Shown: positions 1-32,868 of the stretch, piece after piece
How positions within the stretch are numbered: position 1 is the first letter of the stretch
Layout of the letters: each line of letters begins with the position of its first letter
Assembly: GCA_020437385.1 (NCBI GenBank)
Contig: JAGQWL010000115.1
Coordinates: 1 to 32,868, forward strand
From: Bacteroidota bacterium
Lineage (GTDB): Bacteria; Bacteroidota; Rhodothermia; Rhodothermales; JABDKH01
DNA length: 32,868 nt
Reading direction: 5' to 3'
Program-made: the position numbers and the translations under genes
The notes under the pieces: model-generated
What the model was told of the DNA's origin: nothing
Databases searched by the model: none
The model's input: only the letters and a program-made list of their open reading frames with translations

Positions 1-1
1 G

Positions 2-169
2 GAACTGGAGGCGAGGTTCATTGCAGAGGCTGCGGGAAAAGGGCTGATGTCGCTGAAGGGACACCGCTCTGCCGGGGGAATCCGGGCAAGCATATACAAC
101 GCTTGCCCACAGGAATCGGTTGACGCGCTTGCGAGTTTCATGCGCGATTTCGAACGAGCGAACGGTTAG
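2..169 (+). CDS. serC: Phosphoserine aminotransferase, C-terminal fragment
   Basis: Only the last 55 residues and the stop codon (167-169) are in the window; the gene starts to the left. The visible end reads [17 protein letters not shown], followed by a segment ending in [11 protein letters not shown]. The KGHRS-GG-RASIYNA signature is typical of the C-terminal domain of SerC, a class V PLP-dependent aminotransferase. SerC converts 3-phosphohydroxypyruvate and glutamate to phosphoserine and 2-oxoglutarate in serine synthesis in the cytoplasm. The catalytic lysine lies outside the window, so activity cannot be judged. The next gene (317) is separated by 147 bp and is probably a separate transcription unit, but no clear terminator hairpin was seen. 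Family assignment is strong from the motif alone. Confidence 0.88.
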
Positions 170-316
170 CGTCACTTTCAAATTTCGAGTACATTAGGCG
201 TCTCGCGATTGAAATAACGATTCCGACTCACACGAGATACGGCCTGTCGCACAGTTGACCGGTCGTTGACTATTAGATTAGTTGAAACGTTCAATGCCTA
301 AAACGGTCGCTGCCAG

Positions 317-1456
317 ATGAGCATTTCGATTGGCGTTCCGAAGGAGACAGCCGAAGGCGAGCACCGCGTCGCCGCAATTCCAGACGTAGTTTCACGGTAC
401 ATAAAGAAGGGACACAGCGTCCTTGTCGAGCGAGGAGCGGGAGAAGGGTCGTCCATATCCGATGCCGATTTCGAATCCGCCGGTGCCAGGATCGTATCGC
501 GAGAAGAGGTTCTCGGTGCCGATGTGGTTGTTCGCGTTCAGCCGCCGGCAAAGCAGGAAATTGCGGCGTTGCGTTCCGGGTCGACACTGATTTCGTTTCT
601 GCAGCCACTGGACTCGCCGGATGTCGCGAAGGATCTTGCGGCGCGGAACGTGACGGCCTTCAGCATGGAGTTGGTGCCGCGCATTTCGCGTGCGCAGAAA
701 ATGGACGCGCTGTCGGCCATGGCGAATATTGCCGGCTACAAGGCTGTCGTTCACGCCGCTGTCGCGCTGCCCAAGTACTTCCCGCTGCTCACGACCGCAG
801 CCGGAACGGTAAAGCCGGCTAACGTGCTGGTTCTCGGTGCCGGGGTGGCAGGTCTTCAGGCGATCGCCACTGCCAAACGACTCGGCGCGCGCGTGTCCGC
901 CTACGATGTCCGGGAAGCGGTCAAGGAGCAGGTGGAGAGTCTCGGCGCCTCGTTTGTCGAGCTGACGCTCGACATGGCTGACATGGAGGACAAGGCGGGA
1001 TACGCAAAGGCACTTGACGACGAGAAGGCGCGGCGCCAGACCGAACTTCTCGCCCCTGTAATTGCGAAGCAGGACGTTGTCGTGTCGACCGCACTTATCC
1101 CCGGCCGGAAGGCGCCCGTCCTGATTACGGACGAGGCGCTGAAGGGGATGAAGCCTGGATCGGTAGTGGTTGACCTTGCTGCGTCTAACGGAGGAAACTG
1201 CTCCCAATCGGTGCCCGGAGAAACGGTAGTTGTTGGCGGCGTCACGATCATGGCGCCGCTCAATTTGCCGTCGGAAACCGCCGTACACGCCAGCGAGCTG
1301 TATTCGCGTACGGTAATGGCCATGGTCTTCGAGATGTTGGACGACGAAGGCAATCTCGCTTTCGACGAGGAGAACGAAGTCATAACGGGTTCCTGCCTTT
1401 GCCGAGGTGGCCAGATAGTTAACGAACGAGTCAAGCAACTGGCTTCAAACAGCTGA
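317..1456 (+). CDS. pntAA: NAD(P) transhydrogenase alpha subunit 1 (NAD(H)-binding domain I)
   Basis: This 379-residue protein is the soluble NAD(H)-binding part of the proton-translocating transhydrogenase, which uses the proton gradient to reduce NADP+ with NADH. It opens with the conserved IGVPKE...ExRVAA segment of the alanine dehydrogenase/PntA family. A Rossmann dinucleotide loop GAGVAG occupies residues 174-179, followed by the acidic ribose-binding region AYDVR. The C-terminal half carries the VVDLAASNGGNC and APLNLPS segments typical of PntA. The protein ends before any membrane helices, as in the three-subunit enzyme type of Rhodospirillum, unlike the fused E. coli PntA. The ATG at 317 was chosen because it precedes the conserved N-terminus directly. 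No strong ribosome binding site is visible. The next gene starts 5 bp after the stop, so the three pnt genes form an operon. Confidence 0.95.
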   Translation: MSISIGVPKETAEGEHRVAAIPDVVSRYIKKGHSVLVERGAGEGSSISDADFESAGARIVSREEVLGADVVVRVQPPAKQEIAALRSGSTLISFLQPLDSPDVAKDLAARNVTAFSMELVPRISRAQKMDALSAMANIAGYKAVVHAAVALPKYFPLLTTAAGTVKPANVLVLGAGVAGLQAIATAKRLGARVSAYDVREAVKEQVESLGASFVELTLDMADMEDKAGYAKALDDEKARRQTELLAPVIAKQDVVVSTALIPGRKAPVLITDEALKGMKPGSVVVDLAASNGGNCSQSVPGETVVVGGVTIMAPLNLPSETAVHASELYSRTVMAMVFEMLDDEGNLAFDEENEVITGSCLCRGGQIVNERVKQLASNS

Positions 1457-1461
1457 ATCGT

Positions 1462-1749
1462 ATGCTCGAGAACATAATCGTATTTGTACTAGCCAGCTTG
1501 ATCGGTGCTGAGGTCATCTCGAAAGTGCCGCAGACGCTGCATACTCCACTGATGTCAGGCTCAAACGCGATCAGCGGAATCACAATTGTGGGCGCGCTGC
1601 TTGTCGCCGGCATGGTCGGCGGTGTGGCAGCGAAGTGGATCGGTGTAGCGGCCCTTGTTGTCGCCACCATAAATGTGGTCGGGGGATTCATGGTAACGGA
1701 CCGCATGCTTCAGATGTTCAAAAAACGAAAGGCTCCCGAGCAGAAATAG
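1462..1749 (+). CDS. pntAB: NAD(P) transhydrogenase alpha subunit 2 (membrane domain)
   Basis: This 95-residue membrane protein corresponds to the short membrane portion of the transhydrogenase alpha subunit, encoded separately in three-subunit enzymes. Three hydrophobic segments can be seen, at roughly residues 3-18, 38-57 and 59-77. The conserved stretch TPLMSGSNAISGI lies between the first two, and the C-terminus is basic (FKKRK). Together with PntB it forms the proton channel (domain II) in the cytoplasmic membrane. It lies 5 bp after pntAA and 12 bp before pntB, in the usual gene order. The length is normal for PntAB. The long hydrophobic runs and the family motif make the assignment firm. 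Confidence 0.93.
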   Translation: MLENIIVFVLASLIGAEVISKVPQTLHTPLMSGSNAISGITIVGALLVAGMVGGVAAKWIGVAALVVATINVVGGFMVTDRMLQMFKKRKAPEQK

Positions 1750-1761
1750 CGGTCAATCAGG

Positions 1762-3201
1762 ATGATGAAGAACTACATCGACATTGCCTATCTGGTAGCG
1801 GCCGTTCTGTTCATTTATGGACTGAAGGGCCTTACGTCTCCGGCCACGGCACGGAGGGGAAATCAACTCGCGGCACTCGGCATGCTGATTGCCGTCATCG
1901 CGACGCTTCTGATCGCGAAGGTCCTGACGCCAATCGAGATGATTGGAGGGCTGGTCCTCGGTGGTGCAATAGGTGCATTACTTTCCAAGCGGGTCGCGAT
2001 GACAGGAATGCCCGAGCTCGTTGCCGCGTTTAACGGCTTCGGCGGTCTTGCATCGGCTCTGGTCGCCTCGGCCGAACTCTATCGCTATCTCGGTCCGGAT
2101 CAGGCCAGCACACTCGCGATCGAGCCGATGTCGATCTCATCGATGGTCACGATCGCCCTGTCGGTACTGATCGGGTCCATCACGTTCTCGGGGAGTTTCG
2201 TCGCTTTCGGGAAGCTCTCGGAGCGTATTTCCGGTAATCCGATAAGCTTCCCCGGAATGCGATTCCTGACCCTCCTTTTCGCGGTCGTAACAGTCGGCGG
2301 TGCGGTCTATATGTCCATGGGCGCGAGCGAGTTTCCCGGGATTTCGGTGCCGGTTCTCTACGCGCTCGGTGCCGTCGCAGTAGCTTCGTTGATCCTCGGA
2401 ATCCTGCTTGTTGTGCCGATCGGCGGTGCAGACATGCCGGTTGTTGTGGCGTTGCTGAATTCGTATTCGGGCATGGCGGCGGCGGCGACGGGATTTGTTC
2501 TTGACAACACGGCGCTCATCGTCAGCGGCGCCCTCGTTGGGGCCTCGGGAGTCATTCTCACGAATATCATGTGCGAAGGCATGAATCGGTCGCTGCTGAA
2601 TGTCCTGATCGGGGGCTTCGGGGGTGATTCCGGCGGCGCGGGTGCGAGCACCTTCTCAACGGAAGGCAAGTCCGTGACGGCGACATCGGCCGATGACGTC
2701 GCGATTCTGCTGACATACGCCGAGAAGGTAATCATCGTCCCGGGTTACGGGATGGCCGTTGCCCAGGCCCAGCACCAGGTTCGCGAGCTCGCGGATCTGC
2801 TGATCGAAAAAGGCGTCGACGTGAAGTTCGCCATTCACCCTGTCGCCGGACGAATGCCCGGCCACATGAACGTGCTTCTGGCGGAGGCGAACGTACCGTA
2901 CGACCTTCTTTACGAAATGGATGACATCAACGGCGAGTTCGATTCCACGGACGTGTCACTGATTATCGGTGCCAACGACGTCGTCAATCCGGCGGCCAGA
3001 CATGACACGGCGAGTCCCATCTACGGAATGCCGATTCTCAACGTCGACTACTCGCGTAATGTCATCTTCATGAAGCGCAGCATGCGCCCGGGTTACTCCG
3101 GGATTGACAATGAGCTTTTCTTTGGCGACAATACACGCATGCTATTCGGCGACGCGAAGGATTCGCTTACAGCGCTCATCAGTGAAGTGAAGGCTTCCTG
3201 A
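1762..3201 (+). CDS. pntB: NAD(P) transhydrogenase beta subunit
   Basis: This 479-residue protein supplies the remaining membrane helices and the NADP(H)-binding domain III of the transhydrogenase. About the first 290 residues are a series of hydrophobic helices, including the conserved FNGFGGLAS segment. The C-terminal soluble domain carries GYGMAVAQAQ, the NADP(H)-binding loop, then HPVAGRMPGHMNVLLAEA, IGANDVVNPAA and the KRSM-PGY-G segment, all hallmarks of PntB. The length is close to the 462 residues of the E. coli protein. Two adjacent ATG codons (1762 and 1765) could start it. The first is listed; the choice changes one residue. It is the last gene of the pnt operon; the next gene begins 70 bp later in the same direction. 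Confidence 0.95.
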   Translation: MMKNYIDIAYLVAAVLFIYGLKGLTSPATARRGNQLAALGMLIAVIATLLIAKVLTPIEMIGGLVLGGAIGALLSKRVAMTGMPELVAAFNGFGGLASALVASAELYRYLGPDQASTLAIEPMSISSMVTIALSVLIGSITFSGSFVAFGKLSERISGNPISFPGMRFLTLLFAVVTVGGAVYMSMGASEFPGISVPVLYALGAVAVASLILGILLVVPIGGADMPVVVALLNSYSGMAAAATGFVLDNTALIVSGALVGASGVILTNIMCEGMNRSLLNVLIGGFGGDSGGAGASTFSTEGKSVTATSADDVAILLTYAEKVIIVPGYGMAVAQAQHQVRELADLLIEKGVDVKFAIHPVAGRMPGHMNVLLAEANVPYDLLYEMDDINGEFDSTDVSLIIGANDVVNPAARHDTASPIYGMPILNVDYSRNVIFMKRSMRPGYSGIDNELFFGDNTRMLFGDAKDSLTALISEVKAS

Positions 3202-3271
3202 CCAACTCGAATCGGGCAACGCCGGCGACATCCCTCACGAGCGCCGGTTCTGTCGCATCTCGGCCGTCCCT

Positions 3272-3976
3272 ATGAAGAAGACCGAACTTGAACTTATTGT
3301 ATCCGATGACACGGCGAACCGGCAGTCGCGTGAAGACAAGGATCGATTGTTCAAGCGGTATGAGGTGATCGGCAAGTCGCTCGGCAGCGCACGCCGGCTC
3401 GAAATCATTGACCTGTTGGCAGACGGCCCAAGGACGGTCGAGGACGTTGCTGCAGCAACCGGAATGAGCATAGCCAACGCGTCCCAACACCTTCGCAACC
3501 TTCACACCGCGGGTCTCCTGAAGGTGAAGCGGGAAGGCTCGTATGCGTATTACAGCCTTTCGATTCAGTCTGACATTACGACGCTCTGGGACTCGCTTCG
3601 GGCTCTTGCGCATACGGTTGATCCGGGTCTTCGATTCGAAAAGCTGGAGCTGTCCGCGATTGGCCCATCCACGCTCGAGAAGAAGCTCGACGATCCAACA
3701 GTCCGCGTCGTTGACGTGCGGTCGATTCACGACTTCAACGGTGGGCGCATACGGAAAGCCCAGTCGATCCCGCTCGAACTGTTGGAGGCCCACCTATCGG
3801 ATCTTGATGCCGATTGCGAGTACGTGGTGTACGATCGCGGCGGTAGTTCTCCACTGGCGGGAATGGCCCGAACCGTCCTTATTCAGGCCGGGTTCAAGGT
3901 GCGCCAACTCGACGGTGGGTTCGAAAAATGGAAGGCGGAGGGAAGACCCTCAACGAGAAGCATCGCACTCGGTTGA
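3272..3976 (+). CDS. ArsR-family regulator fused to a cysteine-less rhodanese domain
   Basis: This 234-residue protein has two domains. Residues about 30-100 form an ArsR-type winged helix-turn-helix: SARRLEIIDLLADG, then a recognition helix region SIANASQHLRNLHTAGL and a beta wing containing REGSYAYYSL. Residues about 135-227 form a rhodanese-like domain with VVDVRS and a final DGGFEKWKAEGRP. In active rhodaneses the catalytic loop reads YCR; here it reads YDRGGSS, with Asp188 in place of cysteine, so sulfur transfer is not expected. ArsR-rhodanese fusions are known as sulfide- or persulfide-linked repressors. This one may instead keep the domain as a binding or dimer module. No ArsR metal site (CxC) is visible. 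It lies 70 bp after pntB and converges with the gene ending at 4020. The target genes are unknown. Confidence 0.85.
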   Translation: MKKTELELIVSDDTANRQSREDKDRLFKRYEVIGKSLGSARRLEIIDLLADGPRTVEDVAAATGMSIANASQHLRNLHTAGLLKVKREGSYAYYSLSIQSDITTLWDSLRALAHTVDPGLRFEKLELSAIGPSTLEKKLDDPTVRVVDVRSIHDFNGGRIRKAQSIPLELLEAHLSDLDADCEYVVYDRGGSSPLAGMARTVLIQAGFKVRQLDGGFEKWKAEGRPSTRSIALG

Positions 3977-4019
3977 TCGCCTCCTGCGGCTGCCGACGAA
4001 CCGCCTTCTAGAACCCGAC

Positions 4020-6512
4020 TTACTTTTCCTCCGTCAACAGGTATTCCGCTCCGGGGCGGAGTACCCCTCCGTTGTCGCCCGATACCGTAAATCGGATAGG
4101 AGCGGCCAAACGTCCCACCGACAGGAAGAACGATGTTAGCTGCACATCCGACGGAAGATACTCGTCTGCGTAGATCCGCCATCCATCTTCGGTTCTGGTC
4201 GCGTATCCTTCAAACGGACCGTCGAATGCTAAATGGATGGTACCGCGCAGACTGCGCACCGTTGCCTGTTCAGTGTTCATAAGAACAATCTGCTGAACCT
4301 CGCCGGCGACTGTCCGATACCAGAACGCGGAATCATCCGCGAGCGGGAGGCGGGGAGACACGCGCTGACTTTGCGTCCAGTCGAGCACGTCTACGACATC
4401 GGTTCCATCCTCGCGGATCTCCAGACGCCAATGTTCGGGTGTTTTCTCCAGCCAGGTAAGTGTTCGACGTACCGGTTCACGAGCGTGCGAAGGGGATAGC
4501 GCGCGAACGGTAGTGTGTGGGAGTGTAATCTTTCCGGAGAAAAGGATTGCCGGAGCCGGGTAGGTACGCGTAAAGTCACGCGGACTTGCATTCCCGAACA
4601 TTCCGACCCAGCCCCGTCCGCCCGGAGTCCAATCGACGAACGTCGGGTATTGCAGCAGGAACGTCGTCGGGCGCGCAGTGGTGTCGCCGACTACAATTTT
4701 CGGAACGAGGCCGCTATCGGGAGCCGTGTCCATTGACAGTTGCGCACCGTTGGTAGCGACGGCAGTCACGCGGTTGGTTCCGAGTTGGACGCGCGTATCA
4801 ATTCCTGTCTGGAAGTTGCTTTCCACACTATGCTCGCCGTCCCCCAGCAGCGCATCGATCACCAACCAGTATTCACCTTTGCGGAAGAAGACGCTCCGAC
4901 GCCAGACGACATCGAGAAGGTTGTTCCGATATTCGTAGACACCCTCAAGGAAGTCGTAGGTACTGTTGGTAACCCATCGATTGTCCAGCACGTCGAACCC
5001 GTAGTGCCGGTCCCAACCCGTGTTAACGTCAACGTTATCAACGGTAACGTTGTTGTGCAGGAAGCCGGGGCGGAGATCGATTCGCGGCCCCGCTTCGTTC
5101 GACGAGTACAACGACGTGCCGGGGTCGACAATGAAAGATGCTCCATCGCCGGACACCGTGATGCTGAGTTTGTCGCCGTGGTGGTGATTGGTTCCGAACG
5201 GGCCCGCATCCATTGACAAGTAGTTTGCGTGTTCGTCCCAGCCGTCCCGCATAGCGTAGTATCCGCTCAAGTAGTATGGATCGGAGGCGTATGGAAAGGA
5301 CTGTTTGTCTCGTATCGCCAGCGCGTCGTTCGGATCGTCGGCGAGCTGACGCAAGTCCGGTCGGTTAAAGAGTCTGGCCGCTCTGCGCAGAATTCTGTCG
5401 CGAATGTCAAAGCTCCCGTGATCGCCATAGCGCGGCAGGCTTCGATCAGGCTTCATGATTCCCACGTGGGCGTCGACGATGCGTTCGAGTTTCGGTGCGA
5501 CCGCATTTCGAAGCTGCAAACCTTCGTCCGAATCGCGTGGGAGGCCGTCGAGCATGTCAAGGCACATCAACAGTGTCCCTTCGGAATAACCGACCGTGAG
5601 CTCGACCAGAAACTCGCCAGGATAGAATGCGAGGTCGACAAACGCATTGAAGAAACTACCCGCGTCCCGCAGCCAGAAATGCGCCCGCGACGCCTCCGGA
5701 TACCGAACGGCGGCATAAACGATTGCCGACAGGTTGCCCAGGGTCCCGTTGTGCAGGCCGAGAACCTTGTGTGGAATCAACCAGTCAATTTCCTCCCAGA
5801 TGTGCAGCGTCAGCCTCAGGTACTGCTCGTCGGACAACGACGGTGACTCCTGCAGGTAGACCAGTGCGTCCATCCATCGTTTGGCGCGCCACTGTAGCAG
5901 CACCCAGTTCCATGGGTTCACACGGAGGTCAACCTGTACGTGAATTCCGGCAGGTGGCTCGATCGGGACGTGTTCGACAAAATCCACCATGTCTCGAATC
6001 ATCGCCTTCGCGTACCGTTCGTCACCGGTATGGAAGTAGGACAGAGCGAGGTAGTCGAGGTGCGGAAACCGAGAGATCGTTGTCAGTTTTTTAGTTGCCG
6101 AAAACCACGGCAGCGTGTCGCCGTACTGCTCCTCTCCAGCGCGCGTCGTTATCAAATGGCTCAGCGCCTTGTCGGCGCGCGTATCAGCGTAGCTTGCGTT
6201 GACGGTATCGGGGCGCGGAATCACCCAAAGTTGATCGGGGATCGGTCGAGTCCGGAAGTATCCGGCGACGGCCGCGATGATCCGGTCTTCGGTTGCATCG
6301 GGTCCGAGCGCCCGGACCAATTCCGCCGGTGTACTGGCCGGGTCGAGTCTGTCGATAAAACGTGTCAGCCACCCGGCGGAATCAACGGCGTGAACCGCTG
6401 CTGGAGCTGAGTCCGCCGTCTGTCGCGCGGCAGAAGGCGTGGTACTGACTATTGCCGCCGTTACAATTGTGATGACCGATGCGATGACCGATGTGATGAT
6501 CGAACGAAACAT
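4020..6512 (-). CDS. Secreted heparinase II/III-like protein (putative polysaccharide lyase)
   Basis: The predicted product has 830 residues. The ATG at 6512 was chosen over an upstream in-frame ATG at 6569 because it begins right at a signal peptide (MFRSIITSVIASV, ending near SAARQ) and lies 8 bp after the esterase stop, whereas the earlier ATG would overlap that gene by 49 bp. An N-terminal region rich in Trp and Tyr (NPWNWVLLQW; LHNGTLGN) fits the alpha-toroid of heparinase II/III-type lyases. The C-terminal beta region holds DAGPFGTNHHHGDK (His443-445 in this numbering) followed by IVDPGTSLY, the signature of the heparinase II/III C-terminal domain. Such enzymes cleave uronic-acid polysaccharides by beta-elimination in the periplasm or outside the cell. 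The substrate (alginate, heparin-like or other) cannot be told from the sequence. It is the second gene of a two-gene leftward unit. Confidence 0.82.
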   Translation of the reverse strand: MFRSIITSVIASVITIVTAAIVSTTPSAARQTADSAPAAVHAVDSAGWLTRFIDRLDPASTPAELVRALGPDATEDRIIAAVAGYFRTRPIPDQLWVIPRPDTVNASYADTRADKALSHLITTRAGEEQYGDTLPWFSATKKLTTISRFPHLDYLALSYFHTGDERYAKAMIRDMVDFVEHVPIEPPAGIHVQVDLRVNPWNWVLLQWRAKRWMDALVYLQESPSLSDEQYLRLTLHIWEEIDWLIPHKVLGLHNGTLGNLSAIVYAAVRYPEASRAHFWLRDAGSFFNAFVDLAFYPGEFLVELTVGYSEGTLLMCLDMLDGLPRDSDEGLQLRNAVAPKLERIVDAHVGIMKPDRSLPRYGDHGSFDIRDRILRRAARLFNRPDLRQLADDPNDALAIRDKQSFPYASDPYYLSGYYAMRDGWDEHANYLSMDAGPFGTNHHHGDKLSITVSGDGASFIVDPGTSLYSSNEAGPRIDLRPGFLHNNVTVDNVDVNTGWDRHYGFDVLDNRWVTNSTYDFLEGVYEYRNNLLDVVWRRSVFFRKGEYWLVIDALLGDGEHSVESNFQTGIDTRVQLGTNRVTAVATNGAQLSMDTAPDSGLVPKIVVGDTTARPTTFLLQYPTFVDWTPGGRGWVGMFGNASPRDFTRTYPAPAILFSGKITLPHTTVRALSPSHAREPVRRTLTWLEKTPEHWRLEIREDGTDVVDVLDWTQSQRVSPRLPLADDSAFWYRTVAGEVQQIVLMNTEQATVRSLRGTIHLAFDGPFEGYATRTEDGWRIYADEYLPSDVQLTSFFLSVGRLAAPIRFTVSGDNGGVLRPGAEYLLTEEK

Positions 6513-6520
6513 GGCAGAAG

Positions 6521-7276
6521 CTAGGATCCGACCCGAGTCGACTCGAGAATCGGTTTGAGAAACAACCACACGTTCCGGCCGATGATTTCGTGCCCTTTTG
6601 CCGTTGGATGGATACCATCACGCTGATTCAGCTCGCTCACGCCTCCGACGTCCTGAAGAATGAAGGGTAGCAATTTTGAACCAGTGTCGTCGGCGACCTG
6701 CTCGTAGATAGACTCAAAATCGCCGACGTACGCCGCGCCCATACTTGGGGGGAGCCGCATTCCCGCAACGACGACCGTCGAGTTGGGCGCGTGTTCTCTG
6801 ACCTTGCGAACAATTGCCGCCAGATTCGCCCGCGCGTTGCTGGCCGGCACGCCCCGGAGGCCATCGTTTCCGCCGAGTTCAATGACAACCACATCGTACG
6901 GCGTACGCATAACCCAGTCGATGCGGCGGAGTCCGCCTGCGGTGGTCTCTCCGCTGTTCCCAGACGCCGTAATGTCGACGTCAAATCCGTTCTCGACCGC
7001 GATGCGTTCAAAGACGAATGGAAAGGCGTCGGTTTCGTCTTGAAGTCCGTAGCCCGCAGTAATGGAGTCACCAAAGAACAACACCTTCACCGGGGAACTG
7101 CCCGGTGTCGTAGAATCTGCCGGCTCTGCAGAATTCGACTGAGCACGTGTCAGATCGGGGCGGGAATCCGACTGAGCAGGAGGTTGAGGTTCAGAGCAGG
7201 CACACAGGAGAATCGTGGCTGCTACGGCCACGATGTGAAACCGCCCGATGCGCGGGGCGCACAAGAAAGATGTCAT
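6521..7276 (-). CDS. tesA: TesA-like SGNH/GDSL esterase lipoprotein
   Basis: This 251-residue protein has a lipoprotein-type signal with a probable lipidated Cys27 (LCAC), then a low-complexity linker to about residue 60. The SGNH hydrolase core follows: FFGDSIT with the nucleophile Ser71, the conserved glycine block near SGNSGET, LGGNDGL with Asn137, and DGIHP with Asp220 and His223. This pattern is that of TesA, an acyl-CoA thioesterase, lysophospholipase and arylesterase usually found in the periplasm; here it would be membrane-anchored. It diverges from an ABC transporter pair at 7578, the same arrangement as tesA and ybbA-ybbP in E. coli, which supports the name. The lyase-like gene follows 8 bp after its stop and is probably co-transcribed. 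The native substrate is unknown. Confidence 0.88.
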   Translation of the reverse strand: MTSFLCAPRIGRFHIVAVAATILLCACSEPQPPAQSDSRPDLTRAQSNSAEPADSTTPGSSPVKVLFFGDSITAGYGLQDETDAFPFVFERIAVENGFDVDITASGNSGETTAGGLRRIDWVMRTPYDVVVIELGGNDGLRGVPASNARANLAAIVRKVREHAPNSTVVVAGMRLPPSMGAAYVGDFESIYEQVADDTGSKLLPFILQDVGGVSELNQRDGIHPTAKGHEIIGRNVWLFLKPILESTRVGS

Positions 7277-7577
7277 TCGGTCAACCGATAATATGCGGCT
7301 TCGTTTGACGTTGTAGTGTGGAAAAACGTTTCACGTTGTGGGGGCGCCGCGAGCTCGTCCGGACGCGAATTCCGGGATCTACAACTGAAGTTGCGAGTTA
7401 CGAGAGCTTCATAACGACGGCCGCTCGCGAGCGCTTCCGTATGACCGCCACTCACGAGAGCCTCATACTGACGGTCGCTAAAGAAAGCTCCAGCGATGAC
7501 CTCGCTCACGAAAGCTCCATCGCTGACGGTCGCCCGCGTGACCCGGTCGCGGTTGGAATCAAATCCTCTACGATTGT
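7277..7577. other. Divergent intergenic region between tesA and the ABC transporter
   Basis: This 301-bp gap must hold the promoters for both divergent units. I could not identify a convincing promoter pair on either strand. The centre is filled by five degenerate 27-bp tandem repeats (listed separately). A minus-strand open frame of 106 codons (7273-7593) crosses the whole gap. It ends in an ATGA overlap with the tesA start, but it consists mostly of the repeat and lacks a ribosome binding site, so I do not call it a gene. Confidence 0.6.
7398..7533. repeat. Five imperfect 27-bp tandem repeats
   Basis: Five consecutive units can be aligned: 7398-7424, 7425-7451, 7452-7478, 7479-7505 and 7506-7533 (the last is 28 bp). 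The shared pattern on the plus strand is roughly tcacGAgaGCtycaT followed by ctGACGGtCGC. The units are diverged and differ at several positions. Read on the minus strand, one frame gives a nine-residue period of the form S-x-x-x-x-E/G-A-L/F-V. The array lies between two divergent genes and is not inside a convincing coding region. Confidence 0.8.
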
Positions 7578-8285
7578 ATGTCTGGCCAATCAACTCTCAG
7601 GATTCAGAACGTCACCAAGTCGTATCGAAGTGGAGAAACCACTGTCGATGCGGTTAAGGAGATATCGCTCGACATCGCGGAGGGGGAAACGGTGGCGATC
7701 TTTGGACCGTCTGGAAGCGGTAAGACGACGCTCCTTGGACTCTGTGCAGGTCTTGATCGGCCGTCGAGTGGTGACATTTCGATCGAGGGCGAATCCCTGA
7801 ATTCCATGGATGAGATCGGTTTGTCGCGGCTTCGTAATGAAAAGATAGGCTTTATCTTTCAGTCATTCCGGTTGATTCCGAGCCTTACCGCGCTTGAGAA
7901 TGTCATGATTCCGGCGGAGATCCGTGGCGATCGCGGCGTGGAGGAGAGGGCGGTAGACTTGCTCCGACGCGTTGGTCTCGAGAACAGATTGCATAACTAC
8001 CCGAGCCAGCTTTCGGGTGGCGAACAGCAGCGCGTGGCAATTGCTCGTGCGTTTGTGAATGAGCCTCGGCTCTTGTTTGCGGATGAGCCGACCGGGAATC
8101 TGGACGAGGAGAATGCGGAGGCTGTTCGCCGGCTGCTCTTTGAGATCAATCAGGCGCGCGGCACAACGCTTGTTATCGTTACCCACGATCCGGCCTTTAC
8201 AAGTCTCGTTGACCGACTCGTCGTGCTGAAAGGTGGGCATGTTGACGAGATCCGATCTGGAGCACCAAGCACGGCACTGCCATGA
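7578..8285 (+). CDS. ybbA: ABC transporter ATP-binding protein (YbbA/LolD type)
   Basis: This 235-residue ATPase has all the motifs of an ABC nucleotide-binding domain: Walker [10 protein letters not shown] (residues 43-51), Q-loop Gln95 in FIFQSF, signature LSGGEQQR (145-152), Walker B LLFADEP ending in the catalytic Glu170, and the switch His203 in VTHDP. The signature and length place it in the MacB/LolD/YbbA group, which works with FtsX-type permeases as mechanotransmission or lipoprotein-handling machines and not as classical importers. Its stop overlaps the start of the permease gene by 4 bp (ATGA), so the two are translationally coupled. The divergent tesA neighbour matches the E. coli ybbA context. 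The E. coli system has no firmly established substrate. Confidence 0.92.
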
Positions 8286-10825
8286 GCGTCATTCCGCGTT
8301 TTTGGATTGTGCGTCACGCCTTCCGCGACACACGCGGGGTGCGACGACAGCTCACAGTGTTCCTCTCCTCGATGATGCTGGGTGTTGCGGCTCTTGTCGC
8401 GATAAACTCCATCGGTGCGAACCTTACAGCCGCTGTCGATGATCAGGCAAAATCACTTCTTGGTGCCGACCTTCGAGTGAGTTCTCGGTCTCCGTTCTCG
8501 CCCGAGGCGGAGGCGCTGATCGACTCAATCGGTGGAGATCAGGCACGACTCTATTCTTTTTCATCCATGGCACTCGCCCCGTCGACCGACCGTACGAGGC
8601 TGGTCGGTGTTCGTGCCTCGGATCCCGGCTATCCGTTCTATGGCGAAATTGTCACGGATCCGGGCATCGCGGCGTCCGCCTACCAGGGGAGAGATGGCCT
8701 TCTTGCGGATCCAACTGTTCTGTTGCAGCTGGGCATTTCGATCGGCGATTCACTTCGTATCGGTTCGAGGTCGTATCCAGTTGTAGGCAGTATCCAGAAG
8801 ACGTCGAGAGAGACGTCGGCGATGGAGTCCATCAGCCCCCGCGTCTATGTTCCGCGGGCCGCGCTGGACACGCTACTGCTGGCGTACGGCAGCAGAGTCG
8901 AGTACGAGGTCTATGTCAAGTTTGACGACGGGACGGATGCGGACGAACTTGTCGATGGAATGAAGAGTCGGCTGCGCGAGGTCGGGCTACGCTATTCGAC
9001 AGTAGAACGTGAAAAACGCGAATGGAATGAGGCGCTGACAAACCTGTACCGCTTTCTGGGGTTAATTGCGTTCGTCGCACTGCTTCTCGGCGGACTCGGA
9101 GTAGCGAGCAGTATCAATGTCTACATCCGCCGTAGACTTGCTTCGGTTGCAGTGCTGCGCTGCCTCGGTGCGACGCCGGCAGAGACGAGTCTGGTGTACC
9201 TGCTGCAGGCATTGGCCCTCGGACTCATCGGTTCCATCGTTGGCGCGTTTCTCGGCGTGGGGATTCAGCAGCTGATCCCGCCAGTTGTAAACCGTGTGTC
9301 GCCGTTGCAGATCGAGCCGGTGATTTCACTTTCGAGTGTTGCGACAGGGATCGTTGTTGGCACGGGTGTCGGCGTGCTCTTCGCGCTGCTTCCCATCCTT
9401 CAGGTTGGTCGCGTATCGCCGCTGAGTGTGTTGAGACACAATCAGGGTGACGATCAGGCTTCGCGCTCCTGGTCTCGTAGACTGGTAGTGGCCGTCGGAG
9501 TCGCCGGTTTTGCGGCCGCGGCCGCGTGGCAGGCGCCTTCGCCGCTGGTCGGCATTGCCTACGTCGTCGGGTTGATCTTCGTGTTCCTTGTCCTTCGCCT
9601 GGTTGCTCGTGTACTCACTGTCGCTGCTCGCGGTCTTCGAACCGCGGGTCTCAGCTTCGAAGTGAGACAGGGTATCGCCTCACTGTTCCGTCCCGGCAGT
9701 CAGACGGTTCTGCTGACCGTAACAATAGGATTCATTGCGTTCATAATATTTGCCCTGTCCGGAGTGCGCAGCTCTCTGCTGCGGCAGGTCGAGCTTTCCA
9801 GTGGGTCGGAGCGTCCGAATCTGATACTCTTCGATATACAGCCCGATCAGGTCGACGGTGTGACGTCGATCGTACGCGCGAGCGGCAATCCGGTAATTGA
9901 GTCCGTTCCGATCGTTTCGATGCGCATCCGATCGATCAACGGGCGACTGATCACGTCGATGCGGGAGGATGAGACCGTAGAGACGTCCTGGGCTCATCGA
10001 CGGGAATACAGATCATCGTATCGCGACACACTGAATGACACCGAGACGCTGACCTCCGGGCGGATGTTGCCGTCGGTACCTCCGGACTTTGATCCGGCCG
10101 TGGATGTCGTACCCGTTACCATGGCCTCTGACCTTGAGGATGAGCTGAAGATCGGAATCGGAGACAGTCTGGTATTCGATGTCCAGGGTCTGCCAGTTCG
10201 TACGGTGATCGGTGGCATCCGAGATGTTGATTGGGGCCAGCTCAGTACAAACTTCTACTTTCTTTTTCCACGGGGAGTCCTTGAGGATGCGCCGTCCACA
10301 AACGTAGTCGTGACGCGTGTGGACGATGCGGCCCGAATGAGTGCGGTGCAGACCTCGGTCATTGATGCCTTCCCGAATGTATCAGCTATCGACCTGACGC
10401 TTGTCCTGTCCGTGGTAGAGTCGGTGTTTTCGCGAATCGGAATGGTCATCCGGTTTCTTGCGCTCTTCTGCGTGTTGACTGGAATGATCGTGCTGGTGGG
10501 GTCCGTCCTGTCGGGGCAGTCTTCACGGACGGAGGAGAGCGTGCTTCTAAAGACTCTGGGCGCGGCTCCGGGGACGATTCAGGGGATTCTGGCAACCGAG
10601 TACGCGGCGATCGGCGTTATCGCGACAGCGTCCGGGCTCGTACTTTCCACTGCGGCGGTTTGGCTTTTGTGTCGGTACAACTTCAACATCCCACCGCGAT
10701 TTCCGGCAGTAGAATACCTACTGTTTGGACTCGCCATTGTCGGCATTACTATTGGTGTCGGGATGCTTCTGAGTCGCAGTGTGTACAAACAGTCACCGCT
10801 TGCGATCCTGCGCAACGAGCTGTGA
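8282..10825 (+). CDS. ybbP: ABC transporter permease with duplicated FtsX modules (YbbP type)
   Basis: This 847-residue inner-membrane protein has a first helix at about residues 20-42, a large extracytoplasmic domain to about 245 (MacB periplasmic core-like), and a helix cluster at about 255-500. A second extracytoplasmic domain runs to about 715, and three C-terminal helices lie at roughly 721-745, 770-798 and 810-832. FtsX-like segments occur twice: the first ends with VAVLRCLGATPAE, the second with VLLKTLGAAPGTI. Two FtsX modules in one chain are typical of YbbP-like permeases of about 800 residues. It overlaps the ATPase gene by 4 bp. Together they probably form a four-domain ABC complex acting on an envelope substrate, perhaps a lipid or lipoprotein. 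Confidence 0.9.
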   Translation: MSVIPRFWIVRHAFRDTRGVRRQLTVFLSSMMLGVAALVAINSIGANLTAAVDDQAKSLLGADLRVSSRSPFSPEAEALIDSIGGDQARLYSFSSMALAPSTDRTRLVGVRASDPGYPFYGEIVTDPGIAASAYQGRDGLLADPTVLLQLGISIGDSLRIGSRSYPVVGSIQKTSRETSAMESISPRVYVPRAALDTLLLAYGSRVEYEVYVKFDDGTDADELVDGMKSRLREVGLRYSTVEREKREWNEALTNLYRFLGLIAFVALLLGGLGVASSINVYIRRRLASVAVLRCLGATPAETSLVYLLQALALGLIGSIVGAFLGVGIQQLIPPVVNRVSPLQIEPVISLSSVATGIVVGTGVGVLFALLPILQVGRVSPLSVLRHNQGDDQASRSWSRRLVVAVGVAGFAAAAAWQAPSPLVGIAYVVGLIFVFLVLRLVARVLTVAARGLRTAGLSFEVRQGIASLFRPGSQTVLLTVTIGFIAFIIFALSGVRSSLLRQVELSSGSERPNLILFDIQPDQVDGVTSIVRASGNPVIESVPIVSMRIRSINGRLITSMREDETVETSWAHRREYRSSYRDTLNDTETLTSGRMLPSVPPDFDPAVDVVPVTMASDLEDELKIGIGDSLVFDVQGLPVRTVIGGIRDVDWGQLSTNFYFLFPRGVLEDAPSTNVVVTRVDDAARMSAVQTSVIDAFPNVSAIDLTLVLSVVESVFSRIGMVIRFLALFCVLTGMIVLVGSVLSGQSSRTEESVLLKTLGAAPGTIQGILATEYAAIGVIATASGLVLSTAAVWLLCRYNFNIPPRFPAVEYLLFGLAIVGITIGVGMLLSRSVYKQSPLAILRNEL

Positions 10826-10956
10826 TTGCGTCGCTAGACTACCTGACTCCTTACTGCAACCCGAACGGGGTCGAAAGTGGCGCGTAACATCGTAGGGTGA
10901 ATGCTTTTTCGAAGTACAAGCGATATCAGTTGTAGAGCCGATTCGAGGTAGAGGGA

Positions 10957-11163
10957 ATGTCAGCGCAAATTGAGTATGCATTTCAGTGCCCGCATTGCGG
11001 ATCTGAGATATCGATGCTACTCGAGCCGGAGTCGGGATCGCACGCGTACATAGAGGATTGCGAGGTGTGCTGCCGACCGTTGTCGATCCGATACGTGATT
11101 GAGCGACCGGATGCCGGAAACAGTGAGGTCAGAGAGTTTGAGGCTGTCGATGAGTCGTCGTGA
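10957..11163 (+). CDS. CPXCG-motif small zinc-ribbon protein
   Basis: This 68-residue protein has CPHCG near its N-terminus (Cys11 and Cys14) and a second cluster CEVCCRPL (Cys35, Cys38, Cys39), giving a likely four-cysteine zinc site. It matches the CPXCG-motif cysteine-rich protein family of about 60-70 residues, whose function is not known. A good ribosome binding site (GAGG about 11 bases before the ATG) supports the start. The next gene overlaps its last codons, so the two are probably translated together. The protein is acidic outside the cysteine clusters. Confidence 0.85.
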   Translation: MSAQIEYAFQCPHCGSEISMLLEPESGSHAYIEDCEVCCRPLSIRYVIERPDAGNSEVREFEAVDESS

Positions 11164-11911
11164 GATAGGTGCAGGTCTCGAAGAGCAGGGCGGACTGTTG
11201 CGTTCGTCCAGTGAACGGGTTGCGGAGATTCGCGAACGTCTTGCTGCAGTCGAGGATCGGATTGAGGCGGCGGCTCGACGAGCCTCCCGCAGGCGAGACG
11301 AGATCCGACTCATCGCCGTGTCGAAGCGATTTCCCGTTTCGGATATTCTTGCGGCCGTCCAGGCCGGCGCGGAGGAGTTTGGCGAAAGTCGACCGCAGGA
11401 GCTCGACGAGAAGTATGAGGAGCTGGTTCGTGAAGGACTCGTTGTCCCACCCATGCACATGATCGGACACCTCCAGCGGAACAAGGTGAAGCTGGTTGTC
11501 GGCCGATCGCCGCTGATTCATTCTGTCGACAGCCTTCGCCTGGCGCAAGCCATCAGCCGCCAGGCTCTTGACCAATCCGTCGTTCAGCCTGTGCTGCTCC
11601 AGGTGAACATCAGCGACGAAGATCAGAAGCACGGCTTTGCTGTGAGTGAGATCGAGGGAGCAATGAATCAGGTTGCCGGCATGGAGGGGATCGTGGTCGT
11701 CGGTCTGATGGGCATGGCGAGTCTCGAAGTGGATTCAGCCAGAACGCGCCCGCAGTTTGCGCTTTTGCGGCAAGTCCGTGACCGGATTCAACACGTCAAC
11801 GGAGGTCGTGTCGTCGAATTGTCCATGGGTATGAGCGGTGATTATGAAGAAGCGATTGAGGAGGGCGCCACGCTTATTCGCGTCGGGAGTGCCATTTTTG
11901 GCGATCGTTAG
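11150..11911 (+). CDS. YggS-family PLP homeostasis protein
   Basis: This protein belongs to the YggS/PROSC (PLPBP) family, which binds pyridoxal phosphate without known catalysis and keeps PLP and amino acid pools balanced. The PLP lysine is Lys59 in LIAVSKRFP. Further family marks are FGESRPQEL, HMIGHLQRNK, IHSVDSL, LLQVNISDEDQK, GLMGMA, LSMGMSGDYEEAI and the end IRVGSAIFG. The ATG at 11150 gives 253 residues and has GAGG six bases upstream. In-frame ATGs at 11099 and 11111 would give a longer, poorly conserved leader that overlaps the previous gene more. Even so, the protein carries about 20 more N-terminal residues than most relatives. It overlaps the CPXCG gene by 14 bp. A DivIVA-domain gene downstream recalls the yggS-divIVA neighbourhood of Gram-positive bacteria. 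Confidence 0.92.
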   Translation: MSRREIGAGLEEQGGLLRSSSERVAEIRERLAAVEDRIEAAARRASRRRDEIRLIAVSKRFPVSDILAAVQAGAEEFGESRPQELDEKYEELVREGLVVPPMHMIGHLQRNKVKLVVGRSPLIHSVDSLRLAQAISRQALDQSVVQPVLLQVNISDEDQKHGFAVSEIEGAMNQVAGMEGIVVVGLMGMASLEVDSARTRPQFALLRQVRDRIQHVNGGRVVELSMGMSGDYEEAIEEGATLIRVGSAIFGDR

Positions 11912-12016
11912 CCGCGACCGCTGTGTTGTCAATTTTGTTTCTGGCAGGGGTTAAGGCCTGTCAGCGGGTGCCGATTCTGAAGATAACTGTTCCCTGAAGG
12001 AACGGGAGTACAGCTA

Positions 12017-12286
12017 ATGGTTGTCGTAATTGCCGTCTTTGCAGCGTTCTTTGTTGTTGCATTGCTTGTAGCGATCCTGAGGCAGGACGCGGCTGCGGAA
12101 AGGGCCGCTACGACGGAGGACCTCCAGACTCTCCGATCAGAGATCGATGCGCTCAGACACCGGGTAGAGAACCTGGAAGCGATCGCGACCGCCGAACCGC
12201 TGGACCTTGACATTGAACCGACTCCGACGTCGTCGTCGGATGAGGCTACTGCGTCCCGGAGTTCCAGAACACGCAGTCGCCCGTAG
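12017..12286 (+). CDS. Small single-pass membrane protein with a coiled coil
   Basis: This 89-residue protein was not recognised as a named family. A hydrophobic helix covers residues 1-21 (MVVVIAVFAAFFVVALLVAIL). About 30 residues of likely coiled coil with heptad-spaced Leu/Ile follow (LQTLRSEIDALRHRVENLE), then an acidic Pro/Ser/Thr-rich tail ending in a basic RSSRTRSRP. A ribosome binding site (GGAG, eight bases before the ATG) supports it as a real gene. It lies 105 bp after the YggS gene and 16 bp before the DivIVA-domain gene, the place where yggT or sepF occurs in some genomes, but it resembles neither. An anchor or partner for the DivIVA-like protein is possible but is inference only. 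Confidence 0.7.
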   Translation: MVVVIAVFAAFFVVALLVAILRQDAAAERAATTEDLQTLRSEIDALRHRVENLEAIATAEPLDLDIEPTPTSSSDEATASRSSRTRSRP

Positions 12287-12302
12287 AAAACCGAGTGGGA
12301 AT

Positions 12303-13262
12303 ATGCTTACGCTTTCTTCCATGGACATCAAGAACCAGGAGTTCAAGCGCAGCCTGAGGGGATTCGACGAATCTGAGGTTACCGCTTTCCTGGGCAGCGT
12401 CGCCACGCAGTGGCAGGAGCAGCAGGAAGAACTGCGTCGGATGGAGGAGCGTGTTGCAGAACTGGAAAACAAGATCTCCCACTATCAACGAATCGAAGAG
12501 GCCCTGCAGGAGGCGATCAACACTGCCCGCAGCAGTTCGGCGGCCGCACTGGAAGACGCAGAGCGACGTGCCCGGCTGATTCTCCAGGAAGCGGAGCTGT
12601 CTGGCCGACAGATTACGAGCAACGCCATCGCGGATAACGAACGGCTGAAATCCGAAACCGGCAGGCTCCTTGAGAAACAAGCCGAAGTCGTCGCGCGTCT
12701 CCGCGCATTCCTTGGCTCCGAATTGGAACTCCTGGAACGCTTTGGTCGAGAGCAGCGCGTTCCGCAGACAGCGTTTCAGCAGCCGGCTCCGATGCGGAGT
12801 GAGCATCCGGTGTCCGCGCCGGAGCCCGAGTACGAGCAGCCGTTGTCTGATGGAGGAAACGATTCGACGGATGCCGTCAACCCGGACTATCAGGTGGACA
12901 CACAGGCTTCGGAAGACGAATACGTTGCCGAAGACCTCGAGTCTCCTGAGCCTGTCCAGACATTGGCTGAACGAGCCCCGCAGGCAAGGCCGCACGAGTG
13001 GCAGCCCTCGATCGCTCGATCTCGAGTTGGCGCCATCAAGCGGGATGCTGGTTTCCGTCCCGATCAGTCGTGGCCGTCAGACTCCGAAGAAGTTGTCAAT
13101 CCGAACGGGCATTATGACAATCCCGAGTGGGAGGGCGATGTAACGGAGCCCGGCGATGTCTTTGCGTCTGACGGTGCAGACTCGTTCGCCGCAGAGGAAC
13201 CCTACAATGTATCCGATGACGAGCTCGAGAAGATCCGTCGTATATTGGACGATCTCGACTAA
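12303..13262 (+). CDS. DivIVA-domain protein
   Basis: The product has 319 residues from the ATG at 12303, which directly precedes the conserved start MLTLSSMDIKNQEFKRSLRG followed by FDESEVTAFL. This is the DivIVA N-terminal signature, in which a short motif binds membranes. The longer frame starting at 12207 would overlap the previous gene and adds only basic, unconserved residues. Residues about 30-165 are a long coiled coil. The remaining half is acidic and low in order (many Glu, Asp, Pro and Gln) and ends with YNVSDDELEKIRRILDDLD. DivIVA proteins mark curved or polar membrane and guide division or growth machinery; in this group the role is not established. A GTGGGA stretch shortly before the ATG may serve as ribosome binding site. 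Confidence 0.85.
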   Translation: MLTLSSMDIKNQEFKRSLRGFDESEVTAFLGSVATQWQEQQEELRRMEERVAELENKISHYQRIEEALQEAINTARSSSAAALEDAERRARLILQEAELSGRQITSNAIADNERLKSETGRLLEKQAEVVARLRAFLGSELELLERFGREQRVPQTAFQQPAPMRSEHPVSAPEPEYEQPLSDGGNDSTDAVNPDYQVDTQASEDEYVAEDLESPEPVQTLAERAPQARPHEWQPSIARSRVGAIKRDAGFRPDQSWPSDSEEVVNPNGHYDNPEWEGDVTEPGDVFASDGADSFAAEEPYNVSDDELEKIRRILDDLD

Positions 13263-13295
13263 TCGTCGGAATTAGAGGCCGGCGCACGACAGCCG

Positions 13296-14288
13296 ATGCC
13301 TTTTCGCCGCTTCTCTCTTCTCGACGCAGCTGCTTTGCTGATTTCCGCCATTGCCGTTGCGGGATGTCGCGTGGGCGGTTCGCAGCCGCCCGCAGACGCG
13401 TCCGACCTGGCGACGACATCGGAGCAAACAGCACCGTACATCCTCGTTCTTGGCGTAGGGCAGGACGGAGGCGTGCCCCAGGCCGGCAGCGTGTACGATC
13501 CGAGGTGGCGCGACGCTTCAGCCAGGAAACGTGTCGCCTCACTTGCAATCGTTGATCCGCGCGCATCTGCTTACTGGATCGTCGATGCAACGCCGGATTT
13601 CCCGGAGCAGATGACGATGGCTGCGCTTTCATCTGGCGACTCCCTGAAACTGGGCGGCGTTCTCCTGACACATGCACACATTGGCCATTACACAGGGTTG
13701 ATGTACCTGGGGCATGAAGCCATGGGGGCGAGACAGGTGCCGGTCTACGCCATGCCACGAATGGCGGCGTTCTTGTCGGATAACGGTCCCTGGGATCAAC
13801 TTGTACGGTACCACAACATTCGCGTCTCCCGACTTACCGCGGACTCGACGCAACAGCTCTCAACGTCGGTCTCTGTTTCGCCATTTATCGTACCACACCG
13901 GCAGGAGTATTCCGAAGTTGTCGGCTACAAGATCAATCTTGGGTCTGGCTCCGCCCTCTACGTTCCCGACATCGATAGCTGGAACGAGCTCGACGATCTT
14001 GGGAGAAGCATCGAACGGCTTATTGCCGATGTTGACGTTGCATTCCTTGATGCAACGTTCTTTGACAACGGAGAATTGCCGGGCCGCGACATGTCCGGCT
14101 TTCCACATCCGTTTGTCCGAGTCAGCATGGACCGATTCGATTCGCTACCGGAGAGCGAGAGACGGAAGATTCGGTTTATTCACCTCAACCACTCAAATCC
14201 CGCTCTGTCTGCGGATTCGGAAGCGCGCCGAGAGATCGTTGCTCGTGGGTACTCTGTCGCCGAGCGCGGCGACCGGGTAATGTTTTGA
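13296..14288 (+). CDS. PqqB-like metallo-beta-lactamase-fold lipoprotein
   Basis: This 330-residue protein begins with a lipoprotein signal (AVAGC, lipidated Cys24). After a short linker it carries a fold resembling PqqB. It has VLGVGQDGGVPQAG near the start, THAHIGHYTGL (His126, His128, His131) where metallo-beta-lactamase-fold enzymes have HxHxDH, DATFFDNGELPGRDM, and FIHLNHSNP near the end. Glycine replaces the usual metal-binding aspartate (Gly130). No pqqA, pqqC, pqqD or pqqE gene lies nearby, and a lipid anchor would place it outside the cytoplasm. It is therefore probably a hydrolase- or oxygenase-like relative and not the PQQ biosynthesis enzyme. It starts 33 bp after the DivIVA-domain gene and may be its last operon partner. 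Confidence 0.82.
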   Translation: MPFRRFSLLDAAALLISAIAVAGCRVGGSQPPADASDLATTSEQTAPYILVLGVGQDGGVPQAGSVYDPRWRDASARKRVASLAIVDPRASAYWIVDATPDFPEQMTMAALSSGDSLKLGGVLLTHAHIGHYTGLMYLGHEAMGARQVPVYAMPRMAAFLSDNGPWDQLVRYHNIRVSRLTADSTQQLSTSVSVSPFIVPHRQEYSEVVGYKINLGSGSALYVPDIDSWNELDDLGRSIERLIADVDVAFLDATFFDNGELPGRDMSGFPHPFVRVSMDRFDSLPESERRKIRFIHLNHSNPALSADSEARREIVARGYSVAERGDRVMF

Positions 14289-14334
14289 GCATTTGGCGAC
14301 GCGAACGGTCGAAAGAACGGCGCCGCCCCGGGCG

Positions 14335-15063
14335 TTACTGCTCAACTACTTCGAAGCCCGAGACGTGCAGATTCAGACCGTGGTTGATTCGAAATCCAAC
14401 CAGACCGTTGGTAGGTACGGATTCGGCACTTATGGATGCAAGCTTCGTGTCGTTTGCAAAGAACAATACGGAATCTGCCGTGACAGTCGCGGCGAGTGTG
14501 TTGAAAGCAGTCCCGTCTCCCTCGGGCGTCCACGGTTTTATCGCATCGTTATCAGTCCAGTCGATAACCGTCTCAGTAACATCTCCGGCGCGCTTCTTGA
14601 CAAGAAACTGCCCGCCCTGTCGAATCAGGAAGTAGGCGTATCGTTGGGTCGGCTCGTTAAGATTGGTCCCGCCAAAGAGCAGACCGAACGCCTCTCGTCG
14701 ACCTTTCGGATCGAAAAGGTACACGTCCATTCTTGCAGTGTAGTCTCCCGATGCAGTGCTTCCCTCGTTGAAATACGTCGCCGCCGGACCTGTTGTGATG
14801 TGCCAACCGGGAGTCATGTTTACGAAGAATATATCGCCGGTCGAGTCCGAAGCAACAGTTGCGGAGCCCCTGTCTGCCCTCACCGTCCAACCGGATGGTA
14901 CATTACCTTCGCCTCCTGCGGGAGTGGCTGCATCGGGCCGCATGACAGTTTCTTCGGCAGACGACGACTGCGACTCAGAACTTTCTTGTCCTTGCCGGCA
15001 GGCGGTAAAGGTCAGCACAATCAAAGCGACAGCCGGGAGAAGCATTCTTGGGGAGCGTTTCAT
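14335..15063 (-). CDS. Putative lipoprotein with a lectin-like beta-sandwich
   Basis: From the ATG at 15063 the product has 242 residues. It starts with MKRSPRMLLPAVALIVLT and a lipobox-like FTAC (Cys22). The frame is open further upstream (to 15264), but those residues carry no signal and overlap the divergent peptidase promoter region, so the lipoprotein start is preferred. A Ser/Glu-rich linker is followed by a globular domain with alternating beta pattern: GWHITTGPAATYF, DYTARMDVYLFDP, FGLLFGG and the end GLVGFRINHGLNLHVSGFEVVE. This resembles the concanavalin-like sandwich of 3-keto-disaccharide hydrolase-type (DUF1080) domains, but I am not certain. It diverges from the S9 peptidase gene, with 195 bp between them, and converges with the PqqB-like gene 46 bp away. 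Confidence 0.65.
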   Translation of the reverse strand: MKRSPRMLLPAVALIVLTFTACRQGQESSESQSSSAEETVMRPDAATPAGGEGNVPSGWTVRADRGSATVASDSTGDIFFVNMTPGWHITTGPAATYFNEGSTASGDYTARMDVYLFDPKGRREAFGLLFGGTNLNEPTQRYAYFLIRQGGQFLVKKRAGDVTETVIDWTDNDAIKPWTPEGDGTAFNTLAATVTADSVLFFANDTKLASISAESVPTNGLVGFRINHGLNLHVSGFEVVEQ

Positions 15064-15258
15064 GGGAACGATGGGACGACTGGTTTCACTGCCTCTGGAA
15101 TGGAAAGATAAGAGAACGCGGTACCGGTGCAAGCGCGGGGAAGCCACCGGAGCCACTTGGGTCGTTTCTGAATCCGTCTCGGTTCGTTCCGGAAACTGCC
15201 GGTGATTCATTAGGTACCACAGAGATTCCGCCGCGATAACAATCATCGGACCCAGTCG

Positions 15259-17493
15259 ATGCAAATGCTACGTACGTTCAGGATTCTTTCAATCGTGGTT
15301 CTTCTAACCGCGGTCCCGGTTCGGGCGCAGGAGTCAACTCTCACGCTCGACCGCGTTTTCGCGTCACGGGATTTTGCGTCCGAACGTTTCGGTCCTGCCC
15401 GATGGCTCGCAGCAGGCGATGAATACACAACGCTGGAGCGGGCTGACGGTGACGGTGTGGATATTGTCGCCTACGCCGCACGGTCCGGTGAACGGCGGGT
15501 ACTCGTACCGTCGTCCGCGCTGATTCCGGATGGCGCAGATCGGCCGCTTTCGATACAGGACTACACGTGGTCTACGGACGGCAGCAAACTGCTGATCTTC
15601 ACGAACTCGGCCAGGGTCTGGCGCGCGAACACGCGTGGCGATTACTGGGTCCTGGATCTTGATTCGAGACGCCTGAGCCAGCTTGGACGAAACTTTGAAC
15701 CGTCAACCCTAATGTTCGCAAAGTTCGATCCCACAGGCCAACGCGTCGCGTATGTTCACAAGAACAACATCTATGTCGAAAACCTGCACGACGGTACCCG
15801 AACGCAGTTGACGCGGGACGGGTCGACAACGATCATCAATGGAACATTTGATTGGGTTTACGAAGAGGAGTTTTCCCTGCGTGATGGTTTTCGGTGGAGT
15901 CCGGACGGAAGCAGGATTGCGTTCTGGCAGCTCGACGCGGAAGGTGTTCGCGATTATCTGCTCATTAACGATACTGATTCACTTTACTCCTTCGTAACGC
16001 CGATTCAGTACCCCAAAGCGGGCACGACAAATTCGGCGTCGCGCGTAGGTGTCGTCAGTGTGACCGGTGGTTCGGTCGACTGGTTCGAATTCTCTGACGA
16101 CCTGCGAAACAACTACGTCGCGCGGCTTTATTGGACGCCGGATTCACACGAGATTGTGGTGCAGCATCTCAACCGCCCGCAGAATCACCTGCAGGTGATC
16201 TTTACGGACACTCGGACCGGCGAAAAGAGAGTGGTGATTGATGAGCGCGACTCGGCGTGGTTGGATGTCGTGGACGATTTCACGTGGACAGCCGACGGTG
16301 ACGCGTTCACCTGGATGAGCGAACAAAATGGTTGGCGCGTTCTTTATCGTGTCGACCGCCAAACTGGAAAGCAGACGGCTTTAACGCCGGCAGACGAAGA
16401 CGTCATATCTATCGACGCGCTGGTCGGCGATCGGGTGTATTTCTCGGCATCGCCAGACAACCCAACGCAGCGCTACCTGTATGGTAACGTCGGGCCACGA
16501 GGAGCGGCAAAGCGGATTTCGCCGGAAGATCAGCCGGGCTACCACAACTATCAGATCTCCCCAAACGGACGATTCGCGATTCACACGTATTCCCGTTTTG
16601 ATGTACCGTCGACGATCGACCTTGTGTCGCTTCCGGACCATAAGCGGTTGCGCGTGCTCGTAGACAACGAACGCCTCAAGTCCGAGGTAGCGGATCTTAC
16701 ACGATCCCGGCCGGAGTTCTTCCGGGTGGACATCGGCGGAGACGTCGTGCTCGACGGCTGGATGATTAAGCCTAGCAGTTTTGATTCGGCGAAAAAGTAT
16801 CCGGTGATATTCTATGTCTATGGAGAACCGGCGGCGCAAACGGTTGTCGATCGCTGGGGAGGTTCGTCGCTACTCTATCACACGTTTCTTGCTGAGCAGG
16901 GGTACGTGGTGATCAGCGTAGACAACCGGGGGACACCCGCTCCTCGCGGTCGAGAATGGCGCAAGGTCATATACAAGAAGGTCGGCGTCGTCAATAGCGC
17001 CGATCAGGCTGCTGCGGCAGTCAAGATCTCTGAATGGCCGTTTGTAGACGCATCTCGGATCGGTGTCTGGGGTTGGAGTGGCGGCGGCTCGATGACGCTC
17101 AATCTCATGTTCCGCTATCCCGATATCTACAGCTCGGGCGTATCCGTAGCTCCGGTTCCGGACCAGCGTCTTTATGACACGATCTATCAGGAACGTTACT
17201 CTGGAAATCCGAATACCGACCCCGAATCGTACGAGCAGGGCTCACCGATTACATTTGCCGGACAGCTTGAGGGAAACCTGCTGATCATTCACGGAACCGG
17301 AGACGACAATGTCCACTTCCAGGGAACGGAACGTCTTGTCAACGAGCTGATCAAGGCAAACAAGTACTTCCAGATGCTTGCCTATCCCAACCGGACACAC
17401 GGGATTTACGAAGGACCTAACACAACACGCCATGTGTACGGATCGATGGTGCGCTTCTGGCTCGCAAATTTGCCTCCAGGTGGGGAGTCCTAG
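15259..17493 (+). CDS. S9 family dipeptidyl peptidase (DPP-IV type)
   Basis: This 744-residue secreted serine peptidase has a signal peptide ending near PVRAQE (residue 24). A beta-propeller follows, then an alpha/beta-hydrolase domain. The DPP-IV dipeptide-anchoring motif DWVYEEEF is at residues 198-205. The catalytic triad is Ser607 in GWSGGG, Asp682 in GTGDDNVH and His714 in RTHGI; the spacings 75 and 32 are close to those of mammalian DPP-IV. It should remove X-Pro or X-Ala dipeptides from peptides in the periplasm or outside. An alternative ATG at 15265 would drop two residues. Its stop overlaps the convergent T9SS-cargo gene by 4 bp. No Shine-Dalgarno sequence is obvious. Confidence 0.93.
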   Translation: MQMLRTFRILSIVVLLTAVPVRAQESTLTLDRVFASRDFASERFGPARWLAAGDEYTTLERADGDGVDIVAYAARSGERRVLVPSSALIPDGADRPLSIQDYTWSTDGSKLLIFTNSARVWRANTRGDYWVLDLDSRRLSQLGRNFEPSTLMFAKFDPTGQRVAYVHKNNIYVENLHDGTRTQLTRDGSTTIINGTFDWVYEEEFSLRDGFRWSPDGSRIAFWQLDAEGVRDYLLINDTDSLYSFVTPIQYPKAGTTNSASRVGVVSVTGGSVDWFEFSDDLRNNYVARLYWTPDSHEIVVQHLNRPQNHLQVIFTDTRTGEKRVVIDERDSAWLDVVDDFTWTADGDAFTWMSEQNGWRVLYRVDRQTGKQTALTPADEDVISIDALVGDRVYFSASPDNPTQRYLYGNVGPRGAAKRISPEDQPGYHNYQISPNGRFAIHTYSRFDVPSTIDLVSLPDHKRLRVLVDNERLKSEVADLTRSRPEFFRVDIGGDVVLDGWMIKPSSFDSAKKYPVIFYVYGEPAAQTVVDRWGGSSLLYHTFLAEQGYVVISVDNRGTPAPRGREWRKVIYKKVGVVNSADQAAAAVKISEWPFVDASRIGVWGWSGGGSMTLNLMFRYPDIYSSGVSVAPVPDQRLYDTIYQERYSGNPNTDPESYEQGSPITFAGQLEGNLLIIHGTGDDNVHFQGTERLVNELIKANKYFQMLAYPNRTHGIYEGPNTTRHVYGSMVRFWLANLPPGGES

Positions 17494-19406
17494 CGTCGAA
17501 CGACGAATGCCCTTGCAATCTGCCCGGTGCGCGTTGGATTCGCAAGCACGAGGAAGTAAACCCCGGTCGGCAAATCGTCGATATCGATTCGCAAAATTTT
17601 AGCCTGAGCCGCACTGGTCTTCACCAGCCGTCCCGTTGCATCAAACACGCTCACTGTCGGATCGACCGTCCGATCGAAAACGATGCCGGAGGTTTCGACA
17701 ACGAGTACGTTTTCGGCCGGGTTGGGATACAAAAGTACCGTCGGCGTTGGACGTTCGCTGACCTGCTCGATTCCGACGCTCGTGGTCCCCTTTATTCCAT
17801 AGAACAGTGGCGACGTACCTTCCGGTTCATCCGAATACTCGTACGTAATTGTATTCAGTGTTTCGTCTTGAACCCCACTTCCGCCGAAAATGGATCCGTC
17901 AGGCCCGATCGCCGGATGCGTCCACTCAAGGTGTCCGTCGACCTCATAGTGCCACATCGGCTCGAACTCGGTGCCGGTATCCCGAACGCCGAAATAGTAG
18001 CCGTTTCGTGCGTCCGAACCGTATCGTCCGCGAACACCAAAGTAGACGAAGCCCTCTTTGCTGATGGCAGGCGAATTGAGTCCACCTACCGCGTCATTGA
18101 TGACATCGGATGGATCAAATTCGTAGAGCACAGACCCAGTCTCGATATCGATGGCGTACAATCGGCCTGATTCAAGCTTGTTGAACGCCGGCGTTCCGAA
18201 GTTTCCGGTAGTGGCGATAAGGCGTATCGAGCGGTCGTCCACTTCACGGATGGCGAGTCCGTGAAGAAACTGCGCGCCGTCATCGAGAGCGGTTTCGTCG
18301 AGCGTCCAGAGGATCTCACCCATATCGTCCAGCGCGATCACTATCGGCACATTCAGGATCCCTTTCTGGTAGAGGCCGCCGATGTAGATGTTACCATTGC
18401 TTGCGACCGTCATTGTGACGGCGAACACTCGCGCATCGTTGTATTCGAGCTTGCGCTGCCACCGTAGGCGAGCGGCGTCGGTGAGCGTGGAATCAAGCGA
18501 GCTGTTGAGCGCCAGTACGCTCGCGGACGAATCACCCAGAAAGGTCGCGGCGTAAATCGTCTGGCCGTCCGGACTCAGCGCAGGTGAGGCATAGAACCTG
18601 TTGGGCAGGGAGGAGTCTGCCGGGTATCGCCACCGCAAGACACTGTCCGCACCGACAGCGTAGAACGCACTAGTTTCATACGGGCCCTCAGCCCACGTGC
18701 CGAACGCCACGCCCTCGGTTAAGGGAAGTGGTGCTGTTACGATTTCACCGCCGCCATCGGGGTCGTCCGGTTGTGCCGGATTGTAAGTCTGGAATCGCCA
18801 GCGGATGTTCCCCGTCTCGGGATCGATAGCGAAGAGACGACCGTCTCCACGGCCAACATACCAGAGGTTCGCTGCACGCGAAAACGCCGGTTGGCCCTCC
18901 ACCGTACCGTTGTAAAAAGTGACGTGGTAGTTGTTGAAAAGGCCACAGAAGAGGAAGTCTGTTGAGGTGTACTCTCGCTGGGGCATGTCGTAACATCTGT
19001 GTACCTTGTCGAGTGCGACCGGCCCACCCCAGTTCCAGGATCCGTCATGCGGAGACAAGCTGTAGACCTTTCCGTCGGATTTATCCCAGTATCGAACGTC
19101 GCGTCCCTGTTCGTCCTTTCTGAGCAAACCCCAGGAGCCAAAAACGACGTGATTGTCGACGACGGATGCACCGATGTTGAGTTCGAAGGCGAATGGAACA
19201 GATGTCGCCCATGATCGCGAGGCGTCGATGCTGACGATACCGTGGGAGCCGCTCTGTCCAGTACGTCGGACGTCGTGGCCCTTCATCGGCCAATCGTCCT
19301 GAGCGTACGAGGCCGAGGCGCAAAAGAATATCGACAGGAGCGAAAGCGCTAAGCGTTTGGAGTCCACGCTATTGGCACGTCGTGATAAACGGATGGTAGA
19401 GCTCAT
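17490..19406 (-). CDS. Secreted PQQ-type beta-propeller protein with T9SS sorting domain
   Basis: This 638-residue protein has a signal peptide (cleavage near SYAQ, residue 35). Its large central region carries repeated blades such as GRLFAIDPETGNIRWRFQT, VLALNSS and GRLYAIDIETGSVLYEF, typical of PQQ-like beta-propeller repeats. The last about 85 residues form a type A T9SS sorting domain: LLYPNPAENVLVVE, VSVFDATGRLVK, IDIDDLPTGVYFLVL and a basic end VVRR. It should therefore cross the outer membrane by the type IX system and be anchored or released. AAGGA five bases before the ATG supports the start. A divergent sigma factor gene begins 65 bp away. PQQ binding or enzyme activity is not shown by the sequence; a structural or binding role is equally possible. 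Confidence 0.88.
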   Translation of the reverse strand: MSSTIRLSRRANSVDSKRLALSLLSIFFCASASYAQDDWPMKGHDVRRTGQSGSHGIVSIDASRSWATSVPFAFELNIGASVVDNHVVFGSWGLLRKDEQGRDVRYWDKSDGKVYSLSPHDGSWNWGGPVALDKVHRCYDMPQREYTSTDFLFCGLFNNYHVTFYNGTVEGQPAFSRAANLWYVGRGDGRLFAIDPETGNIRWRFQTYNPAQPDDPDGGGEIVTAPLPLTEGVAFGTWAEGPYETSAFYAVGADSVLRWRYPADSSLPNRFYASPALSPDGQTIYAATFLGDSSASVLALNSSLDSTLTDAARLRWQRKLEYNDARVFAVTMTVASNGNIYIGGLYQKGILNVPIVIALDDMGEILWTLDETALDDGAQFLHGLAIREVDDRSIRLIATTGNFGTPAFNKLESGRLYAIDIETGSVLYEFDPSDVINDAVGGLNSPAISKEGFVYFGVRGRYGSDARNGYYFGVRDTGTEFEPMWHYEVDGHLEWTHPAIGPDGSIFGGSGVQDETLNTITYEYSDEPEGTSPLFYGIKGTTSVGIEQVSERPTPTVLLYPNPAENVLVVETSGIVFDRTVDPTVSVFDATGRLVKTSAAQAKILRIDIDDLPTGVYFLVLANPTRTGQIARAFVVRR

Positions 19407-19471
19407 GGGAGTCCTTTTATCTTGCTGGCGGCAGGTCGATTACTGACGATGAACCCACGTCTGCAACACGG

Positions 19472-20092
19472 ATGCCGATTCCTCAGATCGAACTGACAAT
19501 ACTGCTTCTTATCGTTCTGGCGCTTCAGGCGTCCGCAGACGATCCGGACCTGGCCCGTCGAATACGCGCCGGAGATCAAGAGGCCTTTAGAGAGTTCTTC
19601 GAGGCGCATTACGACGTGCTGTCGAGGTACCTGTCAGCGCAGGGGTTCGCCGCAATTGATTGTCGCGATGTCGTTCAGCGGGCATTTGTTGCGGTCTGGA
19701 CCGAGCGTCGCCGCATTCAGCCAGACAAGCCGCTTCGTGCGTATCTGTTCCGAATCGCAAGAAACGCAGCGCTCAACGACTTGCGCAAGGCCGCCCGGCA
19801 CTCGCCATTGAATGACGCCATTGACGTGGCTGATTCGAGTGAAGCGGCTGTATCGCAGGACGATGGCCCACTCAATTCGCAGATTGCGGCGGCTGTGTCC
19901 AACTTGTCGGCGCGCCGGCGAGAAGTGATTGAATTGTGTTTTCTCGGCGGCCTGACGTATGCAGAGGCTGCCGATGTACTGAACATCGCACGAAAGACTG
20001 TCGAGAATCAGGTCGGTCTCGCGCTGAAAGATCTTCGGTCTGCGCTTGGCTTGACAGGGTCGGGCGCGACAGTGCCGCGCGAAGGATCTTAG
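19472..20092 (+). CDS. ECF-type RNA polymerase sigma factor with hydrophobic N-terminus
   Basis: This 206-residue protein is a sigma-70 family ECF factor. Region 2 spans about residues 27-105 (RAGDQEAFREFFEAHYD, CRDVVQRAFVAVW, LRAYLFRIARNAALNDLRK). Region 4 spans about 135-190 (LSARRREVIELCFLGGLTYAEAADVLNIARKTVENQV). The first about 20 residues, MPIPQIELTILLLIVLALQA, are strongly hydrophobic, unusual for a sigma factor. No later ATG, GTG or TTG occurs before region 2, and no ribosome binding site precedes this ATG, so the true start is unsure. No anti-sigma (FecR-like) gene follows; the next gene is the giant surface protein, 166 bp downstream. It may control that gene or the divergent T9SS cargo, but this is inference. 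Confidence 0.87.
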   Translation: MPIPQIELTILLLIVLALQASADDPDLARRIRAGDQEAFREFFEAHYDVLSRYLSAQGFAAIDCRDVVQRAFVAVWTERRRIQPDKPLRAYLFRIARNAALNDLRKAARHSPLNDAIDVADSSEAAVSQDDGPLNSQIAAAVSNLSARRREVIELCFLGGLTYAEAADVLNIARKTVENQVGLALKDLRSALGLTGSGATVPREGS

Positions 20093-20166
20093 GCGGTGCC
20101 GACGTCTTCGCCATCGAATTGAGTTTCCGTGGGTACGATTTCTGCCAATCACGCAATCCAGGCAGC

Positions 20167-20182
20167 TGACCGTCAACGGTCA
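20167..20182. promoter_or_regulatory. Perfect short palindrome upstream of the giant gene
   Basis: TGACCGT and its exact inverse complement ACGGTCA are separated by two bases, between the sigma factor stop (20092) and the giant gene. The loop is too short for a good terminator hairpin and no T-run follows. A protein-binding operator is possible, but a site of this size can also arise by chance. Confidence 0.3.
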
Positions 20183-20258
20183 TCCTGTTAAGGGTCTGAA
20201 AAATAAGTGATTGGCACGAAACCCCTCTCGCATTGCAGGACGCGGGGCGGGGCGCCAT

Positions 20259-23200
20259 TTGTACACGTTGGAAAAACTTGCAACTCTGGTAATACACGAG
20301 CGACTGTCCGAACGATCTGTCCGCAGCCGTTCGCTCTTCGTCCTTTTCGCATTGGGCGCGGTCTGTGCTGCCTTACCGACAACGGTGTTCGGTCAGGACG
20401 TGCCGCTGTCAGCATTCCAGACTTTTGAAGGACGCGTTAACGAAACGTTGGCCGGGGGCACACTGCGTTCCCAGCCTAACAATGGTGGAGGCACCGATCC
20501 CGCGTGTCAACTCAATCCCACCTCAAGCGGAACGCTGACCTTGCCTTCCGGCGTCACGGTTGACGCGGCCTACCTGTACTGGTCGGGATCGGGTTCGACG
20601 ATCGACAATTCCGTGACCTTCAACGGCAGCACCGTAAATGCCACGCGGACCTTCACGGGTACCTACAACAACGGCGGGACACTGATGACCTGGTTCCAGG
20701 GTTTTGCCGATGTCACGACGCAAGTCGCCGGTACCGGGTCGGGGAGTTACACGCTTGGCGGGCTTACGGTGGATCAGACGGGTATCTACTGTACATCGAG
20801 CGCCGTGCTGGCAGGATGGGTTCTGCACGTCTTCTACACGGATCCCACCATCGTCGAATTCAGGCGAATCGGCATATGGGACGGGTTTGACGTCCTGAGA
20901 ACCACAAGCGGAAGCATCTCTACCACGGTGACGCTCAGCGGCCTTAACATTCAGGCGCCGGTGGATGGGACAATGACCAACGTCGTGTGGGAGGGAGATG
21001 ACACCATTACGTCCACCAACGAGTTTGTTCGGGTAAACTCCACCACGCTGCAATCCGGAGATCCTTTCGGCAGCACGAGCGACAACACGTCCGTTTCGCC
21101 ATCCTACGGAGTCGACATTGATCGACGGAATCTTTCTTCGGCCGTCACGGCCGGGCAGACCTCGGCCAACCTGACCGTCTCGACCTCGACGGACTTGATT
21201 ATCCTGTCGACGATCGTTGCCAACATCAAGTCGAACCTCGACCCGCGGGTAAGCAAGAGCTTTGAACCGGCGGTGATTCCGCAAAATGGAACGGCGTTGA
21301 TGGTCTTCGACGTCACGAACCCGAACATTGCGCCCTTGTCGGGGCTCACGTTTACGGATGCGCTTTCTGGATTCAATCTCGCCAGTGCCACGCTCGATCC
21401 GAGCAGCACCTGCACTGGAGTAACGTCGAATGCCGTCGTCGGTGGGACATCGTTCAACGTCCTTTCGGGCAACATCGCCGCGGAATCGACGTGTCGGATC
21501 GCCATCGCGGTCACGAGCAATACGGTTGGGACGCACTCCAACCAGATCACCAATCTTGATACGGCCGAGACACCGACTCCCGTCGCGTCGAATACTGCCA
21601 CGCTCACCGTCCAGCTGCCGCGTATCGGTGCCGCCAAGAATGCGGGCACGATTGTAGACAACGGCGATGGAACATTCACGGCGCCTGTCACCGTCGAGAT
21701 CGAAAACTTCGGAACCGAGAGTCTGTTCGATCTGGCTCTCGTGGATGACTTGACCGCGTTCGGGACGTACAACGGATCCACTGCGTTGGCGGCAGGTCAA
21801 TATTCTGTTTCCGCCCCCACGGTGTCAGGCACATCCGGCGGCGCGATTCTTTCCACGTCGAACGCATCGTTCGATGGATCCGGAGACACCGATCTAATCC
21901 TCACATCGTCTGGCGACATCCTGCCGCCAGGTGCGACCGCGACGCTTCAGTTCAGTATCACGTTCTTTCCGGCTGCGGGTCAGTCGTCGTACACGAATCA
22001 GGTTACCGCATCGGGCGATGTTATCGAGGACGGAACGGCCGACGGCCATACGAGCGATTTGTCAACAGATGGCACGGACGCCGACGGCGCCGACAACGAC
22101 GGTAACCCGGACGAGGCCGTCCCGACGCCAATCGTTGCACCGATTGCTCCCGTCATCGGCGCGGCAAAGCAGGCAGGTGTCGTAACGGATAATGGAGACG
22201 GTACGTTTACTGTGCCGTTCACGGTTGTCGTTGAGAACTTCGGCAATGCGCCGCTCTATGACATTCAGGTGTCCGACCTGCTCGCGGCGTTCGGTTCTTA
22301 CAATGGCGCGACAGCCTTGTCGCAAGGTGAGTACTCCGTTTCGGCACCTACAATAGGCAGCCTGACCGGCGGTGCTGCGCTTGCAAATCCGAATGCGGGC
22401 TTTGACGGAGAGGTTGACGCGAACCTTGTGTCCGTCACAGCCGGCGACATCCTTCCCATTGGCGCGACGGCGGCGATCAACTTCTCGGTCACCTTCTTTC
22501 CTGCGGCGGGCGTATCGAGCTTCGCCAATCAGGCCAACGCATCCGGCGACCTTACTGAGAACGGTACGTCTGACGGTGACGCGACGGACCAGTCAACCGA
22601 CGGTGCAGATCCTGACGGGACGGATGCGGATGACAATCCGGATGAGGCCGTCGCAACCCCGGTATCCGTCAATCTGAATCCAGTAATTGGATCGGCGAAG
22701 GACGCTGGAGCAGTCGTAGACAACGGCGATGGCACGTTTACAGTGCCGTTCACCATAACGCTCGAGAATTTCGGGAGTGCGCCGCTTTACGATATCCAGA
22801 TAACGGACGATCTGTCGTCATTCGGCTCCTTCCTTGCGGCTGGTGCGCTGTCACCAGGCGAGTACCGCGTCAGCGCACCAACGATCGGCACCTTGACAGG
22901 CGGTGCCTTGGTTGCGAGTACGAACGGTTCATTCGACGGAGAATCCGACGGTGACCTTGTCAGCGTGACATCCGGCGACATCCTGCCAATCGGTGCTACC
23001 GCGCAGATCGGATTTTCCGTCACATTCTTCCCGGCGGCCGGCGTGTCGAACTTCGCGAACCAGGCGACAGCCTCGGGGGATCTATCAGAGAACGGCACAG
23101 CGGATGGCGATGCAACCGACCTCTCAACGGACGGAGCCGATCCGGACGGGGTAGATGGTGACGGCAATCCGGACGAAAGCGTCGCCACTCCGGTCACCGT

Positions 23201-26200
23201 GTCTTTTGCGCCCGTGATCGGCGCCGCCAAGGCAGCCGGCACCGTCGTCGATAATGGCGACGGGACTTTTACGGTGCCGTTTACGGTCGTCGTCGAAAAT
23301 TTCGGTAATGCGCCCCTGTTCGATTTGCAGGTCAGCGACGACCTCTCGTCGTTCGGAAGCTTCAATGGAACGCCTCCGCTTGCGCAGGGCGAGTACAGCG
23401 TGAGTTCGATGTCGATTGGAACGCTCTCGGGTGGCGCAAACCTTGGCGCCGTAAATGCGTCGTTTGACGGATCGTCTGATCAACGGTTAGTTCAGCACAC
23501 GAGCGGCGATGTTCTGCCGATCGGCGCGACGGCCAGCATCAATTTTAGTCTCACGTTCGTTCCCGACGCGGGTGTAAGCAGCTTTTCGAATCAGGCAGTC
23601 GCGTCCGGCGATATCGTCGAGGACGGAAATGAGGACGGGGACGCGACGGATACGTCGACGGACGGGACCGACCCGGATGGATCCGACAACGACGACACTC
23701 CGGATGAAAGTTCTACTACACCGGTTTCCGTAACGCTGATCCCGGGCCTCGGCGTTGCAAAAGAAGCCGGTTCCGTCGTGGACAATGGCGACGGGACGTT
23801 TACGGTGCCGTTTACGGTGGTCGTCGAAAACTTCGGCAACGTCCCGCTGTTCGATCTTCGGCTAAGCGATATTCTGAATTCATTCGGAACGTACAACGCT
23901 GCTCCCACGCTGAGTCAGGGCGACTACGACGTAACAACGCCGGTCATCGGAACGCTCACGGGCGGTGCGGCGATCGCATCGGCGAATGCCGGATTCAACG
24001 GTGACACCGACACCGACCTGATCTCCCTGACTTCGGGAGACGTTCTACCGGTATCGGCAACCGCGGCAATATCGTTCTCGGTGACGTTCTTCCCGTCCGC
24101 TGGAATATCGTCGTTCTCAAATCAGGCAACGGGATCAGGTGATGTCGCCGAGAACGGGGTGGCGGACTCCGATGTCACGGATCTTTCCACCGATGGTGCG
24201 GATCCGGATGGATCGGACAACGACGACAACCCGGATGAGGCAACGCCGACCCCCGTTACGATATCCCTGACGCCGGTGATCGGTGCCGCGAAGCAGGCTG
24301 GTGCCGTCACAGATAACGGTGATGGAACCTTCACAGTGCCGTTTACAGTGGTCGTCGAAAACTTCGGAAACGTTCCGCTCTTCGACATTCAGGTCTCGGA
24401 CGACGTGACGGGTTTCGGGACGTTCAACGGGAGTACGGCGCTTTCGCAGGGAGAATACACGGTTGGAACTGTTACCGTTGGTTCGCTGACAGGTGGTGCC
24501 GTGGTGGGATCGGCAAATGCCGGATTTGACGGTTCGGCGGATCAGGCTTTGATCACCCTGTCAGCCGGCGACGTGTTACCGATTGGAGCGACCGCGCAAC
24601 TCGGATTCAATGTAACGTTCTTCCCGTCGGCAGGGCTCTCGTCGTTCGTTAACCAGGCCATCGCTTCCGGCGATGAAACCGAGGATGGAACGGCCGATGG
24701 GGACGCAACTGACGTGTCGACCGACGGCAGCGACCCCGACGGCACGGACAACGACGACACCCCTGATGAGAGCGTCGCAACGCCAGTATCCGTCTCGTTG
24801 GCGCCGCAAATCGGATCGTCGAAATCTGCGGGCGGCGTGACGGACAATGGAGACGGGACGTTCACCGTTCCATTCGTCGTTGCGGTCGAGAATTTCGGAA
24901 ACACGCCTCTGTACGACCTGCAGGTTAGTGATAATCTTGCGTCGTTTGGCGCCTACAACGGAGTGTCTGCGCTTGGCCCAGGGCAGTACACCGTCAGTGC
25001 TCCTGCCATCGGTGGTCTGACCGGTGGGACCGTTCTGGCCAGCGCCAATCCCACTTTTGACGGCTCCTCTGACCTGAATCTTCTTGCGCTGTCGCCCGGC
25101 GACGTACTGCCGATCGGCGGAACAGGGCAGATCAGTTTCAGTGTGACGTTTTTTCCGGCGGCAGGTAACACCAGCTTCGCTAATCAGGCGACGGCATCCG
25201 GAGATACTTCGGAAGACGGGAATCCAGACGGCGATACGGTCGACTTGTCAACGGACGGGAACGACCCGGACGGATCGGACAATGACGGCAATCCGGACGA
25301 GAGCACTGCCACACCGGTAACGGTAACGTTGAATCCAGTTATCGGTGCCGCGAAGCAGGCCGGTGCTGTTGTGGATAACTCGGACGGGACGTTCACGGTG
25401 CCTTTCGCAGTGGTGGTGGAGAATTTCGGCAACGTCCCGCTTCACGATGTTCAGGTAACGGACCTCCTGTCGTCGTTCGGAACGTTCAACGGTATCAGTG
25501 CGCTGGGGCCCGGCCAGTACAATGTCACGACGCCTACTGTCTCTGGCCTGTCCGGCGGCGCAGTCATTGCATCGGCTAATTCTTCGTATGACGGTGCGTC
25601 GGATTCCGACCTTCTTGTTGTCACGGCTGGAGACGTGCTTCCAATCGGTGCCACCGCACAGATATCTTTCTCGGTCACGTTCTTCCCCGATGCGGGCGCA
25701 AGCAACTTTTCAAACCAGGCCAACGCGTCGGCTGACATCGTCGAAGACGGAAACCCTGACGGAGATACGACCGACTTGTCGACGGACGGGATTGATCCAG
25801 ACGGATCGGATGGCGACGACAATCCCGACGAGTCGACTGCTACGCCAGTCTCGGTCACGTTAAGTCCGGTAATCGGTGCGGCGAAGGCCGCCGGCGCAGT
25901 CGTCGACAACGGTGACGGATCGTTCACTGTCCCGATCTCGATCCTCATCGAAAACTTCGGGAATGCACCACTTCACGACCTGCAGGTAACCGATAATCTT
26001 TCTGCGTTCGGCAGCTACAATGGTGTGTCGGCCTTAGCGCAGGGAGAGTACGCTGTATCCGTTCCGACGGTTGGTACAACTACCGGTGGTGCGAGTATCT
26101 CGTCGGCGAATGCAAACTTCGATGGAGAAGGTGATCAGGCGCTCCTGGTGGTTTCGGCAGGAGATGTTCTTCCCGTTGGCTCGACCGCTGAAGTGACATT

Positions 26201-29200
26201 CTCCGTGACATTCGTTCCGAGTGCGGGGAATACGAGTTTTGTCAACCAGGCGACGGGTTCAGGGGATCTTGTTGAGAACGGTGTATCCGACGGGGACACG
26301 ACGGACTTGTCCACCGACGGCTCGGACGCTGACGGCAGCGACAACGATGACAACCCGGATGAGTTTGTCCCGACAACAATAACTGTTTCGCTTTCGCCGG
26401 TTGTCGGCTTGGCGAAGCAGGCCGGATCTGTCACCGACAACGGCGACGGTACGTTTTCCGTTGGCTTCTCGATTGTTGCAGAGAATTTCGGGAATGTACC
26501 GTTGTACGATCTGCAGCTTGTCGATGACCTCGCCTCCTTTGGTTCGTTTAACGGACCCGGTCCGCTTGCCCAGGGTGAATATTCAGTATCCGTTCCCGTC
26601 ATCGGGACGCTTTCAGGTGGTGCAGTCGTATCGGGCGTCAATGGCGTGTTCGACGGGTCGGCCGATCATAATCTACTCGCATTTACCCCGGGAGATGTCT
26701 TGCCCATTGGCGCAACCGCAGCGGTTTCGTTTACCGTAACGTTCTTTCCCTCGGCTGGAGCGACCTCATTCAGCAATCAGGCAGTTGCCACTGGCGACCT
26801 CACGGAGGATGGAAACGCGGACGGTGACACCAGCGACGATTCGGTTGATGGCACTGACCCGGACGGAACCGACAACGACGACAATCCGGACGAAAGCGGA
26901 ACGACCACGGTGACGGTCTCGCTTGATCCGGTCATTGGCGTAGCCAAGTCGGCCGGCGCTGTCGTCGATAACGGAGACGGAACCTTCGCCGTGCCGTTTA
27001 CACTGACGGTTGAGAATTTCGGAAACGTCCCGCTCTTCGATCTCGCCTTGTCCGATGACTTGTCGGCCTTCGGTTTGTTTAATGGCGCGACTGCACTGGT
27101 TCAGGGCGAGTATGCGGTGTCGGCTCCTGTGCTGGGAACTACGACGGGAGGGGCGGTCATCTCCGGAACCAACGTTGCGTTCGATGGTGCTGCCGACCAG
27201 CGGATAGTCGTCGCCACCGGAGGAGATGTCCTGCCCGTTGGCGCGACGTATCAGGTGTCGTTCACGGTTACGTTCAATCCATCCGCAGGCAATACGAGCT
27301 ATACGAATCAGGTCAGCGCCGGAGGCGACGTCGTCGAGAATGGGTCGTCCGATCTGGATACGCAAGACCTTTCTACTGACGGATTGGATCCCGACGGTAC
27401 GGATGGTGATGACACGCCGGACGAGAGCGTTCCGACCACGGTCACGATTTCGTTGTCGCCGCAAATTGGTGCGGCGAAAGAAGCCGGCGCAATTGTAGAC
27501 AACGGAGATGGCTCGTTTACTGTGCCGTTCTCGATCACCATCGAGAATTTCGGCAACGTGCCTCTTTTTGACCTGCAAGTTACGGACGATCTGGCATCCT
27601 TCGGTTCGTACAACGGGACGACGACCTTGTCTCCGGGTGAGTACTCGGTTTCAGCGCCCGTAATTGGATCTCTTGGCGGCGGTGCTGTCCTGGCAGCGGC
27701 GAGCGCGGCCTTCGACGGTTCAGGAAATCAGACGCTGCTGGTTCCGACGGCCGGAGACGTTTTGCCAATTGGCGCAACGGCCGAGGTCACGTTCACGGTC
27801 ACGTTCTTTCCCGCCGGAGGAGCGACAAGTTTCGTCAACCAGGCAAGCGCATCAGGGGATGTCACGGAAGATTCGAATCCTGACGGCGATACGACTGATT
27901 TGTCGACAGACGGAGCGGACCCCGATGGCAGTGACGCGGATGACAATCCGGACGAGGCGACGCCAACACCAGTGACGATTACGCTCGGGCCGTCGATTGG
28001 ACTCGCGAAGCAGGCGGGCACGGTTGTCGATAATGGTGACGGAACATTCCGGGTACCGTTCACGATGGTTGTCGAGAATTTTGGGAATGCCCCATTGTAT
28101 GACCTTCAGATTTCGGATGACCTCACGGCGTTCGGAACGTTCAACGGTTCGACGGCGCTGAGTGCCGGCGAGTACACAGTGGCGGCGCCGGTCGTCGATG
28201 GCGTGACGGGTGGGGCAGTTGTCACCGCCGTCAACGGCTCTTTTAACGGTTCCGCCGATCAGCGAGTCCTTGTCGCTGCCGGCGGCGACCAGTTGCCCGT
28301 TGGTGCGACAGCGCAGTTGTCATTCGACCTTGTCTTCTTCCCGTCGTCCGGGATCTCGAGCTACGTCAATCAGGCAGTCGGCTCGGGAGACGTTGTCGAA
28401 AATGGTACGGTGGACGGTGACGCGACAGACGTTTCTACAGACGGCGCTGATCCGGATGGAACGGACGGTGACGACATCCCGGACGAGTCCGCGCCAACAC
28501 CTGTAACCGTTACGCTGTCGCCGATCGTTGGTGTGGCAAAAGAGGCCGGGACGGTGACCGATAACGGAGACGGCACGTTTACGATTCCGTTCACGCTGCG
28601 CGTGGAGAACTTTGGGAATGTCGCGCTCTTTGACGTGCAACTGTCGGACAATCTTGGATCTTTCGGAACATACAACGGCTCAACCGCACTGTCCCCTGGA
28701 CAGTACTCGGTTACGGCGCCGACAATAGGGTCGGTGTCAAGCGGTAGTGTGCTCGCGAACGCCAATTCGAATTTCGACGGCACGTCTGACTCCAACCTGC
28801 TGGTAATAACGGCCGGTGACGTGTTGGCGATTGGCGGCACGGCAAACGTTCAGTTCTCCGTGACCGTGTTCCCGTCCGCGGGCAACACGGCATTCACGAA
28901 TCAGGCGGTCGGTACGGGCGATCTGGTCGAGAACGGCGTGTCAGATGGCGATGCGTCCGACCAATCAACCGACGGCGCAGATCCGGACGGAAACGACAAC
29001 GATGATACGCCCGATGAAAACGAAGTCACCAACGTCTCGGTGTCACTGGCACCGGTGATCGGCGTCGCGAAGCGGGCGGGTGCTGTCACGGATAACGGTG
29101 ACGGATCGTTCTCTGTTACCTTCACGATAACGGCCGAGAATTTTGGGAATGCTCCGCTGTTCGACGTGCAGCTAACGGACGATCTGTCGTCATTCGGTAG

Positions 29201-32200
29201 CTACAATGCGGGGCCAACGCTGGCTCAAGGTCAATACACGGTTTCGAGTCTATCAATCGGAAGCCAGGGTGGCGGAACGGTGCTATCCGCCGTCAATCCC
29301 GCATTTGACGGAGAAACGGACCAGGCAATTCTGGCCCTGACCCCCGGCGATGTCCTGCCGGTTGGCGGCACAGCGGATGCCTCGTTCGTGTTGACTTTCA
29401 TCCCGCCCGCAGGCATCTCAGCATTCTCAAATCAAGCGGCAGCGTCAGGAGATCTCACCGAGAACGGAGCGGCCGACGGTGACGCAACAGATCTTTCCAC
29501 TGACGGGACAGATCCGGACGGCACGGACGGCGATGACAGTCCGGATGAAAATGTCCCGACTCCAGTTTCTGTCTCGCTCGCGCCCGTGGTCGGCGCGGCG
29601 AAGCAGGCAGGCGCGGTTGCCGACAATGGTGACGGAACGTTCACCGTACCATTTAGTGTAGCCATCGAGAATTTCGGAAACGCCCCGCTATTTGATCTTC
29701 AGGTCACCGACGATCTCGCTTCGTTTGGTACCTATAACGGAACGACTGCCTTGTCGCAGGGTGAGTACGCTGTTTCCAGTCCGTCTATTGCAGGACTCGC
29801 TGGGGGAACCGTACTGTCTTCGGCAAATGCCTCGTTTGACGGTTCGGCTGACACCCAACTTCTCGTTGTAACGCCCGGCGACGTCCTGCCCGTCGGCGGC
29901 ACCGGTCAAATCTCATTCGCCGTCACCTTCTATCCGAGCGGCGGCGCTTCGTCGTTCAGTAACCAGGCTGTCGCATCCGGCGACCTGACTCAAGACGGCA
30001 ACCCTGACGGTGATACGACGGATTTGTCGACAGACGGAGCCGATCCCGATGGGACGGACGCTGACGACAATCCCGATGAGGCTACACCGACGCCGGTGTC
30101 GATCACGCTTGGACCAGTTATCGGTGCGGCGAAACAAGCGGGTGCCGTGAGCGACAATGGAGATGGAACGTTCACCGTTTCGTTTACCGTCACAATCGAG
30201 AATTTTGGTAATGCCCCGCTTTTCGACCTTCAGGTGTCAGACGATCTGGCCTCCTTCGGCAGTTTCAACGGTGCGACGGCGTTGGCGCAGGGCGAGTACG
30301 TGGTGTCGTCCGGTCCGGTCGTCGGCAGCCTCAATGGAGGCGCGGCAATTGGTGCCGCCAACACTGGCTACAATGGTGAGTCGGATCAACAGCTGCTCCT
30401 GGTGTCGCCGGGCGATGTCCTTCCAATTGCCGCAACGGCCCAAATCCAGTTCGAGATAACGTTCTATCCGACGGGCGGGAATACGCTGTTTGTAAATCAG
30501 GCGGTCGCGTCTGGCGATCTCGTGGAAAACGGTAGTTCGGATGGCGACGCGACAGACAACTCGACATCTGGAGCCGACCCTGACGGCGCAGACGGTGACG
30601 ACAATCCTGATGAAGGCGATCCGACGACTGTGTCGATCACTTTCGGACCGTCGATCGGTGCGGCGAAGCAGGCTGGGACGGTCGTCGACAACGGTAACGG
30701 TACCTTCAGCGTCCCGTTCACCGTTAGTATCGAGAACTTTGGCAATGCACCGCTTTTCGACATCCAGGTTAGTGATGCGCTGACTTCGTTCGGGTCGTAT
30801 AACGGTACCACGGCACTGTCGCAGGGTGAATATTCGGTCACGAGCCCGGTCGTCGTCGGCCTGTCCGCCGGCGCCATCCTTGCCGGTCCGAACGCGTCGT
30901 TTGACGGTGAATCTGTTAGTGAGCTGCTCGTGCCGACGGCAGGCGATGTGCTTCCGGTTTCCGGAACGGCCCAGATCTCATTCACGGTCACGTTCTTCCC
31001 GTCGGCCGGCAATACGTCGTTCGTGAATCAGGCGATCGCGTCTGGCGATCTCGTCGAAGACGGCACGCCCGACGGTGACGCGACCGATTTGTCGACCGAT
31101 GGCGCTGATCCAGACGGTAGTGATGCTGACGGAATCCCGGACGAGTCCGATCCGACGCCCGTATCGGTTGCGATAAATCCCCTCGTGGGTGCCGCCAAGA
31201 TGGCCGGACCCGTGGTTGACAATGGAGATGGATCGTTCACGGTTCCGTTCTCAATTGTCATCGAGAACTTCGGAAATGCGCCCCTCTTTGACATACAGAT
31301 AACTGACGATCTCGGCTCGTTTGGTGCATTCAACGGAGTCGGTCCATTGGCACCAGGCGAATATGTGGTAAGTGCGCCGGTGATCTTGAACGCTACAGCC
31401 GGAGCTGTCATTGGGGCCATAAATACATCGTTTGACGGTGAGTCGGACATGGCGCTGTTGTCGCTGACCGCCGGAGACCTTCTGCCCATAGGGGCGACGG
31501 TCACAGTCGATTTTGGTGTCACGTTCTTCCCGGCCGCGACAGTCTCGTCGTTCGTCAATCAGGCGACCGTAGCGGGCGACCTGGTCGAAAATGGAACGGT
31601 AGATGGTGATGCGACCGACCTATCGACCGATGGCACCGATCCTGATGGAACCGATGCTGACGGGATTCCTGACGAGGCGGATCCGACGCCTGTCAGCGTC
31701 TCGCTGACGCCGGTCGTGGGCGCTGCCAAGCTGGCGGGCACACCAACCGATAATGGCGACGGAACCTTCACGATTCCGTTCACCATAACGATCGAGAATT
31801 TCGGAAACGCACCGCTGTTTGATGTTCAGGCGACGGACGATCTCAGTTCGTTTGGAAGCCACAACGGGACCACGCCACTATCGGCCGGCGAGTACAACGT
31901 AACAGCGCCGACCGTGTCATCGTTGACTGGAGGTGCCATTCTGTCGACGGGCAATGCCGGCTTCGACGGGTCGATCGACCAAACCTTGATCGCGTTGACA
32001 GGGGGCGATACACTCCCGATTGGTTCGGTTGCGGAATTGTCCTTTGCCGTGACGGTGTTTCCGCCCGTCGGAATCGACACCTTCTCTAATCAGGCTACGG
32101 CCAGTGCCGACCTGACCGAGAATGGAGTCGCCGACGGAGACGCCACCGACCTGTCGACCAATGGTTCGGATCCCGATGGGAGTGACAACGATGACAACCC

Positions 32201-32868
32201 GGACGAGAATACTCCGACGCCGGTCTCCGTGACGTTGGTTCCACGCATCGGTGTCGCAAAGGCCGCGGGCGCCGTCGTCGACAATGCGGACGGAACATTC
32301 ACCGTTCCATTCACGATTCGAATCGAGAACTACGGAAACGCGTCACTTTACGACCTGCGGCTGGCGGACGATCTCTCTTCGTTTGGTTCGTTCAACGGAG
32401 TTGGAGTGCTGGCTCAGGGTGAGTACCGCGTGTCGGCGCCTGTTGTTGGCGCGGTGTCCGGCGGTGCGGTGCTGGCGACCGGGAACGCAGGCTTTGACGG
32501 CTCATCCGATATCGATCTCGTGCAGCAGACTGCCGGAGACGTTCTGCCAATTGGCGGGTCCATTCAAGTTTCGTTCAGCGTCACAATGGTTCCGGCAGCG
32601 GGCGTCAGCAACTTCCTGAATCAGGCCGTAGCGTACGGAGATCTGACGGAGGACGGTTCGTCGGACGGCGATGCCTCCGATCAATCGACTGATGGCGCCG
32701 ACCCTGACGGAAGCGATGCGGACAACAATCCTGACGAGAATCTGCCGACGCCAGTGAGTGTGAGTCTGACGCCGGTGATCGGCTCGGCGAAGGCGGCAGG
32801 TCCGGTTACCGACAACGGTGATGGCACGTTCACCGTGCCGATTTCCATCCTGATTCAGAATTATGGAA
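20259..32868 (+). CDS. Giant repetitive surface protein (5' part; runs off the window)
   Basis: One frame is open for over 4,200 codons to the window edge without a stop. No ATG lies between the sigma factor and the signal peptide. In-frame TTG codons at 20211, 20259 and 20268 are the candidates; 20259 is listed because GGGG lies six bases upstream. A signal peptide (RSRSLFVLFALGAV...TTVFG) is cleaved near residue 45. Residues about 46-327 form a unique domain starting with AFQTFEGRVNE and containing YLYWSGSGS. Residues about 328-455 match the DUF7933-like adhesin module (VSKSFEPAVIPQNG; LSGLTFTDALSG). From residue 456 come the 177-residue repeats (listed separately). Cysteines were seen only before the repeats. 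The domain type is that of DUF11-like surface and gliding-related proteins of Bacteroidota. Adhesion or a cell-surface filament is likely. The C-terminus, probably with a sorting signal, is outside the window. Confidence 0.9.
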   Translation, partial: MYTLEKLATLVIHERLSERSVRSRSLFVLFALGAVCAALPTTVFGQDVPLSAFQTFEGRVNETLAGGTLRSQPNNGGGTDPACQLNPTSSGTLTLPSGVTVDAAYLYWSGSGSTIDNSVTFNGSTVNATRTFTGTYNNGGTLMTWFQGFADVTTQVAGTGSGSYTLGGLTVDQTGIYCTSSAVLAGWVLHVFYTDPTIVEFRRIGIWDGFDVLRTTSGSISTTVTLSGLNIQAPVDGTMTNVVWEGDDTITSTNEFVRVNSTTLQSGDPFGSTSDNTSVSPSYGVDIDRRNLSSAVTAGQTSANLTVSTSTDLIILSTIVANIKSNLDPRVSKSFEPAVIPQNGTALMVFDVTNPNIAPLSGLTFTDALSGFNLASATLDPSSTCTGVTSNAVVGGTSFNVLSGNIAAESTCRIAIAVTSNTVGTHSNQITNLDTAETPTPVASNTATLTVQLPRIGAAKNAGTIVDNGDGTFTAPVTVEIENFGTESLFDLALVDDLTAFGTYNGSTALAAGQYSVSAPTVSGTSGGAILSTSNASFDGSGDTDLILTSSGDILPPGATATLQFSITFFPAAGQSSYTNQVTASGDVIEDGTADGHTSDLSTDGTDADGADNDGNPDEAVPTPIVAPIAPVIGAAKQAGVVTDNGDGTFTVPFTVVVENFGNAPLYDIQVSDLLAAFGSYNGATALSQGEYSVSAPTIGSLTGGAALANPNAGFDGEVDANLVSVTAGDILPIGATAAINFSVTFFPAAGVSSFANQANASGDLTENGTSDGDATDQSTDGADPDGTDADDNPDEAVATPVSVNLNPVIGSAKDAGAVVDNGDGTFTVPFTITLENFGSAPLYDIQITDDLSSFGSFLAAGALSPGEYRVSAPTIGTLTGGALVASTNGSFDGESDGDLVSVTSGDILPIGATAQIGFSVTFFPAAGVSNFANQATASGDLSENGTADGDATDLSTDGADPDGVDGDGNPDESVATPVTVSFAPVIGAAKAAGTVVDNGDGTFTVPFTVVVENFGNAPLFDLQVSDDLSSFGSFNGTPPLAQGEYSVSSMSIGTLSGGANLGAVNASFDGSSDQRLVQHTSGDVLPIGATASINFSLTFVPDAGVSSFSNQAVASGDIVEDGNEDGDATDTSTDGTDPDGSDNDDTPDESSTTPVSVTLIPGLGVAKEAGSVVDNGDGTFTVPFTVVVENFGNVPLFDLRLSDILNSFGTYNAAPTLSQGDYDVTTPVIGTLTGGAAIASANAGFNGDTDTDLISLTSGDVLPVSATAAISFSVTFFPSAGISSFSNQATGSGDVAENGVADSDVTDLSTDGADPDGSDNDDNPDEATPTPVTISLTPVIGAAKQAGAVTDNGDGTFTVPFTVVVENFGNVPLFDIQVSDDVTGFGTFNGSTALSQGEYTVGTVTVGSLTGGAVVGSANAGFDGSADQALITLSAGDVLPIGATAQLGFNVTFFPSAGLSSFVNQAIASGDETEDGTADGDATDVSTDGSDPDGTDNDDTPDESVATPVSVSLAPQIGSSKSAGGVTDNGDGTFTVPFVVAVENFGNTPLYDLQVSDNLASFGAYNGVSALGPGQYTVSAPAIGGLTGGTVLASANPTFDGSSDLNLLALSPGDVLPIGGTGQISFSVTFFPAAGNTSFANQATASGDTSEDGNPDGDTVDLSTDGNDPDGSDNDGNPDESTATPVTVTLNPVIGAAKQAGAVVDNSDGTFTVPFAVVVENFGNVPLHDVQVTDLLSSFGTFNGISALGPGQYNVTTPTVSGLSGGAVIASANSSYDGASDSDLLVVTAGDVLPIGATAQISFSVTFFPDAGASNFSNQANASADIVEDGNPDGDTTDLSTDGIDPDGSDGDDNPDESTATPVSVTLSPVIGAAKAAGAVVDNGDGSFTVPISILIENFGNAPLHDLQVTDNLSAFGSYNGVSALAQGEYAVSVPTVGTTTGGASISSANANFDGEGDQALLVVSAGDVLPVGSTAEVTFSVTFVPSAGNTSFVNQATGSGDLVENGVSDGDTTDLSTDGSDADGSDNDDNPDEFVPTTITVSLSPVVGLAKQAGSVTDNGDGTFSVGFSIVAENFGNVPLYDLQLVDDLASFGSFNGPGPLAQGEYSVSVPVIGTLSGGAVVSGVNGVFDGSADHNLLAFTPGDVLPIGATAAVSFTVTFFPSAGATSFSNQAVATGDLTEDGNADGDTSDDSVDGTDPDGTDNDDNPDESGTTTVTVSLDPVIGVAKSAGAVVDNGDGTFAVPFTLTVENFGNVPLFDLALSDDLSAFGLFNGATALVQGEYAVSAPVLGTTTGGAVISGTNVAFDGAADQRIVVATGGDVLPVGATYQVSFTVTFNPSAGNTSYTNQVSAGGDVVENGSSDLDTQDLSTDGLDPDGTDGDDTPDESVPTTVTISLSPQIGAAKEAGAIVDNGDGSFTVPFSITIENFGNVPLFDLQVTDDLASFGSYNGTTTLSPGEYSVSAPVIGSLGGGAVLAAASAAFDGSGNQTLLVPTAGDVLPIGATAEVTFTVTFFPAGGATSFVNQASASGDVTEDSNPDGDTTDLSTDGADPDGSDADDNPDEATPTPVTITLGPSIGLAKQAGTVVDNGDGTFRVPFTMVVENFGNAPLYDLQISDDLTAFGTFNGSTALSAGEYTVAAPVVDGVTGGAVVTAVNGSFNGSADQRVLVAAGGDQLPVGATAQLSFDLVFFPSSGISSYVNQAVGSGDVVENGTVDGDATDVSTDGADPDGTDGDDIPDESAPTPVTVTLSPIVGVAKEAGTVTDNGDGTFTIPFTLRVENFGNVALFDVQLSDNLGSFGTYNGSTALSPGQYSVTAPTIGSVSSGSVLANANSNFDGTSDSNLLVITAGDVLAIGGTANVQFSVTVFPSAGNTAFTNQAVGTGDLVENGVSDGDASDQSTDGADPDGNDNDDTPDENEVTNVSVSLAPVIGVAKRAGAVTDNGDGSFSVTFTITAENFGNAPLFDVQLTDDLSSFGSYNAGPTLAQGQYTVSSLSIGSQGGGTVLSAVNPAFDGETDQAILALTPGDVLPVGGTADASFVLTFIPPAGISAFSNQAAASGDLTENGAADGDATDLSTDGTDPDGTDGDDSPDENVPTPVSVSLAPVVGAAKQAGAVADNGDGTFTVPFSVAIENFGNAPLFDLQVTDDLASFGTYNGTTALSQGEYAVSSPSIAGLAGGTVLSSANASFDGSADTQLLVVTPGDVLPVGGTGQISFAVTFYPSGGASSFSNQAVASGDLTQDGNPDGDTTDLSTDGADPDGTDADDNPDEATPTPVSITLGPVIGAAKQAGAVSDNGDGTFTVSFTVTIENFGNAPLFDLQVSDDLASFGSFNGATALAQGEYVVSSGPVVGSLNGGAAIGAANTGYNGESDQQLLLVSPGDVLPIAATAQIQFEITFYPTGGNTLFVNQAVASGDLVENGSSDGDATDNSTSGADPDGADGDDNPDEGDPTTVSITFGPSIGAAKQAGTVVDNGNGTFSVPFTVSIENFGNAPLFDIQVSDALTSFGSYNGTTALSQGEYSVTSPVVVGLSAGAILAGPNASFDGESVSELLVPTAGDVLPVSGTAQISFTVTFFPSAGNTSFVNQAIASGDLVEDGTPDGDATDLSTDGADPDGSDADGIPDESDPTPVSVAINPLVGAAKMAGPVVDNGDGSFTVPFSIVIENFGNAPLFDIQITDDLGSFGAFNGVGPLAPGEYVVSAPVILNATAGAVIGAINTSFDGESDMALLSLTAGDLLPIGATVTVDFGVTFFPAATVSSFVNQATVAGDLVENGTVDGDATDLSTDGTDPDGTDADGIPDEADPTPVSVSLTPVVGAAKLAGTPTDNGDGTFTIPFTITIENFGNAPLFDVQATDDLSSFGSHNGTTPLSAGEYNVTAPTVSSLTGGAILSTGNAGFDGSIDQTLIALTGGDTLPIGSVAELSFAVTVFPPVGIDTFSNQATASADLTENGVADGDATDLSTNGSDPDGSDNDDNPDENTPTPVSVTLVPRIGVAKAAGAVVDNADGTFTVPFTIRIENYGNASLYDLRLADDLSSFGSFNGVGVLAQGEYRVSAPVVGAVSGGAVLATGNAGFDGSSDIDLVQQTAGDVLPIGGSIQVSFSVTMVPAAGVSNFLNQAVAYGDLTEDGSSDGDASDQSTDGADPDGSDADNNPDENLPTPVSVSLTPVIGSAKAAGPVTDNGDGTFTVPISILIQNYG
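21624..32868 (+). repeat. Array of 21 complete plus one partial 177-codon repeats
   Basis: The copies start at 21624, 22155, 22686, 23217, 23748, 24279, 24810, 25341, 25872, 26403, 26934, 27465, 27996, 28527, 29058, 29589, 30120, 30654, 31185, 31716, 32247 and 32778 (cut by the edge). All spacings are 531 bp except 30120-30654, which is 534. Each unit runs in order: IGxAKxAG; DNGDGTFTVPF; ENFGNAPLFDLQ; DDLxxFGxxNG; a GEYxVSAP strand; NxxFDG; GDxLPxGATA; FxVTFFPxAG; NQAxASGD; an Asp-rich stretch (DGDxTDxSTDGxDPDGxDxD, then NPDE); and a TPVxVxLxPV linker. The first about 130 residues look like an immunoglobulin-like beta-sandwich of the DUF11 type. The Asp-rich part resembles calcium-binding DxDxDG loops. 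The first copy is the most divergent. The copies differ clearly at the DNA level. Confidence 0.95.

Follow-up and report, generated by a model that had tools for sequence, protein, structure and literature searches.

The window, a 32,868-bp stretch that forms the complete contig C464 of a Bacteroidota genome assembled in 488 contigs, holds most of a protein of about 7,400 residues, and the tandem array in it probably serves as the stalk of a giant fibrillar adhesin, anchored in the outer membrane, in which unit length is held by selection on stack geometry. In the proposed mechanism, about 29 CnaA-like CLIPPER/CLIPPER_2 Ig domains would follow each other head to tail with short linkers, each stapled internally by one Lys5-Asn125 isopeptide bond with Asp41 as the probable catalytic residue, and each made stiffer by an Asp-rich loop, a probable Ca2+ site. 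The acidic stalk (about -22 per unit) would project an N-terminal head from the cell by perhaps 100 nm or more, judging from typical Ig-domain dimensions, while its C-terminal end would be held by an OmpA-type domain and, last in the chain, an outer-membrane beta-barrel. The main stack would descend from an old burst of duplication with no detectable recombination since, and purifying selection would tolerate substitutions and remove indels, which would keep rise and rotation per unit constant and the stack geometry regular.

The giant gene and its repeat array

The giant gene is read from the plus strand and continues past the end of the contig. Its frame (20211-32868) is open over 4,219 codons, free of stops and frameshifts. 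The features of this part of the window are as follows:

19472-20092, plus strand: ECF-type sigma factor gene directly upstream of the giant gene (Pfam Sigma70_r2, Sigma70_r4_2 and Sigma70_ECF)
20259-32868, plus strand: 5' part of the giant stalk gene, a stop-free open frame that runs off the contig end
20259 or 20268, plus strand: TTG start codon of the giant stalk gene, with no ATG near
20259-20396, plus strand: probable signal peptide (…RSRSLFVLFALGAVCAALPTTVFGQ), read by eye from the sequence
20397-21242, plus strand: N-terminal head domain of about 280 aa, a candidate binding domain, with no Pfam match there
21243-21611, plus strand: DUF7933 domain (Pfam PF25564, aa 345-467 of the frame from 20211)
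21624-30119, plus strand: units 1-16, each exactly 177 aa (531 bp)
30120-30653, plus strand: unit 17, 178 aa, with one Gly inserted (VVSSGPVV)
30654-32777, plus strand: units 18-21, each exactly 177 aa
32778-32868, plus strand: start of unit 22, completed to exactly 177 aa with contig C166

The array comprises 21 complete units in one frame (21624-32777); one has 178 residues and the other 20 have 177. Successive copies of each of three independent anchors (DNG.GTF, ENFG and NQ[AV]) lie 177 residues apart, except for one interval of 178. The coordinates, the count and the one 534-bp spacing among 531-bp spacings reported by the initial annotation were all reproduced. The 177-residue units of the window align with each other without gaps, and therefore no compensating indels are hidden behind the constant spacing. 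Pairwise identity among the 21 units is 62% for protein (51–75%) and 62% for DNA (56–68%); 44 of the 177 positions are invariant and 25 vary freely. Tandem Repeats Finder, with a longest period of 500 bp, missed the array.

The array extends beyond the window. The description of 21 copies and the start of another is right for the window and an underestimate for the protein, since a search of the same genome's contigs recovered further units on contig C166 (6,764 bp). The first bases of C166 are the last 9 bp of the window, ATTATGGAA, in register, and joining the two (L006:1-449) gives a unit 22 of exactly 177 residues. The units that follow on C166 measure 177, 176, 177, 177, 178 and ~175 residues, and after them C166 encodes between one and three DUF11-type domains of greater divergence, followed by an SdrD_B-like segment and an OmpA domain. 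The end of C166 and the start of contig C268 (L129:1-378) share a 378-bp overlap in which 7 bases differ, which suggests that the population assembled here contained strain variants. C268 encodes the last 947 residues, with the C-terminal end ...GWFLNAIGSF. Through these two joins, which we infer from overlap (9 bp and 378 bp) and register, the full protein from the TTG at 20259 would appear to have ~7,400 residues and ~29 units across three contigs.

At the N-terminal end, the upstream ECF-type sigma factor may be a candidate regulator of the giant gene. Homologs of the head occur at 38–42% identity in the genomes G003, G013 and G041, and no Pfam adhesion domain was found in the head. Open frames of ~7,600 and 11,600 residues with DUF11-like units in mixed spacing were also observed in relatives of the same order (G007:C18, G007:C14, G031:C48 and G031:C39).

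Domain family, predicted isopeptide bond and fold of the units

The units are Ig-like domains of the DUF11/DUF7507 (CLIPPER) type, an already known kind of repeat to which they add new members. In Pfam searches with the whole protein, the DUF7507 profile scored 180.9 bits (cut-off 27; E = 6e-54) and the DUF11 profile 97.8 bits (cut-off 24.6; E = 7e-28), both above the curated cut-offs, and the NCBI profile TIGR01451 also matches the units. The families DUF11 (PF01345) and DUF7507 (PF24346) were renamed CLIPPER and CLIPPER_2 in 2025, when a Lys-Asn isopeptide bond beside a presumed catalytic Asp, conferring heat and protease resistance, was shown in a CLIPPER domain of an OmpA-anchored Acinetobacter adhesin (PMC12617251).

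The corresponding triad is present in the array. Lys5, Asp41 and Asn125, assigned from conservation and order along the chain and not from coordinates, are invariant in the window units, and among the readable cases in 127 units of relatives Lys5 was retained in 102 of 103, Asp or Glu41 in all 126 and Asn125 in 122 of 126. Units 1-22 contain exactly one lysine each, always Lys5, as well as zero cysteines and almost no arginine, with a net charge of about -22 per unit; the other proteins of the window have 0.9–5% lysine and a near-neutral charge. Seven unit-like stretches on C166 likewise have one lysine each, and one-lysine units recur in arrays from other phyla (L080, 20/20; L045, 12/12; L035, 8/8; L093, 6/6). 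Taken together, these patterns are strong indirect evidence that the predicted Lys5-Asn125 isopeptide bond forms in the units. One lysine per unit also offers a simple sequence signature for isopeptide stalks. Neighboring domains of multidomain proteins are usually less than 50% identical (PMC8201768), and adjacent units here are 64% identical; the strong uniform negative charge and the predicted isopeptide staple may lower misfolding between such like neighbors.

An AlphaFold2 model of units 15-16, built on an 84-row alignment that, like the one for the C-terminal part, included rows from retrieved genome loci, reached a mean pLDDT of 96.8 and a pTM of 0.88. The modeled unit is almost all-beta, with six residues between the last strand and the first strand of the next unit, and the Asp-rich loop at unit positions ~145-164 is confidently placed, which would fit a metal (Ca2+) binding loop. 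For a two-domain chain, so high a pTM points to units held in a defined orientation to each other, and together with the pLDDT and the short linker it lends indirect support to the stiff rod that had been proposed. Foldseek matches of the two-unit model are Ig-like, including integrin legs, ClfB, FnBPA, CNA, FimA and AgI/II C-terminal domains; the MSCRAMM, AgI/II and pilin matches place the unit among Ig-like beta-sandwiches at the level of fold class, with CnaA topology as a putative assignment. No significant sequence relatives of the unit, the head or the barrel were found in the PDB.

The C-terminal end and related systems

The C-terminus consists of an OmpA domain followed by ~900 barrel-like residues with a C-terminal Phe. 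The last 899 residues matched no Pfam family, and the last ~900 residues look like an outer-membrane beta-barrel in the predicted structure. The AlphaFold2 model of this part is of medium quality (pLDDT 66) and shows dozens of long antiparallel strands; on this medium-quality model, Foldseek returned LptD, BtuB, SlpA, SprA and other outer-membrane barrels with low TM-scores. By sequence, the family of the last 899 residues occurs at 39–46% identity in G003 and G004 (same family) and in MAGs labeled Pseudomonadales (L040), Pseudomonadaceae (L045, incomplete) and Krumholzibacteriota (L093), and at 28–38% in Proteobacteria plasmid records. The members on plasmid records bear the annotations "TonB-dependent receptor", "outer membrane protein transport protein" and "hypothetical protein", names that look unreliable.

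The barrel-like part is associated with stalks in two arrangements. In all the fusions retrieved it comes after DUF11-type units in the same ORF, whereas in Eleftheria terrae the stalk (DUF11 and SdrD_B) and the OmpA-plus-barrel protein are encoded by two adjacent genes, and separate adjacent stalk and barrel frames were also found in Croceibacterium atlanticum and in a Vibrio campbellii record. Because the two parts are fused in one lineage and adjacent in another, the barrel is suggested to work with the stalk as its anchor or exporter. The frames in C. atlanticum (L158:4814-14640) and V. campbellii (L159) are adjacent or overlapping, and the OmpA match of L158 covers the 98-position profile only as far as position 68; these split frames may reflect a gene that is naturally divided or else a frameshift.

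A rather unlikely but substantial alternative is that the C-terminal barrel is a translocator, which would make the protein a giant autotransporter-like or two-partner-like system and not merely an anchored stalk. Such self-export would agree with the fusion of the barrel-like family downstream of DUF11-type units in several lineages and with the separate barrel gene beside the stalk gene in Eleftheria terrae. The OmpA domain, however, sits between the stalk and the barrel-like part, which argues against a translocator, as do the lack of a solved relative by sequence and the many kinds of barrel among the Foldseek matches. Because OmpA domains are normally periplasmic, this position also counts against the main reading, in which the stalk would reach the outside. 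Export as a type IX secretion substrate was rejected, as the C-terminus has no sorting tail and no Por_Secre_tail domain was found on the C268 frame. The genome itself probably has type IX secretion, because a beta-propeller (PQQ_2) protein encoded elsewhere in the window (17490-19406, minus strand) carries Por_Secre_tail.

The architecture of an anchored fibrillar adhesin is the preferred reading of the domain order, with a signal-like N-terminus (by eye), a head, a tandem stalk, and an OmpA and barrel-like end on linked contigs. The likely signal peptide, the Ig-like stalk domains known from fibrillar adhesins and the C-terminal end support the initial annotation's suggestion of a surface protein reaching far beyond the cell. 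The fused barrel is apparently an undescribed, or at best little-described, outer-membrane end; our literature search found no record joining DUF11, OmpA and "giant", nor one describing this architecture.

Known systems share parts of this design. The CLIPPER example of PDB 9IFR, the Acinetobacter silvestris adhesin B9T28_05395 (PMC12617251), has the same profile family, Ig-like fold, Lys-Asp-Asn triad and tandem stalk, with an OmpA domain near the C-terminus. In contrast to its domain of ~105–120 aa, the unit described here has 177 aa at a fixed length, is cysteine-free, carries an Asp-rich inter-strand loop and occurs in far more copies, and a C-terminal barrel follows the OmpA domain. A 6,059-aa array from a MAG labeled Rickettsiales (L028, JAHDCD010000002.1) has the same order of stalk, DUF11, SdrD_B-like and OmpA-like parts but differs in its variable spacing, in having several lysines in many units and in lacking a barrel after the OmpA domain. 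The Eleftheria terrae pair (WP_301261129.1 and WP_301261128.1) also combines a DUF11/SdrD_B stalk with an OmpA domain and the barrel-like family (32% identical over the full 899 aa), although it uses two adjacent genes in place of one fused gene and another stalk composition. Periscope proteins (PMC8201768) similarly project an N-terminal head on tandem folded stalk domains whose neighbors are more than 50% identical. Their repeats have nearly the same DNA sequence and a variable copy number, whereas the DNA of the present units has diverged and the array looks frozen; identities of 51–75% in protein and 56–68% in DNA lie below the level of at least 80% that defines Periscope repeats.

Constancy of unit length and origin of the stack

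The strict length is unusual, and the length lock belongs to the main stack. We measured unit spacing in ~50 arrays at loci from public genomes. The closest long homolog, L028 (best unit 52% identical), has spacings of 174–199 residues, and L080 has spacings of 161–178. At 55–70% identity, window unit pairs carry 0.07–0.12 gaps per pair, compared with 0.6–1.9 in other arrays at the same identity. Scaled on the unit tree, the window has one distinct indel per ~1,000 substitutions (0.10 per 100), whereas the pooled rate reaches 1.14 per 100 for similarly diverged arrays and 2.2 per 100 when every array is included; at these rates 11 and 22 indels would be expected in the window (Poisson P = 1.4e-4 and 6e-9, respectively). 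The deficit over all arrays has P ~0.006 once array-to-array differences are allowed for. A genome-wide low indel rate was ruled out: the base-proximal units of the same protein on C166 carry 9 indels in ~659 substitutions (1.4 per 100), and therefore the genome is not simply indel-poor. The length lock is not unique to the window array, as two arrays of 159-aa units, L035 and that of G012 (L019/L160), show similar regularity, although they are short.

Length and register are thus held in the main stack, but the initial annotation's suggestion that every residue position matters is too strong, considering the freely varying positions and the indels in L028 and the base-proximal units. Plain folding constraint, under which a 177-aa domain would tolerate almost no length change for the sake of single-domain stability and not of stack geometry, is an unlikely explanation of the lock. 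In its favor are the invariant quarter of positions and the possibility that metal binding in the Asp-rich loops is strict. Relatives that share the fold and the triad nevertheless vary by tens of residues in the two arrays above, with indels in many loops, and the base-proximal units of the same protein have accumulated indels as well; the Ig-like fold itself does not demand a strict length.

In-register recombination cannot hold the length today. The initial annotation had offered, as a second possibility, that copies were spread by recombination in register and then drifted; this stands as an ancient burst and fails for recent time. Four-fold sites in conserved codons agree between units at 0.322, compared with 0.309 ± 0.007 for random draws with the same codon usage. 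The longest exact in-register run between units is 25 bp, which is within the random range, and no conversion tracts were found among the units. Protein identity is nearly flat with distance along the array (0.61–0.64), except for the single most distant pair, ruling out higher-order repeats with a period of two or more. The unit tree is an unresolved star with long end branches, in which a single unit from G001 (another genus, same family) falls inside, fitting an old burst of duplication and then long independent drift without homogenization. In-register unequal crossing-over or gene conversion that kept the units equal, with drift only afterwards, is therefore quite improbable: the window units do form one group against other long arrays in the tree, so they arose by duplication, but the randomized four-fold sites, the missing long shared DNA tracts, the star tree and the only slightly greater likeness of neighbors leave an ancient burst alone. 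The saturated synonymous sites, the absence of conversion tracts and the scarcely greater similarity of neighbors than of distant units exclude recent recombination or gene conversion in register and favor selection that preserves length. An array made or lengthened by mis-assembly has a negligible likelihood even though the assembly is fragmented and the contig ends within the array, because each unit is unique and too diverged, and exact in-register repeats are too short, for ordinary assembly to duplicate or collapse units, and the frame is open throughout.

The array provides a natural set in which stalk-domain length is held while sequence drifts, beside homologous arrays with drifting length. 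Such a set lets selection on domain-to-domain geometry, and not on fold stability alone, be tested in giant adhesins. The protein further connects the recently named CLIPPER stalks with their possible anchor or exporter, a widespread outer-membrane family whose members now carry the labels "TonB-dependent receptor" or "hypothetical". The distinctive features of the protein are the length lock, the frozen non-recombining array, the single lysine per unit and the fused barrel. A bolder and doubtful proposal is that these features mark a register-locked class of stalks, namely acidic isopeptide rods with the cross-link lysine as sole lysine, whose length would be selected for exact rise and rotation, perhaps because neighboring rods are packed laterally in register, and which would be exported and anchored by their own fused barrel in an autotransporter-like manner, with a two-gene pair in other phyla.

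Several minor observations accompany the array. A 602-aa protein of another genus (L133:5711-7516, G001:C109) has one lone window-type unit followed by a type IX sorting tail, and this unit lies within the window's star in the unit tree. In L080, from a Pirellulaceae MAG, alternating units group in the tree (02/04/06/08 and 03/05/07/09), which suggests that, in contrast to the window, a block of two units was duplicated there recently. Additionally, the window contains two short 27-bp tandem repeat arrays at 7400-7527, within or beside small possible coding frames.
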